Shown here: positions 1 to 64,000 of the stretch, in pieces
Numbering within the stretch: position 1 is the first letter of the stretch
How the letters are laid out: each line of letters begins with the position of its first letter
Assembly: GCA_023381255.1 (NCBI GenBank)
Contig: JAMCTX010000010.1
Span: forward strand, 1 to 64,000
Length of the DNA stretch: 64,000 nucleotides
Source of the DNA: Nitrososphaerota archaeon
GTDB taxonomy: Archaea; Thermoproteota; Nitrososphaeria; Conexivisphaerales; UBA164
Direction: 5' to 3'
Notes under the pieces: generated by a model
What the model was told of the DNA's origin: nothing
The model's input: only the letters and a program-made list of their open reading frames with translations
Database searches by the model: none
Translations under genes and position numbers: made by a program

Positions 1-2
1 AG

Positions 3-101
3 ATGTTCGGATGGGGCGTTGCTCAGAGGCGCTATGACAGGATTGACAGCGCGTTGTTGTGCAAGGGCCTGTGGCACAATCTATTCAACTTTGATAGGTA
101 A
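3..101 (+). CDS. C-terminal fragment of an ORF cut by the window edge (possibly transposase-like)
   Basis: Open frame ...MFGWGVAQRRYDRIDSALLCKGLWHNLFNFDR* running in from the window edge; composition loosely resembles transposase C-termini. Confidence 0.25.
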   Translation: MFGWGVAQRRYDRIDSALLCKGLWHNLFNFDR

Positions 102-148
102 GTATGCCGGAATAGCGTCCCACACTCACAAAATGCAGAAAGCTTATA

Positions 149-919
149 TTGAGTTCTGACCTTAAAGTTAACATGCAGGAAAAAAACTATGGAGATATAA
201 CAATAATTGAACTGGAACCTATACCCAAGGGCCTGATCGCCGTGGAGGGCCTTCCAGACATAGGCCTGGTTGGGGTAATTGCCTCATCATTCCTGATCGA
301 TACTTTCAATTTGAAACCTGTAGCTGTAATCAAAAGCCACCTGATGCCTCCTGTGCAGGTTGTTCACATGGGAGTAATAGTTGAACCCATTAAGGTGTTT
401 GGAAATGATTCTATGCTTGTAATCTCGTCAGAAGTTCCAATACCTACAGCGCTTATAAACTCCCTTGCAACTGCAATTGCACAGTGGCTTTCAGAAAAGA
501 GGATAAGCATGCTGATTTCACTAAATGGTTACCCGTCACAGAAGAGAATCGATCAGAATGAGCCCCATGTAGTTGCGGTTGCAAACAACCCTTCTTTAAT
601 AGATATGATAAAGCAGAAAAACATAGAAGTGCTGGAGGACGGTTTTATTTCTGGCGTCTTTGCTTTGCTCATGAACGAACTTGCAGCAAAAGGTGCAAAT
701 GCAGTTGCACTCATTGCCCAGGCCTTTGAAAACTACCCAGATCCAGGAGCGGCAGCTGCTTCCCTTAAGGCCATGTCGGGACTCATAGATATGAAACTGG
801 ATCTCAAGCCGCTTCTGGACAAAGCTGATGAAATGAGGCTTAGCATGAGTAACCTTGTGCAGCAAACCGCAGCTCAAAAGCAGGGAATTGAAAGCCCGTT
901 AACAACCATGTACAGGTGA
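149..919 (+). CDS. PAC2 family protein (proteasome assembly chaperone-like)
   Basis: GLIAVEGLPDIGLVGVIASSFLID...; TTG start. Confidence 0.85.
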   Translation: MSSDLKVNMQEKNYGDITIIELEPIPKGLIAVEGLPDIGLVGVIASSFLIDTFNLKPVAVIKSHLMPPVQVVHMGVIVEPIKVFGNDSMLVISSEVPIPTALINSLATAIAQWLSEKRISMLISLNGYPSQKRIDQNEPHVVAVANNPSLIDMIKQKNIEVLEDGFISGVFALLMNELAAKGANAVALIAQAFENYPDPGAAAASLKAMSGLIDMKLDLKPLLDKADEMRLSMSNLVQQTAAQKQGIESPLTTMYR

Positions 920-925
920 TTTAAG

Positions 926-1261
926 ATGTGGGACAACAGAATCGAACCGCTGAGCGATATAAGAGAAACAAACGACAGGATCATGATAAGTGTGGACCTG
1001 CCGTTTGTAAACAGTAAAGACCAGATTGAGATATATGTTTATGGAGATTTGATAGAAATAGTGGCCAATGCATCCAGGTCCATTAAATGGAGAAAGGGAA
1101 TTTCGGCAGGGGAAGCCTTTGAAACAAGCCAGTATGAAAAGAGGGTCAGGCTGCCCTTTACGGTAACCGAAGATGATATTAAGGCGACATTCAAGAATGG
1201 AATACTTCTAATAACTGTTGATAAAAAAAATGTTAAAAAAATAAAAATAAACGTTTATTGA
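926..1261 (+). CDS. Hsp20/alpha-crystallin family small heat shock protein
   Basis: Alpha-crystallin-like core with C-terminal FKNGILLITVDKK. Confidence 0.75.
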   Translation: MWDNRIEPLSDIRETNDRIMISVDLPFVNSKDQIEIYVYGDLIEIVANASRSIKWRKGISAGEAFETSQYEKRVRLPFTVTEDDIKATFKNGILLITVDKKNVKKIKINVY

Positions 1262-1264
1262 AAT

Positions 1265-2317
1265 TTATTCTATTATTTCCCATTTCGGCTGGTACTTGTC
1301 CAGTTCCTGCTTTGTATAGTCGTCCATAGGATGCTCTCTTTCTGGTATTTCTACGTGTTTCTTTACATCAAATAGCTCAGTAGTGAAATATCTCATGGCT
1401 GAATCGTTCAGCATTACTACAATATTCTTTAATTCAGGATGCCTTTTAGAAAGCTTGATTGCTGCTGCGACGTTTGCGCCTGACGAAATGCCCGCAAGTA
1501 TCTTCTCCTTCATCATCAATTGTTTACCGTAGTAGATCGACTCGTCTGAACTGACTGTCACTATACCGTTAAGAATTGATACGTCAAGATTCCTAGGAAC
1601 AAATCCGTCCCCTATCCCTTCAATCCTGTGCGAACCCCACTGCCTTTTGGCAAGTAGCGGCGCTTCGCTTGGTTCTGCTGCATAAAGCATCACCTTTGGA
1701 TTCCTTTCCCTGAGGTATCTTCCAACGCCAGTTATGGTACCGCCTGTTCCCTGAGTTAAAACAACCCCGTCCACCTTACCAGATGTCTGTTCCCAGATTT
1801 CTGCTCCTGTAGTGTCGTGGTGTGCTGCAACTGCATCAAGGTTTACGTACTGGTCCGGGAACCAGTATTTCTCCGGATGTTCCTTGACCATTTTCTTTAC
1901 CAAATCGTATGATATGTCAACATCACTTTCAGCTCCAGGAGTCTCAATTATGTTTCCCCCAAGGTACCTTATGAGCTTCTTCCTTTCCTCGCTCATGCCT
2001 GATGGCATGACTATTGTAACCTTGTATCCAAGCAGTGTGCCTACCCACGTGCAAGCGATGCCGGCATTGCCAGTACTCACCTCAACAATTTCCATCCCAG
2101 GCTTTATGGTCCCGCGCTTTACTGCCTCCGTTATCATCCTGAAGTAGACCCTATCTTTTAATGACCCTGAAGGATTAAGGTAATCCAGCTTTCCATATAT
2201 GCTTGCCTTGATTCCTGCGTCAAGAGGTATCTTGTTCAACTTAACCATTGGTGTCCTTCCTATTGCCCCAAGCAGATTGTCAAATGCCTTTGAATTTGCA
2301 TTCCAGTTTACGCTCAT
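1265..2317 (-). CDS. Cysteine synthase / cystathionine beta-synthase family PLP enzyme
   Basis: IGRTPMVKLNK, NPSGSLKDR, STGNAGIACTWVG, QGTGGTITGVGRYL motifs. Confidence 0.9.
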   Translation of the reverse strand: MSVNWNANSKAFDNLLGAIGRTPMVKLNKIPLDAGIKASIYGKLDYLNPSGSLKDRVYFRMITEAVKRGTIKPGMEIVEVSTGNAGIACTWVGTLLGYKVTIVMPSGMSEERKKLIRYLGGNIIETPGAESDVDISYDLVKKMVKEHPEKYWFPDQYVNLDAVAAHHDTTGAEIWEQTSGKVDGVVLTQGTGGTITGVGRYLRERNPKVMLYAAEPSEAPLLAKRQWGSHRIEGIGDGFVPRNLDVSILNGIVTVSSDESIYYGKQLMMKEKILAGISSGANVAAAIKLSKRHPELKNIVVMLNDSAMRYFTTELFDVKKHVEIPEREHPMDDYTKQELDKYQPKWEIIE

Positions 2318-2466
2318 CTTTTATCACCAAACCTCGAACTAGTGCATTTTTAATGTTTTCCATTATCACTATTGCCGCCTAAAGCAAACATTTGATTTTA
2401 ATTATGCAGCCAAGGCTGAAAGCTTGCCAATTTTCACATTTTACCACTATTAGTGTGATGATTAAT

Positions 2467-3591
2467 CTACTTCCTTGTATTTCCTTTCCTTCCCATTAAC
2501 AGCATTGGTAGGGCTGGAACTATGGTTATTACTGCCATCAGAATCCACAGAATGTATGGCGAAATTGCCATGACATATGAAAAAACAAGCGATATCCACA
2601 TGCCCAGTGCCATGTTGATGAAGTTAACAAAGGCAAGCGTCATGGCGCCCCTGTTAAAGCTTGACATTTCAAGCGATATAGCATAAAGCGCAGAAAACGC
2701 CACCTCATTGAAGAACCCTATCAACGCCATTCCAGCAAGAAGCAGCTGCTGGTTGGCCATTAAGGCGAACCCGATTCCCCCCATGGCCACTGATAAAAAC
2801 AGGAACAGTGTCTTGCGCTTTGTCCTGTCGTATGCCAGAGTGGCTATTCCGCCTGGTATACTGAACAAAAGCAAAACTGATGTATAAATGCCGCTTGCAC
2901 TTATGGAAGAACGGCCGATTATCTCAAAGTACGACGGCAAAAGCGTTTCTGCTGCATAAAATGTCCCCCAGAAGCCTGAAAGCATAAGGGCAAATGAAAG
3001 GACTTTCCGGTCTATCCTCCAGCTTACACTTTCTTTTTCATTAAATGATACACCTTTTACAGTAATGTAATCCACTGCGCTTAACGCCACGCCAATGATG
3101 CCTGCCAGAACAATTGCGTACCTCCAGTACATTATGCCATATATGACAGACCAGAACAGCCCCAGTGCCGCGCCAATGCTAAAGGCGGCATTATATATTC
3201 CCATATAAAGGCCTACCTTTTGCTTGTTCAGTATTGATAAAACGTACCCTGCTGAAGAAAAAAACATTGCCGCACCTGCGCCTGCCAGCACCCTGGAAAT
3301 CAACAATTCATAAATATTCCAGCTCGCCGCTGAAATATAACTTGATGAAGAAAGAACAATAAGGCCAACTATGTAAACTTTTTGGGGCCCAATCCTGTGA
3401 GCTATTATGCCCGATGGAAGCTGAAAAGCTGCCGCACCTATAACAAAAGCCCATGATATAAGCCCAAGCTGGTATTTTGAGAAACCAAGTGACGCCTGGA
3501 ATAAGATATACGCAGGCGAAAGGAAGACCCAGTACATGCTGTAAACTACCCTGCTTGATATTATGGACCATGAAATAAGCCTGTTTGCCAA
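2467..3591 (-). CDS. MFS transporter
   Basis: Polytopic ~12 TM protein with MFS-type loops. Confidence 0.8.
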   Translation of the reverse strand: MANRLISWSIISSRVVYSMYWVFLSPAYILFQASLGFSKYQLGLISWAFVIGAAAFQLPSGIIAHRIGPQKVYIVGLIVLSSSSYISAASWNIYELLISRVLAGAGAAMFFSSAGYVLSILNKQKVGLYMGIYNAAFSIGAALGLFWSVIYGIMYWRYAIVLAGIIGVALSAVDYITVKGVSFNEKESVSWRIDRKVLSFALMLSGFWGTFYAAETLLPSYFEIIGRSSISASGIYTSVLLLFSIPGGIATLAYDRTKRKTLFLFLSVAMGGIGFALMANQQLLLAGMALIGFFNEVAFSALYAISLEMSSFNRGAMTLAFVNFINMALGMWISLVFSYVMAISPYILWILMAVITIVPALPMLLMGRKGNTRK

Positions 3592-3628
3592 CTACAAAAA
3601 CATCATTTATTTAAGATATAATGCTTTC

Positions 3629-4636
3629 TTACAACTGCACCGTCTTTACTACTTTCCCGTCTTTGAACGCAAATGCCCTCTTTAGCTTTATGTAAACCTT
3701 CTTTCCTGCCTCAAATGTCCTGTTCTGCCTGTCCCTTATTCTAACTGAATTCTCACTGACTGTTAAGTACACAATTGTCTCCTCTCCCTGATATTCTACA
3801 TATTTTATTGTACCTTCAACTGTGCCCGGTTCCTGTTTGTCGACTATTTCGGCATTTTCTGGCCTGAACCCAATTGAATCATACCCATCCTTAATGTTGA
3901 ATGCTGATGTAGGAACGACATTTAGCATTCCGATAAATGTTGAAACAAAAACGGTCTTCGGGTTTTCGTAAATGTCCTTTGGGCTTCCTACCTGGTCCAC
4001 CGCACCGCCGTTCAGTACAACAAGGTTATCTGCTATAGCCATCGCCTCGGACTGGTCATGCGTTACGTGCAAAGCAGTTATGTTCAACTGGCGCTGCAGC
4101 GATTTTAAATAGCTTCTAAGCTCTATTCTGACCTTTGCGTCAAGGTTTGAAAGCGGCTCGTCAAGCAAAAGAAGCTTTGGCTGCTTGATTATTGCCCTTG
4201 CCAGCGCAACTCTCTGCTGCTGGCCTCCGCTGAGCTGTCTCGGATATTTGTTTATGTGCTCCTCTATGCCCATCACCTTGACAATCTGCATCACCCTTTC
4301 CCTTATTTCCTCCTTTTTTAATCCCTTTACAGTAAGAGGCAATGCTATATTATCGTATATTGTAAAGTGAGGGTAAAGAGCATAATTCTGGAAAACGAGC
4401 CCTATATCCCTTTCCCAGGCGGGTTTGTTCGTTATATCCTTTCCGCCAAGAATTATCTTTCCGCTGTCCGGGTAATCAAGCCCGGCAACTATACGAAGCA
4501 TGGTGCTTTTTCCTGCCCCGGAAGGACCCAGGATAACGTTATATGTTCCTTCTTCAATCCCCAGCTTTTCCACATTCAGAGCAACAATTTTGCCGTATCT
4601 TTTTGCTACATTCTCCAGAACCAGGATATCAGTCAA
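3629..4636 (-). CDS. ABC transporter ATP-binding protein, MalK/UgpC-like (CUT1)
   Basis: Walker A GPSGAGKST, LSGGQQQR signature, LLLDEPLSNLD Walker B, C-terminal OB-type domain. Confidence 0.95.
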   Translation of the reverse strand: MTDILVLENVAKRYGKIVALNVEKLGIEEGTYNVILGPSGAGKSTMLRIVAGLDYPDSGKIILGGKDITNKPAWERDIGLVFQNYALYPHFTIYDNIALPLTVKGLKKEEIRERVMQIVKVMGIEEHINKYPRQLSGGQQQRVALARAIIKQPKLLLLDEPLSNLDAKVRIELRSYLKSLQRQLNITALHVTHDQSEAMAIADNLVVLNGGAVDQVGSPKDIYENPKTVFVSTFIGMLNVVPTSAFNIKDGYDSIGFRPENAEIVDKQEPGTVEGTIKYVEYQGEETIVYLTVSENSVRIRDRQNRTFEAGKKVYIKLKRAFAFKDGKVVKTVQL

Positions 4637-6351
4637 CCCTTGACACCTCCAACCCTGTACATGCGTTCAAGCCTGTCCCTCATCACATACAGTAAAATAA
4701 CGGGAGGTATTAAACTTATTATTGAAGCTGCCGCCAGTGTTCCATAATGTACTGATTCATGACCAAGAGTTGCACCTATAAATATGGAATATGTCTGAGC
4801 ACCAATTGGAGCAGCCAGGTTCATTGAAAATGGCGAATAAGTGAGAACCAGTGGAAATATAAGAGCACCCCATGAGATCATAAATGAATACAGCACTGCT
4901 ATCATTATCCCATCCATGCTCATTGGCATTATTACTCTGAAGTATGCATTTACCAGGTTCATGCCGTCCACCTGCGCTGCTTCATCTACGTGCGCCGGAA
5001 AGTTCTTGTAGAAATTATAGCTTAACCATATAACAACCGGCAATACAAACACCGGGTATGTTATTATAAGAGCCCACATAGTATTGATTAACCCTAACGC
5101 ATTCATAATTTCATATAACGGCAGCATAAAGATGATTGAAGGTAGAGTGTAAATGAAAAGGACATATACCAGAAGTTTGTCGCCGCCAAAATTGTACCTT
5201 GCCATAGCAAATGCCGCAGGGGTGCCAATAAACACTGTAATGAGGAGAACCCCCACTGCCACTACCAGGCTTGATATGAGGAATGGCAAACCCTCAAATA
5301 TCGCTGAGGCATAATGAACCAATGATGGAGTGCTGGTCAATATTATTGGTGGTATGCTGAAAATCTGCGCTCCTGGTTTTATTGATTCAAGGAATACCCA
5401 CACAAGCGGGAAGAGAAAAAATATCAGATAAACTGCGCTTGCTACCCACGTTACAGCTGAAGACATAGGTAAATTCGGAAATCTTTGGGCAAAACTCTGC
5501 CACCTTGACGTATTGCTTTTTGCCGGTTTATTTGCCGGATTTCCCCTCAGTACTCTGACAAAGGCATATGACATTATTGTGGACATGGCACTCATTATTA
5601 TTATCAGGACTGCTGCATAGCCTATTATCCCCGTGAAGAATTGCTGATATGAATAGTAAGCCAGATCTACATTTGACATGGGAGGCACTTCGCCCTGTGT
5701 AACAAAAATGGGGTCAAACGTGAACGTGGCAAAAATTATTGATAAAACAAGAGACATAAGTATGTTAGGCAATATATAAGGCAGGTCAACCTGCATCAGC
5801 TTCCTGATGCCTCTCAATCCGTCAACTTCGCTTGCCTCCTCTATTTCACGGGGCACAGATTTCAAACCCGCAAATATAAAAAGCGCAGCCATTGGAAGGC
5901 TTTCCCAGACATCCATTATCACTATCATCCAAATTGTCTTAAACCAGTTAAACCTGGCGAAATAGTAAACCGGACCATAGAATGGATTCAACACGAGTTC
6001 CCACGAAACTGCCGCAGTCACAAATGGAATGAATGAAGGCAACAGAACAAGCAAAAGCATTATTTTGCTGTCAGTCCTCTTTAGAAGTGCCGCCAAAGGG
6101 ATGGCAAGGGCCAAGTCTATGAACGGCACTGTTATCATGTAAAATATTGTATTTTTAAACACCAGGCCAAAATATGGGTCAACCAATATTGTATGGTAAT
6201 TGAACAATCCCGTCCAGACGAGGGCACCAGTAAGGGTTTCCCTCTGAAAACTCAATATTACATTTCCTATAATTGGGTAAAGCGTGAAAATCAAAAAATA
6301 AATAATAGCGGGCAGTGTTAAAATACCTGCCCACTTTGTAATTGGTTTCAT
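4633..6351 (-). CDS. Fused MalF-MalG-type sugar ABC transporter permease (two permease domains)
   Basis: Two EAA-type loops in one ORF: EASEVDGLRGIRKLMQVDLPYI and DEAAQVDGMNLVNAYFRVIMPMS. Confidence 0.9.
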   Translation of the reverse strand: MKPITKWAGILTLPAIIYFLIFTLYPIIGNVILSFQRETLTGALVWTGLFNYHTILVDPYFGLVFKNTIFYMITVPFIDLALAIPLAALLKRTDSKIMLLLVLLPSFIPFVTAAVSWELVLNPFYGPVYYFARFNWFKTIWMIVIMDVWESLPMAALFIFAGLKSVPREIEEASEVDGLRGIRKLMQVDLPYILPNILMSLVLSIIFATFTFDPIFVTQGEVPPMSNVDLAYYSYQQFFTGIIGYAAVLIIIMSAMSTIMSYAFVRVLRGNPANKPAKSNTSRWQSFAQRFPNLPMSSAVTWVASAVYLIFFLFPLVWVFLESIKPGAQIFSIPPIILTSTPSLVHYASAIFEGLPFLISSLVVAVGVLLITVFIGTPAAFAMARYNFGGDKLLVYVLFIYTLPSIIFMLPLYEIMNALGLINTMWALIITYPVFVLPVVIWLSYNFYKNFPAHVDEAAQVDGMNLVNAYFRVIMPMSMDGIMIAVLYSFMISWGALIFPLVLTYSPFSMNLAAPIGAQTYSIFIGATLGHESVHYGTLAAASIISLIPPVILLYVMRDRLERMYRVGGVKG

Positions 6352-6356
6352 TCAGG

Positions 6357-7790
6357 TCACAGGGTTATGTGCTGCTGCTGTATGTACGTCATCCATTCAT
6401 TTGCAGCTGTCTGAAGGTTCTGCTGGGCTAAGGCTGGTGTCGGATGGGAAGAAGTCATGAAGTTGTAAACTTCGCCATTGAAGTATGGAATCAATGTTCC
6501 GGTCAGAGATCCTATTACTGGAATTGCTGCCGCCTGCAATAATGGAACCTTGGCTGTTAGGGCATAGCTGGAGAACGGGCCTAACCAACTTAGGCTCGAA
6601 CTTTGAGAAGCCATTGCTATTCCAGTATATGTTCCTGGAATATACCCCATCGATTGTATTCCTTTTTCATATTCACTATTAGACATTGCAAAGGCAATGA
6701 ACTCCGCAGCAAGCTTCGGATTGGGTCCATAGGGGTTTATTCCAAGGAAAGTTGGGGCGAATCCAGTCATTTGTCCTGGCAACAAAGCAATTCCAAGATT
6801 GTTAGCTATCTTTGAAGTGTTAGCTTCAAAGAGTGGTATAAAGCTGGTCCACATTATGAACATGGCATACTGACCTGTTTCTGGGAATTGTTCCTGCTGG
6901 TCATATCCTATTGACTGCACGGAAAGAGATGGCTGGAACTTTATGAGCTGGTTCCACATCATCAGCGCATCAACACCAGCTGTATTGTTAAATGACGTTG
7001 TCCACTTACCATTTTGGTTCATGAGTAGAGTGTAATAGCCTGGTGGCTCTGCTACAAATCCTGGAACATTGTCCTTAAGCCCGTAGTATTCCAGAAGCGG
7101 CATCACCATGTCTATATCTGAATGGTGGGAGCTGTCCGGGAACAACAGAGCGTACTGTGTTACATGTGTGCTGTTTATGAAGCTTGCAATGTCATACAGC
7201 TGTGTCCATGATGTAAGGTTTGTTGGATTAAAGGCAAATCCGTACTGTTTCTGGAATTCTGATGCAAGGGTCGTGTTTTCAAATATGCTCTTCTGATAGC
7301 CAAGAACATATCCAAACACGCTGTGTATCGGGACCCCTATTGTGCTGATTACCGTTCCATTTGGAGCATAGTAATATCCTCCCTGCTGCATGTTAGCATA
7401 AATCATGTTTGAAAGATTGATCTCGCTGCTGTAATCCTGAAGATTCGCCAGGTACGGCGCGAGGTCAGGTGCCTGGGACGGATAAAACATTATGATTGCC
7501 GGCTGTGACGCCTTGTCCTTTAATGCCGTTGATGCAGTAGTAACCATGTCTGAAAAGCCAACACCTTCAACGTTTATCGTGACTGAAGGGTGAGCCGCTT
7601 CAAAATCTTTTGCTACAGTGGTTAAATACTGCTGCGTCTCGCTGCCACTGTCAACCATAATTGTCATTGACACTGGCTTCGGAATTGTTGAAAGATAGTA
7701 ATAATATCCTGCTCCTCCTGCTATAACTATTATAACGATCGCAATTACTGCCGCAGTGACCTTTCCTATAGAAGGCCTTTTTTTGATCAT
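6357..7790 (-). CDS. Extracellular solute-binding protein (family 1-like)
   Basis: N-terminal membrane anchor, SBP-like body, operonic with permease and ATPase. Confidence 0.9.
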   Translation of the reverse strand: MIKKRPSIGKVTAAVIAIVIIVIAGGAGYYYYLSTIPKPVSMTIMVDSGSETQQYLTTVAKDFEAAHPSVTINVEGVGFSDMVTTASTALKDKASQPAIIMFYPSQAPDLAPYLANLQDYSSEINLSNMIYANMQQGGYYYAPNGTVISTIGVPIHSVFGYVLGYQKSIFENTTLASEFQKQYGFAFNPTNLTSWTQLYDIASFINSTHVTQYALLFPDSSHHSDIDMVMPLLEYYGLKDNVPGFVAEPPGYYTLLMNQNGKWTTSFNNTAGVDALMMWNQLIKFQPSLSVQSIGYDQQEQFPETGQYAMFIMWTSFIPLFEANTSKIANNLGIALLPGQMTGFAPTFLGINPYGPNPKLAAEFIAFAMSNSEYEKGIQSMGYIPGTYTGIAMASQSSSLSWLGPFSSYALTAKVPLLQAAAIPVIGSLTGTLIPYFNGEVYNFMTSSHPTPALAQQNLQTAANEWMTYIQQQHITL

Positions 7791-7890
7791 CGTTTGCAGT
7801 ATATTATAACCTTTAATATAAACTTTTTACACAAGCTTTTGGATGTTAATTTTTACGCCGAAAAAAGATGATCCTGAATGTGATTCATTC

Positions 7891-9555
7891 TCACAGTATT
7901 TTTCCAGACCCGGCAAGCCTCCACCTGTCCGATATCATTCTGCTTATTGCGATCCTGTCCCCGCTTAATGCTATTGACGGTCTCTTCAGCTTGATCCTCA
8001 GGTTGTTTGCCCTGATGTCCACAACTACACCGGAATTTACCATGGTGCCTATGTTGAGCTTCAACTGTTCATTTACCCTGATCTTTTCCGTCCTGATAAG
8101 TTCCCTCGTGCCTATGACATATTCGAACAGTTCATAATTTACTTCGATTTCATAAACAGGATTTGGCAGGAAGCCGGGCTTTGAAACATAGTTACCAACC
8201 ATTATGTCGTTTTTGGTGAAAATCGGGTCCAGTTCAGTGCCAACCGCTATGAGCCCTCCTGGCATTACCTCTTCAACATTGCCACCCGCAGTGAACAGGC
8301 TTTTTACCCTAGTAACTACCGGTTGAAAGCTGGTCCTTGTGGGAAGCCCAGGCTTGATTTCTATCGCATCTCCAAGTTTTAACTTGCCCTGCTTCAGTGA
8401 GCCCCCCAGCACGCCTCCAGAGAGCTCTGAAACTTCGGTTCCGGGCTTGTTAATATCAAAAGACCTTAAAACCTGCATAAGGGGGGGTGCCTGTATATCC
8501 CTGCTTGGAGTCGGGATTATTTCTTCGATGGCCTGTATCATGGCATCTATGTTTAGCCTTTTCTGCGCAGATACAGGAACTACGGGGGATTTATCATACC
8601 CATAGGAGCTTATGAAGCTTAGTATCCTGTTATAGTTGGTTAATGCTTCATTGTATGTTACGAGGTCAACCTTGTTCTGCACGAACACTATGTTCTTTAT
8701 GCCAATCATCTTAAGTGCCTGAAGATGTTCCATTGTCTGGGGTTGAGGCACGGGTTCGTTTGCGGCAATTACCACTATTGCGCCATCCATTACTGCCGCA
8801 CCGCTGAGCATTACTGACATGAGGCTTTCATGGCCCGGAGAATCAACAAAGCTTATCACCCTCCTCAGGTTTGCCTCCCCTTCGGGGCACTTTCCATCTG
8901 TTACATACCTCTGGGGTTCAGGCAGTGTGTTGCATTCATATATTGCCGCATCGGCATATCCCACCTTTATAGTAATTCCCCTCTTCAGTTCCTCGCTGTG
9001 AAGGCTGGTCCATTTGCCAGTAATTGCCTCTACCAGCGTTGTGTTGTGCGAAACTATGCCATTGGCCATAATAAAGTTATGAATCTGAGGAACCGAAATG
9101 TCGAATATTATCCCCCTGTACTTTTTGTGGGATATCGCAGATACCCTGTCATAATCTACCCTGTCATTTTCATTAACCATTATGCTGCTCTCTTCTGTAA
9201 TTTGATCAAGCCTGGTCCAGCCTGACTTTGAATCGAACAGCTTGTGGTTTGGGGTCCCGGATACCCTTCTTCCTCCTGCTGTCTCAAGCTCTACGATATC
9301 GCCCCAGTACTTCTGGAAGTAAGGAAACGCCGTTGCTCCGACTATTTTCATGCCGTTGATGCTGTCCACCTTGAGCTTGGCGTCAAATCTGTAAAGCTCA
9401 TCATTGATTTGGTTTATTTCGAACTGCCTTATCAGGTCATTGCCGCTAAATTCATAACCGGCTATTCTTACCTTCTGGTCTGGGGTAAGGCACTTGCCAT
9501 GGTCAACGTGACCTGCAGTGCCAATGTTCACCTCGGGCTGTTTTGGTATTTTCAA
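7891..9555 (-). CDS. eif2g: Translation initiation factor aIF2 subunit gamma, intein-containing precursor
   Basis: NIGTAGHVDHGK...TTLVEAITGKWTSLHSEELKRGITIKVGYA, FVDSPGHE, NKVDLV; insertion inside the P-loop. Confidence 0.97.
   Translation of the reverse strand: MKIPKQPEVNIGTAGHVDHGKCLTPDQKVRIAGYEFSGNDLIRQFEINQINDELYRFDAKLKVDSINGMKIVGATAFPYFQKYWGDIVELETAGGRRVSGTPNHKLFDSKSGWTRLDQITEESSIMVNENDRVDYDRVSAISHKKYRGIIFDISVPQIHNFIMANGIVSHNTTLVEAITGKWTSLHSEELKRGITIKVGYADAAIYECNTLPEPQRYVTDGKCPEGEANLRRVISFVDSPGHESLMSVMLSGAAVMDGAIVVIAANEPVPQPQTMEHLQALKMIGIKNIVFVQNKVDLVTYNEALTNYNRILSFISSYGYDKSPVVPVSAQKRLNIDAMIQAIEEIIPTPSRDIQAPPLMQVLRSFDINKPGTEVSELSGGVLGGSLKQGKLKLGDAIEIKPGLPTRTSFQPVVTRVKSLFTAGGNVEEVMPGGLIAVGTELDPIFTKNDIMVGNYVSKPGFLPNPVYEIEVNYELFEYVIGTRELIRTEKIRVNEQLKLNIGTMVNSGVVVDIRANNLRIKLKRPSIALSGDRIAISRMISDRWRLAGSGKIL
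9043..9492 (-). other. 150-aa mini-intein (residues 22-171 of the aIF2-gamma precursor)
   Basis: Starts Cys (CLTPDQKV, block A), GTPNHKLF (block B TxxH), IIFDISVPQIHNFIMANGIVSHN (blocks F/G, terminal His-Asn), +1 residue Thr; removal restores GHVDHGKTTLVEA; no room for a LAGLIDADG domain. Confidence 0.96.
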
Positions 9556-9669
9556 CTTTCTATTTAAGGTTACATAATATGGTCTTTAAACTTATCTGAA
9601 CATTGACAGCCAAATGCAAATTCGCTAGTTTGCACACACTTTAAAAGTCAATTGTGACAATGCAAGCAT

Positions 9670-10014
9670 GTGAAGGTAATATTTGACACCAGCTTTATTG
9701 TGGTAATAACGGAAGGACCCACTCCGCTTTACCAGCAGCTTGTAAATATTTACGACAAAGTAGACCCCGTTGTCACGAGATCGGTTTTGAGGGAGCTTGA
9801 TTCAGTTTCAAAGAGAAAAAAAATCAAAGTGCGCGGATTTGTCCCTGCAGAAGTTGTAGAATATAATAATAACGCTGACGACGATATAGTAAAGCTGGCA
9901 ACTGAAAGGAAAATCCCGGTAATCACAATGGATATTGAACTGGGCAAGCGCCTCAGGTCAAAAGGATTGACCTGCCTAACAGGTTCTAAAAACAAACTGA
10001 TATATTTCAGGTGA
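9670..10014 (+). CDS. PIN-domain nuclease (Fcf1/Utp24-like)
   Basis: VIFDTSFIVVI, spaced acidic residues, VITMDIELGKRLRSKG. Confidence 0.8.
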   Translation: MKVIFDTSFIVVITEGPTPLYQQLVNIYDKVDPVVTRSVLRELDSVSKRKKIKVRGFVPAEVVEYNNNADDDIVKLATERKIPVITMDIELGKRLRSKGLTCLTGSKNKLIYFR

Positions 10015-10019
10015 ATATT

Positions 10020-11489
10020 TCAGCGGATCAGAAAAAATATTGATGCCGCCAAAATGAAGCCAAACACAATGCCTGCAGCGCCCCAAGAAATTGAGTGCCT
10101 TTTTTTCTCCTTTTCTATTTCAAGCTGGTAGAATTCCTGCATCAGTGCTGGCAGCCTCATGGCTGAATCAAGATATTTTGTTACCCTGCCGGCCAGCTGT
10201 TTAACCCTGAATATATAATAATCCTTGTAAAGGCCTTCCTGCTCAAAGATGGAAGGGAGGGTTTGTATGAAGTTAAATTCTGGATCAAGGGCCCTGCACA
10301 CGCTGTCAAGCATCAATCCCATCCTCAGATAAAGCACTAGCTGCTTTGGAAGCCTGAAAGGAAACCTGTAAATCACCCTGTTTGCGGCGTACATGAGCAT
10401 CCTTACATCAGATTCGCTTACCCGAAATCCCTCCATTTCATTTAGCGCCATATCGATCCCCTTTGCTATTATGTATCTGTTCACAAACGGATCAAGAACC
10501 TCGAGGTCTATGAGCGCATCGATCATTTCCTCCGTATTTCTGGTTGCCAGCGACATGTAAAGCCACATCATTTTATCCCTCATATCCTTTGAAAGGCTTC
10601 CAACCATGCCAAAATCGTAAAGCGCTATCTTTCCGTCATTTAAAATGGAAATATTGCCGGGATGGGGGTCTGCGTGAAACATTTCCATTTTCAGGACCAT
10701 GACAAGATAAAGCCTTGAAAGCGCCGACGCTATTTTAACCCTGTCTATTTTTTGCTCATCAAGCCTTTTTACATCGGTTACCTTTATGCCATCTATTCTT
10801 TCCATTACAATGATTCTCTTTGTTGAAACTTCTGGAAAAATATCAGGCACGACGACGTATTTGTAAGATGACAGCAGCGATTTTAACCTTTTCATGTTGT
10901 TTGCCTCTTTTGCATAATCCATCTCATCGTAAACCGTTTCATAGAACTGATCAACTGCGGTCATAAAAGAATTAAGAAATGCCCTCCCCATAAAAACAGA
11001 CATCAGCGGAAGCAGCTTTTTTATGGTGCTTACATCTTCATCTATTACTTTGCCTATGCCAGGCCTTATGATCTTAACTACAACACCCCTTCCCCTGTAC
11101 TTTGCCTCATGAACCTGCCCAAGGCTTGCTGCGCTTATAGGAACGGGGTTGAAATCTTCGAAAACCTTGTTGATCCCGCCCAGGTCCTCATCTATAATCT
11201 TCTTTATGCCTTCAAATTTTGCTGGAGGCACCTGGTCCTGAAGCCTTACAAACTCATCCATATATGGCTGGGGCAGCACATCGCTCCTGACAGAAAGCAA
11301 CTGCCCCAGTTTTATAAATGCCGGGCCCAGTTCCATAAATCTATCAACCATCTTTTTTGCATGGTTCCTCATCGAATCGTAATGGTCCCTCAGGTCTTCG
11401 GTCTTAAGAGCCTTTCTTCTGTCAAAATAGTAGTAGGTAAAACTTGGCAGTAGGGTGAAAAATATCTTTAACATCCTCTTAAGCGTCAT
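10020..11489 (-). CDS. ABC1/UbiB/AarF atypical kinase family protein
   Basis: LGPAFIKLGQLLSVRSDVLP, HADPHPGN, ALYDFGMVG; start probably the internal Met at 11489. Confidence 0.92.
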   Translation of the reverse strand: MTLKRMLKIFFTLLPSFTYYYFDRRKALKTEDLRDHYDSMRNHAKKMVDRFMELGPAFIKLGQLLSVRSDVLPQPYMDEFVRLQDQVPPAKFEGIKKIIDEDLGGINKVFEDFNPVPISAASLGQVHEAKYRGRGVVVKIIRPGIGKVIDEDVSTIKKLLPLMSVFMGRAFLNSFMTAVDQFYETVYDEMDYAKEANNMKRLKSLLSSYKYVVVPDIFPEVSTKRIIVMERIDGIKVTDVKRLDEQKIDRVKIASALSRLYLVMVLKMEMFHADPHPGNISILNDGKIALYDFGMVGSLSKDMRDKMMWLYMSLATRNTEEMIDALIDLEVLDPFVNRYIIAKGIDMALNEMEGFRVSESDVRMLMYAANRVIYRFPFRLPKQLVLYLRMGLMLDSVCRALDPEFNFIQTLPSIFEQEGLYKDYYIFRVKQLAGRVTKYLDSAMRLPALMQEFYQLEIEKEKKRHSISWGAAGIVFGFILAASIFFLIR

Positions 11490-11491
11490 TT

Positions 11492-11731
11492 TCAGATTAT
11501 CAACCTTATGACAGTTGGCATACATTCAAATGCCATGTGCAGTAGCGGGTGAGATCGCGGATCAAATGCATCAACATGCACTTCGAACCTGTCCTCATAT
11601 TCCCTTATGTGCAGGCCATTTCTGCCCCTGTATTGAGCAACTGAATCCATTGGAAATCCGATAACGGTTTTATCCACCCAGGGGGGTGGATTTTGCATTA
11701 TCGATTTATCAATTATGAACTTTATCCCCAT
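11492..11731 (-). CDS. Hypothetical protein (79 aa)
   Basis: Open frame directly upstream of UbiB, no recognised motif. Confidence 0.6.
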   Translation of the reverse strand: MGIKFIIDKSIMQNPPPWVDKTVIGFPMDSVAQYRGRNGLHIREYEDRFEVHVDAFDPRSHPLLHMAFECMPTVIRLII

Positions 11732-11796
11732 ACCACACTTTAAGCCTGGCGCATTAATAACAATTAGGTATTATTTTCACCTAAATTGCAAGAAAA

Positions 11797-12351
11797 TCAC
11801 AGCATAAATTTCTTCAATTGACCATAATCACTGATGTAGCTTAACCAGTCAACCTCATCAAAGAGTGATGTCCCGTCTTTAATGGCATTATCGATTCTGG
11901 CCGCAGATAAATGTGGAGTTTCAAAGGTCGCATCAATCTGCATTACCTTTTCGTTGCCCAGCATTTCAATTGTTTCTGCCAGGCATCTATCAACGAACTC
12001 TGCCGTCAGGTTCTCCCTTATTTTTCTCAGCTCATAATTTTGTACTAGATACCTGTAATAGAGCACAAACGGATTGCATCTGACTACCACGGCACTTATT
12101 ACTTCTTCTGGATCCACAAGGCGCAGTGCATATGTACCTGAAATTATGTGCTTGCCGTTTAATTTGTCAAACGATTCCCCTGCCATTTTTTCATTGATTA
12201 TGATTTCGTTATTTTCATAACTTGCCGCGCCGGCATCAAGCAAAAAAGAACTGTATTCCAGGAATGGCATGCCGGTCATGCCAGAGAGGCTGGCTGCAAT
12301 TGTCTTTTTGCCAACTGCAGGGCATCCAGCCACAATTATGTATTTCTTCAC
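11797..12351 (-). CDS. P-loop kinase, archaeal adenylate kinase/Fap7-like
   Basis: IIVAGCPAVGKKTIAASLS Walker A; AK6-like length. Confidence 0.7.
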   Translation of the reverse strand: MKKYIIVAGCPAVGKKTIAASLSGMTGMPFLEYSSFLLDAGAASYENNEIIINEKMAGESFDKLNGKHIISGTYALRLVDPEEVISAVVVRCNPFVLYYRYLVQNYELRKIRENLTAEFVDRCLAETIEMLGNEKVMQIDATFETPHLSAARIDNAIKDGTSLFDEVDWLSYISDYGQLKKFML

Positions 12352-12522
12352 ATTCAGTCAACCCCGTAAGTCAGCTTTAAAGCAGAGCACAGAGCCGTGT
12401 TCCGCACTTGAGATACTGCCCGCTTTACTGAAAATCTCACCCATAATATCCACCTTGTGCGTGCCGGCATTTAAGCAATTAATAGCCCGCAAACTATTTA
12501 TAAATAATTATTTTGAAACTTG

Positions 12523-12699
12523 CTATTCCACTTTTGCAAAAATTGCAACAAGTGCTCCTATGATAATTATCGCCGACATCAAATAGTAAATGCCTGTTAT
12601 CAAGGGTGCCGCCTGATGAACGCCAAGCAAGGCTATGTATACAGCGAGAACTATGGCTGCCAGAGAAGCTATCTTTAAAATTACATCCTTTGGATCCAT
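12523..12699 (-). CDS. Small membrane protein (58 aa), absent from the supplied ORF track
   Basis: MDPKDVILKIASLAAIVLAVYIALLGVHQAAPLITGIYYLMSAIIIIGALVAIFAKVE*; two TM segments; ends 5' of Topo VI A. Confidence 0.6.
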   Translation of the reverse strand: MDPKDVILKIASLAAIVLAVYIALLGVHQAAPLITGIYYLMSAIIIIGALVAIFAKVE

Positions 12700-12702
12700 T
12701 TG

Positions 12703-13767
12703 CTAACCCAACTCCCTCAACTTATCTGGAAGATATTTATCCACTATATAAGTTAAACCATACCTGGCAAATGCCTCCTGCTCAGATTTTCTTCGAGACT
12801 TCAGAAATTCATCTATCTGGTCCTTCCAAATTTGTTCAGTGTACCTGGGGTCGTCCCTTAACTCGTACAGCCTTTTTATGTCAACTTCTGTCAATGGGTC
12901 GCTTGGCAGCTTGTATTTTTTTATGTCCGTAGCCCATACGCCTGCCCATGTGGCATCAGGGGTTGTCAGGTCAGTTATGTGTGCAGCGTTGGCCGAACCT
13001 GAAATTATGACCATGGCTATATGCATCCCCCAGGGATCAGCGTCTGTAAAAATATATATGGGGAGGCCCAGCTCCTTGCGCAGCCGGCGGATCAGATACC
13101 TTGTGCTTCTTGGAGCCTGGCCCGCCGTATCTATCAGCACGGCCTTGTATTTTTCATGCACCTTTTCCTCTATGAACCTGGTGAAAAGTGCGCCCTTTTC
13201 TATTACGATTACCCTTTCCGCAGTGGTTTTTACAAAGGATGAAGTCGTAAGTGCGGGCCCTATCATTACACCGTCTGGGTGGGATGTCAGGTCTAGCTTT
13301 CTCCCTTCATAGCCCGGCACGTTGTACTCGATGGTCAAATTACCAAAAATTGCACTCCTCTCTTCCGGGTAAATGTTAAGGTCCTCCCTGGCAGATCCCA
13401 CCAGGCTTTCCAGCTCTGTTATTATTTCATCTGATTCGGCCTGGTCTTCAAAGTCCACATGGTATGCCTGCGCCGAATAATATATGTCCCTCAGCGTGGA
13501 GGTCTTGTTTTCCATCATCAGGTGCTTGCTGAAAAAAGCAATCCAGAGCAGCTGTGAAAACGGCCTGAGGTGTTTTGTGTTTTTAGCGTTTCTTTTAACC
13601 CTTTCAGGCCCCAGAACATACTGCTTAAGCTTCTTATCGTACTGTATGTTGCTTACTGACCTGCTTGGTATTTCCACATACGGGTACTTCCCGCTGGCCA
13701 GGTCTCCGTAAACCTGACTGCCGAGGTCCTTAAGCCTGCTGACCATCCACTCTTTCTTGTACCTCAA
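12703..13767 (-). CDS. top6A: DNA topoisomerase VI subunit A
   Basis: Spo11-like: LRDIYYSAQAYHVDF, TOPRIM IFTDADPWGMHIA. Confidence 0.96.
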   Translation of the reverse strand: MRYKKEWMVSRLKDLGSQVYGDLASGKYPYVEIPSRSVSNIQYDKKLKQYVLGPERVKRNAKNTKHLRPFSQLLWIAFFSKHLMMENKTSTLRDIYYSAQAYHVDFEDQAESDEIITELESLVGSAREDLNIYPEERSAIFGNLTIEYNVPGYEGRKLDLTSHPDGVMIGPALTTSSFVKTTAERVIVIEKGALFTRFIEEKVHEKYKAVLIDTAGQAPRSTRYLIRRLRKELGLPIYIFTDADPWGMHIAMVIISGSANAAHITDLTTPDATWAGVWATDIKKYKLPSDPLTEVDIKRLYELRDDPRYTEQIWKDQIDEFLKSRRKSEQEAFARYGLTYIVDKYLPDKLRELG

Positions 13768-15271
13768 CTTCCTCCTCCCCCATGCTGATCAGCCTATTCA
13801 CATCAGGCATGCCTTTTTCTGCAAGGTCTGATGAGAACTTTGCTATAAGCGGCAGATACTTCCTGTACATATTCTGCTTCTTTTTTACAACTTCCATTCT
13901 GGACCTCCTGTTGATAAATATCGATAAAAATCTCAAAACTATTCTGAGCGCGTTCCTTATTTCCCTTTCAACCTCCGGCCTGTCAGCTACATACTCCTTC
14001 CCCATCGTTTTATACGGCACCTTTGTGGAGCATATGTGAGTTATAACTGTGATTGGATCGTCCGGTGTAAGATGGTACCTCTTCCAGTCTATCTCTTCAT
14101 TCAGCACCCTGTAGGCCACATCATTCCCTTCATCATAGAGCAACGGTATCCTGTTGGCATACCTGAAAAGCCTCATTCCGCCGTCCCTGTTTTCATATGA
14201 TACAGCAACTTCAACGATGAATGGATAACCCTCATATGAAAGGGGCGTCCTCGTTAGCGCCTCATTAAATTCCGGGTTAAGCTCCTTCCTGATCCCCTCC
14301 ATAAGCAACTCCCTTCCTATAGGAGAAAGGCAGCTGGCATCAGGCGGCAAAAATTTGTCATAATTTCTCAGTGCACTTTCCAGCTTTACCAAATCTTCAT
14401 GGGTGAGCGATCGAGGATCGGTGTTTGGGTCAATCCCTGCATATTGAAGAAATGATAAGGCTGTCTTTTTTCCAACCCTGTGAAAGTTCTTTGTCAGAAA
14501 ATTTATCATATTGCCCTTCTTCCACACCCTTACCATCCTTCTAACCATTTCAAGGTCAACCCCCTTTGGATGTGGCTTAACTTCCACTGGTGCGGGGGGT
14601 ATTACTGTCGTGGTTCTTCTGTACATGTAAACCTCGCCAGCGGGGTCTACAAACAGGATATTGGCATAGGGGGTAACTATGGCGACACGCTTGATGTATT
14701 CCTTGACCTTTGCGGCCGAGCGCATATAATCGCCCACTAGGTTCATCCTTACCCTTGTCCCCCTCCACCCGGACGCTTCGGTAATGCTGTGGTTGATTAT
14801 AATCGGCTTGTTTCTCTCAATGTCAATAAACAGCTCATAATGGCTATAGTTTACCCCGTCCTGGCTGCTGTCTATGGACACCGGCTTGTTTGTTGTTATC
14901 TGGGCATAAAGCACGCTCATTGTTGCTCCCATCCCAAACGTTCCACGCGCCTGTTTTAGCCCGAACTTGGTGCCGTAAAACACCTTTCCAAGCGCCATGG
15001 GTATCTTGTCATCAGGCATTCCAATTCCGTTGTCCTGAACCGAAAGCTCATATTCCCTTATGTCGTTTGCTGAGTTATCAGCCTGAGTTATTTTAACGTA
15101 AATGTCAGGCAGTATGCCGTAGCTGTCACATGCATCAAGCGAATTTTCGACAAGCTCCCTGAGCGCCGAATAAAGCGCCCTTGAAGGGTTGCTAAAGCCT
15201 GCTAGATCCCGGTTTCTGTAAAAAAAATCGCTGGGGGATATTTCCTGGAAGCTCATACGCCAGTCTCCCAC
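13730..15271 (-). CDS. top6B: DNA topoisomerase VI subunit B
   Basis: GHKL motifs: RELVENSLDACD, VQDNGIGMPDDKI, GTFGMGATMSVLY. Confidence 0.96.
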   Translation of the reverse strand: MGDWRMSFQEISPSDFFYRNRDLAGFSNPSRALYSALRELVENSLDACDSYGILPDIYVKITQADNSANDIREYELSVQDNGIGMPDDKIPMALGKVFYGTKFGLKQARGTFGMGATMSVLYAQITTNKPVSIDSSQDGVNYSHYELFIDIERNKPIIINHSITEASGWRGTRVRMNLVGDYMRSAAKVKEYIKRVAIVTPYANILFVDPAGEVYMYRRTTTVIPPAPVEVKPHPKGVDLEMVRRMVRVWKKGNMINFLTKNFHRVGKKTALSFLQYAGIDPNTDPRSLTHEDLVKLESALRNYDKFLPPDASCLSPIGRELLMEGIRKELNPEFNEALTRTPLSYEGYPFIVEVAVSYENRDGGMRLFRYANRIPLLYDEGNDVAYRVLNEEIDWKRYHLTPDDPITVITHICSTKVPYKTMGKEYVADRPEVEREIRNALRIVLRFLSIFINRRSRMEVVKKKQNMYRKYLPLIAKFSSDLAEKGMPDVNRLISMGEEEVEVQERVDGQQA

Positions 15272-15804
15272 AGCTTAAGGCGATCCTTCTTCATTGTGCT
15301 CCTGTGCCTTTCCAGCTTTGCAAATACTGATGCGTGCCTTGAACCCATAATCAGGTCCTTTACAGCGTCAGCTGACAACTTTACATTATCTGGTTTGCCA
15401 ATTATCGAAACATGATCGCCGTATATTGAAATTTTAGTTTCAGTTAGCTGCTCAATTTTACTCCTTGCTGAACCGTTTGTGCCTATCAGCCTTCCCCTTA
15501 TTCTCACAAGGCTGTTTTTCGTAGAAACATAATCCCTTAAATCCAGCTCCATCATAACTGCCCGGCCATCTATTAGGTCTGATGCGCTGTAGGGGGAAAA
15601 CCCGCGGGCAAGCGCCTCAATGTAAGCAGTTGCGGTAACTGGGTCAGATTTATTATCTGACGATTCAATTTTAACCAAACCTCCATTAAAAGTGACTTTA
15701 ACCTTAAATGTTTTTTCTATAAACGCCTTCTGGGATCCTCCTGAGCCTATTATTACACCTAGCCTGTCTTTGCTGACCCTCAGAACCCTCTCAAATTCCA
15801 TCAT
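15253..15804 (-). CDS. KH-domain RNA-binding protein (archaeal Pno1/Dim2-like)
   Basis: Two KH domains: LGVIIGSGGSQKAFIEK, RLIGTNGSARSKIEQLT. Confidence 0.88.
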   Translation of the reverse strand: MMEFERVLRVSKDRLGVIIGSGGSQKAFIEKTFKVKVTFNGGLVKIESSDNKSDPVTATAYIEALARGFSPYSASDLIDGRAVMMELDLRDYVSTKNSLVRIRGRLIGTNGSARSKIEQLTETKISIYGDHVSIIGKPDNVKLSADAVKDLIMGSRHASVFAKLERHRSTMKKDRLKLWETGV

Positions 15805-15858
15805 CTACTTTTAATTGCCTTATGATTTAAAATTTTCTAATTGCATCGTTTTCAAGTG

Positions 15859-16854
15859 CTATAGTATTTCATATTTTAGCATGTGTTCCATTATCGGATC
15901 CGGAATCATATAACCTGATGGCGCACCTGCTACCAGCCCCTTTCTTATAAGAGAGTTCAGGCTTCTCTTTAAATGGGTGCCGGCAAGGCCAACATGCTGC
16001 TTTTGCGATATAAGCCTTAGCATTTCTATCTCCTTTTTTGAAAGTTCAACCAGCTGTTCAAGAACGTATTTTACTGACCTGTCATCTCTGTAGATTCCTT
16101 CGGGGTTGCACAGACCCTCAACCATCCTGATGCCAGAAAGCGCTAACCACACAGGTATGCCCTCAGTTATCCGGTAGTATTCATATATCATTTTTTTCGG
16201 GCAACTGGCACCGTAAAATTCAAGGCCTTCAAAAAGAAAGTTCACAGATGTTGGTTCGTCAAGAGGCTTAAGGCTAACCCATTCCAGCAGGCTATTAAAT
16301 GGAAGCTGCTTGCTGTTAAATGTTTCAAGCATGGCGCCCATTTCGGAACTGATCATCATTACCTGAAATGCGCCGTGTTTTACACCGTGATATAAAATGT
16401 TCATCATGTGATCGTAGAGCCTGCCAAGCCTCCTTGCGTGAGTTATTTCGTCAAGTACAAGGACTGGCCTGTCTACATGAAAAATGTATGAATTAAAATA
16501 GGTGTCAAGAAAACCTGAAGCGCTAAAGCTGCTGGTCAACATATTCTGCCTGACTTCGTTAAGAGCGTTTTCATCTGCTCCAGAAACCCCCTTTGCTCCA
16601 TGAATGCCGCTTATAAGCTGCTGGGTCAGATCCAATGAACTGTAAACATTTTCAAGATCTATCCACACGATTGCCTTATCAGTAATATGTTCTGCGGCAG
16701 CTCTTACAAGCAAAGATTTGCCCATACCTCTAATTGAACTAAGTGCAGCAGAACCGTTCCCAGTCAAAATGCTGATAACTTTTTTCACTTCGTCTTCCCT
16801 ATCATAAAGGTCCTCTGTTCCTGATGGTTTTCCGAAGTTAAACTTTACCCTCAA
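15859..16854 (-). CDS. Archaeal AAA-type ATPase (Arch_ATPase-like) with C-terminal HTH
   Basis: SIRGMGKSLLVRAAAEH P-loop, VLVLDEITHARRL. Confidence 0.75.
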   Translation of the reverse strand: MRVKFNFGKPSGTEDLYDREDEVKKVISILTGNGSAALSSIRGMGKSLLVRAAAEHITDKAIVWIDLENVYSSLDLTQQLISGIHGAKGVSGADENALNEVRQNMLTSSFSASGFLDTYFNSYIFHVDRPVLVLDEITHARRLGRLYDHMMNILYHGVKHGAFQVMMISSEMGAMLETFNSKQLPFNSLLEWVSLKPLDEPTSVNFLFEGLEFYGASCPKKMIYEYYRITEGIPVWLALSGIRMVEGLCNPEGIYRDDRSVKYVLEQLVELSKKEIEMLRLISQKQHVGLAGTHLKRSLNSLIRKGLVAGAPSGYMIPDPIMEHMLKYEIL

Positions 16855-16914
16855 TGGAGTTTTATACTGCTGTTTTATTATAAAGTTACTCTTTCAACGT
16901 GTTTCCTTGCTATT

Positions 16915-18246
16915 TCAGATGGAGGATTTGCTTTCCTGAATTGCTCTTACGCCCTCGCCGGCAATAATTTCCGCGTCCTTCCTCTGCGTTGACTGTGCAA
17001 AAACCCTGAATACGGGCTCTGTGCCTGATGGTCTTATCAGCAGCCACCTGTGCTTGCCCATGCTAACCTTTATCCCATCAAGCCTGTTGATTCTGTACCC
17101 ACGAAATGCCGCGGACACCATTTCCATTACCTTTTGCTTTATTTCATCCTGACAACGCACCTCCCTCTTGATGAGGTAGAAAAATGGCACTTCCCTTGCC
17201 AGTCTGCTCAGCGGTTCATTAAGCGAAAGCAACATCAGTGTGGAATATATTGCATCACCGTACATCAATATCCTCGGCCAGATAAATTTGCCCGATTCCT
17301 CGGTGGCGAAAACAGCATCTCTGTGTTTTCTTATTGACGCGGCAATGGCTGGTGGGCCAACCCTAGTAACTATTAGCTTTCCGCCTGCTGACTTCACTGC
17401 TTCACTTACGCTATCTGATGTATTTATTGTAGTTATGACTTTGCTGGAGCTGCTTTTTACCATTCGTGATGCAAATATAGCTCCAGTAATATCGCCCCAT
17501 ACCAGCTTGCCATGTTCATCGATAAAGATGGCCCTGTCGCCGTCAGAGTCTGTTGCAACCCCAAATGTTGCTGATTCGTGTGGAACAAGTGAAATTGTTT
17601 CCTTTAAATGGGCCGGGATAGGGCTGGGCAACCTGTTTGGAAAATTGTACAGCGGCAATTTATTTATCACTTTATAGTTTAAACCTATGTCAGAAAATAC
17701 CTGCTGGGCAAGAGGCCCGATAGCGCCGTTGCCTGCATCAAAAACTATGTTTGAGTTGCTAATTTTAGGGGCATCTCTCTTGATGCTTTTAATATAAGCC
17801 GCCTGATAGTCGTAAAAAGTCTCATATTTTCCCATTTTGGTCCAGGGGACTTCACTAAGGTAGCCTTTTCTGTATGCTTTCTCAACCAGTTCGCTATCAG
17901 CTGGTCCCAGTTCTCCTGTGTCAGACAAAAAGAAGAGTATCCCTGTTATGGGCGGTGGAGTATGGCTGCCGGTTACTGAAATGGCAGAATCATATTTCAA
18001 CTCTTTCATTATCCTTATGGTGGCCGGGGTCGGCGAAATTCCAAGGTCAACAACATTTACTCCGGATGAAAGGAGGGCAGAGGTTACTGCCATGCAGACT
18101 GGCACGCTCTGTGCCCTATTGTCCCTCCCTATGGTCACGGTATCCACATGGTAAACCTTTACAAAAGCCTGAGTTATTTTATATGCAAAAGTCGGTGTGA
18201 GAGTGCTGTTTATGAACCCCCTAACGCCTGATGTTCCAAATATCAT
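16915..18246 (-). CDS. Phosphoglucosamine/phosphomannomutase family protein
   Basis: IFGTSGVRG, SVTGSHTPP (variant of TASHNP), ATDSDGDRA, RPSGTEPVFRVFA. Confidence 0.93.
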   Translation of the reverse strand: MIFGTSGVRGFINSTLTPTFAYKITQAFVKVYHVDTVTIGRDNRAQSVPVCMAVTSALLSSGVNVVDLGISPTPATIRIMKELKYDSAISVTGSHTPPPITGILFFLSDTGELGPADSELVEKAYRKGYLSEVPWTKMGKYETFYDYQAAYIKSIKRDAPKISNSNIVFDAGNGAIGPLAQQVFSDIGLNYKVINKLPLYNFPNRLPSPIPAHLKETISLVPHESATFGVATDSDGDRAIFIDEHGKLVWGDITGAIFASRMVKSSSSKVITTINTSDSVSEAVKSAGGKLIVTRVGPPAIAASIRKHRDAVFATEESGKFIWPRILMYGDAIYSTLMLLSLNEPLSRLAREVPFFYLIKREVRCQDEIKQKVMEMVSAAFRGYRINRLDGIKVSMGKHRWLLIRPSGTEPVFRVFAQSTQRKDAEIIAGEGVRAIQESKSSI

Positions 18247-18362
18247 TATGTCAAATATTGAAACATTGCCTTTAAAATAGATTTCCGTTGTTCAACGCAA
18301 TATTGCTTATAAATACAGCGAAGAGGTACATTTAAATTCTGCCAAAAAATCTAGGCTTAAGA

Positions 18363-19463
18363 TTGGACCCAGAACTTGTCAGCGTCATCATACCCGTATA
18401 CAGAGAATCCCGGACGGTTCTGGCAAGTTTAGCAATGCTAACAAATGATGATCACCCGCAGATTGAAATAATTATTGTGGTTGACGAGCCTTCGCAGGGA
18501 TTTTTAAAGGAGCTTGACAATTTTAGAACCGTAAAAGTGGTCTTAAACAATGAGCGAAAAGGTAAAGTCAGCGCGCTCAATCAGGCAGTGCAGAGCTCAT
18601 CGGGCAGCTACCTGCTGTTTGCCGATTCAGATGTACTACTGCCCAGTAACATAGTATACAATTCAATTATAGAAATTGGTAATTATGATATACTTGATTA
18701 TTCAAAGGTTGGCATAACTGCCAGCAGAATATCAAGGCTGACTTCTATCGATTACCTTCAGGCAAACATGATATCGGAAGTATTTTCTAAAATTTCCCAA
18801 AAAACGTTTGCCATAGACGGTGCCGCTTTTATGATAAAAAGGAGCGCGCTCAAAAGGTTGGGAGGGTTCAGGCCGATGGTGTCTGAAGATTTTGACCTTG
18901 CTACAAGGTCGCACAAGATGGGGCTCAAGTATAAAATGTCAGTAAAATTAAAGGTGAGTGTTGGACAGCCGGACAATTTTAATGAATGGTTCATACAGAG
19001 GATCAGGTGGGCATATGGGTTGGGGGAGTGGATCAAGCAGAATTTAAGATATTTATTTAGGATGATTGTTTACAGCCCTATTATAGCTATATCTGCTGTG
19101 CTTATAATGCTTCCAACAATAACAATGGGTATAATGCTTTATGCGATTTCTTCAAAAATTGTTTCCAGCTATTTTATTACCTATATATATTATACTATTC
19201 CATCGTCTTCTGTCCCCATCCGGGAGTACATCCTTACCGCTTACTATGCAGAAGCAGGCAAAGCCCTTATGGCATCATTTTTCGCATTTATTCTGTTGAT
19301 TCCCCTCTATTATTATCTTGCTGCTAGATATGGAGAAAAATTCAGCCCGGCAACTTTTGCAATTTACTACTTTATATATCAACCAATCCTGCTTATGGTG
19401 TTCTTAATAGGAATATCGCTGTCATTTATAAATATAAAACCAGATTTTGACTGGGTAACATGA
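18363..19463 (+). CDS. Family 2 glycosyltransferase, membrane-anchored
   Basis: SVIIPVYRESRTVL, FADSDVLLP, QRIRWAYGLG, C-terminal TM segments. Confidence 0.9.
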   Translation: MDPELVSVIIPVYRESRTVLASLAMLTNDDHPQIEIIIVVDEPSQGFLKELDNFRTVKVVLNNERKGKVSALNQAVQSSSGSYLLFADSDVLLPSNIVYNSIIEIGNYDILDYSKVGITASRISRLTSIDYLQANMISEVFSKISQKTFAIDGAAFMIKRSALKRLGGFRPMVSEDFDLATRSHKMGLKYKMSVKLKVSVGQPDNFNEWFIQRIRWAYGLGEWIKQNLRYLFRMIVYSPIIAISAVLIMLPTITMGIMLYAISSKIVSSYFITYIYYTIPSSSVPIREYILTAYYAEAGKALMASFFAFILLIPLYYYLAARYGEKFSPATFAIYYFIYQPILLMVFLIGISLSFINIKPDFDWVT

Positions 19464-19666
19464 CATCCTCTGGCGGTTTTAACTTCTGGCGTCACTGCAC
19501 CGTTTGTGGATAAAAACTGTTTCCTGATTTAACAACCCAGTTGTTCTACAAAGTCGCAGATTCAGATTGCATCTGCCCTGCCATAAACAACTACTTTTGG
19601 CTTATATATTGAAGAAGCACGCGCCTCTCACGCCTAATAATTGCTGTTTTCCCGTGCACTTTAAAT

Positions 19667-21022
19667 TTAAATTATTTCAAGCTCTGCCGAAAGGGCGTCT
19701 ATCTTTTCCAGGTATGCCTTCGCTAGCAAATCTGTGTTTACAGCCCTGTAAACATTATCTGATTCCTTTTCTATCGATCCTGAATTCAGCAGGTCCTCGT
19801 ATGCTTTTACAACGTCCTCATGCGATACGTTATAAAGCTGCATGACCTTTATTGATTCATTTGAATTAAGGTCTGCCCCAATAACTGATACAGCAGCGGA
19901 ATAGGAATTGACGGATTTTAATAATTTTGAATTAGAAAACTTTGATATGAAGTCCGGCATAGTTGCGTCGTATATTGACTTGGCCAATTCTGGCACTATG
20001 CACATATTTTCAGCATCGCTGCCAGATATTTGCACCCTTGAGAGCATGACAAGATAGCTGGCAGTGAGCTCATACAGAGTGCCGTAGATTTTTTCCGACA
20101 TTGTTTTTCCCCCAAGTATTGAATCAGCAAAGAGGCTCAGCTCAACAGGCAGCTGCGAATTTATTAATTCATAACACTTTTTTGAGTTGACCAGTGGGCA
20201 CGGCGTGTGAGCTATCCTAGGCGTTCCTTCTCTGAGTACAGGAATACATACAGGATAATTCTGGTATACACTTCCCTTCATTGCAGCCCAGATTGATAGA
20301 AAAGAAGTTGCTGGGTCATGCCTGTCAAGCCACAGGCCCACGGTGGACTGTTTTTGGAGGAAGGTTTCCTGTGCAAGTTTCTGGGAAAGCTCAATTCCGG
20401 GCTGAGTGCAGGAATATATATATAGTGTGTGGTTGTTCCCCGGCATAATTTCAGATAAAAATACTAACCCAAGGTCTTCAAGTACGTTAATGAACCTTTC
20501 CCTTATATATGTGGTCTTTTTTCCAGGCTCAATCCTGTCCACAACGATTCTTCCTGAAGCATAAATCTTTAAAAGCGTGCTTTCAACGAGTTTCGCATCA
20601 ACTGCATTGAAAAGCCCACTGATAGCAGACCTGAGTGCTCCGGGCTCTATATTTTGCAGTTTGAGGTAATCTGCATAAGTTTTTTCAAATATTGGAGTTT
20701 CAGGTGCAGCGCCTATTGACCTCCTAAGCAGCGTTTCCGCGCTCCTGACATCAACTGATGTAACGCTGCCATAAAATTTGGCTGTATTAATGCCATATCT
20801 TACAATAAAGAGCTTGCTGTTGCACTGAATAGTGTCAGCAGAATCATCGAATTCTCCAGCAATATCAATGATAAAGTTAAACGTGTTGCCACTTTTATCC
20901 GTGCCTTGCAGATCAACATTCCTCTGGCATGCTTCAACCCCTGATTTGACATCCATTCCATAGTGTCTTAACAAATCTGATAAATAGGCTGTTAGCTCCC
21001 CCCTCAATCCCTGCTCAGTCAA
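19667..21022 (-). CDS. Hypothetical protein, 451 aa
   Basis: Long ORF, plausible operon member downstream of XDH-like gene; no recognised family. Confidence 0.75.
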   Translation of the reverse strand: MTEQGLRGELTAYLSDLLRHYGMDVKSGVEACQRNVDLQGTDKSGNTFNFIIDIAGEFDDSADTIQCNSKLFIVRYGINTAKFYGSVTSVDVRSAETLLRRSIGAAPETPIFEKTYADYLKLQNIEPGALRSAISGLFNAVDAKLVESTLLKIYASGRIVVDRIEPGKKTTYIRERFINVLEDLGLVFLSEIMPGNNHTLYIYSCTQPGIELSQKLAQETFLQKQSTVGLWLDRHDPATSFLSIWAAMKGSVYQNYPVCIPVLREGTPRIAHTPCPLVNSKKCYELINSQLPVELSLFADSILGGKTMSEKIYGTLYELTASYLVMLSRVQISGSDAENMCIVPELAKSIYDATMPDFISKFSNSKLLKSVNSYSAAVSVIGADLNSNESIKVMQLYNVSHEDVVKAYEDLLNSGSIEKESDNVYRAVNTDLLAKAYLEKIDALSAELEII

Positions 21023-21052
21023 CGCAAAATAAACACTAACCGTAATTTAAAA

Positions 21053-23314
21053 CTACTTCTGTATTTCTGAATATATGTTTGAAAGAACTTCCTCCGGTTT
21101 CAGTGGCAATTTTCTTATCCTGATGCCTGTTGCCTTCTTTATGGAATTTGCTATTGCGGTAGCCACAGGAACAAGACCAATTTCTCCCACACCTTTTGCC
21201 CCGAATGGTCCCAGAGGTTCTTCATAATCCACAAATTCAACCTCCATTTTTGGCACATCGGTTACGGTTGGAACAATGTATGTTGTGTAATTCAGGTTCT
21301 GGGGTATTCCGTTCCTGTAGACCAGTTCCTCCGTTAATGCATAACCAAGCCCCTGCACCATTGCCCCTTCTACCTGGGTTTGGGCTATAACAGGGTTGAT
21401 CAGCCTGCCTGCATCAACAAACGCGATGGCACGATCCACGCTAATCTTTCCCAGAAGCTGGTCAACAGTTGTTTCTACCATTAAAAGCGCGAAGCTGTTG
21501 AAGAAACGTGGGGCCTCCCTCATTCCCTTAACAGGCCTGTCAACCTTGGGGGCATAATATGTTTTCTCAAATCTGGCTGTGCCTTTCCTTTTCCTTGCAA
21601 GCGCTGCAGCCTCAAACAGTGAAATTGATTCACCTTCAAACGAAAATTCCCCTTGGCTGTAGCTTACCGATTCTGGAGCCGCACCAAATTTATCCGCTGC
21701 AACAAGCTTAAGATAAGCAAGTGCTTCCTCGCAGGCCAGTTCAATGGCTTTCCCCGACGTTACCGTGCTTCTGGATGCGTTTGAAGAACCAGAATCTGGT
21801 GAATATAACGTGTCTGCATTGACAAATTTTACATAAGACGGGTCTATTTGCAGCTTTTCAGCTGCTATCTGGGCGTGACCGGTGTTGATGCCCTGCCCAT
21901 AATCTGTGTTGGAGAAATAAACTACAACCTTCCCTTCGTCAAATATTTCTACAGCTGCTGAAGACGGGTCCTCCGCGTCCCCCCCGTATGCTACGCCTTT
22001 CATGCCGAGGGATGTTCCGACCCCCTTTTTGATGTACCAAGGCAAGTCCGATTCATCTGCATGCAAGCGCCTTTCCATAGCTGCCTCAATGGCCTTCCTT
22101 ACCCCAGCCATGCGCCTTGCTGTATTGCCCAGAGGGGCTGTTTCCCCGTCATTTAACAGATTGTCAAGTCTGAACCTCAGTGGGTCAATCCCAAGCTCAG
22201 AAGCAAGTTCTTCCATGTTGGACTCAATGGCAAAGTTCCCCTGCGGAGCGCCAAATCCCCTAAAAGCTGAGGAAAGACCGTTGTTGGTGTACATCAGGTA
22301 ACCTTCTAGCTTTACTGCCATAAACCTGTAGGGACCATTGACAGTTTCGACTATTGTGTCAAGAACGTTAGGGCCCCATATTTTATAAGCACCTGTATCA
22401 GCATAAATCCGGGCTTCGTTAAATGTAAGGTGCCCGCTTTTGTCAGCTCCAGTCTTCAGGGTAATTTTGCTGGCATGCCTGTGGGGGCCTGCAATTCCAG
22501 ATTCCTCCCTGCTGTAAAATATTCCAACGGGTCTCTTTGTATAATATGCTAACAAAGCCAGGTGTGCAGGAAATGCGGATTCCTCTTTCCCGCCAAAACT
22601 TCCCCCAGTCGGATAGCTTATTACCCTCACCCTGTTTTCATTTATATTGAGCGCTCTGGCCACTACTTTCCTGTCGCCGTAAGGGTTCTGGCCACCGTAC
22701 ATGATGGTAAGGATGCCCTCATTATCATAATATGCCAGCCCCTCCTCAGGTTCCAAATACATGTGCTTTTGAAACCCTGTTTCATAGGTGTTCTCAACAA
22801 TTGCAGCCGAACTTCTTTCAGCCTCCTCAATGCTGCCCCTCGAAAATATCGCGCTCTCGGCAACGTTCCCTTTTTCATGAACAGCTGATTTTTCTTTTAC
22901 GCTTTCTTCTATGCTTCCAACAACAGGCAATTCGCTGTAAGCGAACCGGGTGCTCCTTACAGCTTCTGCGGCAGCTTCAGGCGTCTCGGCTGCAAATATT
23001 GCTACTGGCTCGCCGTAGTACCTGACCCTCTTACTTGCCAGTATTGGAGCATCATCGTAAGGGCCATACACGTTTGCCCCCAGTATGTCCTTGACTGTCA
23101 ACCCTGCCGTCAAACCCGGTAGCTTCAGGGAATCAGTAAGATCAACATTGATTATTTCGGCATGCGGCACGGGGCTCCTAAAAACCGAACCGTAGAGCAT
23201 CCCGCGTATGCTTATGTCTCCGAAGTACTTTAGAATGCCAGAAACCTTTTCGGTTGAATCCAGCCTTGGAATCGACCTGCCTACAGATATTTCCTTTACC
23301 CTAGCTACCTGCAT
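21053..23314 (-). CDS. Xanthine dehydrogenase/aldehyde oxidase-family molybdopterin-binding subunit
   Basis: IPRLDSTEKVSGILKYFGDI, GGSFGGKEE, SAFRGFGAPQG, GAKGVGEIGLVPVATAIANSI. Confidence 0.94.
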   Translation of the reverse strand: MQVARVKEISVGRSIPRLDSTEKVSGILKYFGDISIRGMLYGSVFRSPVPHAEIINVDLTDSLKLPGLTAGLTVKDILGANVYGPYDDAPILASKRVRYYGEPVAIFAAETPEAAAEAVRSTRFAYSELPVVGSIEESVKEKSAVHEKGNVAESAIFSRGSIEEAERSSAAIVENTYETGFQKHMYLEPEEGLAYYDNEGILTIMYGGQNPYGDRKVVARALNINENRVRVISYPTGGSFGGKEESAFPAHLALLAYYTKRPVGIFYSREESGIAGPHRHASKITLKTGADKSGHLTFNEARIYADTGAYKIWGPNVLDTIVETVNGPYRFMAVKLEGYLMYTNNGLSSAFRGFGAPQGNFAIESNMEELASELGIDPLRFRLDNLLNDGETAPLGNTARRMAGVRKAIEAAMERRLHADESDLPWYIKKGVGTSLGMKGVAYGGDAEDPSSAAVEIFDEGKVVVYFSNTDYGQGINTGHAQIAAEKLQIDPSYVKFVNADTLYSPDSGSSNASRSTVTSGKAIELACEEALAYLKLVAADKFGAAPESVSYSQGEFSFEGESISLFEAAALARKRKGTARFEKTYYAPKVDRPVKGMREAPRFFNSFALLMVETTVDQLLGKISVDRAIAFVDAGRLINPVIAQTQVEGAMVQGLGYALTEELVYRNGIPQNLNYTTYIVPTVTDVPKMEVEFVDYEEPLGPFGAKGVGEIGLVPVATAIANSIKKATGIRIRKLPLKPEEVLSNIYSEIQK

Positions 23315-23474
23315 GATGTATTGTTAGCCTGCATCATTTATAAGTTTAAGCGAACAAATTTCACGTTTTTTCATTGCAGAAATGCCATGATTAATGACTC
23401 TTGTGCGCAGCTCCTCCACCAATGCATAGGAGCTTCTGGGGTTGAAATCTGTTTAAAAAAATAAAAGTTAAATT

Positions 23475-25148
23475 TTACTGCTTTTCCGATTTAGCTGAAA
23501 AGATGTCCTTGGTGTCGTCGGCAATATAGCCTTTGGTCAGACCGCCCTTTAGTTCCGGTTGATACTTCGGTATTATCCAGTACTTCATTAATGGCAAATA
23601 CAGTATTCCAGTTATCAAAATTGCTGAGATCCATGCATTCTGGAACACCCAGAGCTGCCCTGGATAAAGCTGTGTTATGGAAACCGGCAGATAAGTGTTA
23701 GGCGGAAACACCAGTATCATAGCTATGGCAAATGAAATTATTGCTGCTGGATTAATGCCCTTCCAGTACCTGAACCTGCCGTGTGACATGTAGTTGTCAG
23801 AAAGCTCAAACTTGAATCTCCTCACCACGGCATAATCAAATATTATTACTCCCTCTACGCCGCCAAGCAGTGCTCCATAAGTGAGCAACCAGTTCTCAAC
23901 GTAACTGAAGGCACTGAAGTAATAAGTCCATGACTGCATCAGCGCAGCTACTACCACGACTATTATCACACCTCTGAACCAGCTGAGCTTTTTCGGGTAT
24001 AAATTGGAGAAATCATAGCCGGGTCCAACTGTGTCAGCATATATGTTCACTATAACCACGCCCAGCAGAAGCAAAAATAGAGCTGTATAGGCCAGCCATG
24101 GCTCAGAAACAGAAAGTGTTGTAAGCACTATTGGATCCCATATAGGGAACTTGAAAACTGCATATGATGCACCTGTGGTTACCAGAGCAAATGCCCCTAT
24201 TGCTGTCATGAGGAATGGCATTGGCAACTGCCCAAACGTCTGAGCAAACTGGTTCTTTGCAAACCTGCTGTAATCTGGCATGCTTAGCGCCATGGTTGCC
24301 CAAAATGCAACGTTTGCATTTATAAGGCCAATCAGTGCGTACCAGAAAGCTGAGCCGCTAACAGTGGTAGGAATTGACAGTATGGATGTCCACTGCCAGC
24401 TCGCCTTGCCCATTATGCTAAAGAACAGTATTAGGAACCCTGCAAACGCTATAAAAGGCACTGACCAGCTTATTATCTTCAGAATTCTCTGCCCGCTGCT
24501 TGGTGGTGATACGTAAAGTATTAACAACCTTGCCAGTATGGTCACTATAAACACAGACCAGAAAAGCAATGGGTTTATTGTCGCAATGAGGAAAGGAAGG
24601 TCCGCAGGAGCTTGCACTGCCAGAGCATAAAGTGTTGCTACCTGATGGGTTGCAATTATATACATTGCACCTATTGCTTCGGTAATTATCCAAGTATCTA
24701 TTCCCCACCATCCGGCCCCTATTATCCCTCTAAGTAAGGAAGGGACCCAGTTTCCATATATGCCCCATCTGCTTCTGGTAAGTGGAGTTTCAGGAATCCC
24801 ATACCTTGCACCGCCGTGGCTTATAATCAGTATGGGTATAAGCACTATAAGGTTGCCGATAAGTACTGCCATAAGCCCCCAGAACCAGTTAAGGCCGAAC
24901 GAATAACCTATTGATACAAGGGCCCAAGATTCAACCTCGATTGACATCCCGAACCATATTGCAAAATAGGTTAATGTGCCCCAGTTCCTGTATTTCACAG
25001 GGGTAGGATGAAAGTCTTCGTTCCACAGGTACTGCTCTTCAGGAAATTTCTTTTCAAGTTCAACATATCCCTTTTCAGCATAAAACTTCGTCACTTTGCG
25101 TCTGTCGACTTCGCTTTGGTCTTTATTTTCTTCAGACATGCGGTACAT
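23475..25148 (-). CDS. NCS1-family nucleobase/allantoin:cation symporter
   Basis: 12-TM protein; NWGTLTYFAIWFGMSIEVESW and RGIIGAGWWGIDTWI motifs. Confidence 0.88.
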   Translation of the reverse strand: MYRMSEENKDQSEVDRRKVTKFYAEKGYVELEKKFPEEQYLWNEDFHPTPVKYRNWGTLTYFAIWFGMSIEVESWALVSIGYSFGLNWFWGLMAVLIGNLIVLIPILIISHGGARYGIPETPLTRSRWGIYGNWVPSLLRGIIGAGWWGIDTWIITEAIGAMYIIATHQVATLYALAVQAPADLPFLIATINPLLFWSVFIVTILARLLILYVSPPSSGQRILKIISWSVPFIAFAGFLILFFSIMGKASWQWTSILSIPTTVSGSAFWYALIGLINANVAFWATMALSMPDYSRFAKNQFAQTFGQLPMPFLMTAIGAFALVTTGASYAVFKFPIWDPIVLTTLSVSEPWLAYTALFLLLLGVVIVNIYADTVGPGYDFSNLYPKKLSWFRGVIIVVVVAALMQSWTYYFSAFSYVENWLLTYGALLGGVEGVIIFDYAVVRRFKFELSDNYMSHGRFRYWKGINPAAIISFAIAMILVFPPNTYLPVSITQLYPGQLWVFQNAWISAILITGILYLPLMKYWIIPKYQPELKGGLTKGYIADDTKDIFSAKSEKQ

Positions 25149-25319
25149 GATAACGCAAATTTCCTGTTAATAAACTTTCCAAACATTGCCATAACACTAT
25201 TTACATTGACCTTTAGAATAACGCATGTTACTCTAAAAACAGATACGGATTTTTGTCAAATCAATTAGCTGAAAACTAAAACACAAAAAGGCTATACGCA
25301 TGTATTTTGTACTTATAGC

Positions 25320-25661
25320 ATGAGCGTAATAGACGTTCAGACGCTAAACCAAAAAGCTGTATCAAAAAACAGGCTAAAATATATGATAACTGTAACCGAT
25401 AGCAGTATTACATTAACCAGAGTGGGCAGGCCCTACTGGATCATTGCGGCGGCTGCAGTGAGTTTTGTTTTAAGTCTGTTTATATTGGGTATAATTTTCC
25501 TGATACTTACTGCTTTTTTCATAATTTATTACTTCATGCAAAAGCAAATATATGAATTTAACAGGCTAACCACAGAAGTCAGGGAAGTTGGCAACAAGCT
25601 GACATTCACCGTCCAACCTAACAGGGTTTACACTTTTACTGAACTGAATACTGGCATTTAG
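25320..25661 (+). CDS. Small membrane protein, hypothetical
   Basis: 113-aa ORF with two central TM helices. Confidence 0.55.
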   Translation: MSVIDVQTLNQKAVSKNRLKYMITVTDSSITLTRVGRPYWIIAAAAVSFVLSLFILGIIFLILTAFFIIYYFMQKQIYEFNRLTTEVREVGNKLTFTVQPNRVYTFTELNTGI

Positions 25662-25682
25662 CACTTTTTATAATAGCTAAAG

Positions 25683-25756
25683 CGGGCCTGGTGGGATTCG
25701 GACCCACGACCTACTGGTTAAGAGCCAGCCACTCTACCTGCCTGAGCTACAGGCCC
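25683..25756 (-). tRNA. tRNA-Lys (CTT)
   Basis: Minus strand GGGCCTGTAGCTCAGG...CTGGCTCTTAACCAG...GGGTCCGAATCCCACCAGGCCCG; acceptor GGGCCTG/CAGGCCC, loop CTCTTAA. Confidence 0.95.
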
Positions 25757-25779
25757 ATTTCTGAGATTAAATTTAGTTT

Positions 25780-26445
25780 TTATAAGCTTTTCTGGATGCC
25801 GTTAACCATTCTTACTATATCTAATAATTCGTTTAAATCGTGGATTATATAATCTGGTTTAACGCTGATTGATTTGCTGTATTCGTCCCTAACTATCAGT
25901 GCAGTGAGTGAACCCCCTTTTTTGCCTGCAATTATATCATACTCCCTGTCTCCAACACTTATGCATGCGTTGGGCGAAAGGCCCATTTTTTCAAATGCCT
26001 TCAGGAATACATCAGGTTCCGGCTTGGAATTTTTCACCTCTTCGCTGCTTACCCAGCAACACACCAGCTGGTTTATCTTAAAATATTCTACAATTTCATT
26101 TATCATGTCCTTTCCCATGCTTGTCGCTATGGACGCCATTATGCCCATTTCTTTTAGTTTTGAAATTGATGAAAACGCGTCAGGGAATACCTTTATTCTT
26201 TTTATATTCTCGATAAAATACTTCTTCCTGGTGCTTTTCATTTTTTCAATGTCATCATTGCTCAAATTATTTATGAATTTTGATGCAATAACTGCAGGAG
26301 AAAGCCCGACGTACTTCCTTATCTCTGAAGGCTTAACGTCAAGCCCAAATTCCCCGAATGTGCTAGACCACGCTATTGTTAAAGTTTCCGCACTATCTAT
26401 AAGAGTGCCATCAAGGTCAAAAGCTATGCCTTTAATCATCGGCAA
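25780..26445 (-). CDS. HAD-family hydrolase (phosphoglycolate phosphatase-like)
   Basis: AFDLDGTLIDSAET, VGDREYDIIAGKK. Confidence 0.9.
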   Translation of the reverse strand: MPMIKGIAFDLDGTLIDSAETLTIAWSSTFGEFGLDVKPSEIRKYVGLSPAVIASKFINNLSNDDIEKMKSTRKKYFIENIKRIKVFPDAFSSISKLKEMGIMASIATSMGKDMINEIVEYFKINQLVCCWVSSEEVKNSKPEPDVFLKAFEKMGLSPNACISVGDREYDIIAGKKGGSLTALIVRDEYSKSISVKPDYIIHDLNELLDIVRMVNGIQKSL

Positions 26446-26537
26446 CCTGTATATATGTTAAAATTTAAACAGTGCGAAAAATTTAACAATTTTATACCTA
26501 AACCTTTTATCCGTGTATAGGTCATCCAAAATGGCGC

Positions 26538-27731
26538 ATGTCACAGGAAAGAAAAAACATAATTTACCTTTTCATTTCAAGGTCACTCAGAAGCTTTGTA
26601 GCTGGCTTCGTAGCTATAGCCATAAGCCTCTATTTCTATGACGTGCTGAAACTTTCACTTATACTGGTGGGCGTGCTTTTCACTGTTGGTGCCTTTGCAA
26701 CTCCTCTGATCTCACTATTTGTTGGAGTTTCTGGAGACAGATATGGCAGGAAATTTATATTGATAGCTGACCTTCTTACCTTGCCAGTTGCGCTTGTGAT
26801 TGTGCTGGTAACCAGAAATTTTTATGCGCTAGCAGCTGCAAGCGCCATAGGGGGTTTCGGAGTTGCGGGAGGGCTTGTGGGGGGAGGGGTAGGAGCATCA
26901 GTCGGCCCCGTTGTAACAACGATGCTCGCGGAAAATACAAGCAATGAGAACAGGACCTTTGTGTATTCCATTAACAGCGTTATCTCCACATTTGCTGGTG
27001 CAGGCGGCGCCCTGCTGGTATCTTTTATCAGCTTTCAGCTCCTGTTTAAAATAGGAATCATAATTTCGCTCCTTTCAGCCCTGATAATCCTGCCTGTCAC
27101 TGAAAAATTTAAAGGCCTCAAAACAACACAGAAAAAAGGCGAAAGCACAATATCGGAAAAGGATAGGAGGTTCATCAAAGCTTTCGCGTACACTGGCCTT
27201 TTCAACGGCCTCTCAATGGGCCTTATAACGCCCTACTATCCAATAATATTTCACGCCTTCTTTCACATGACCACAGCTGATGTGGGGTACTTGATGAGTT
27301 TGGGGGGCATTATTTCAGGTGCTGTGGATATATTTACGCCTGCCCTGACCACCAGAATGGGTTTTCTAAAACTCATTACAAGAACAAGGGTAGTTTCTGC
27401 AACCATGATGCTGCTAATTCCATTTTCTCCAAATTTTATATTTGCCAGCGCACTGTATCTTTTTATGACGCCACTCAGGGCTGTTTCATTGCCTGCCCAA
27501 ACATCCCTTCAAATGTCGCTCATAAGTGAAGGGAGGAGGGCGACATCAAGTGGTCTTAACCAGGCTGCGAGGCTACTGGCTTCAGCCGTGGCCACTTCGG
27601 CAGGTGGCACACTGCTTGCACTTGGTCCTTTGCTTATACCATTTGCCATAGCAGCAAGCTTTACTTATGGAAATACTGCACTGTATTACTATTACTTTGC
27701 AGGCATACCTGAGGCAAACAAGAAACACTAA
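26538..27731 (+). CDS. MFS transporter
   Basis: GVSGDRYGRKFIL signature; 12 TM. Confidence 0.88.
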   Translation: MSQERKNIIYLFISRSLRSFVAGFVAIAISLYFYDVLKLSLILVGVLFTVGAFATPLISLFVGVSGDRYGRKFILIADLLTLPVALVIVLVTRNFYALAAASAIGGFGVAGGLVGGGVGASVGPVVTTMLAENTSNENRTFVYSINSVISTFAGAGGALLVSFISFQLLFKIGIIISLLSALIILPVTEKFKGLKTTQKKGESTISEKDRRFIKAFAYTGLFNGLSMGLITPYYPIIFHAFFHMTTADVGYLMSLGGIISGAVDIFTPALTTRMGFLKLITRTRVVSATMMLLIPFSPNFIFASALYLFMTPLRAVSLPAQTSLQMSLISEGRRATSSGLNQAARLLASAVATSAGGTLLALGPLLIPFAIAASFTYGNTALYYYYFAGIPEANKKH

Positions 27732-28648
27732 ACTTTCCTGTTAAAAAGCTTGAGCATTATTGCCTTTTGCACATGGAGCCTGTTTTCAGCCTGATCAAAT
27801 ACCACTGAATGACTACCATAAAGCACTTCCCTTGTAACTTCCTCTCCATGATGAGCTGGAAGACAATGCATAAAGAGTGAACCCTCTGGTGCTGCCTTCA
27901 TGAGCTGCTGGTTTACCTGATATTTTGGCAGGAAAGTTGCCAATCTCTGCTCCCTTTCCTTTTCCTGGCCCATGCTGGTAAAAACGTCTGTGTAAATTAC
28001 GTCAGCATCGCTTACAGCCGATACAGGGTCTCCAGTGACTTTTACTGAGTTTGCAGAAAGCTCGCTGGCCATGCCAACAACGGCCTTTTTTGGCTCATAT
28101 CCCGGGGGTGATGCTACCACAATGCTTGCGCCTGCAAGAGCACTACCCAGAATTAAAGATGTGCAAACGTTGTTGCTTCCATCGCCGATGAACGTGATTT
28201 TTTTGCCCTTGATGCCCCCAAGCTTTTCCCTGATGGTGTAAAGGTCAGCCATTATCTGGCATGGGTGTTCAAGGTCTGAAAGCGCGTTGATCACTGGCTT
28301 TTCCATGCTCAACGCTAGTTTGACCAGGTCTTCGTGCTTGTACACTCTTGCAACGACCATATCTACGTATCTGTCCAGCGTGCGGCCTGTATCTTCAACC
28401 GGTTCTCCACGCGAAAGCTGGGATGTCGAGGCGTCCATGTAAATTGGGCTTCCCCCCAACTGGTTAACACCAACTTCAAAGCTGACCCTCGTCCTTGTTG
28501 AGGGCTTTTCAAAAAGAAGAAGCACGTTCTTTCCGTTAAGCAAATTGTTAAGCGGGTTTGCCTTCAGCCTGTCGGTCATGGACCATAATTCCTCCATTTC
28601 TTCGCTGCTGAAATCAGTAACAGAAAGGTAATCTGCCATAATTTCCAT
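27728..28648 (-). CDS. argF: Ornithine carbamoyltransferase
   Basis: FEKPSTRTRVSFEVG, HPCQIMADLYTI, FMHCLPAHHGEEV. Confidence 0.96.
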   Translation of the reverse strand: MEIMADYLSVTDFSSEEMEELWSMTDRLKANPLNNLLNGKNVLLLFEKPSTRTRVSFEVGVNQLGGSPIYMDASTSQLSRGEPVEDTGRTLDRYVDMVVARVYKHEDLVKLALSMEKPVINALSDLEHPCQIMADLYTIREKLGGIKGKKITFIGDGSNNVCTSLILGSALAGASIVVASPPGYEPKKAVVGMASELSANSVKVTGDPVSAVSDADVIYTDVFTSMGQEKEREQRLATFLPKYQVNQQLMKAAPEGSLFMHCLPAHHGEEVTREVLYGSHSVVFDQAENRLHVQKAIMLKLFNRKV

Positions 28649-28677
28649 ACTTTTACATAACCATTTTTAAGCTTTGC

Positions 28678-29436
28678 TTGCAGTGCTTGTATATGCGAGG
28701 CATAATAGCAGTTACCACCGATTTCGGAAATAAGGATCATTATAATGGCGTAATTAAGGGCGTAATCCTGAGCATTAACCCGGAAGTTACAATTGTTGAC
28801 CTGGCCTCAGATGCAGATTCTTTCAGCGTAACTGATGCCGCATTTTTGCTCTATGCCTCTGCAAGTTACTTTCCCAGGGAAACCGTATTTCTCACAGTTG
28901 TTGACCCGGGCGTTGGGACTAAAAGGGGGGCTGTAGCTGTACAGTGTTCAAACCATTTTTTTGTAGGACCCGACAATGGTGTGCTGTACCCTGCAGCATC
29001 ACAAGAAGGGATAATAAGAGCTGTCAGGCTGGAGAATAGCAGGGGGACATTTGACGGTAGGGACATCTTTGCTCCTGCTGCAGCTAGAATAAGCCTTGCA
29101 AAAAGCATAAATGGGCTAGGCGAAGACTGCCAGCTAACTGAAAAATTTGAGTTTGGGGATGCAGTTATTGACGACGGTGTTATTAATTCCAAGATAATCC
29201 ACGTTGACAAGTTTGGTGATGCCGTGACCAACATAAAAAGCAAGCAGCTTGAGGGTGTTAATTCAATAAAGTACATGGGCAAAATAATCCCAAGGGCGGT
29301 GGCCTTTTCTGCCTGCAAAGGCATTTGCTTTATTGACGGGAGCAGCGGATTCATTGAAATTGTTGCAGACAGGCATAATGCTTCAGATGAACTCAACCTA
29401 TCTGCCGGTAAAAACCTGAGGCTTGTTTTACAATGA
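28678..29436 (+). CDS. SAM hydroxide adenosyltransferase family (DUF62)
   Basis: AVTTDFGNKDHYNGVIKGVI, VDPGVGTKRGAVAV, FVGPDNGVLYPA. Confidence 0.92.
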   Translation: MQCLYMRGIIAVTTDFGNKDHYNGVIKGVILSINPEVTIVDLASDADSFSVTDAAFLLYASASYFPRETVFLTVVDPGVGTKRGAVAVQCSNHFFVGPDNGVLYPAASQEGIIRAVRLENSRGTFDGRDIFAPAAARISLAKSINGLGEDCQLTEKFEFGDAVIDDGVINSKIIHVDKFGDAVTNIKSKQLEGVNSIKYMGKIIPRAVAFSACKGICFIDGSSGFIEIVADRHNASDELNLSAGKNLRLVLQ

Positions 29437-30116
29437 ACAGCACAAAAAAGATAGAAGGCATGTTCTCAGGCATAACAAAGGTTTACGACGGCCTTAATGA
29501 TATAATGAGCTTTGGGCTTTCACGTATCTGGCGCATGTATGCAAGTAAGGCTGTGCTCTCAGGTAAAAAGGAAGGGTTTACGGTGCTTGACCTTGCTATT
29601 GGCACAGGCTATATGACCGGTAGAATACTCAGGGATTCAAAAAACAGTGTTAACGTTGTTGGATGCGATATAACTAGAGCAATGCTTCTCAGCGCTTCAA
29701 GAAACCTTGGGGACGGCGTGCCGCTTGTGCTGGCTGATGGCAGGTCTCTGCCGTTCAGAAATGGTTCTTTTAACGCCGTGGTCAGCGCCTTTTCACTAAG
29801 GAGCTTCATTGAGGAAGGCGCTGCTGAAATTCTTTCTGAAATAAAAAGAGCCCTAGTCCAGGAAGGAATGGCAGTGTTTGTAGACACTGGTAGGCCGCAG
29901 GGCAATTTTATGAATGCCTTTTTTCATGTTTATATGAACGTGATCAAATTGCTGGGAGGCATTTATGACAGAAAATCATATTACTGGCTTGCAAAAAGCA
30001 TCTGGACGCTGGACCCCAATGAGTTCAAAAAAGCTATGATTAAAGCCGGCTATAGCAGCAAGGCTTACGTCCTGCCATTTGGTGTTCCGTATTTATTTGT
30101 TGGAAAAAAGAAATGA
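29433..30116 (+). CDS. UbiE/MenG-like methyltransferase
   Basis: VYDGLNDIMSFGLSRIWR, VLDLAIGTGYMTGRI. Confidence 0.88.
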   Translation: MNSTKKIEGMFSGITKVYDGLNDIMSFGLSRIWRMYASKAVLSGKKEGFTVLDLAIGTGYMTGRILRDSKNSVNVVGCDITRAMLLSASRNLGDGVPLVLADGRSLPFRNGSFNAVVSAFSLRSFIEEGAAEILSEIKRALVQEGMAVFVDTGRPQGNFMNAFFHVYMNVIKLLGGIYDRKSYYWLAKSIWTLDPNEFKKAMIKAGYSSKAYVLPFGVPYLFVGKKK

Positions 30117-30590
30117 TTATGGCATGGTTCCAAATATCTTGCCTGCTATCAGGTTTGTAAAGAACGATGTCAGTATGTACCAGGTGACAAAGTTCATGCC
30201 ATATGCAATTCCAACGGGTTTGATTGCTTCAAAGTAAAATATTGAAAAATGAAATGGCGACAGGGCAACTATCGAGGTTCCAAAGAAGTAACTTAGAAGA
30301 TAGAACAACACAAGAAATGGTATTAGCAGGTAAAGGCTAACTTTCATTCTGTCCATCTGCACCTTCATTGTCATTTCCTGCATCTGTTTTTGCTTTTTTT
30401 CAAGTTTTGCAATTTTTTCCTTGTCCCCGGTTTTTAGCGTTTGCCGGTATTCCTTTAAAAATTCATTGTATGCCTTCATGGTTTCATTGCTGGCCTTGAG
30501 GTCAACCTTCGCCCTCGTAAATGCGTTACTTATCAATGATGATGCCACGGCAACTCCAAGGATTATGAGGGACGATTCAAACATCTGCAT
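30117..30590 (-). CDS. DUF106/EMC3-TMCO1 superfamily membrane protein
   Basis: 3-TM protein with coiled coil, 3' of adk in the ribosomal cluster. Confidence 0.85.
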   Translation of the reverse strand: MQMFESSLIILGVAVASSLISNAFTRAKVDLKASNETMKAYNEFLKEYRQTLKTGDKEKIAKLEKKQKQMQEMTMKVQMDRMKVSLYLLIPFLVLFYLLSYFFGTSIVALSPFHFSIFYFEAIKPVGIAYGMNFVTWYILTSFFTNLIAGKIFGTMP

Positions 30591-30596
30591 GCAAGA

Positions 30597-31187
30597 TCAA
30601 AGTTCCAGCTTTTTAATAAGCTCTTCTACTGTTTGCTCAAGCATGTTTTCCCTATTATATACCTCAACCATCATTGCACCAGTCAGGGTTGATGCAGCCC
30701 CTACCATCATCCTTGACAGCTGAATTTCATAATTTATATCAGCCTCATTTTCAGATTCCCTCTTTCTGGTTAAATCATTCATTCTTCTTCTTATTATTTC
30801 AGAGGGTTCGGCCAGCAAAAGAACCAGATGGGTGGGCTTTAGCTCGCTTAATACGTGAGCCGGCAAACCAGGAAGATAACCATATGGCGTGGGAATCATA
30901 TAATGCGTATCGATAAATATAATGCCTTTTCCGTTCATTTTCCTGGCTGCACTGGACTGCAGTTCCTTTTGTTCTTCAAATGAAAGCTTCCTCATTTCGT
31001 CCCTGTCTTTTATCCCTAATCTTGCAGCTTCCTCAAGCATTACTGTCCCGTATACAAATACATTGAATTTTTTCCCTTCACCAGTCAGCCTCTTGTACAG
31101 CGCATTAAGCACAGTTGTCTTGCCAACTCCTGCCAGACCCCCAACTATTATCACTTTTTTATTATCTTTCTCCAAGTATACCACCAA
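30597..31187 (-). CDS. adkA: Archaeal adenylate kinase
   Basis: IIVGGLAGVGKTTVLNALYKRL; position after secY. Confidence 0.93.
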   Translation of the reverse strand: MVVYLEKDNKKVIIVGGLAGVGKTTVLNALYKRLTGEGKKFNVFVYGTVMLEEAARLGIKDRDEMRKLSFEEQKELQSSAARKMNGKGIIFIDTHYMIPTPYGYLPGLPAHVLSELKPTHLVLLLAEPSEIIRRRMNDLTRKRESENEADINYEIQLSRMMVGAASTLTGAMMVEVYNRENMLEQTVEELIKKLEL

Positions 31188-32586
31188 GCCCGGGTATCAT
31201 TGAAGCCATCTGTTCCTGCGCAAGCATCTGATAATAGCTTATGGATATGTCTATTGCCAGCAGCAGCCCGATGCCCGTGCCGAATACATTTAGTATAGAC
31301 GACGTCGCAGCAAGTATCCCTATTAGGAGGCCGCTGAACAGAGTTACTGTGGGTATGTATCTTTGCAACAAGGTGCTTACTGATGACCTTGTTGTCCTAA
31401 AGCCGGGCACCTGAAGGTCAGAACCCAACAGGTTTTCTGCAGCCTTTTCGGCGGACATCCCACTCACATCAACCCACATTCTTGCAAAAACAACGCTTAG
31501 CACTATTACAAATGCAGAATAGGTAACTACCTGAAGTGGGTGCAGCAGCGCGGCAGGATATGGAGGGGGTGAAGTTATGTAATACAGCAAGCCCCCGGTT
31601 ATTGTTCCGTTTACCTCTGTTCCAAGCCATGAAAGATGTGGCACAAGAGATGCATTTTTTGCAAGTATCAAAAAGAAGAACTGTGCATCAGCAATAAGCG
31701 CCGAAACCAGTATTACGGGTATGTTAGAAACGTAAAGCAGCTTTATTGGATAAGTTGCAGAATAGCCCCTGAACTTTGATGAGCTTATCGGTATTTCTAT
31801 CCTTACGCCTTCCAGATAAAGAATTACTAAGATAAATATTATCGTGCTGATGAAACCTATAAGGGACGGATATGAGGATGCGCGGCTTATAAGCGATGAG
31901 AATGCCCTGTGAATGCTTTCGTTTATGGCAAACGGTATATATCCAAAGAACTGCCCGCTCACCGGTATTGGGCTGAAAACATCAAGCATTATCTGCATCG
32001 ATATGCCTGCTAGTATGAACAGGCTTATTCCGCTCCCAAGTCCCCAGCCCTTTTGAATCATCTGATCCAGCAGGAAAACGATCAGGCTGGCCACTATAAG
32101 CTGAATTATGACTATTGCGGCAATGGTCGGCGATCCCACAGTGCCTATCACGCCGCTTACAACATAGAATACGGCTTCCACGATTATAAAAAGGAATGTA
32201 AGCACCTTTGTCAATGAGGCAAACAACTTCTGGTCTTCAGCATTTGAGAGGTCCAGGCGCAAAAGGTCCGAGCCAACAAGCACCTGGGTTATCAGACCAG
32301 CTGTAACTATCGGGCCTATACCAAGGGTCATAAGAGTGCCTATGTTTGCTGCAAAAATTATCTGGTAGAAAAAGAGGGCGCTCTGCGTTGACGTGATAAC
32401 TTTGTAAAGTGGTATTTGAGCCATAACCAAATAAAGCACAACCGCTAACCCTGTCCATATCAGCTTCTCAGTCAAGCCCGGTTTTCGTGCAGGCTTGGGC
32501 ACTTCTGGCAGAATGCCAGCAACTCTGTTTATAACATCTTTACCTTTCAATTGAGGCTTCACTGATTTTTCCGCCTGCAGCCTCAA
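31162..32586 (-). CDS. secY: Preprotein translocase subunit SecY
   Basis: 10-TM SecY; LGIGPIVTAGLITQ; position after uL15. Confidence 0.97.
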   Translation of the reverse strand: MRLQAEKSVKPQLKGKDVINRVAGILPEVPKPARKPGLTEKLIWTGLAVVLYLVMAQIPLYKVITSTQSALFFYQIIFAANIGTLMTLGIGPIVTAGLITQVLVGSDLLRLDLSNAEDQKLFASLTKVLTFLFIIVEAVFYVVSGVIGTVGSPTIAAIVIIQLIVASLIVFLLDQMIQKGWGLGSGISLFILAGISMQIMLDVFSPIPVSGQFFGYIPFAINESIHRAFSSLISRASSYPSLIGFISTIIFILVILYLEGVRIEIPISSSKFRGYSATYPIKLLYVSNIPVILVSALIADAQFFFLILAKNASLVPHLSWLGTEVNGTITGGLLYYITSPPPYPAALLHPLQVVTYSAFVIVLSVVFARMWVDVSGMSAEKAAENLLGSDLQVPGFRTTRSSVSTLLQRYIPTVTLFSGLLIGILAATSSILNVFGTGIGLLLAIDISISYYQMLAQEQMASMIPGLGGILGER

Positions 32587-32980
32587 CTGATTCCTTAGCC
32601 TTAGCAGTGAACCTGCTGACCACCACGCTATATGCCTTATCCACTTTGCCCTTTCCCAGAAGCTTGTCGTATCCCATTGAGTTTAGATCAAGCAGCGGCA
32701 TGCCGTTTAACTCCTTTTTCTCCTTTTGGCTTTGGTACAGCAATCCAAGTTCACCAACATTTATCCATTTTTTTGCCTTCCTGACCTTGCTCAATGAATA
32801 GAAGCCGTTCTTCCCAAAGTAATCCGGAGCATATACAACGGTCCATGACCACTTGTGCTTGTGAAGGCCGGCCTTTCCTACACCGCCTTTCATGCCAGAC
32901 TTTCTGTGCTGGCCTACCTGCCCCCAGCCCACAGTCCTTGAACCCCTTAGCTTTCTTATCTTTCTATTGCGTGTTGCCAT
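32540..32980 (-). CDS. rpl15: Ribosomal protein uL15
   Basis: KIRKLRGSRTVGWGQVGQHRKSGMKGGVGKAG. Confidence 0.97.
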   Translation of the reverse strand: MATRNRKIRKLRGSRTVGWGQVGQHRKSGMKGGVGKAGLHKHKWSWTVVYAPDYFGKNGFYSLSKVRKAKKWINVGELGLLYQSQKEKKELNGMPLLDLNSMGYDKLLGKGKVDKAYSVVVSRFTAKAKESVEAAGGKISEASIER

Positions 32981-33404
32981 TTTTAATCATCCTCTCAAAC
33001 AGCTCAAGGGCAGTGTACTTTTTCCTCGGCACCCCGCCGCGTGGGGGTGGCAAAGCAAAGTACGGCTTAGCACCAATGTCCTTTAGGCCAATTTCTCCCT
33101 TTTCCATTCTTTCAGCTAGTTCATCAAACCCGCTCAGATTGTGATTTTTAAGATAATCTATCGATAGCTTCTTCCATCCTGAAACCTTTCCTCTGGCTTC
33201 AATTAACCTTGCCGTGGTGGGCACGTCTATTTTTGACCACACAATGCAGTCCTTTGCCTTCTGCAGCATTCCCCTCACTGCATCATTGTCATTTAAAATA
33301 GTTGCGTTGTACTTCCTCTTAAGGTTCATTAACGTGAGCGTTTCTTCAACTTTGTCCCTTACGTTTATCTCACCCTTGACCCTTATTACTAGCAGCATTG
33401 CCAT
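32964..33404 (-). CDS. rpl30: Ribosomal protein uL30
   Basis: LLVIRVKGEINVRDKVEETLTLMNL; cluster position. Confidence 0.96.
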   Translation of the reverse strand: MAMLLVIRVKGEINVRDKVEETLTLMNLKRKYNATILNDNDAVRGMLQKAKDCIVWSKIDVPTTARLIEARGKVSGWKKLSIDYLKNHNLSGFDELAERMEKGEIGLKDIGAKPYFALPPPRGGVPRKKYTALELFERMIKNGNTQ

Positions 33405-34030
33405 TACCTTATCACCTTTGACCCATGCTGGAATGCATCATATACTGCATAAGTGATAGAGATATCGCTGCTGGTCATGCCGAAGGTCTTTGTCCATGCA
33501 TCCTTTATTCCAGCCAGGCTCAGCACATTCTTTATATGTGGAGCTGCTACAATTCCAAGGCCCCTTGGCGCGGGAATTATAACTATCTTGACGCTGCCAT
33601 TCTTGCCATTGAGCACATAAGGCACTGAATGCGGTTGCCCGCACCTGCATTCCCAGCTGCCACAACCAAGAGGCACGGGAACGATGCTTAGCATTGCATT
33701 TCTTGCAGCTTTGTCAATGGCAACCCTTGTGTGCAGTGATTTTGCATGGCCAACGCCGAACCACCCGCTCAGGTCGCCCACAGCAGTTAGAGCCCTGAAC
33801 CTGGTAAGTTCACCAGCGTCCGTCTGCTTTTGTATTACCCTTATGGATATGAGCATCGTCTTTATATTCGGCAGTAGTGCCTGAACTATTTCTGGTTCCT
33901 TTATTTTGTATCCGTTTTCAAATATTTCATGTAAGGAAGTTATTTTACCGTCCTTAACCATCTGCCCGAGCGCCGTCCTCGGAATCCATTCCTTTTTCTG
34001 TTCCTGTTCAGCGTGCCTCTGATGACTCAT
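33404..34030 (-). CDS. rps5: Ribosomal protein uS5
   Basis: WIPRTALGQMVKDGKI, VGHAKSLHTRVAIDKA. Confidence 0.97.
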   Translation of the reverse strand: MSHQRHAEQEQKKEWIPRTALGQMVKDGKITSLHEIFENGYKIKEPEIVQALLPNIKTMLISIRVIQKQTDAGELTRFRALTAVGDLSGWFGVGHAKSLHTRVAIDKAARNAMLSIVPVPLGCGSWECRCGQPHSVPYVLNGKNGSVKIVIIPAPRGLGIVAAPHIKNVLSLAGIKDAWTKTFGMTSSDISITYAVYDAFQHGSKVIR

Positions 34031-34581
34031 TTCAGCTCACCACTCAATACCTTTCCTTTTATTTCGTTAAATATAGCACCCATACTATCAATTTTGCCCG
34101 AAACCTTGGAAAACTGGATTCCTGAATAGCTAGCTTCCTTTAACTTTGACGCATAGGCTGATATGCTCTTGCCGCTGATGAGCTCATCTGAGGGAAATGC
34201 ACTTTCATCCACCCTAACGTTCAATCCGCCATCAACAGCACCCTTAACTAAGGCCATAATTTTTGAGTTTGTCCTGAATGCTTTGAGGCCGCTGTAGAGT
34301 ATAGCCTCCTTAACTCCCTTTTCAACAGCCCTCTTGCCAATTAAAATGCCAACAAGATAAAATGCAGGATAGCTCTTGCCGCTGAATTGCCAGCCACCCT
34401 TAATTATATCCTTTGCGTTTGCCTGCGCCACTGTCCTGTCGCCCTCCTTCGCTGGCACGCTCACCTGAGCCCATACGTACCTGTTGGATTCATATATATA
34501 TATGAATGGCATTTTTGACATCAAAACCTTTTTCCTTCTTCTGTAATCTGTCTTAAATTCGTTTCTTCTCCTAAAAGTCAT
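34027..34581 (-). CDS. rpl18: Ribosomal protein uL18
   Basis: FRRRNEFKTDYRRRKKVL. Confidence 0.96.
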   Translation of the reverse strand: MTFRRRNEFKTDYRRRKKVLMSKMPFIYIYESNRYVWAQVSVPAKEGDRTVAQANAKDIIKGGWQFSGKSYPAFYLVGILIGKRAVEKGVKEAILYSGLKAFRTNSKIMALVKGAVDGGLNVRVDESAFPSDELISGKSISAYASKLKEASYSGIQFSKVSGKIDSMGAIFNEIKGKVLSGELK

Positions 34582-34982
34582 TTACTTCCACCCAAATAAG
34601 CCTTTAACCTTGCAACGCTCTTAATTTCTCCGCCTTTTACTTTTTTATAAGCATCCCAGTAAAGCTTCTTGCTGATGTTCGGCTTCACCTTTTTTAAGTA
34701 CTTTCTGAGTGCCCTAACCTGCTTTACCCACTTTTCCTTCTTCCCCATTCTCGCACTCTTTTTTCCCTTCCTGGATCCTGGCCCGCTTTTACGTGTCTTA
34801 CTCCTTCGAGTTTGACCCTTTATATAATTCAATTTTATCGTACCTTGAGAAATCAGCGACCTGATTTCTGCCCTTGTAACAGCATCTTCAATATCTTCTA
34901 GCTTTTCAGGGTTAAACCTGACCCTGCCCTTGCCGACGCCAGCTATCCTGGAAACCATTTCCTTTTTATTATTAAGATTCAT
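34578..34982 (-). CDS. rpl19e: Ribosomal protein eL19
   Basis: NNKKEMVSRIAGVGKGRVRFNPEKLEDIEDAVTRAEI. Confidence 0.96.
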   Translation of the reverse strand: MNLNNKKEMVSRIAGVGKGRVRFNPEKLEDIEDAVTRAEIRSLISQGTIKLNYIKGQTRRSKTRKSGPGSRKGKKSARMGKKEKWVKQVRALRKYLKKVKPNISKKLYWDAYKKVKGGEIKSVARLKAYLGGSK

Positions 34983-35325
34983 TTTGCTTTAACCTCGGTG
35001 CGTTTAACAGGCGCAAGCCCATGCGCCTTGCCTCCTTTAAGATATCCAGCCTCTTTTTAAGTCCAACTGTTGCAGCTATCCTGACTGCCTGCTTTTTGGG
35101 GTCGATGCCGGAAAGGTCCTTCACGTTATGAACAAGTATCTCTTGAAGTCCTGATGGATGTAATCCCCTTCCATTTCTGGTTGACCGATATCCTACTTTG
35201 ACAAGCGGAGGCCATCCCTTCATCTGAAGCCTCATCTTGTTATCAATTCCCTTTGGTCTACGCCAGTTAGTTTTTAGCTTTTTGTATCTCCAGCTTTCCT
35301 GCCTAATGAATTTATGCTTTTGCAT
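34972..35325 (-). CDS. rpl32e: Ribosomal protein eL32
   Basis: FIRQESWRYKKLKTNWRRPKGIDNKMR; start taken at internal Met. Confidence 0.95.
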   Translation of the reverse strand: MQKHKFIRQESWRYKKLKTNWRRPKGIDNKMRLQMKGWPPLVKVGYRSTRNGRGLHPSGLQEILVHNVKDLSGIDPKKQAVRIAATVGLKKRLDILKEARRMGLRLLNAPRLKQNES

Positions 35326-35851
35326 ATATAAACACCCCATCTAAAAACACCCTTGGGTCCTTTTCTTTTATTCTTGTAGCGTTTTCAATATTGGCCGCAG
35401 TTTGGCCAACGCCTTCCTTGCATGGCCCCTCGACTATCACATCGTCGCCTTCAATCCTGACCTTAGTATTGCCCACGATATCGGCATATCTTGGAAATTT
35501 TTCACCTATGAAATTATCTATTTTTACCTTATTATCCTTTATATTTATCTGTATTGGGAAGTGGGAATAAACTATCTTTAGACTGTAACTGTAACCACTT
35601 ACTGTGCCGTTTATCAGGTTTTTTACGTGCATTGCTACAGCCCTTGTAACTGCGTAGTTATCGCGCCTTTTGCTTGTGGCGGTTACTGTAACAGCTTTTT
35701 CCTTTACATCTAATCTAACCTTCATTTTACTGAAATCCTTTTGGCATTCCCCTTTTGGCCCTTTTACCTTTAACGTAGAGCCCTGCAAGCTAGCTTTAAC
35801 GCCTGAGGGCACTTCAATGCTTTCGGAATAAAATTTCTGCTCAGTAGACAT
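35312..35851 (-). CDS. rpl6: Ribosomal protein uL6
   Basis: VEIPSGVKA-type N-terminus, RIEGDDVIVEGPCKEGVGQTAANIE; start taken at MSTEQKF. Confidence 0.95.
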   Translation of the reverse strand: MSTEQKFYSESIEVPSGVKASLQGSTLKVKGPKGECQKDFSKMKVRLDVKEKAVTVTATSKRRDNYAVTRAVAMHVKNLINGTVSGYSYSLKIVYSHFPIQINIKDNKVKIDNFIGEKFPRYADIVGNTKVRIEGDDVIVEGPCKEGVGQTAANIENATRIKEKDPRVFLDGVFIYAKA

Positions 35852-36233
35852 AACCCAATAACCTCCCTCCAAGCTTCTGATTCATGGCATCATTATGACT
35901 CATGACACCCTTATCAGTGCTCACAAGTATAATGCCCATGCCCACAGCTGGCAAATATCTTCTTTCCCACTGGCCCATTAATTGCCATTTGGTTGAATAC
36001 CTTGGCTTTATAGAACCGCATTTGTTTATTCTTCCCAAAAGCTGCACCTTTAGCTTGGGCATTATTCTATCATCTATAAGCTCAAATTCACCAATATAGC
36101 CGTTTTTTTGCATGACCTTGAGTGTTTCCTGCAAAAGAGTGGATGCTGGCATTACAATGCATTCCTTCCTATTTCTCCTTTCGTTTTCTATTATTGTAGA
36201 AAACAGATTTGATAAAACGTCATTTGCTGGCAT
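35841..36233 (-). CDS. rps8: Ribosomal protein uS8
   Basis: NDVLSNLFSTIIENERR, GIILVSTDKGVMSHNDA. Confidence 0.96.
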   Translation of the reverse strand: MPANDVLSNLFSTIIENERRNRKECIVMPASTLLQETLKVMQKNGYIGEFELIDDRIMPKLKVQLLGRINKCGSIKPRYSTKWQLMGQWERRYLPAVGMGIILVSTDKGVMSHNDAMNQKLGGRLLGYVY

Positions 36234-36243
36234 ACCATATCAC

Positions 36244-36408
36244 CTAACTGAATTTCTTAAACCCCATGCCCTTTGCAACTTCCCTAAAACACTGCCTACA
36301 TAGCATTAAATTGTATTTCTGTATTACTGGACCATACTGGCCGCACCTGACGCATGCTCTTGAACCTTTGCCATAGTACCTCGGCTTGCTGCTTCTTAAC
36401 TTTGTCAT
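36244..36408 (-). CDS. rps14: Ribosomal protein uS14, zinc-binding form (54 aa, absent from ORF track)
   Basis: [54 protein letters not shown]; two CxxC. Confidence 0.95.
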
Positions 36409-36923
36409 TATACCAAGTTCACCCCTAATCCCCTATAAAACTCTATAGCCTGTTCCCTTTTTACTTTCTGGCCCTCGCCAACACTAGATCTTGACCTCTT
36501 TCTTTCTTCAACCCTCAAGCCAGGCATCGATAAATTTACCATAACATCCATTCCATATATTCCTATTTCCGGGTCGTATTTAACACCGGGTATGTCTATG
36601 TGCTCACGAATGCCAAAAGCAAGGTTTCCCCGTTCATCTACAGATGACACATTTACAGTGTTGTTCTTGGCTTGAATTACCCTCTGGAGGAGCTGCACCG
36701 CAGGCTCCTTCCTTATGGTGACCATGCAGGCTATCTTCTCTCCCCTGTGTATGCCAAAGTCCCTTAGGGTCTTTTTTGCCTTAAGCTCTTTTGGCTCCTG
36801 CCCGCTTAGATCCCTTAGAACTGACTTCGCCCTTTCGAGCCTTTCGCCAGCCTGACCCACGGCAATATGGAGAATGAGCTTGTTTATTCTAATTTTTTTC
36901 ATTGTATTTTCCTGGCTCATCAT
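36408..36923 (-). CDS. rpl5: Ribosomal protein uL5
   Basis: [45 protein letters not shown]. Confidence 0.96.
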
Positions 36924-37660
36924 GGCAATTCACCGCTTGAAACCTTTATTGCAGGCCTTTCCTTTCCAATAACCATTACATAATCTGTGGGCACGGTAAC
37001 TGCTTTATTTGAAACAGAAAGCCTTACCATGCCTTTCCTTGTCAGGGTGCTAGGAAGCAGTTCAACAATCTTTCCAACCACTCCTACCCTGCGACCCTTA
37101 AATATTAATGCATAATTTTCCTTTGCAAGGGGGAAAGACTCCGCTATTTTTCCTTCAACATTGGATATCAATAATGAATCTCCAGGCCAGTAATCAGCAG
37201 TCTCCGAGATGAAGTTTGAACCGTCATGGCAGGTATACTGGTATTTTCCGCTTCCTACAGAAACCTTTCTGATAATTCTGCCTATCCTGAACTCGCTCTC
37301 AGCCTTGTCAATGTTAACGGGATAAAGGGTCTTTCCATTAACCGGCAGCAGCCTATAATATGCTTCAGACCCCCTTATGTTGATGACATCCATTAAACCA
37401 AGTGGAGTCTGGTATTTTTTGACGGGTTTCCCGTTGATGAGCAACGATCCAGTGCTCATTGTTTTCTTGATCTCCTGCAGGTTTTTGCCCAGCTTTAATA
37501 TATCCCTGAGCAAAGTAATTGGATCTAACGCGTACTCCTTGCCATGACCCCCTGCCCTCAGGTTTGTGGAAAAGGTGTACTTCTTCCTGGACACACCATA
37601 AAATGATGGGAGAACCTCCCTTTTCCTTGACTTTGAACCGCCTAATTTAGCCACTTGCAT
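36920..37660 (-). CDS. rps4e: Ribosomal protein eS4
   Basis: DPITLLRDILKLGKNLQE, GSLLINGKPVKK; likely start MQVAKLGGSKSRK. Confidence 0.94.
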   Translation of the reverse strand: MQVAKLGGSKSRKREVLPSFYGVSRKKYTFSTNLRAGGHGKEYALDPITLLRDILKLGKNLQEIKKTMSTGSLLINGKPVKKYQTPLGLMDVINIRGSEAYYRLLPVNGKTLYPVNIDKAESEFRIGRIIRKVSVGSGKYQYTCHDGSNFISETADYWPGDSLLISNVEGKIAESFPLAKENYALIFKGRRVGVVGKIVELLPSTLTRKGMVRLSVSNKAVTVPTDYVMVIGKERPAIKVSSGELP

Positions 37661-37988
37661 CCACCTCTTTAAAACGATTTTTATCGCTTGTGTCAAATTG
37701 CGTTATCATCACATTTGATGAGTGGACTTTTACAGGAACTTCCTGCCCGTTTATTTTCTTCCTCGAAAGGCCCTCGACACCTATCTTGGCCTGCTTCCCA
37801 AATATTTTTGTCACCTTCCCCTGTACGCCACTGAAATCACCCCTCATTACTTTTACCATGTCCCCAGTCCTAACTCTTGCAGTACTGATTCCGTACTTTT
37901 TTTTCAGTTCATCTGAAATCATTGAACGCATCTGTTTATTCCTCTCCGACCAATCCATTTTTTTAACAATATTTTTCAATTTCATCAT
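37647..37988 (-). CDS. rpl24: Ribosomal protein uL24
   Basis: VRTGDMVKVMRGDFSGVQGKVTKI. Confidence 0.95.
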   Translation of the reverse strand: MMKLKNIVKKMDWSERNKQMRSMISDELKKKYGISTARVRTGDMVKVMRGDFSGVQGKVTKIFGKQAKIGVEGLSRKKINGQEVPVKVHSSNVMITQFDTSDKNRFKEVDASG

Positions 37989-37996
37989 TTATCAAC

Positions 37997-38434
37997 TCAC
38001 ACAATCATGGAAGCTAGGTTTGCTATCCTGGGCCACTTTTCGGCGGCTTCCGAGGCCACTGGCCCCCTTATCTCTGTTCCTTTAAGATCACCTTCAGGAG
38101 TGATAAGAACAGCAGCATTGTCCTCAAATGATACGCGATCACCAGATATGCGCCTCATGGGATATCTCTGCCTTACAATTATTGCATGGAAAAGCTGCTT
38201 TCTGACCTCTGGGGTGCCTACCCTAACTACCACAACAACTTCATCTCCAATAGCGGCTGATGGAACACGCTTTAACCTTCCCTTATATCTGATAACCTGC
38301 ACAACCTTAAGCTTTTTAGCCCCTGTGTTGTCTGCACAGTTGATCATGGCTGTGACTGGAATGCATTTTGTAATATGTGGTTTATATTCTTCAACGCCTT
38401 TTGCAGAAACTGCCCTTGTCTTTTCCCCTGGCAT
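37997..38434 (-). CDS. rpl14: Ribosomal protein uL14
   Basis: INCADNTGAKKLKVVQVI. Confidence 0.97.
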   Translation of the reverse strand: MPGEKTRAVSAKGVEEYKPHITKCIPVTAMINCADNTGAKKLKVVQVIRYKGRLKRVPSAAIGDEVVVVVRVGTPEVRKQLFHAIIVRQRYPMRRISGDRVSFEDNAAVLITPEGDLKGTEIRGPVASEAAEKWPRIANLASMIV

Positions 38435-38435
38435 T

Positions 38436-38783
38436 CTACACAGTCACCTTACCCAGCATTATATGCGATAGGTTCTTTCCAAGAGGCCTGCATTCAGCTA
38501 TTGCAACCAAATCGCCTACACTTACAGTGACGCATGAAGGTACACGGGCGTGAATCGTGCTGCCCCTCCTTTCAAATCGAGTAAACTTTGAATTATAGGC
38601 AGGATACTCTACCCCTATTACTGCTGCCTTTTTCATCCTCAAACTTTGCACCCTTCCCACAATCACCTTTCCCCTGACTTTCAGGTGACCGTGATATGGG
38701 CAATATGGGTCAGAACATGAGCCTGAAGGTTGGGCCACCTTGATTCCCAAGCTGCTTATCATTATGGATCTAACCTCTCCCAT
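38436..38783 (-). CDS. rps17: Ribosomal protein uS17
   Basis: CPYHGHLKVRGKVIVGRV, VGDLVAIAECRPLGK. Confidence 0.95.
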   Translation of the reverse strand: MGEVRSIMISSLGIKVAQPSGSCSDPYCPYHGHLKVRGKVIVGRVQSLRMKKAAVIGVEYPAYNSKFTRFERRGSTIHARVPSCVTVSVGDLVAIAECRPLGKNLSHIMLGKVTV

Positions 38784-38962
38784 GCCCTTTTAGCAATGCT
38801 GCTGCCGTTGTATAGCCTTCCATTAACCTCAAATAAATTGCCAGCCTTTGGAACAATGCTGATATGACCAGAATTGATCCAGAACGTGTTTTTGGTTTCA
38901 TATACTAGCATGCCTTCCACATCAGTGTTTTTAACCTTTATTGAATCCCCAAGTTTTATCAC
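38762..38962 (-). CDS. rnp1: Ribonuclease P protein component 1 (Rpp29-like)
   Basis: Short Sm-like protein located between uL29 and uS17 as in other archaea. Confidence 0.8.
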   Translation of the reverse strand: MIKLGDSIKVKNTDVEGMLVYETKNTFWINSGHISIVPKAGNLFEVNGRLYNGSSIAKRAWERLDP

Positions 38963-39165
38963 GATTTAATTCCCCTCTTTTTCATTTCAGTTAAAACGCG
39001 CGCCATGTTGCGCCTGACGCTCTTTATTGACCCGGATTCCTTTGCCAGCATTCTGGTTACCCTCAGGTTCCTGAGCCTAAGTGATTCTTTCCTGAGCTCA
39101 TCCAAGTTCTTTTTAAGGTCTTCGTCACTCAGTTTTGTTACCTTTATCGCTTTCAATTTTTTCAC
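38959..39165 (-). CDS. rpl29: Ribosomal protein uL29
   Basis: LSDEDLKKNLDELRKESLRLRNLR. Confidence 0.93.
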   Translation of the reverse strand: MKKLKAIKVTKLSDEDLKKNLDELRKESLRLRNLRVTRMLAKESGSIKSVRRNMARVLTEMKKRGIKS

Positions 39166-39751
39166 CCTCCTTTTTTATGCGGAATTCCGGCTGATATTTG
39201 TATGCTATAGTAACCTTTACCCCGTACAACCCCATTTTCATCAATATGTGTTCTACAGCGGTCCTCGTATAAAATTCGCGAGGGAACCCACTTTTTGGAA
39301 GCACCCCCTCAGTAAATTTCTGGAATGCCGCCCTTTCACTCCTTATCTTTCCCTGGAGCTTGACCTCTATGCCAATGGCACCCGCGTTCATCGCCTCATT
39401 CATTACACCTGTCACAGCCCTTCTAAAAGCAACACCCTTTTGTAGCGCATTGGACAGCCTCATGGCTATAGCCTTTGGATCAATAGCAGGATTCTGAATT
39501 TCCATAGCATTGACGGTGATATCCTTTAAAGAAATTTCCTTTGATATGTCTTCCATAAGGGATCTGATGCTTGATCCATGGGGTCCAATTACCAGCCCGG
39601 GCCTCAACGCGAGCACGTTAAGCCTGGTCCCAAGGGGTGTTTTTTCAATTGTCATATCTATAAATCCTGCCTGCTTGAGGTTAGCGTCTAGGTACTCCTT
39701 TAGCATCACGTTGCGCCTGGCCTCAGCAAGAAGTGGATAATAGTTTGTCAT
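39125..39751 (-). CDS. rps3: Ribosomal protein uS3
   Basis: KH domain RPGLVIGPHGSSIRSLMEDI. Confidence 0.95.
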   Translation of the reverse strand: MTNYYPLLAEARRNVMLKEYLDANLKQAGFIDMTIEKTPLGTRLNVLALRPGLVIGPHGSSIRSLMEDISKEISLKDITVNAMEIQNPAIDPKAIAMRLSNALQKGVAFRRAVTGVMNEAMNAGAIGIEVKLQGKIRSERAAFQKFTEGVLPKSGFPREFYTRTAVEHILMKMGLYGVKVTIAYKYQPEFRIKKEGEKIESDKGNKTE

Positions 39752-40206
39752 ACTGCCCTCGCCACAATTTCCATATGAACAAGAACCTTGTTTCTGGGAG
39801 ACGATCTTCCAAATGCCCGGGGAATATTTCTCTTTAACTTTCTTCCAGGATAAGCTGCCACATGAACCAAGACCATGCTCGAAGGGTCAAGGCCCTTATA
39901 GTCGGCTACTGATTCAACGTTGTCCAGTAATTTTAAAAATAGTTTTGCTGCCTTAACTGGATGCTTCCCGGTTCTAAATCCTTCCACCCCGTGATGGGCC
40001 ATCTTCAGGTTATACCTCCTGAACGGAACCAGTCTCTTCATTGATACAACTTCCTGAAGTGCCAGCCTAGCTCTGTCAATTGTCATGCCCTTCAGATAAA
40101 CAGCCAGTTCCCTGGCATCCTTGGGGCTTACATCTACCTCTCTCAGGCTTCCCCTTGCATCTGAAGCCTCTGTGTAATCTTCAAACGAATACCCAAATTC
40201 TGACAT
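39748..40206 (-). CDS. rpl22: Ribosomal protein uL22
   Basis: VSPKDARELAVYLKGMTIDRARLAL. Confidence 0.95.
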   Translation of the reverse strand: MSEFGYSFEDYTEASDARGSLREVDVSPKDARELAVYLKGMTIDRARLALQEVVSMKRLVPFRRYNLKMAHHGVEGFRTGKHPVKAAKLFLKLLDNVESVADYKGLDPSSMVLVHVAAYPGRKLKRNIPRAFGRSSPRNKVLVHMEIVARAV

Positions 40207-40265
40207 TACCTTCTCTAATCTCTAATTAGTTACTTTAAAAACTTTCCTTGAAAGCCATGAAACTT

Positions 40266-41234
40266 TTATGGATTATAAGCCAGCGGCCCAAACCCTGCCC
40301 CTGAAAGGTATATGCCTATTGCAAAAACGGCAAGTATTATTATTATAGCTATTATATCAGATTTTTTTATGGTTGGTTCATTATAGTATGTTCTTTTGGG
40401 CATAGCCCTGAATCCACGTATATCTGCAGAAATTGCGATGTTCTGAGCTCCTTTTAGAGTCCATATAACGATAGAAGCTATTATCAGGATTACTATTTTC
40501 ATCTGCTCGAAAAACCTCCTGATCATTGCGTCAATTTTTAATCCAGCGCTACCTGTAAAATCAAATCCTCGGGCTCTTGCGGCATCAGTTATGGTTATTG
40601 TTGATTCAAGTATTTTTGGTATTGACGTTATGCCGACAATCAACCCAAATCCTATTTCAACTGGAATTTTCGATTTTTCCAGTGAAACAAGAATGTCAGA
40701 AGGAGAACTTGTGAAGACCAGAAGGAATCCTGAAGCTATTCCGGTTGAGGCCCTGAACGCAATCTGCAAGCCATAAAATATACCCTGAGTAGAAAACCCG
40801 TAGGCACCTATTGACTGAAATGCGGTTGGAAAGAGAATCAGAAACGTGTCCCTGCCAAACAGAAGGGCAAGCGTCTCAGGCGGCGTAAACATCCCTTCAG
40901 TCCATGCCGTGCCTATAAACGTTGCAAGGGTAAGCGGTAACACAATCCTGTACTTTGATACCGGATCTGTGGTCCATATATACATCAGCAGCAAGACGAC
41001 TAGAAAAATCAAAGATATGTACCATATGGTTATTGCGCCTATGGTTGTCAAAACCACTGCAAGAAGAATTTTTGTCCTTGGGTCTATTTTGTACAGAAAT
41101 GACTTCCCAGAGACAAACTGAAAGAGTGACATATAACCTCTGAATCCAATTATTTTCCATATCAGATAAATAGTTAGAGCTGGCCCAAGCGTTATAAGGA
41201 CTAATGCCATTACCCAGGCTTCAACAACTTCCAT
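40266..41234 (-). CDS. ECF transporter T component (CbiQ/EcfT family)
   Basis: LEKSKIPVEIGFGLIVGITSIPKILESTITITDAARARGFD (Ala-Arg-Gly motif). Confidence 0.88.
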   Translation of the reverse strand: MEVVEAWVMALVLITLGPALTIYLIWKIIGFRGYMSLFQFVSGKSFLYKIDPRTKILLAVVLTTIGAITIWYISLIFLVVLLLMYIWTTDPVSKYRIVLPLTLATFIGTAWTEGMFTPPETLALLFGRDTFLILFPTAFQSIGAYGFSTQGIFYGLQIAFRASTGIASGFLLVFTSSPSDILVSLEKSKIPVEIGFGLIVGITSIPKILESTITITDAARARGFDFTGSAGLKIDAMIRRFFEQMKIVILIIASIVIWTLKGAQNIAISADIRGFRAMPKRTYYNEPTIKKSDIIAIIIILAVFAIGIYLSGAGFGPLAYNP

Positions 41235-41278
41235 GACGTTTAATACTATAACAACTATGACGATATAAACTTTTATAT

Positions 41279-42475
41279 TCAGATTTTTGAAAATGCGTTT
41301 TCCAGATCAGATATTATGTCTTCTGCATCTTCAAGGCCCACTGAGAGTCTGAGCAGGGAATCCGTGATGCCCAGCTTTTCCCTATCCATTTTATTTATGG
41401 AAGACGACGCTGAAAGGACCGGATAGGTCATTATGCTTTCAGTGCCACCGAGACTAGGAGAAGGCTTTATCAGGCTAAGTGATTTTAAAACTCTTATTGA
41501 TTCATCCCTGCCCCCTTTGATCCTGAAGCTTACAACTCCGCCAAACCCTCTGAACATCCGCTTTGCGATGTTATGATAGCTGTTATTTTCCAGACCAGGA
41601 TACATAACATCGGTAACCTTGCTGCTGGAAGCAAGGTACTTTGCGACTTTTAATGCATTTTCCTGATGCCTTTCCATCCGTACACCAAGCGTTTTTACGC
41701 CCCTCAATGCCAGATAGGCGCTGAAAGGGTTAAGTATGGTGCCAAGCATTCTCCTCCATTCCCAGATATCTAGCATGTTTTTCCTGCTTCCGGAAACCGA
41801 TCCCCCAATGATGTCATTATGCCCAGAAATGTATTTTGTTAGACTTTCAAGTGACAGGTCTGCCCCATTTTTGATTGGCTTGAAGTTGTATGGACTAAGG
41901 AACGTATTATCAACAATTAGCTTTATGCCTGATTTTCTTGTTCTTTCAGAAACCTGCTTTATGTCAATTACTTTTAGTGTCGGGTTTGTCATGACTTCAA
42001 TAAAAACAATTGCTGTTTCAGAATCTATTTTAGACACAATATCATCAGCTGACGGGTATGCCTTCTTGGTGTGCACGCCAAATTTTGCCAGGTCTTCGGC
42101 CAGCTTTATGGAAGTTCCATAAGCTTCAGAAGTTATTACAATGTTATCCCCGGCCTTGAGATAATGCAGGTAAACGGATGATATGCCTGCCATGCCACTA
42201 TTAAAGCAGAGTGAATCCTCTGAACCTTCAAGCTTACTGATAACCTTCTCCAGTGCCATTACTGTGGGGTTTTCTTCCCTGGAATATTTCAAGTCAACCC
42301 CCCTTTCACTCTTCTTTGCTGGACCGCGCTGTTCAAACATGGAAGAAAGGAAGATTGGAGGAATAAATGCACCTGTAGCTTCGTCGAAGTATTCGTGACC
42401 GTGAATCGAATCTGTATTATCCAACTTTAATCCTATTCCATATAGAAATATAAAAACCCTTTTGAAAATTCCCAA
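41279..42475 (-). CDS. Cys/Met metabolism PLP enzyme (cystathionine gamma-synthase/lyase family)
   Basis: YSREENPTVMALEKVI, SLTKYISGHNDIIGG, LSVGLEDAEDIISDLENA. Confidence 0.93.
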   Translation of the reverse strand: MGIFKRVFIFLYGIGLKLDNTDSIHGHEYFDEATGAFIPPIFLSSMFEQRGPAKKSERGVDLKYSREENPTVMALEKVISKLEGSEDSLCFNSGMAGISSVYLHYLKAGDNIVITSEAYGTSIKLAEDLAKFGVHTKKAYPSADDIVSKIDSETAIVFIEVMTNPTLKVIDIKQVSERTRKSGIKLIVDNTFLSPYNFKPIKNGADLSLESLTKYISGHNDIIGGSVSGSRKNMLDIWEWRRMLGTILNPFSAYLALRGVKTLGVRMERHQENALKVAKYLASSSKVTDVMYPGLENNSYHNIAKRMFRGFGGVVSFRIKGGRDESIRVLKSLSLIKPSPSLGGTESIMTYPVLSASSSINKMDREKLGITDSLLRLSVGLEDAEDIISDLENAFSKI

Positions 42476-42488
42476 CAGGAATTATTGA

Positions 42489-42995
42489 TTACTTGCCCAA
42501 AAACAGTTTAAGCTGCTGCTGGCAGTTGCTGCAAAGCATCGGGTATTTTTCATCAACCTGTTTTAGCTCTGAAGCATAGCTCATTATGCATCCACTGTCG
42601 CTGCAGTGCCCAAGTCCCAGAAAATGGCCAAATAGGTGGGCAGCTTCTTTCATTATCCTTTCCCTTGCCAGCTTTCCATCAGAAGCAAGCCTGCGCTCAG
42701 AAAGCACTGCAATTCTGAGTTTGGGATCTGCTATGCCAAATATCCTAGTTCCTTTTTCGTCCTTGATATCATCATCCGTAATATATATCGAATAGTATGT
42801 TTCGTGGTTCTTTTTTTCACTGGAAAGTATTTTCAAAATTCCCTCTACACTTAACCCCTTTTCTACAGTAACCTGGGCTATTGGGTCTGTTATGATGTTC
42901 AGCCCATAAATTGCGGCTGCTGCTCGATAGCTTTCAACGTATGTTGTATAGTATCCGTTGATGCCCATCAATCCAATATTTAGTTTATTGTTCAT
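42489..42995 (-). CDS. amzA: Archaemetzincin-like protein with substituted catalytic Glu
   Basis: EAAHLFGHFLGLGHCSDSGCIMSYA...CSNC; archaemetzincin Cys/His pattern, but HLxxH instead of HExxH. Confidence 0.88.
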   Translation of the reverse strand: MNNKLNIGLMGINGYYTTYVESYRAAAAIYGLNIITDPIAQVTVEKGLSVEGILKILSSEKKNHETYYSIYITDDDIKDEKGTRIFGIADPKLRIAVLSERRLASDGKLARERIMKEAAHLFGHFLGLGHCSDSGCIMSYASELKQVDEKYPMLCSNCQQQLKLFLGK

Positions 42996-44239
42996 TCAAT
43001 TATATCCCCGTTCTTAGGGCATATAGCCTTTATGCCCATTCCAGCTAGCTCCTGCGCCATGGATTCGCATGAATCCCCGTCACCATGAACCAAAATGACA
43101 GTTGGTGATCCCTTCATCTTCCTGAACATTTCGAGCAACTGCGACTTTCCAGAATGGGAGGAAAGTTCAAACTGTAATACCCTTGCCTTGACACTGGTGA
43201 GTTTGCCGTCAAGCATAACTTCACCTTCATCCACAAGCGACCTTCCCGGCGTGCCCTCAACCTGGTATGATACAATTGCTATCCCATTCTTTGGGTCGGT
43301 GGATATCTTCCTGCTGTAGAACACTGAAGCACCACCAACAAGCATTCCTGCTGGGGATATTATGCTGGCATGCTTTTTAATGGCCTTTCTCCTTTCTGCC
43401 CATCCATTTATGTATTTCACCGATTTAAGAGCACTCTTGAGCCCATTTGGGTCCTTAATGAACCCGGGGTTTTTGAGCAGAATGTCGTTTATGGTGAGAG
43501 CCATACCATCCATATAGACATCGTGCTTGAAATTGTTATAATAGTAAATCTCTGCTACCTCCTGAGCCCTTCCTACCGCAAATGAAGGAATTAACACTGT
43601 GCCCCCACTTTCAATGACTTCATTTGAAAAATCAATTAGCCTCTTTTCCTCCTTTCCCCTATCTTCGTGTTCCCTTGTTGCATAGGTGCATTCTGATATG
43701 ACGTAATCAACTTCAGGAAGGTCATACGATGCCGGTTCAAGCAGTCTGGATGCTATATGATTTATATCCCCGGTGTAAAGCACTTTTTTACTGCCTTTGA
43801 TGTAGACCATTGCGCTTCCTGGTATATGGCCCGCATTCAAAAATGTAACATTAAGACCATCAACGCTGAATTCTTCATTATATTCCTTGGGATTGCTCAT
43901 CCTTATCAGGTTTTCAACCTCAGCAGATGTAAAAGGCAATCTTTCGCCGCTTATCTTAAGGAGGTCTTTAAGGAGTATTTCGCTAATCTCTATTGTTGGC
44001 CTTGTAGCGTAATTGGGAATTCCCTTTCCTACATAGAGGTAAGGCTCATAACCTATATGATCAAGGTGAGCGTGGGTCGTTATCAATGCGTTAATATCCT
44101 TAGGCCTGACGTGCATGGGATGAACCATATTCTTCCCAGGATTAAGTCCATAGTCTAAAAGGAGCGTTGTTGCATCATCCTTTACCAAAAAACCCGAATT
44201 ACCAACTGTGCCTGCGGCACCTAGTATCTTTATTTGCAT
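42992..44239 (-). CDS. Beta-CASP metallo-beta-lactamase RNA-processing nuclease
   Basis: THAHLDHIGYEPYL, GHIPGSAMVYI, YTGDIN, SFAVGRAQEV, SSHSGKSQLLE. Confidence 0.92.
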   Translation of the reverse strand: MQIKILGAAGTVGNSGFLVKDDATTLLLDYGLNPGKNMVHPMHVRPKDINALITTHAHLDHIGYEPYLYVGKGIPNYATRPTIEISEILLKDLLKISGERLPFTSAEVENLIRMSNPKEYNEEFSVDGLNVTFLNAGHIPGSAMVYIKGSKKVLYTGDINHIASRLLEPASYDLPEVDYVISECTYATREHEDRGKEEKRLIDFSNEVIESGGTVLIPSFAVGRAQEVAEIYYYNNFKHDVYMDGMALTINDILLKNPGFIKDPNGLKSALKSVKYINGWAERRKAIKKHASIISPAGMLVGGASVFYSRKISTDPKNGIAIVSYQVEGTPGRSLVDEGEVMLDGKLTSVKARVLQFELSSHSGKSQLLEMFRKMKGSPTVILVHGDGDSCESMAQELAGMGIKAICPKNGDIIE

Positions 44240-44342
44240 TTTTAACTTCTACCGATTTATAATTTAATTTCGATGAGCCCTTTTTTAATGTATCGGTGGT
44301 TTTGAACAATTAGTTTTTAAACTGCTGCGTCAACTTATAAAC

Positions 44343-45254
44343 GTGAATGTCTTAATAACGCACACTGACCTGGACGGCGTTTGCAGCGGGGCAATAGCAA
44401 AAAGGTACATAGGGGGGAATGTTAAGGTTATTTTTTCTGATCCCAGATATATAGCTGATACTCTAAGCCAGCTTGACAGCGGTGCAGAAAAAGTTATAAT
44501 AACTGATATTTCTTTGAACCATGACAGGGTTGACCAGACGGTAAAGGCGCTTAAGAAGATTAAATCGGAGATATTGTGGGTCGACCATCATGAATGGAGG
44601 CAGGAAGATATCGAGGCTGTTTCCAAGTTGTGCAAATTACACGTGGAAAGTTCGCCCAGCGCTGCATCATTGTTTTACAGGCTGTATATGCGTAATGACA
44701 GCATATCCCAGGAAATTGCAGGGATAGGGGACGATGCTGATACAAACACCAATGCGATGAAAAACACTCTTGCATACAAGCTGGGGATAAGCCAAAAAGG
44801 AGGAAAGTTTTATTTGTTAAGGGAGTTTTCACACGGTAATTTTGAACCTGAAAGGCTTGAAGAATGGAGAGTTATGGTACAAGAACAGATTAAGGTAGCA
44901 GAGAACTTCATATCTGAAATTGATCCACTTACTACTGTTACAGGAAAAAGGTTTGCTGTAATAGATATGAGGGGAAAGACGGCTTCAGGCACTTATACAG
45001 CAAAACTTGCCGCGCAAAAACTGGACCTGGATTTCATAATGGTCATCTACAATTGCAGGTCAGTATCATTCTACAGAGGGATAAGAGACGTTGACCTGTT
45101 GCCTCTGGCTATAAATCATTACGGTGGAGGCCATAAATTTGCATGTGGCGCAAATCCGCATTTAACGCTGATGGAAAGGTTAATGTGCCGGGTGAGAAAA
45201 ACTTACATGACAAAGGAAATCAGGCAAATAATTAATGATGCTAGGAAAATTTGA
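44343..45254 (+). CDS. DHH-family phosphoesterase
   Basis: ITHTDLDGVCSGAIAKRY, VDHHEW, NHYGGGHKFACGA. Confidence 0.9.
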   Translation: MNVLITHTDLDGVCSGAIAKRYIGGNVKVIFSDPRYIADTLSQLDSGAEKVIITDISLNHDRVDQTVKALKKIKSEILWVDHHEWRQEDIEAVSKLCKLHVESSPSAASLFYRLYMRNDSISQEIAGIGDDADTNTNAMKNTLAYKLGISQKGGKFYLLREFSHGNFEPERLEEWRVMVQEQIKVAENFISEIDPLTTVTGKRFAVIDMRGKTASGTYTAKLAAQKLDLDFIMVIYNCRSVSFYRGIRDVDLLPLAINHYGGGHKFACGANPHLTLMERLMCRVRKTYMTKEIRQIINDARKI

Positions 45255-45463
45255 TATGCATGTGCTTTAAGCATTTTTCAGCATCAGCCGCTTTTAATGT
45301 AATCAAGATAATGTAGAAATATTAGATTGCACCCACACATATAACAGCCTCTACTTCCTATTAATTTTGTTGGGCAGTTAACAGAAAATCTGTTTTGATG
45401 CTAAAAAATAGCTATATATTATTGAAGATATTGTTATGCATTTAAGATTACAAGATGTGTCAG

Positions 45464-47071
45464 TTACTCTGTCTTTTTTACATATACAGTGCTTACGTGC
45501 TTGGGCCTTAACAGCGAGGGTATTATTGCAATGGCCACTGCTACCGTGAACAAAAGGAACACATGATGGAAGGCATCCATAAATGACACCCACTGGCTTT
45601 GATATGCAACGCTATTAACTAATGTGCTGGGAAGATCCTTTGTTGTTCCTATAAATAGTGTGATAAAACTAGAGATGCTGACGGTTGTTCCTATAAATAC
45701 AAATGCCACAGTTAGTGCTAACATGCTGGCTATATTCATTAATGTGGAATTTGTAGCGGCGCCTACCCCCCTTACTTCTGGTTCTACCGATCCCATAATG
45801 GATGCTATATTTGGAGACCCAAACAATCCGCCTCCAATTCCCGCAATCGCCAGTATTCCAGTCACCAAAAGCTCGTTAGATTCTTGCGGTAACATGCTTA
45901 ACAAAGATATTGCAATTGCTGAAAGCAACACCCCGGCCAAAGTAAGTGTTCTATAACCTATCCTGTCGGATAATATGCCGCTTATCGGCCCGACAAGCAG
46001 AAATCCAAGGCTCATGGGTATCAAGTCAAGTCCTGCATGAAAAGCGCTGTAGCCCTTAACACCTTCCAGGTAGAACACTAGCAAGAACATTATTCCACCT
46101 CTGCCTATAGCAACAAGACTTGATGCAGTAACGCCACTTATGAACATCCTCCTCCTGAATAGCGAAAACTTCATTAGAGGGTATTTTGCCCAGTAAAGCT
46201 CATTTACTATAAACAGAGCAAGTAAAAATGGAAAAGCGATAAATGAAAGCTCGCTGTAAAAAATATATGGATGAAATACGCTGTAAAAAAGCCCTGCCTT
46301 TGCTGCAGATGTAGCCATAAATCCCATCGTATAGAAAGTTGCCCCCAGCAAGAGGACAGCTATCGAACCTGAAAGAAGGATGCCCCCCAAAACATCAAGA
46401 GATTCATGGACAGGCCTCTGAGAAAGGTCCTTGAGCTTAGTATATGCCCAGATTGTTCCAAATATCCCTATGGGTACATTTATGAAGAAAATATATCTCC
46501 AGCTTGTGACGGAAGTGATAATCCCTCCTAGCACCAGCCCCAAAATCCCGCCTCCAACGCCTGCAACCATGTTTGTGCCAAGAGCAAGACCGCGTTGATT
46601 TGAGGGAAATGCGTCGGTAAGTATTGCTGCAGAATTGGACCACAGCATTGCTGCACCAATGGCCTGCAATAATCTAAATATTATTATTTGAATGCCCTCG
46701 GTTATCATTGAATTGGGAATAATTATCGCTGACAGCCCAGTAAGCAGGGAGCCAACTGTAAATATGGCAAAACCCAGATTGTATATCTTTACCCGGCCCT
46801 TGAGGTCGGCAAGCCTCCCAAACAACAGAAGCAGCGTGGCTGTGACAAGCATATAACCAAGCAGGGCCCACATGACATAACTGAATGAATCCGCAGTTGC
46901 AATAGCATATGCTGCTGAATTCAACGGAGCAGAGCTGCCAGGTGTGTGCGCCAGGACGCTCTTAAGAATATAAGGCAAGGATATTATGACAATACTAGTA
47001 TCTATTGATGCCATGAGGACACCTATCGTGGTATTCGAAAGCGCTACCCACTTGTAGTTTTTGGAAGTCAT
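45464..47071 (-). CDS. MFS transporter, DHA2-like (about 14 TM)
   Basis: ASIDTSIVIISLPYI, LFGRLADLKGRVKIYNLGF. Confidence 0.9.
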   Translation of the reverse strand: MTSKNYKWVALSNTTIGVLMASIDTSIVIISLPYILKSVLAHTPGSSAPLNSAAYAIATADSFSYVMWALLGYMLVTATLLLLFGRLADLKGRVKIYNLGFAIFTVGSLLTGLSAIIIPNSMITEGIQIIIFRLLQAIGAAMLWSNSAAILTDAFPSNQRGLALGTNMVAGVGGGILGLVLGGIITSVTSWRYIFFINVPIGIFGTIWAYTKLKDLSQRPVHESLDVLGGILLSGSIAVLLLGATFYTMGFMATSAAKAGLFYSVFHPYIFYSELSFIAFPFLLALFIVNELYWAKYPLMKFSLFRRRMFISGVTASSLVAIGRGGIMFLLVFYLEGVKGYSAFHAGLDLIPMSLGFLLVGPISGILSDRIGYRTLTLAGVLLSAIAISLLSMLPQESNELLVTGILAIAGIGGGLFGSPNIASIMGSVEPEVRGVGAATNSTLMNIASMLALTVAFVFIGTTVSISSFITLFIGTTKDLPSTLVNSVAYQSQWVSFMDAFHHVFLLFTVAVAIAIIPSLLRPKHVSTVYVKKTE

Positions 47072-47149
47072 TGCAGCGCATATATCGATGCCTTATTTAA
47101 TTATTTAGGTATTTTTCCTTCGTTTAATTCCCAATGATAAAAAAAGTTT

Positions 47150-47410
47150 ATGAATGTGCGTGAATGTTATAGTAACATGGAAAGGGGGCCAAAGGCAAAG
47201 TTCAGCAAAAAGGTAGCTGAAAACGATTTTCTCAGCATAAGCGTATGGAAGGGAAAAACCCACCCTGAAGATGAAATAATCAGAATACAGTTAAGAAGAT
47301 GGGATGGAGTGCAGTGGAAAACAGAATACGAAATGAGCCTGTACAGAACACAGAGCGGGCAGTATGCAGAATTGAAACCCAGAACTAACACAAAAACCGA
47401 AAAACAGTGA
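47150..47410 (+). CDS. PC4/YdbC-like putative ssDNA-binding protein
   Basis: FLSISVWKGKTHPEDEIIRIQLRRWDGVQWKTEYEMSLYRTQSGQYAELK. Confidence 0.5.
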   Translation: MNVRECYSNMERGPKAKFSKKVAENDFLSISVWKGKTHPEDEIIRIQLRRWDGVQWKTEYEMSLYRTQSGQYAELKPRTNTKTEKQ

Positions 47411-47451
47411 TCCGAAAAAGTTTTTATTTTTGAGTTATATAATATTAAATC

Positions 47452-48120
47452 ATGTTAAAGTGGCTTGGACACTCGGCGTTTGAATTAAATACGTCAAATA
47501 AAATGCTGCTAATAGACCCATGGATTTCAAACCCCAATTCACCTGCCAAGGTTAAAGATTACTACAATGCGGATTATTTGATAGTTACACATGACCATTC
47601 AGACCACTTGGGCGATGCAGTGGAAATTTCCAGGAATAGCGGAGCCCCAATAATTGCCGTGTTTGAGCTTGCAAACTTTCTTAACGAATCTGAAAAGGTA
47701 AAGACCATAGGAATGAATATAGGCGGCCCCCTGAAGCTCACTTCCAGCCTTAGCGTATTTCTTACTCAGGCATTCCATTCCAGCACCCATGGTGCACCAA
47801 CTGGCACAATCGTAAAAACGGACACAGCTACCATTTACCACGCAGGAGATACTGGACTATTTGGCGACATGAAGCTTATTGGGCAGGTGTACAAGCCTGA
47901 CATCATGCTCATTCCAATAGGTGGTTTTTTCACCATGAACCCGGAGCAGGCAGCAATTGCTGTACAAATGGTTTCTCCTAAAATAGCAATACCAATGCAT
48001 TATGACACATTTGAAGCAATAAAGCAGGACCCCTTGGAATTTGCAAGAATAGCAAAGGGGCTTTCACCAGGCACTGAGGTTGTAGTACTAAAGCCGGGGG
48101 AATCCATAGAACTACGCTGA
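47452..48120 (+). CDS. UPF0173-type metal-dependent hydrolase (MBL fold)
   Basis: WLGHSAFEL, LIDPWISNPNSP, THDHSDHLGDAV, YHAGDTGLFGDM. Confidence 0.95.
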   Translation: MLKWLGHSAFELNTSNKMLLIDPWISNPNSPAKVKDYYNADYLIVTHDHSDHLGDAVEISRNSGAPIIAVFELANFLNESEKVKTIGMNIGGPLKLTSSLSVFLTQAFHSSTHGAPTGTIVKTDTATIYHAGDTGLFGDMKLIGQVYKPDIMLIPIGGFFTMNPEQAAIAVQMVSPKIAIPMHYDTFEAIKQDPLEFARIAKGLSPGTEVVVLKPGESIELR

Positions 48121-48125
48121 TAGGA

Positions 48126-48470
48126 TCATCGTTGAACTGTCTCTAACCACTTAAATACAGGTATAAGGAGCCCCCTAAGTTCCCTACCCCTCTTGGTGAG
48201 GGAATATTTAACTGAAACCGGTCTAGTATTGACAACATCCCTCAAAATAAGGCCTGCTTCCTCCATTTCATGCAGCCTGTGAGAAAGCAGGTTTGGGCTC
48301 GGATTGCCTACGCTCTTTGCAATTTCATTAAAGCTCGATTTCTCCCTGTTGCCCAGAAGTCCAACTATGAGTATTGTATATTCCTTTCCCAGCAGCTTGA
48401 TGATTTTTTCTGATGGATACAGGCAGACCTTCTTGCCATTAACTTCTATCATACAGGCTGACTCCGACAT
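48126..48470 (-). CDS. HxlR-family transcriptional regulator
   Basis: LGKEYTILIVGLLGN, LSHRLHEMEEAGLI, SVKYSLTKRGREL. Confidence 0.9.
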   Translation of the reverse strand: MSESACMIEVNGKKVCLYPSEKIIKLLGKEYTILIVGLLGNREKSSFNEIAKSVGNPSPNLLSHRLHEMEEAGLILRDVVNTRPVSVKYSLTKRGRELRGLLIPVFKWLETVQR

Positions 48471-48608
48471 GATTTATTTATTAAGGCCCAGTTATTTAAA
48501 TCTGTGGCAATGATTTAAAATCCAAGAGTTCTGCTGAACATATATTTATGATTAAATGCATAAGGTTTTGCAATTAATTTTATATATATATAATTTTTAA
48601 ATTTTAAT

Positions 48609-50834
48609 ATGACTAAAAATGAAGTAACATTATATGCGGCAGAGGCAAGGGCAAGAGATGTTGGCAGGTATCTGGTCAGGATTTCACAGCATCAAATGCG
48701 TCAGCTGGATCTTAACCCTGGAGATTATGTGGAAATTATTGGCAATGGAAAAAGCTCTTATGCGCAGGTTCTCCCGGCTTATTCTGAAGACGAGGGAAAG
48801 AACTATATAAGAATGGACGGAATGATAAGGCAAAGCGCGGGCGTAAGCATCGGAGAGGCGGTGGTGGTTAAGAAGGCCAAGCTTTCTGAGGCTCAGAGGG
48901 TGATAATCGCACCTGCAGAGCAGGCAGTGAGTTTTGCTCCGGAGTTTACGGAATATATGAAAAAAGAAATCCTTTATACAAAGCCAGTCTGGAAAGGACA
49001 AGCAATTGAATTCCCTTCATACTATGGAACGATAATGTTTGTTGTATCGTCAGTAAGCCCAGGTCAGGCTGCTTATGTCGGAGAAAGAACGGAGGTTCAG
49101 GTGAGAGAAGAACCGGTGAAACAGGCTGAAATTTCAGCGCCAAGAATATCGTGGGAAGATATAGGTGACCTGGAAGAGGCTAAGAGAAAGGTGAGGGAAA
49201 TGATAGAATTGCCCCTCAGACACCCTGAAATATTCAAGCACCTGGGGGTGGAACCACCCAGAGGGGTCCTGCTGAGCGGCCCCCCAGGCACAGGAAAGAC
49301 GCTGCTGGCAAAGGCTGTGGCTTCAGAGTCAAACGCTTACTTTACTTCAATTAACGGCCCTGAAATAATGAGCAAATATTATGGAGAATCTGAGGGAAAG
49401 ATCCGGGAGATATTCGATGAAGCCAAAAAGAATGCACCGGCAATAATATTTATAGATGAAATAGATGCGATTGCACCAAAGCGTGAAGAAGTAAAGGGGG
49501 AAGTTGAAACCAGAATAGTGGCCCAGCTTTTGACCATGATGGATGGCCTGCAGGAAAGGGGTCAGGTAATCGTAATAGGCGCCACTAACAGACCCGATGC
49601 CGTTGACCCTGCGCTCAGGAGGCCGGGAAGGTTCGACAGAGAAATAAACATAGGGATGCCCGACAAGAAGGCCAGACTTGAGATACTGACTGTGCACACC
49701 AGAAACGTGCCGTTATGCTCAGACAGCGATATAAAGGACAAAATATGTTCCCAGGATGACAGGGTTGAGCTGGAATCGCTTGCTGACATGACTCACGGAT
49801 ATACGGGCGCCGACATTGCGGCACTGGCAAGGGAGGCAGCAATGATAAGGCTCAGGGAGGCAATTGAAACAAAAAAGGAGCTTGATGTGGAACAGCCTCA
49901 GGTTCCACCTGAACAGCTTTCAAAAATAAAGATAAGGATGAAGGACTTTCTTGAGGCAATGAAGGACATACAGCCCACAGTTCTCAGGGAAGTGATAATG
50001 GAGGTGCCAGAAGTCAAGTGGGATGACATAGGCGGTTACAGCACAGTAAAGCAGGAGCTAAGGGAAATGGTTGAATGGCCGCTTAAATATCCTCACATGT
50101 TCAAGGAGGTTGGGACCGAGCCGCCAAAAGGCATATTGCTTTACGGACCCCCGGGCTCTGGAAAGACAATGCTGGCAAAGGCAGTAGCGACGGAAAGCAA
50201 CTCCAACTTTATATCAATCAGGGGGCCAGAAGTGCTCAGCAAGTGGTTCGGTGAATCTGAAAAGGCAGTAAGGGAGATATTTAAGAAAGCCAGAGCGGCA
50301 GCGCCCAGTGTGATCTTTTTTGACGAGCTTGATTCTATTGCTCCGCAAAGGGGTTCGAGGACTGACAGCGGAGCAACTGACAGAATAGTGAACCAGATAC
50401 TTGCCGAGATGGATGGAATTGCGCCTCTTAAGAATGTCGTGGTTATGGCAGCAACAAACAGGCCTGACATAATTGATCAGGCTCTGCTTAGACCAGGAAG
50501 GTTTGACAGGCTTGTTTATGTTCCTCCACCTGATGAAACAGCAAGGCTGGATATACTAAAAGTGCACACAAAAAGCATGAAGCTGGACAATGAAATTACC
50601 AGCGGAAATTACCTTAATGAGCTCGCTAAAAAGACCGAGGGCTACACTGGAGCAGACCTGGCATCACTGGCAAGGGAGGCAGCAATGCTAGCCATAAGGG
50701 AAAGCGTAAGTGAAAAGCTTGAACATGCTAAACCGGTTAAAATAAAGCACTTTGAGGAAGCGCTGAAAACTGTAAAACCCTCCCTTTCCCAGCAGGATAT
50801 TCAAAAATATAAGAGAATACAGCTTAACTCTTGA
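48609..50834 (+). CDS. vat: VAT/CDC48-type AAA+ ATPase
   Basis: N-domain plus two AAA modules: [57 protein letters not shown]; no intein. Confidence 0.98.
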
Positions 50835-50876
50835 ATAACATTTAAAAATAATCTTTTTTAAGCAATTTTAAGAAGA

Positions 50877-52070
50877 TTGGTAGAGGACATTAGAAACTTC
50901 CTGAGGGTATTTGGGCCGGCTTGGCTTGTAATGATTGCTGATGTTGATGTAGCTTCAATAATTGAAGGATTGGAAGCGGGAGCTGCGTGGGGGTATAGGA
51001 TGGTATTTATAATGCTGATACTTACCCTTCCGCTTTTCTTCATTCAGGATGCTGCAGGCATGCTTGGAACAGTTGGAGGAGTAGGCCTTGGCGAAGCAAT
51101 AAGGAACAGGTTTGGCAAAAGGACTTCGCTTATGGCATCAATTCCCATGGCTGCAAGTGACTTTCTGGAGTATGTTGTGGAATATGCCGGTATGGCGGTG
51201 GGATTGTACATGCTGGGACTACCCATAGTTCCCGGCCTGCTGGTAATTTTTATGGTTCACTTTATTGTGATTTACAGCAGGCATTATAAGGAAACGGAGG
51301 CGGTTTTGTTGCCGATCAGCTTTATTCTGGTTGCTACAATAGCAGTTACGGCAACAATATTCAAACCTGATGTGATTCATGTGGTTAGTCTCGGGCTTAA
51401 CCCAATTCAACCATACGGAAATTCATCATTTGACTACCTCATGGCAGCAAGCATTGGGGCAGTGATAATGCCCTGGATGCTCTTTTTCCACTCTGGTGCT
51501 GATTCAAGAAAAAAACTGAAAACATCAGACTTAAGGAACGAGAGAATTGAAACCCTAGTGGGGGCGGTAGTTTCGGAAGTGCTGATGGCCATCGTAGTCA
51601 TAGATGGCTCATTTATCAAGGGAAAAAACATGTACAATATTTCAGCCATAGCAAGCGCCATAGCCCTGGCCGGTAACTATGCTAGGCTGGTGCTGGGGAT
51701 AGGTTTTCTGGCCTCAGGATTCCTGGCGCTGGTAGTTGTATCAATGGGCTCAGCCTGGGGAGTCCTTGAGGCCTTAGGGCTCAAGGGAAAAGGACAGTAT
51801 TATAAAATATATCTGATAGAAAGCCTGCCTGCGCTTGCTCTGGTTCTGCTGGTAAATGATTATCTCTCACTTATACTTAACTTGATGATAATATATACTG
51901 TAATACTGATCCCGCTGCTGATTTTCCTTGGAAAGCTTGTAACCGATAAGCTTGTGATGAACGGTCGGGCCATTAAAAAAAGAGAAATATACATTTACTG
52001 GTTGATGAGCTCAGCCATAGCGATTGGTGGGATTTTGGGTCTAGTATCAATATTTAAAGCGTTTCCATAG
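50877..52070 (+). CDS. Nramp-family divalent metal transporter
   Basis: FGPAWLVMIADVDVASIIEGLEAGAAWGYRM; TTG start. Confidence 0.88.
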   Translation: MVEDIRNFLRVFGPAWLVMIADVDVASIIEGLEAGAAWGYRMVFIMLILTLPLFFIQDAAGMLGTVGGVGLGEAIRNRFGKRTSLMASIPMAASDFLEYVVEYAGMAVGLYMLGLPIVPGLLVIFMVHFIVIYSRHYKETEAVLLPISFILVATIAVTATIFKPDVIHVVSLGLNPIQPYGNSSFDYLMAASIGAVIMPWMLFFHSGADSRKKLKTSDLRNERIETLVGAVVSEVLMAIVVIDGSFIKGKNMYNISAIASAIALAGNYARLVLGIGFLASGFLALVVVSMGSAWGVLEALGLKGKGQYYKIYLIESLPALALVLLVNDYLSLILNLMIIYTVILIPLLIFLGKLVTDKLVMNGRAIKKREIYIYWLMSSAIAIGGILGLVSIFKAFP

Positions 52071-52088
52071 CATTTAAAAGGCGCTTAA

Positions 52089-52577
52089 TTGTTAAAAAAA
52101 ACATTGACAAGGGTTGCTACAGGAGGAACATTTGAAACTGTACACAGGGGACACATGAGGCTGCTAAATAGGTCCTTTGAACTGGGGGATGAGGTTATAA
52201 TAGGTGTAACATCTGACGAATTTGCAGAAAAGCTCGGAAAAAAGCTGGATGTTACTTACGTTGATAGGGTTTACAGGCTGATAACTATAATCGGAGAATT
52301 TTCAGGTAACAGGACTTTCTGGATAACACAACTAAATGACCCTTATGGCCCTGCCGTAAAGGAAGCTGTCGACTTTATGGTTGTCAGCCCAGAAACATTT
52401 ACCAGTGCACTGATAGCTAATAGCATCAGAAAAAAATCTGGGTTGGATGATATGTCGATATACGTTATACCCCTTGTGCTTTCCGAATCTGGTGATAAAA
52501 TATCATCATCTAAGATCAAGGTTGGAAAGATGGATAAAACTGGCCAGAAGACGGCACTTGAGGTTGAACCGGGTTAG
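52089..52577 (+). CDS. Phosphopantetheine adenylyltransferase, archaeal type
   Basis: VATGGTFETVHRGHMRLLNRSFELGDEVIIGVTSDEFA, ISSSKIK; TTG start. Confidence 0.93.
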   Translation: MLKKTLTRVATGGTFETVHRGHMRLLNRSFELGDEVIIGVTSDEFAEKLGKKLDVTYVDRVYRLITIIGEFSGNRTFWITQLNDPYGPAVKEAVDFMVVSPETFTSALIANSIRKKSGLDDMSIYVIPLVLSESGDKISSSKIKVGKMDKTGQKTALEVEPG

Positions 52578-52641
52578 GCAACAGCCAAATTACCATTTAA
52601 CCATGGAAAACGTTAAAACATGCTTCCTGAATTTAATAATA

Positions 52642-53103
52642 ATGAAGGTAATAAGAAGCGATAAAGATGCGGGGGTTCTGCTTGCTGAGCTTTCAAGCAC
52701 CTTTAAAAGAAATGATGTAGTTGGCCTAGCCAGATTGCCTGAGCCGCGGGCTGACCAGAAGTACAGAGATGTGCTGAGAAAGGTATACAATCTGGCAGGA
52801 AGTGTCGAACCTGTCGTTATGGTAGAATTTGATAATGGGGATAAAACGGTGTACGCTTTTAATGTCGAAGCTGACCCAAAAGATGGCGAACACATAGGAA
52901 AGGCAAAGGTAAAAGTTAGGGGAAAGTTGATAAAACATTCAAATGGAAATTCTGAAATTACTTATTACAGGGAAATTATTATGGAAAACGCGGAGAATGG
53001 GTTTAAGGAGATAAATGAACTTGCAGACGCATATGAAGAAGCCTACAGCAAAGCATTCTCAAAGAGAAGAAATGAAATAGATCCGTATTACTGGCTTTCA
53101 TAA
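52642..53103 (+). CDS. Conserved hypothetical protein
   Basis: 153-aa frame starting MKVIRSDKDAGVLLAELSSTF (ORF-track entry is over-extended upstream). Confidence 0.65.
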   Translation: MKVIRSDKDAGVLLAELSSTFKRNDVVGLARLPEPRADQKYRDVLRKVYNLAGSVEPVVMVEFDNGDKTVYAFNVEADPKDGEHIGKAKVKVRGKLIKHSNGNSEITYYREIIMENAENGFKEINELADAYEEAYSKAFSKRRNEIDPYYWLS

Positions 53104-53140
53104 CTTACCGCTCATATATTTGAAAAATTAAAAAGAAATT

Positions 53141-53584
53141 TTATAGCCAGCCGCATAAACAGCTCAATTTTCTTTCTTTCATTATACTTTGTGGATATAA
53201 GAAACCGCATGGGGACGGGATATCTCTTTCAAGCGAGCCGGTCTTAACCCATTTATAGAAACGCTTGAACGCTTTTTTCATGTCTGACTTGGTTACTGCG
53301 CTGTAATCAGAGCCATTGAGCCAGACCATTAAATCCTGTATGTCCTGTTTTGTTAATTCATTAAAAGGCCTGCTTATCCTTTCACCAAAGTCCACGCAGA
53401 TATAGACAAGCTTGGCAACCCTGCCCTTGTTAAGCCCCATTGATTCAAGTACTTTTGCGTAGTCGGCTATCACCTTTCTGTTCTCATTCAGCAACTTTGC
53501 CCTTTCAAGCCTGCCATAGGCTATCCTAAGCGTCTTGTCGTAGTCGTGGATGTCATACTTTTGCCCCATATTATCTAAAAGCAT
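53141..53584 (-). pseudogene. Truncated/frameshifted archaeal tyrosine integrase (SAM-like N-terminal core-binding domain only)
   Basis: YAKVLESMGLNKGRVAKLVYICVDFGERI...LTKQDIQDLMVWLNGSDYSAVTKSDMKKAFKRFYKWVKTG; no catalytic domain; 25 nt from tRNA-Glu. Confidence 0.8.
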
Positions 53585-53609
53585 GGAGTTCTATACCCTA
53601 CGGTCAGGA

Positions 53610-53684
53610 TGCTCCGGCCGGGATTTGAACCCGGGTCTTCGGCTCGAGAGGCCGATATACTTGACCAGTCTATACGACCGGAGC
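53610..53684 (-). tRNA. tRNA-Glu (CTC)
   Basis: Minus strand GCTCCGGTCGTATAGACTGG...TCGGCCTCTCGAGCCGA...CCCGGGTTCAAATCCCGGCCGGAGCA; acceptor GCTCCGG/CCGGAGC. Confidence 0.95.
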
Positions 53685-53795
53685 ACCAAATTAGCTTCTG
53701 TCTGGCATTAATTTAAAGGCATCGCATTCTGTTTAATTATAAGCTTATAACAGCATTTAGCAAGCTTAAATAAGACTTATGGATATTGTCAGTTA

Positions 53796-54269
53796 TTGAG
53801 GGTTAGGTTTGGTCTTTTAACTGAAAGACAGGTTCAAATATTAAAAATGAGAAGAGATGGCAAAGAATATTCTGAAATAGCCAGTGAACTGGGGACGTCA
53901 GTTGAAAATGTATTTATAATTGAAAAAAGGGCCCTGAAAAACATAGAAGCTGCACGCAATACACTGAGGGCTGCAAATCATGCCGGCATCATAGGGAAGA
54001 TCAGCATTGGTTCTGGCACAAAGCTGGTTGAAATACCGGCTTACATAATGGCTGAAGCAGACAGAATGAAAGTCAAGGTGATGACTAATTTTACCAAGAT
54101 ATATGATGACATAAGATATGAGCTGCCTGGCGCCATAAAGGGGCAAGAACTTGCTGAAGGCATTATCGTATATATAATGCATGACGGCACACTTTTCTTC
54201 TTACAGTCAGATGGTGAAGATGAAATAAACCAAAAAAACAACTATCACAATGACAAGCAGGAAGGTTAG
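53796..54269 (+). CDS. Tfx-family transcriptional regulator
   Basis: GLLTERQVQILKMRRDGKEYSEIASELGTSVENVFIIEKRALKNIEAARNTL; TTG start. Confidence 0.9.
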   Translation: MRVRFGLLTERQVQILKMRRDGKEYSEIASELGTSVENVFIIEKRALKNIEAARNTLRAANHAGIIGKISIGSGTKLVEIPAYIMAEADRMKVKVMTNFTKIYDDIRYELPGAIKGQELAEGIIVYIMHDGTLFFLQSDGEDEINQKNNYHNDKQEG

Positions 54270-54440
54270 CAGCTTTCTGCTGTTTCCGAATGCAATCGGT
54301 ATAGGCCCTATCATTATGACACCGGCAATTTTGGTGTCTTCATTTCCTCCTATTTCCTTCAGCTTGGCTAGCGTGGCTAGCACCATAACCAGCATTCCTA
54401 TAAAAATCAGCGATGCCCCTATTGCCTGCAGGTCAACCAT
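54207..54440 (-). CDS. Small membrane protein, TIGR00304/DUF131-like
   Basis: GMLVMVLATLAKLKE...AGVIMIGPIPIAFGN. Confidence 0.8.
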   Translation of the reverse strand: MVDLQAIGASLIFIGMLVMVLATLAKLKEIGGNEDTKIAGVIMIGPIPIAFGNSRKLLTFLLVIVIVVFLVYFIFTI

Positions 54441-54474
54441 AAAAAATTATTTACATTATAAAAAATAAAGTTTT

Positions 54475-55047
54475 TCACTGTTTTATACTTTCAAGCCCAG
54501 CTATAAACTCCTTCATCCAGGCTGGAAGGTCAGACGGCGTCCTGGAAGTAACAAGGTTTCCATCCCTTATTACAGGTTCATCTCTGTAATTTCCGCCTGC
54601 TGCAACCACGTCGTCCTTTATTCCCATCCATGAAGTTACAGTTCTTCCTTTTAGAAGGTTAGCTGATATGAGCACCTGCGGCCCATGGCATATTGCTGCA
54701 ACGGGCTTATTTTTATTAAAAAAATTGCGCGTAAGTTCAATGGCATGACTGTTAAGCCTCACTTTTTCTGGTCCTCTTCCCCCTGGTATGACAAGCATAT
54801 CAAATTTTTCAGGGTCAACTTCATCAAATGAAAGGTCTGCATTTAATGTGTAGCCATGCTTCAGGGTGACAGGCCCTTTCTTTGATGAAGCTACGTGAAC
54901 CTCCACCTTCTCCTCCTGAAGCCTGTAATAAGGGTATAAAACCTCGAGGTCTTCGCCTTCGGTTTCAGTAATAATTAATGCTTTCATATCAACCTTTTTA
55001 TCTAGCCCGCTTAAAAATATAACAGTAGAATTTTTATTGGCTTGCAT
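54475..55047 (-). CDS. DJ-1/PfpI family protein (likely start at internal MKALIITETEG)
   Basis: PGGRGPEKVRLN, VAAICHGPQVLISA, VTSRTPSDLPAWMKE. Confidence 0.92.
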   Translation of the reverse strand: MQANKNSTVIFLSGLDKKVDMKALIITETEGEDLEVLYPYYRLQEEKVEVHVASSKKGPVTLKHGYTLNADLSFDEVDPEKFDMLVIPGGRGPEKVRLNSHAIELTRNFFNKNKPVAAICHGPQVLISANLLKGRTVTSWMGIKDDVVAAGGNYRDEPVIRDGNLVTSRTPSDLPAWMKEFIAGLESIKQ

Positions 55048-55115
55048 CTAGCATTAAACTGTACCACTGAGTTTAAGAAAAACCGTATCATGAGCGTTTC
55101 ACCAAACCATTAAAT
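55048..55115 (+). promoter_or_regulatory. Copy A of a duplicated 68-nt upstream element (before 55149 gene)
   Basis: CTAGCATTAAACTGTACCACTGAGTTTAAGAAAAACCGTATCATGAGCGTTTCACCAAACCATTAAAT; 63/68 identical to copy B on the opposite strand, with a perfect 44-nt core. Confidence 0.85.
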
Positions 55116-55148
55116 CAATTTGGTCTAATTATGCTTTGATGATAAAAT

Positions 55149-55532
55149 TTGGTTCCAAGCGAATATCCTAAAACAGCATACACGGTATCCATGATAGCTG
55201 GAGCATTGATGATAGCAAGCAGCATAATAGTGATGATAGTTTCCTGGGCTTTCTACTTAACGCAGCCTGTTAGATATTACGGCCCAATGATTTTCGGAGG
55301 TTACGGTGGCCCGTTCTTTATGTTTGGGCTGATGGCAATATTTGGACTTGTATCTGGAATAGTGGTGATAGCTTCAGCATTTATGCTCAGGAAGTCGGCT
55401 GATTACACTGTCTGGGGAATACTGATAATAGTCTTTTCAATATTCAGCTTCTTTGGCATGGGTGGCTTTGTTGTGGGTGCCGTGCTGGGAATAGTGGGAG
55501 GTGGTCTTGCACTTTCCTGGAAATCCAGCTAA
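55149..55532 (+). CDS. Small four-TM membrane protein, hypothetical
   Basis: 127-aa ORF, Gly-rich TM segments; TTG start 34 nt after copy A. Confidence 0.65.
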   Translation: MVPSEYPKTAYTVSMIAGALMIASSIIVMIVSWAFYLTQPVRYYGPMIFGGYGGPFFMFGLMAIFGLVSGIVVIASAFMLRKSADYTVWGILIIVFSIFSFFGMGGFVVGAVLGIVGGGLALSWKSS

Positions 55533-55543
55533 AACCCAAACTG

Positions 55544-56050
55544 TTATTTTTTTGTTTCCATCAACCTGACTAGGTTTGTATTTCCACTCTTTTCTGTAAT
55601 CACTATTCCTCTTTCCGCAAGCCTGGCAATTACACGGTGCGTCTTAAGCCTAGTAAAGCCACTTTCCTTCGAGATGTATTTCTGCAGATATGCACCGTCA
55701 TGCTTGAGTAAAATTTCTATAACTTTTCTCTCATCTGGCAGCAAAAATCTAGTTAAATCCGACATTTCGGAATGATTTCCGTTTTCAGGCAATTTTCTGT
55801 TTACAATCTCGGGCATTATTAGAAAATAAATGACACCAACTGTGCTGGCTAGAGTTGTGCTGAAGAAAAGGATAAATGTGAGCGGCACGAAAAATGGTAT
55901 TCCTGATGGCGCATGCCCTTCTATCAATTCCTCTATAAGAACTGCCACACTCTGCCCGTTTTCGCTTATTGCTGCCAGGGCAAGTATCAGCAGGCTTAAC
56001 CCTACTGAAGCTGTAACCAGCATAAAAAAGAATATCTTGACCCTGTTCAA
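55544..56050 (-). CDS. Membrane-anchored winged-helix putative regulator
   Basis: Two N-terminal TM segments, then LLPDERKVIEILLKHDGAYLQKYISKESGFTRLKTHRVIARLAERGIVITEKSGNTNLVRL. Confidence 0.82.
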   Translation of the reverse strand: MNRVKIFFFMLVTASVGLSLLILALAAISENGQSVAVLIEELIEGHAPSGIPFFVPLTFILFFSTTLASTVGVIYFLIMPEIVNRKLPENGNHSEMSDLTRFLLPDERKVIEILLKHDGAYLQKYISKESGFTRLKTHRVIARLAERGIVITEKSGNTNLVRLMETKK

Positions 56051-56108
56051 CGGTTTATCTCAGAAATATTGTTCTTTTTAACTTTTTTATTGATACAGGC
56101 AGTTCAAA

Positions 56109-56936
56109 TCAATTGAATTCCTTTCTCTCGAATAGAACCAGCCCCAGAATGGCAGTAACTATGAAGTACGCTGCAAGAATTGCAATCCCTTCGGGAACTG
56201 TAACTGCGTATGATGTTATAGCCACATGCCCAAAATGCACAGTTGAGGTATGTAATGGATACGGCACTGTCAATATGTTGCCTATTATCCCTGCGCCATA
56301 TGTGATCAGAAACCAGGGTTCAATGTGGACGAAGGCGTCTATTAAATTCTGAATGAGGGAAAATGCAAATAGCATGAGCACTACTGTTGTTAGTATTGCT
56401 ATGGAACTGCTCTTGAACAGTGAGCTGAAGAAAAACGTTAGCCCCAGCACTGAAATCAAATACAGCACTGTAAATAAAAATGATTCCAAGAACTGGTAAG
56501 GCATGTTAAAGCCGAAATAATAGAAGTTGTTCAACACGGTTATAGCTAAAAAGGCAACAATTATCATGAACGAAGCTATAAAGGCCGCAAACCATTTGCC
56601 CGCATAAATGCTTGACCTCCTAATCGGGTTGCCAACAGTGAAATAGCCTGTCTTGTTCTGGAATTCCCCAGATATCGCGTCGCCTCCAAAGAATATGCCA
56701 GAAAGTATGACAATGTATGTAGCTGATGTGCCCCACCAGCTTGAATAGAAATCGATTGATGATGTAAGAAAGCCGGACGGACGATAATGGCCCACCAGCA
56801 AGGTGAGCAATGCACCTATTATCACCCCTATTCCAAGCATTATGATGAACCTTCTTGACCTGAAATAATTTAACAGCTCGAACTTGGTTATTGTAAAAGT
56901 CTGAGCTATGCTTGAAGGAATTTTATGATTGGACAT
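56109..56936 (-). CDS. ABC-2 type permease
   Basis: KFELLNYFRSRRFIIMLGIGVIIGAL; 6-TM; adjacent ATPase. Confidence 0.88.
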   Translation of the reverse strand: MSNHKIPSSIAQTFTITKFELLNYFRSRRFIIMLGIGVIIGALLTLLVGHYRPSGFLTSSIDFYSSWWGTSATYIVILSGIFFGGDAISGEFQNKTGYFTVGNPIRRSSIYAGKWFAAFIASFMIIVAFLAITVLNNFYYFGFNMPYQFLESFLFTVLYLISVLGLTFFFSSLFKSSSIAILTTVVLMLFAFSLIQNLIDAFVHIEPWFLITYGAGIIGNILTVPYPLHTSTVHFGHVAITSYAVTVPEGIAILAAYFIVTAILGLVLFERKEFN

Positions 56937-56946
56937 TTTGTATCGC

Positions 56947-57891
56947 CTACAGAGCCTCCTTTATCATGTTAAGATACGTGTTTTCCAGTGCTGATGCAGA
57001 AGGTTTGAAACTTATCATGCCTATTTTCATTCTTGCAAGTTCATATAGCAGTTCTTCCTGAACTTTTATGTCGCCAGATATTTCTATTCGTATGTTTGTT
57101 TCATCTATCTTAGACGCTCTCTTTACATTGCTCAGTTTTCCTATTTCAGCCATGATGCTGTCATCAATAATCCTTGAAAATCCAATCTCTATTACGTTTG
57201 ACCCATTTTCGGAAAATTTAAGAATCACATTAGATATGGTATCATAAGCCAGGAGTTTGCCGTGATCTATCATTGCCACTTCATCACAAACATCAGTAAC
57301 TTCGTTCAGCAGGTGAGAACTCATGAAAATCAGCCTGTTCTTGCGCTTAAGTGACTTTACAATTTCCCTGACTTCACTCATGCCCCTCGGGTCTAGCCCG
57401 GTAGTTGGTTCGTCCAGCATAATTATGTCCGGATCGCTGATCAATACTGAAGCTATGTTCACCCTCTGCTTCATCCCCTTTGAAAACTTGCCCACTTTCT
57501 TGTCCTTCCATTCAAGCATTTTTACCTCACTGAGTGATTCCTCAATCCTTTTACCTTGCTCTTCGGAAGGCACGCCCCTTATTTCAGCTATCATGGATAG
57601 TGCTTCCATCGGAGTAAGTGAAGGGTAGATTTCAGGCGTTTCTATGAGCGCAGCACATGAGGAAAGAGCGCTTCTTTTATTTGAATGCACATCGATACCA
57701 TTAATCATAGCGTGACCCTCTGAAGGCCTTATCATATCTGTGAAAAGTTTTAATGTTGTTGTTTTGCCAGCACCATTTGGACCCAGAAAGCCGATGCATT
57801 TTGCCCCTTCTAGCTTTAAGTTCAAGTCAGAAAGGGCAGTAAATGAGCCGTATTTTTTTGTCAGTTTAACAGCCTCAATAGACTGTTGCAT
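56947..57891 (-). CDS. ABC transporter ATP-binding protein (ABC-2 exporter type)
   Basis: GFLGPNGAGKTTTLKLF, FSKGMKQRVNIA, IIMLDEPTTGLDPRG. Confidence 0.95.
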   Translation of the reverse strand: MQQSIEAVKLTKKYGSFTALSDLNLKLEGAKCIGFLGPNGAGKTTTLKLFTDMIRPSEGHAMINGIDVHSNKRSALSSCAALIETPEIYPSLTPMEALSMIAEIRGVPSEEQGKRIEESLSEVKMLEWKDKKVGKFSKGMKQRVNIASVLISDPDIIMLDEPTTGLDPRGMSEVREIVKSLKRKNRLIFMSSHLLNEVTDVCDEVAMIDHGKLLAYDTISNVILKFSENGSNVIEIGFSRIIDDSIMAEIGKLSNVKRASKIDETNIRIEISGDIKVQEELLYELARMKIGMISFKPSASALENTYLNMIKEAL

Positions 57892-57941
57892 ACTTTTTCA
57901 TCCCCATTTATTTATCGCCTTTTTCAATCATATTATGCGCA

Positions 57942-58009
57942 ATTTAACGGTTTGGTGAAACGCTCATGATACGGTTTTTCTTAAACTCAGTGATGCAGTT
58001 TAACACTAG
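57942..58009 (-). promoter_or_regulatory. Copy B of the 68-nt upstream element (before the ABC ATPase gene)
   Basis: Reverse complement reads CTAGTGTTAAACTGCATCACTGAGTTTAAGAAAAACCGTATCATGAGCGTTTCACCAAACCGTTAAAT. Confidence 0.85.
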
Positions 58010-58102
58010 CCGGAGGAATGATACCTGCACCGAAATTATTAATTTCATATTTTAGCCAATCAGGCGGAAAGTTAATAGCCATGAAGCATCTCAATGCTGT
58101 AA

Positions 58103-58603
58103 TTATTGGTTGCTTTTAGAATCTGTTTGTATTGGTTGATTCATATTTTTCTGTATCATATAAATAAAGATGCGGTAGTAGTGTTTTCCGTTTTTTAAGA
58201 CATGAAACTGCACTGGACGCCAGCCAGGTATTCCGAATTCATGTGAAACAATAACAGAACCTTCTTTAAGTTCATCAATAAATTTATGTTTTAGCCTGGC
58301 ATTTTCAGCTGCGCCCTGGTAGATCGTTATAAGGTTAGCTTCAGATATATCTACGATGTCATAACTTGCATTTATAATAACTGCATTTTTGAGTTTGGAA
58401 ACCATTGAGCTCGCAATTGTGCTTAACTTCTTGTCTATTTCTATGCCTACAGCTTTTTTTACCCTAAAATCCCTAGCAGCAGCCATCACAATGCTCCCAT
58501 CTCCACACCCCAAGTCGTACACTATTGATGATGAAGAGGCCCTGCCTAGGCTAAGCATCTGGTTTATCACATAAGGTGGGGAAGGGTAGTACACAGCGCC
58601 CAT
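58103..58603 (-). CDS. Class I SAM-dependent methyltransferase (aKMT-like)
   Basis: YPSPPYVINQMLSL, VYDLGCGDGSIVMAAARDF, GIEID. Confidence 0.78.
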   Translation of the reverse strand: MGAVYYPSPPYVINQMLSLGRASSSSIVYDLGCGDGSIVMAAARDFRVKKAVGIEIDKKLSTIASSMVSKLKNAVIINASYDIVDISEANLITIYQGAAENARLKHKFIDELKEGSVIVSHEFGIPGWRPVQFHVLKNGKHYYRIFIYMIQKNMNQPIQTDSKSNQ

Positions 58604-58683
58604 AAGCGATAGATATGAGTTGGAATAGATAAAGGTTGACCGTTAATATTTTAGATAACCGCGTCTTGTGAACTGTTCATATA

Positions 58684-58866
58684 CTAAAATTCCAAATAAT
58701 TACTGTTTTCCTCAAACACCCAACTATCTTTTAAACGGTCTACTTCCAAATCAATATCATAAAAATAGCGTTTTTTACCGTTATCGCCAATCACAACCCT
58801 GACACGGTCAGATTTGCGCAGAACCCTAGCCTCATCTTCTGATATGTAAAACTTTTCATCAATCAT
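58684..58866 (-). CDS. Hypothetical protein (60 aa)
   Basis: Charged short ORF, no recognised family. Confidence 0.4.
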   Translation of the reverse strand: MIDEKFYISEDEARVLRKSDRVRVVIGDNGKKRYFYDIDLEVDRLKDSWVFEENSNYLEF

Positions 58867-59025
58867 TTTTTGTCAGGCAGTAATTTTAAAATCCAATTAA
58901 AATGTAGACAAGTCCAACTTTTTGGACATAATTAAAAGATTTTTTTAGTGAACTATTATAAATTGCCAGACAATCATTTTGCGCATAGTTTTAAGCCCAT
59001 TTTTTCATACTAATTTACACTAAAT

Positions 59026-59949
59026 TTATTCAATTCCGAGTTCTTTTCCCATTTTAATCAAGAGACCCAGAGATGGTAGATCGTTAATAGTGCCGGATTT
59101 GAGCTTTATTGATGCCATAAGGTTAGCGTATAAGCAGGCCTTTTTGATGCCGACCCCCTGCATTGTCAATGCAATGTATGTTGCATCAAAAACATCACCG
59201 GCGCCAATTGTGTGCTCAAACCCATTTATTCTGAACGCTTTGGCATGGTATACCTTCCCCTCCGATATGCATGTAGAACCTGTTGCCCCTTCCTTTATTA
59301 CATATGTTCTCCTCTGATCTATGAGATCCGCTTTTGATTCCCTGTAATTCTTTCTTGTATATGATAAAAGCTCTTTTTTATTAAAGAACACTGTATCCGA
59401 AAATGTAACTAGGTTATTTGTCATACTGGTTTTTCTAGGACCCGGATCAAAAAATACACTTGCTAAATTTCGGCTGGCAATCATGGCTGCATTTATTATT
59501 GCTCGTGATGCTGGAATTGTTTTTTTAAGGTTATAACCATCAAAGAAAATGGCCCTTGCCGAAGATACGTCAGTAACATCGTTTTCATCCAGCATTGCTC
59601 CAGCTCCTGCATATCCCAGGAAAGCGTGCCTGCGATTTCTATCAAATATGTTGTTGGAAATGGAGGTATTGTAGCGTTCATCAATTTTTAACATTTCAGT
59701 ATATACTTTATTTGCTTGAAGCTCCCTGATTAAGATTGATGAAAAACAATCATTTCCTAACCTGTCTATAACCCCAACCCGAAGCCCAAGCCTGCTCGCA
59801 ACGATCGCTACGGTACATGCCCCCCCTGGGCTGAACCACGTTTTATCGGCTTCTATTGCATCATTTACACGCACGGGCAGTGAATCGACCCTATAATATA
59901 AGTCAAGCACACAATCCGATACTACCAGCAGGTCAAATTTGTGTTGCAT
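59026..59949 (-). CDS. PfkB-family carbohydrate/nucleoside kinase
   Basis: FSPGGACTVAIVASRLGLRVGVIDRLGNDCF, TIGAGDVFDATYIAL; start taken at internal Met. Confidence 0.92.
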   Translation of the reverse strand: MQHKFDLLVVSDCVLDLYYRVDSLPVRVNDAIEADKTWFSPGGACTVAIVASRLGLRVGVIDRLGNDCFSSILIRELQANKVYTEMLKIDERYNTSISNNIFDRNRRHAFLGYAGAGAMLDENDVTDVSSARAIFFDGYNLKKTIPASRAIINAAMIASRNLASVFFDPGPRKTSMTNNLVTFSDTVFFNKKELLSYTRKNYRESKADLIDQRRTYVIKEGATGSTCISEGKVYHAKAFRINGFEHTIGAGDVFDATYIALTMQGVGIKKACLYANLMASIKLKSGTINDLPSLGLLIKMGKELGIE

Positions 59950-60934
59950 TAACAAGGTCACCGGTTAACTTTCTTATATCATTTTGAGAATTTGCATCAA
60001 TTGTCCTTATCCACTCAATGGGTATTCCGGAAATTCCGCAGTAGCTTCCTGAAATTGCACCCACAATTGCACCTATGGTGTCAGAATCTCCGCCAAGGTT
60101 ACATGCAAGAAGCAATGCTCTCTTAAAATCGCCGCCAGACCTTACAAATATTGAAAGCGCAGCCGGCACTGCATCTTCTGTGAGCGCTCCCTGCGGTTCC
60201 TTCAGGAAAGAGAAAAGATTGTCCAGGTAATCCTGATCATCTCTTCCACCAATACCAAACGCCTCAAATATTCTATTAGATATTGATTTGCCGTCTATTG
60301 CTTTGCCCGCAATCCTAGCCATTTTTAATGATTCAATGCTAATTTCAGCGGGATATTTGCCGCCATTTATCCCTATTTTAACTGCTGTAGCTACCGCCAT
60401 CGCGCCGGAAATTGCGATTCCAGTATAGTGTGTCGGCATGCACGCTTTAATCACATCTTCTAGCATTTCCTCGTAACTCCTGCTACAGTCAAATATTCCA
60501 ACTGGCGATATCTTCATTGCGCATCCGTTGGTAGTGCCAGAAGTTCCTGAATACTCAACTGGAATCCCGGCTAGGATGCGCTCTATTGCTATTCTGGTAC
60601 TGGGTCCTATTATTGTTCCCTCAAGTGCATCATTGGCTTTAGCCCATCTCAGCAATTCATCAGCAACTGCTTCTGGGTTAACTTTTCCTTCCCTTATAAT
60701 TGCCCTTGCCAGCGCAAACGTCAGGGCCGTATCGTCTGTGTATGCCCCAGCTTTTAGCTGTGAGTGAACGCCGTTATCAGGTGACGGGTTCATAAATTTA
60801 TCAACAAAACCATATCTTTCCTTAATTGTAACTCTGTCTAGGAAAGTAGTTGGCATGCCAAGCGCGTCGCCTATAGCTGTTCCGTAAAGCACGCCAAGGG
60901 CCTTTTCATATAACAGTTCCCTGTTTAATCCCAT
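59933..60934 (-). CDS. ADP-ribosylglycohydrolase family protein
   Basis: GTAIGDALGMPTTF, AYTDDTALTFALA, NLGGDSDTIGAIVGAISG. Confidence 0.95.
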   Translation of the reverse strand: MGLNRELLYEKALGVLYGTAIGDALGMPTTFLDRVTIKERYGFVDKFMNPSPDNGVHSQLKAGAYTDDTALTFALARAIIREGKVNPEAVADELLRWAKANDALEGTIIGPSTRIAIERILAGIPVEYSGTSGTTNGCAMKISPVGIFDCSRSYEEMLEDVIKACMPTHYTGIAISGAMAVATAVKIGINGGKYPAEISIESLKMARIAGKAIDGKSISNRIFEAFGIGGRDDQDYLDNLFSFLKEPQGALTEDAVPAALSIFVRSGGDFKRALLLACNLGGDSDTIGAIVGAISGSYCGISGIPIEWIRTIDANSQNDIRKLTGDLVNATQI

Positions 60935-62187
60935 ATTCTGACGCTCCTCCCTTTGCTTGTTTCAAGACCAAATATGTACCAGAGCACGCTTGCCACAAAA
61001 CCAACGCTGAATATCCCCATGCCAACCCACATATAATCTATGATCGGGAGGTTAACAACGAGGAAGAGGACTGGAATTGACCCTCCAAGCGAAATCACCC
61101 TCACCAAAGCAGTATACAAGCCCCTCCTCCTTGTAGGCCATATTTCAGATTTAAGGGTGTCTTCCGCTAAAAAGAATATATTAATTAATACTGAAACTGC
61201 TATAAAGAGAATCCAGAAGATAAGCCTGTTGACAAGCCATAACCCCAGAGTTGGTATAAACAGGTAGGCAACTACAAGCACTGATATGGATGAGATAACA
61301 AGCATGGCTTTCCTCGATATCCTATCAGCCACGAGCCCTATAAAGCCAGCCACAAATGCGACAACGCCAAATATAAATATAAGCCAATCAGTAAGGGAAG
61401 GGAAAAAGTACGGCCCCAAGGTAAGCACTATCAGGCTGAAGCCCGCAGTATACGCCCACCCCAGAGCCCCCCCTATAAGAGTCCTGAACCACAGAGACGG
61501 AACCTTTGAGGGTTTGCTGAGGTCATCTTCCTGCGCTTTTGCACTGTAAAACTTTTCTAGCTCCTTAGCACCGTGTCCGCCCTTCCCCCTTGATTCAAGC
61601 CACATAACAGATTCCGGAACCCTGAGCCTTATGATGAACATTACAAGTATTGAGAGCAGCAAAGTTACACCAAGCACTGCTCTCTGATCAAATATTGAAG
61701 ATATTGCTAATAGAGCAAGAATTGCAGCGATAGAGCCCCCTATGTTGGTGAAATTTAATTCAAGAAACAGGGCCGAAGCCCTTTGCTTTTTTGGAAATAG
61801 CTCGTGAGTGGCCGCTAGTATGGTATTGTATTCGCCTCCTGAAGCAAAAAGCAAAAGGCCTATGGAAACCAGCAGAAGGATATAATTGTAAGCTAAGATC
61901 AGCCCAATAGCGCCTATCGCGTAAAGCCCCAGCGTTATAAACAGCGTATTTCTTCTTCCTATGGAATCTGATAGTGGGCCTGCAACCATTCCACCCAACA
62001 ACAGCCACAGGGGAGACCATATTGCAAGAACTGCAACCAGGACCTTGGGCACAATAACCCATCCTGTCGCAATATATGAAAGGGAATATATGTAGGCTTC
62101 AACAGTGGTTCCTATGCTAAATGATAGGAAAAGCAGCCAATGAACGCCCTTCCATTTCGTTTCTTCAACAGCCTTGGCCAGGCTCAT
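60925..62187 (-). CDS. MFS transporter
   Basis: GPLSDSIGRRNTLFITLGLYAIGAIG; overlaps the ADP-ribosylglycohydrolase gene. Confidence 0.9.
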   Translation of the reverse strand: MSLAKAVEETKWKGVHWLLFLSFSIGTTVEAYIYSLSYIATGWVIVPKVLVAVLAIWSPLWLLLGGMVAGPLSDSIGRRNTLFITLGLYAIGAIGLILAYNYILLLVSIGLLLFASGGEYNTILAATHELFPKKQRASALFLELNFTNIGGSIAAILALLAISSIFDQRAVLGVTLLLSILVMFIIRLRVPESVMWLESRGKGGHGAKELEKFYSAKAQEDDLSKPSKVPSLWFRTLIGGALGWAYTAGFSLIVLTLGPYFFPSLTDWLIFIFGVVAFVAGFIGLVADRISRKAMLVISSISVLVVAYLFIPTLGLWLVNRLIFWILFIAVSVLINIFFLAEDTLKSEIWPTRRRGLYTALVRVISLGGSIPVLFLVVNLPIIDYMWVGMGIFSVGFVASVLWYIFGLETSKGRSVRIWD

Positions 62188-62555
62188 TTGAAAATAACGT
62201 AATATTGAATTAAAATACTTTCTGGTTGTTGATTTTTACAGAACAACAAAATCATGTTTTATAAACATGCAACCCTGACGTATTTTTCAATAATAATTTG
62301 CCAAAAATTGAAAAAACATTTGCCTGCTGGGTGATGCCTTAACAAATATGCTCGATTAATAGTATTATAAATTATAAAGTTTTTCATTATTAGATAAAAA
62401 TATTTTATTAAATTTTACTAAAATACAAATAATTTTTAATAAAATTTGGCTTTAAATTCACAGACATATTATTTTCGGTATCACCTGCTGTTTGGTTCGC
62501 ATCATTTTAATATCGCCAAATTATTTATTATTATTGATGGCCGAATTCAATTACA

Positions 62556-63953
62556 ATTATAGGGAACTCCTAAAAACTAAGTGCCATGAAACAAAAATTA
62601 GCTAAGATATTTTTACCAATATATGAACAATATTTGATGTCATCATTAATGTTTCAGTATGAATGACATATGGCATGGATGATAGTGAACATTATGAAAC
62701 ACTTTACAGGAGCGAATTCCATCATAAAGATAAGCTTGATGAGATAAAGAAAATGGTAAAGTGGGACCGCTTCAGGCCCATACTTAACAGCCTTTTCAAG
62801 GGAACTGAAGCCGGGGGCGCCATGTCGATGTAGTTGTTATGGCCAAGATGCTGGTTTTGCAGGCCTGGTACAGCCTGTCGGATGAGCAGCTTGAAATACA
62901 GTGCAGGGACAGGCTCACCTTCCAGAACTTCCTTGGGTATCCTGAAAGCGTTCCGGATGCAATGACAGTGTGGCTCTTCAGGGACAGGATGGCCTCAACC
63001 GGGATGGACAAAGCGTTCTGGGGGAAGAGTTCAGCTCCCAGCTCAGCAAACTTGGCCTTAACGTAAAGGAGGGCAAGACAATGCTGTTTTCATAATGCAC
63101 GAAGGAAAGGAGGTTGAGGTTAACAAGGATAAAGCCCACCTTCAGGACTCAACGATGCTTGAATCCGAGCCAGGGGCGCAAACGGTTGGGGGCATAATAA
63201 GGAGAAAGGAGAACGAAGCCGAGAAAGAAGCAAAAAGGGAAGACAAGAAGGATGAAGACAAAGCACGTGAGGACAAGGATAAAGCGCACGAAGGAACAAT
63301 TATATCATTATCCTATGGTGAGCTTAAAAAAGCAAAGGAGAGGGGCGAAGATGCGAAAACCAGCAGGTCGAGGGATGGGACCTGGGCAGTCAAGAACGGG
63401 AAGAGCTATTTTGGATTCAAGCTTCACACCAAGGTTGAGGCAAGGACAGGATTGATAGAGGACTATGATGTCACGGCTGCATCACTGCACGACAACCAGG
63501 TTGACCTGAGCAGGCCCGGGGAACCAATGGTCAGGGACAAGGCGTACAGCTTTGTTTCAGCAAAGGGAATAGCGGTCAACATGATAAGAGCCTCCAGAGG
63601 TAATCCCCTTATGGCAGAGGACAAAGAGGCTAACAGGATCCTTTCAGGCATAAGGGTTCACGTGGAGCACCCATATGCGGTGATGAGAAGGATATCCAAG
63701 TTCACCATAATGCACCCCACGACAATACCGCGCGTGAAGATCAAGGCCATGTTCATGTGTGTAAGCTTTAACCTGATGAGGGCAGCGTTCCTGACTAAGC
63801 CGGTTAACTAGCGTAAGCTATGGACGATTTTTACGGTGAAAAAAACAATAAAACAAAAACCACTGACGGCGATGGAGGAGAAATGGAAATGGGGATATCC
63901 ACTATCCTGCACAATCCCCTGACCCTAAATAATTTTTAGAAGTTCTCTATAAT
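62556..63953 (+). mobile_element. IS5-like insertion sequence with terminal inverted repeats
   Basis: Ends ATTATAGGGAACTCCTAAAAACTA (62556-62579) and, on the reverse strand, ATTATAGAGAACTTCTAAAAATTA (63930-63953), 21/24 identical, enclosing the transposase. Confidence 0.85.
62663..63811 (+). pseudogene. IS5-family DDE transposase, multiply frameshifted
   Basis: MTYGMDDSEHYETLYRSEF.../HVDVVVMAKMLVLQAWYSLSDEQLEIQCRDRLTFQNFLGYPESVPDAMTVWLFRDRM/.../GKSYFGFKLHTKVEARTGLIEDYDVTAASLHDNQV...RDKAYSF; spread over three frames. Confidence 0.88.
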
Positions 63954-64000
63954 CTCTGCAGTTTTAAATAAAACCGAAAATTACTATAATATCCGTAATA

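Follow-up and report, generated by a model that had tools for sequence, protein, structure and literature searches.

The biological role of archaemetzincins, the M54 family of metallopeptidases, is poorly known, and several of them are inactive in vitro despite an intact motif. CarG of Myxococcus xanthus carries the sequence HQx2Hx2Ex2HCx4CxMx16Cx2C, coordinates two zincs and has no protease activity. Its gene is located downstream of carD and is translationally coupled to it, and the two products form a tight CarG-CarD complex (PMC8156234). In AMZ-tk, a Glu-to-Gln change (E183Q) leaves minimal activity (PMC4681839). A 2024 review of inactive metallopeptidases makes no mention of M54 or archaea (PMC11266112). 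Here we describe an archaemetzincin gene from the archaeal family UBA164 (GTDB; Conexivisphaerales, Nitrososphaeria) in which the catalytic Glu is replaced by Leu. It is highly probable that the product is a lineage-fixed pseudo-archaemetzincin, not a peptidase and kept for another function.

The gene occupies positions 42489 to 42995 on the minus strand of the window, the 64,000-nucleotide stretch of DNA that we analyzed. It is an uninterrupted ORF of 168 amino acids (aa) with an ATG start and a TAA stop, assigned by Pfam M54 and an AlphaFold2 (AF2) model. On the minus strand, codons 42638 to 42603 (CAC CTA TTT GGC CAT TTT CTG GGA CTT GGG CAC TGC) encode HLFGHFLGLGHC, residues 120 to 131, where the canonical motif is HExxHxxGxxHC. 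H120, H124 and H130 are the zinc-ligand His residues, and C131 is the first Cys of the Cys4 site. The general-base Glu of other members is replaced by Leu121, encoded by CTA at 42633 to 42635 on the minus strand. Further along on the same strand, C136-I-M138 (42582 to 42590) supplies the second Cys of the Cys4 site and the Met of the Met-turn, and C155-S-N-C158 (42522 to 42533) supplies the last two Cys. Thus, the full set of three His and four Cys ligands and the Met-turn are all present. A first-pass annotation had read an HLFGH-type motif in place of HExxH, followed by C-x-M and CSNC, with every zinc-ligand His and Cys kept, and these readings hold for an intact gene that Pfam places in M54. 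The protein scores 62.9 bits against PF07998 (M54; cut-off, 24.4), so the motif sits in a genuine archaemetzincin. With NCBIfam, it stays under the cut-off of both the archaemetzincin model NF033823 (96.7 bits; cut-off, 145) and NF033824, the model for nonproteolytic, CarG-type myxobacterial proteins (64.3 bits; cut-off, 250). A phmmer search of the PDB matched the four known archaemetzincin sequences. The AF2 model, built from seven Leu-bearing sequences, has a mean pLDDT of 88.7; its best Foldseek matches are the archaemetzincin structures 3lmc, 2x7m, 3zvs and 4axq, with a TM score of 0.83 to 2x7m when normalized by the query. The source genome (1.28 Mb, about 85% complete) has a single M54 copy, and we found no second, active one either there or in the Leu-bearing relatives.

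Which relatives share the Leu? The first-pass annotation had proposed an alignment against Thermoplasmatales. This was the wrong lineage, since the relatives are Conexivisphaerales, but the suggestion that Leu might be lineage-fixed proved right. Among 67 distinct aligned M54 proteins sampled across the class and phylum, all 7 members of one clade have Leu and the other 60, all complete, have Glu. The Leu proteins come from seven species in three genera of family UBA164: g1 (two species), g2 (four) and g4 (one). A fourth genus of the family, g3 (three species), has HEIGH, and the complete M54 proteins of the other families of the order all have Glu. We then scanned 84,980 species genomes for the exact motif HL-x-GH-x2-G-x2-HC-x4-C-x-M and obtained six records, all within one lineage: UBA164, EvPrim.Bin21, KMA_Bin21, KMA_Bin22 and 4229S_bin6, labeled Conexivisphaerales, and DRTY3_bin.13, labeled Nitrososphaeria. 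A search of 398 phylum genomes for other non-Glu residues at this position, with a pattern that covered A-, C- and T-first codons, returned the window gene only. In a tree, the seven Leu proteins form one clade (support, 100/99) that is sister to the Glu-bearing genus g3 (96/89), indicating that Glu was lost once. The family is described as likely microaerophilic, and thermal habitats account for nearly all occurrences of its order (PMC10833072). Separately, family f35 of the same phylum holds weak M54 homologues (L091 and L092 of genus g76 and L093 of genus g118) that lack the whole HExxHxxGxxH zinc site and keep the Cys4 part, as in LEGCKNQCVMRG...YYCEDC. These would make up another, distinct type of dead archaemetzincin.

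We next asked what else distinguishes the Leu proteins. Twelve positions are invariant in all 67 proteins: H120, H124, H130, C131, C136, M138, D148, C155, R113, K116, E117 and G123. Three ligands of the Cys4 site, C131, C136 and C155, are thus fixed; the fourth, C158, is His in one Leu species, UBA164 (CNDH). We considered this substitution as a sign of decay and rejected it, since the Glu-bearing L032, L034 and L035 also end in CxxH. All seven Leu proteins have lost E121 (conserved in 60/60 Glu proteins), R46, which belongs to the R-x-Q motif (58/60), and edge-strand N83 (52/60) and F84 (F or Y in 60/60), so that neither the edge-strand N-F-x-F-G nor the R-x-Q motif of active members can be found in any of them. 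In the window protein, residues 79 to 84 (DEKGTR; 42744 to 42761, minus strand) run up to and into the beginning of the edge strand, where the N-F of active members would be. D79 and G82 are among seven residues that arose in the Leu clade and do not vary within it, together with N13, Y23, K92, E100 and S105. Glu100 (42696 to 42698, minus strand) stands where the listed Glu proteins have no acidic residue. In the alignment, the segment that links the second strand to the backing helix is also shorter in the Leu proteins; this is the place of the archaemetzincin-specific insertion, and the edge strand and bulge-edge segment act in substrate binding (PMC3427221). Judging from the alignment, the catalytic base and the substrate-facing positions went together while the metal-binding positions stayed. 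Leu is unable to act as a base, and this makes proteolysis by the window protein very unlikely, as far as its sequence can tell.

The genes on either side suggest possible partners. Directly upstream on the minus strand (42992 to 44239) is a gene for a KH-less beta-CASP metallo-beta-lactamase ribonuclease of 415 aa (Pfam RMMBL, Beta-Casp and Lactamase_B_6), whose best PDB relatives are aCPSF1/FttA and TTHA0252 and which retains its catalytic motifs. Its stop codon overlaps the archaemetzincin start in the sequence ATGA (42992 to 42995). In relatives, candidate archaemetzincin starts mostly overlap the nuclease gene by about 8 to 20 bases, and a few are separated from it by a short gap. The nuclease gene is directly upstream of M54 at all seven Leu loci and in the Glu-bearing sister genus, in 30 of the 40 class genomes with M54 above the cut-off (our tally) and at 7 of 30 loci in the wider phylum. 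Among the sequences examined, a change of the nuclease motif E-S-T-Y to E-C-T-Y is shared by all seven Leu species and confined to them. Elsewhere in the source genome there is a further beta-CASP protein of 632 aa, the size of aCPSF1. We looked for co-loss of the nuclease with M54 as a sign of dependence and did not find it: almost all genomes of the class carry the nuclease, many of them without M54 (G002, G008 and family f7, for example), so it does not need the archaemetzincin. We found no paper linking archaemetzincins and beta-CASP proteins. On the downstream side is a gene for a pyridoxal phosphate (PLP) enzyme of the cystathionine gamma-synthase family (41279 to 42475, minus strand; the true start is probably inside the listed ORF). 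It is next downstream at all seven Leu loci and absent from that place in g3, which makes its product a rival partner. Past the archaemetzincin operon, at 37997 to 41234, lie a CbiQ-like ECF transporter gene and, next, ORFs that by our reading resemble ribosomal proteins. Other genes follow in the g2 and g4 relatives, the first resembling glutamyl-tRNA synthetase, pointing to a rearrangement specific to the source genome or genus.

Could the Leu be a sequencing or assembly artefact? The named Leu-bearing genomes are all metagenome assemblies, but the residue occurs in seven species from separate assemblies and is encoded by synonymous codons (CTA or CTT, against GAG in g3), which refutes this explanation and leaves it a practically negligible chance. 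The same Leu in six other species bears out the first-pass view that a single sequencing error was unlikely. We also give hardly any weight to the idea that the gene lost its function and is degrading as a passenger in its operon. Along the stem branch that leads to the Leu clade, the archaemetzincin did change about 4-fold faster than the neighboring nuclease (1.14 versus 0.30 changes per site), whereas comparable stems are nearly equal (0.62 and 0.55 for g3; 0.65 and 0.56 for f4); the relative excess is smaller when all branches are counted. Apparently, a burst of change came along with the loss of Glu. However, the frame is open in seven species, the metal ligands and helix core are invariant, and NG86 estimates of dN/dS are low: 0.057 for the pair of g1 species (dS, 1.30) and 0.037 for one pair of g2 species (dS, 0.52). 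Such strong purifying selection (0.04 to 0.06) means that the gene is functional and refutes decay as the sole explanation. The first-pass annotation would have given up its idea if the relatives all had Glu and the gene were becoming a pseudogene; instead, Leu is fixed in the clade and the gene is under purifying selection. Its proposal of a pseudoprotease retained for zinc binding or a structural role gains support from these two observations, from the kept ligands and from the lost substrate-binding positions. The annotation mentioned neither CarG nor the overlapping beta-CASP gene. It counts against this proposal that AmzA from both M. kandleri and A. fulgidus was inactive in vitro even though it has the Glu (PMC3427221).

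If the protein is functional, what does it do? The first-pass annotation also raised a noncanonical mechanism. Zinc chemistry of an unusual kind, hydrolytic or not, with the base supplied by another acid such as the newly fixed Glu100 or by a group on the substrate, would fit the intact three-His site of all seven proteins and an acidic residue 100 that is fixed only in this clade. We regard it as decidedly improbable: the N-F of the edge strand and the Arg of R-x-Q disappeared at the same time, which points to a loss of peptide binding too, and in the model Glu100 lies between strand 95-99 and a long helix that carries His at its far end, a position from which contact with the zinc is unlikely. 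A role as zinc store, chaperone or sensor that involves no dedicated protein partner is somewhat less improbable, though still a minority prospect. Both metal sites are kept and there is no active M54 copy, but the overlap with the nuclease gene and the clade-invariant N13, Y23, D79, G82, K92, E100 and S105, all off the metal sites, suggest a defined interaction surface. We favor, at a probability of roughly 0.6, a catalytically dead archaemetzincin that is kept by selection, stabilized by zinc and acts like CarG by binding a partner, for which the beta-CASP ribonuclease would be the best candidate. Glu was lost once, in the common ancestor of the three UBA164-family genera, and selection kept the gene. 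The modeled protein has the metzincin fold, and zinc is very likely still bound at the three-His and Cys4 sites. With Leu in the place of the general base, the zinc-bound water could not be activated for peptide hydrolysis, and the substrate edge strand has been remodeled. What remained would most likely be a noncatalytic, zinc-stabilized protein that binds a partner, as CarG does in Myxococcus, with the product of the overlapping upstream gene as the leading candidate. The specific step, binding through the two-zinc scaffold with the nuclease as the first candidate, we put forward only tentatively. The operon order may be an inheritance from an active ancestor, the nuclease is kept in many genomes that lack M54, and the cystathionine gamma-synthase-like protein competes as a partner. 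Slightly more doubtful still is the wider scenario in which archaemetzincin has long been paired with the KH-less beta-CASP ribonuclease in archaea, and in family UBA164 the protease activity was dropped and the zinc-bound scaffold kept as a subunit that regulates the nuclease, an independent archaeal counterpart of CarD-CarG.

How does this protein compare with the known systems? It shares with AmzA of Methanopyrus and Archaeoglobus, AMZ-tk of Thermococcus and M54 in general the zinc ligands, the Met-turn and, in the model, the fold (TM score of 0.73 to 0.83 to AmzA). Unlike AmzA and AMZ-tk, it is without the catalytic Glu, the edge-strand Asn-Phe and the Arg of R-x-Q, and the archaemetzincin-specific insertion of its N-terminal domain is shortened. 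The mammalian pseudo-ADAMs ADAM7 (HQLGH) and ADAM29 (HHLGH) are likewise metzincin pseudoproteases that kept the zinc-ligand His and lost the Glu (PMC11266112); they belong to another metzincin family, are membrane proteins and have disulfides in place of the Cys4 zinc. With CarG, the likeness goes further. Both are members of the archaemetzincin family in which the catalytic Glu was replaced and the three His and four Cys ligands were kept, so that both zinc sites appear to be retained; both have 16 residues between the Met and CxxC, and the gene of each overlaps or is coupled to the gene upstream. The differences are that Glu became Gln in CarG and Leu here, and that CarG is bacterial, confined to myxobacteria and partnered by CarD, while the present protein is archaeal and its coupled gene encodes a beta-CASP ribonuclease. 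That this clade dropped the catalytic residue and yet kept the protein implies that part of archaemetzincin function is noncatalytic, and the conserved overlap with the nuclease gene names a specific candidate partner. Pseudo-archaemetzincins were already known from myxobacteria; next to CarG, the protein of family UBA164 would be a second, independent example of an archaemetzincin fold turned into a two-zinc binding module and the first archaeal example that we have found.
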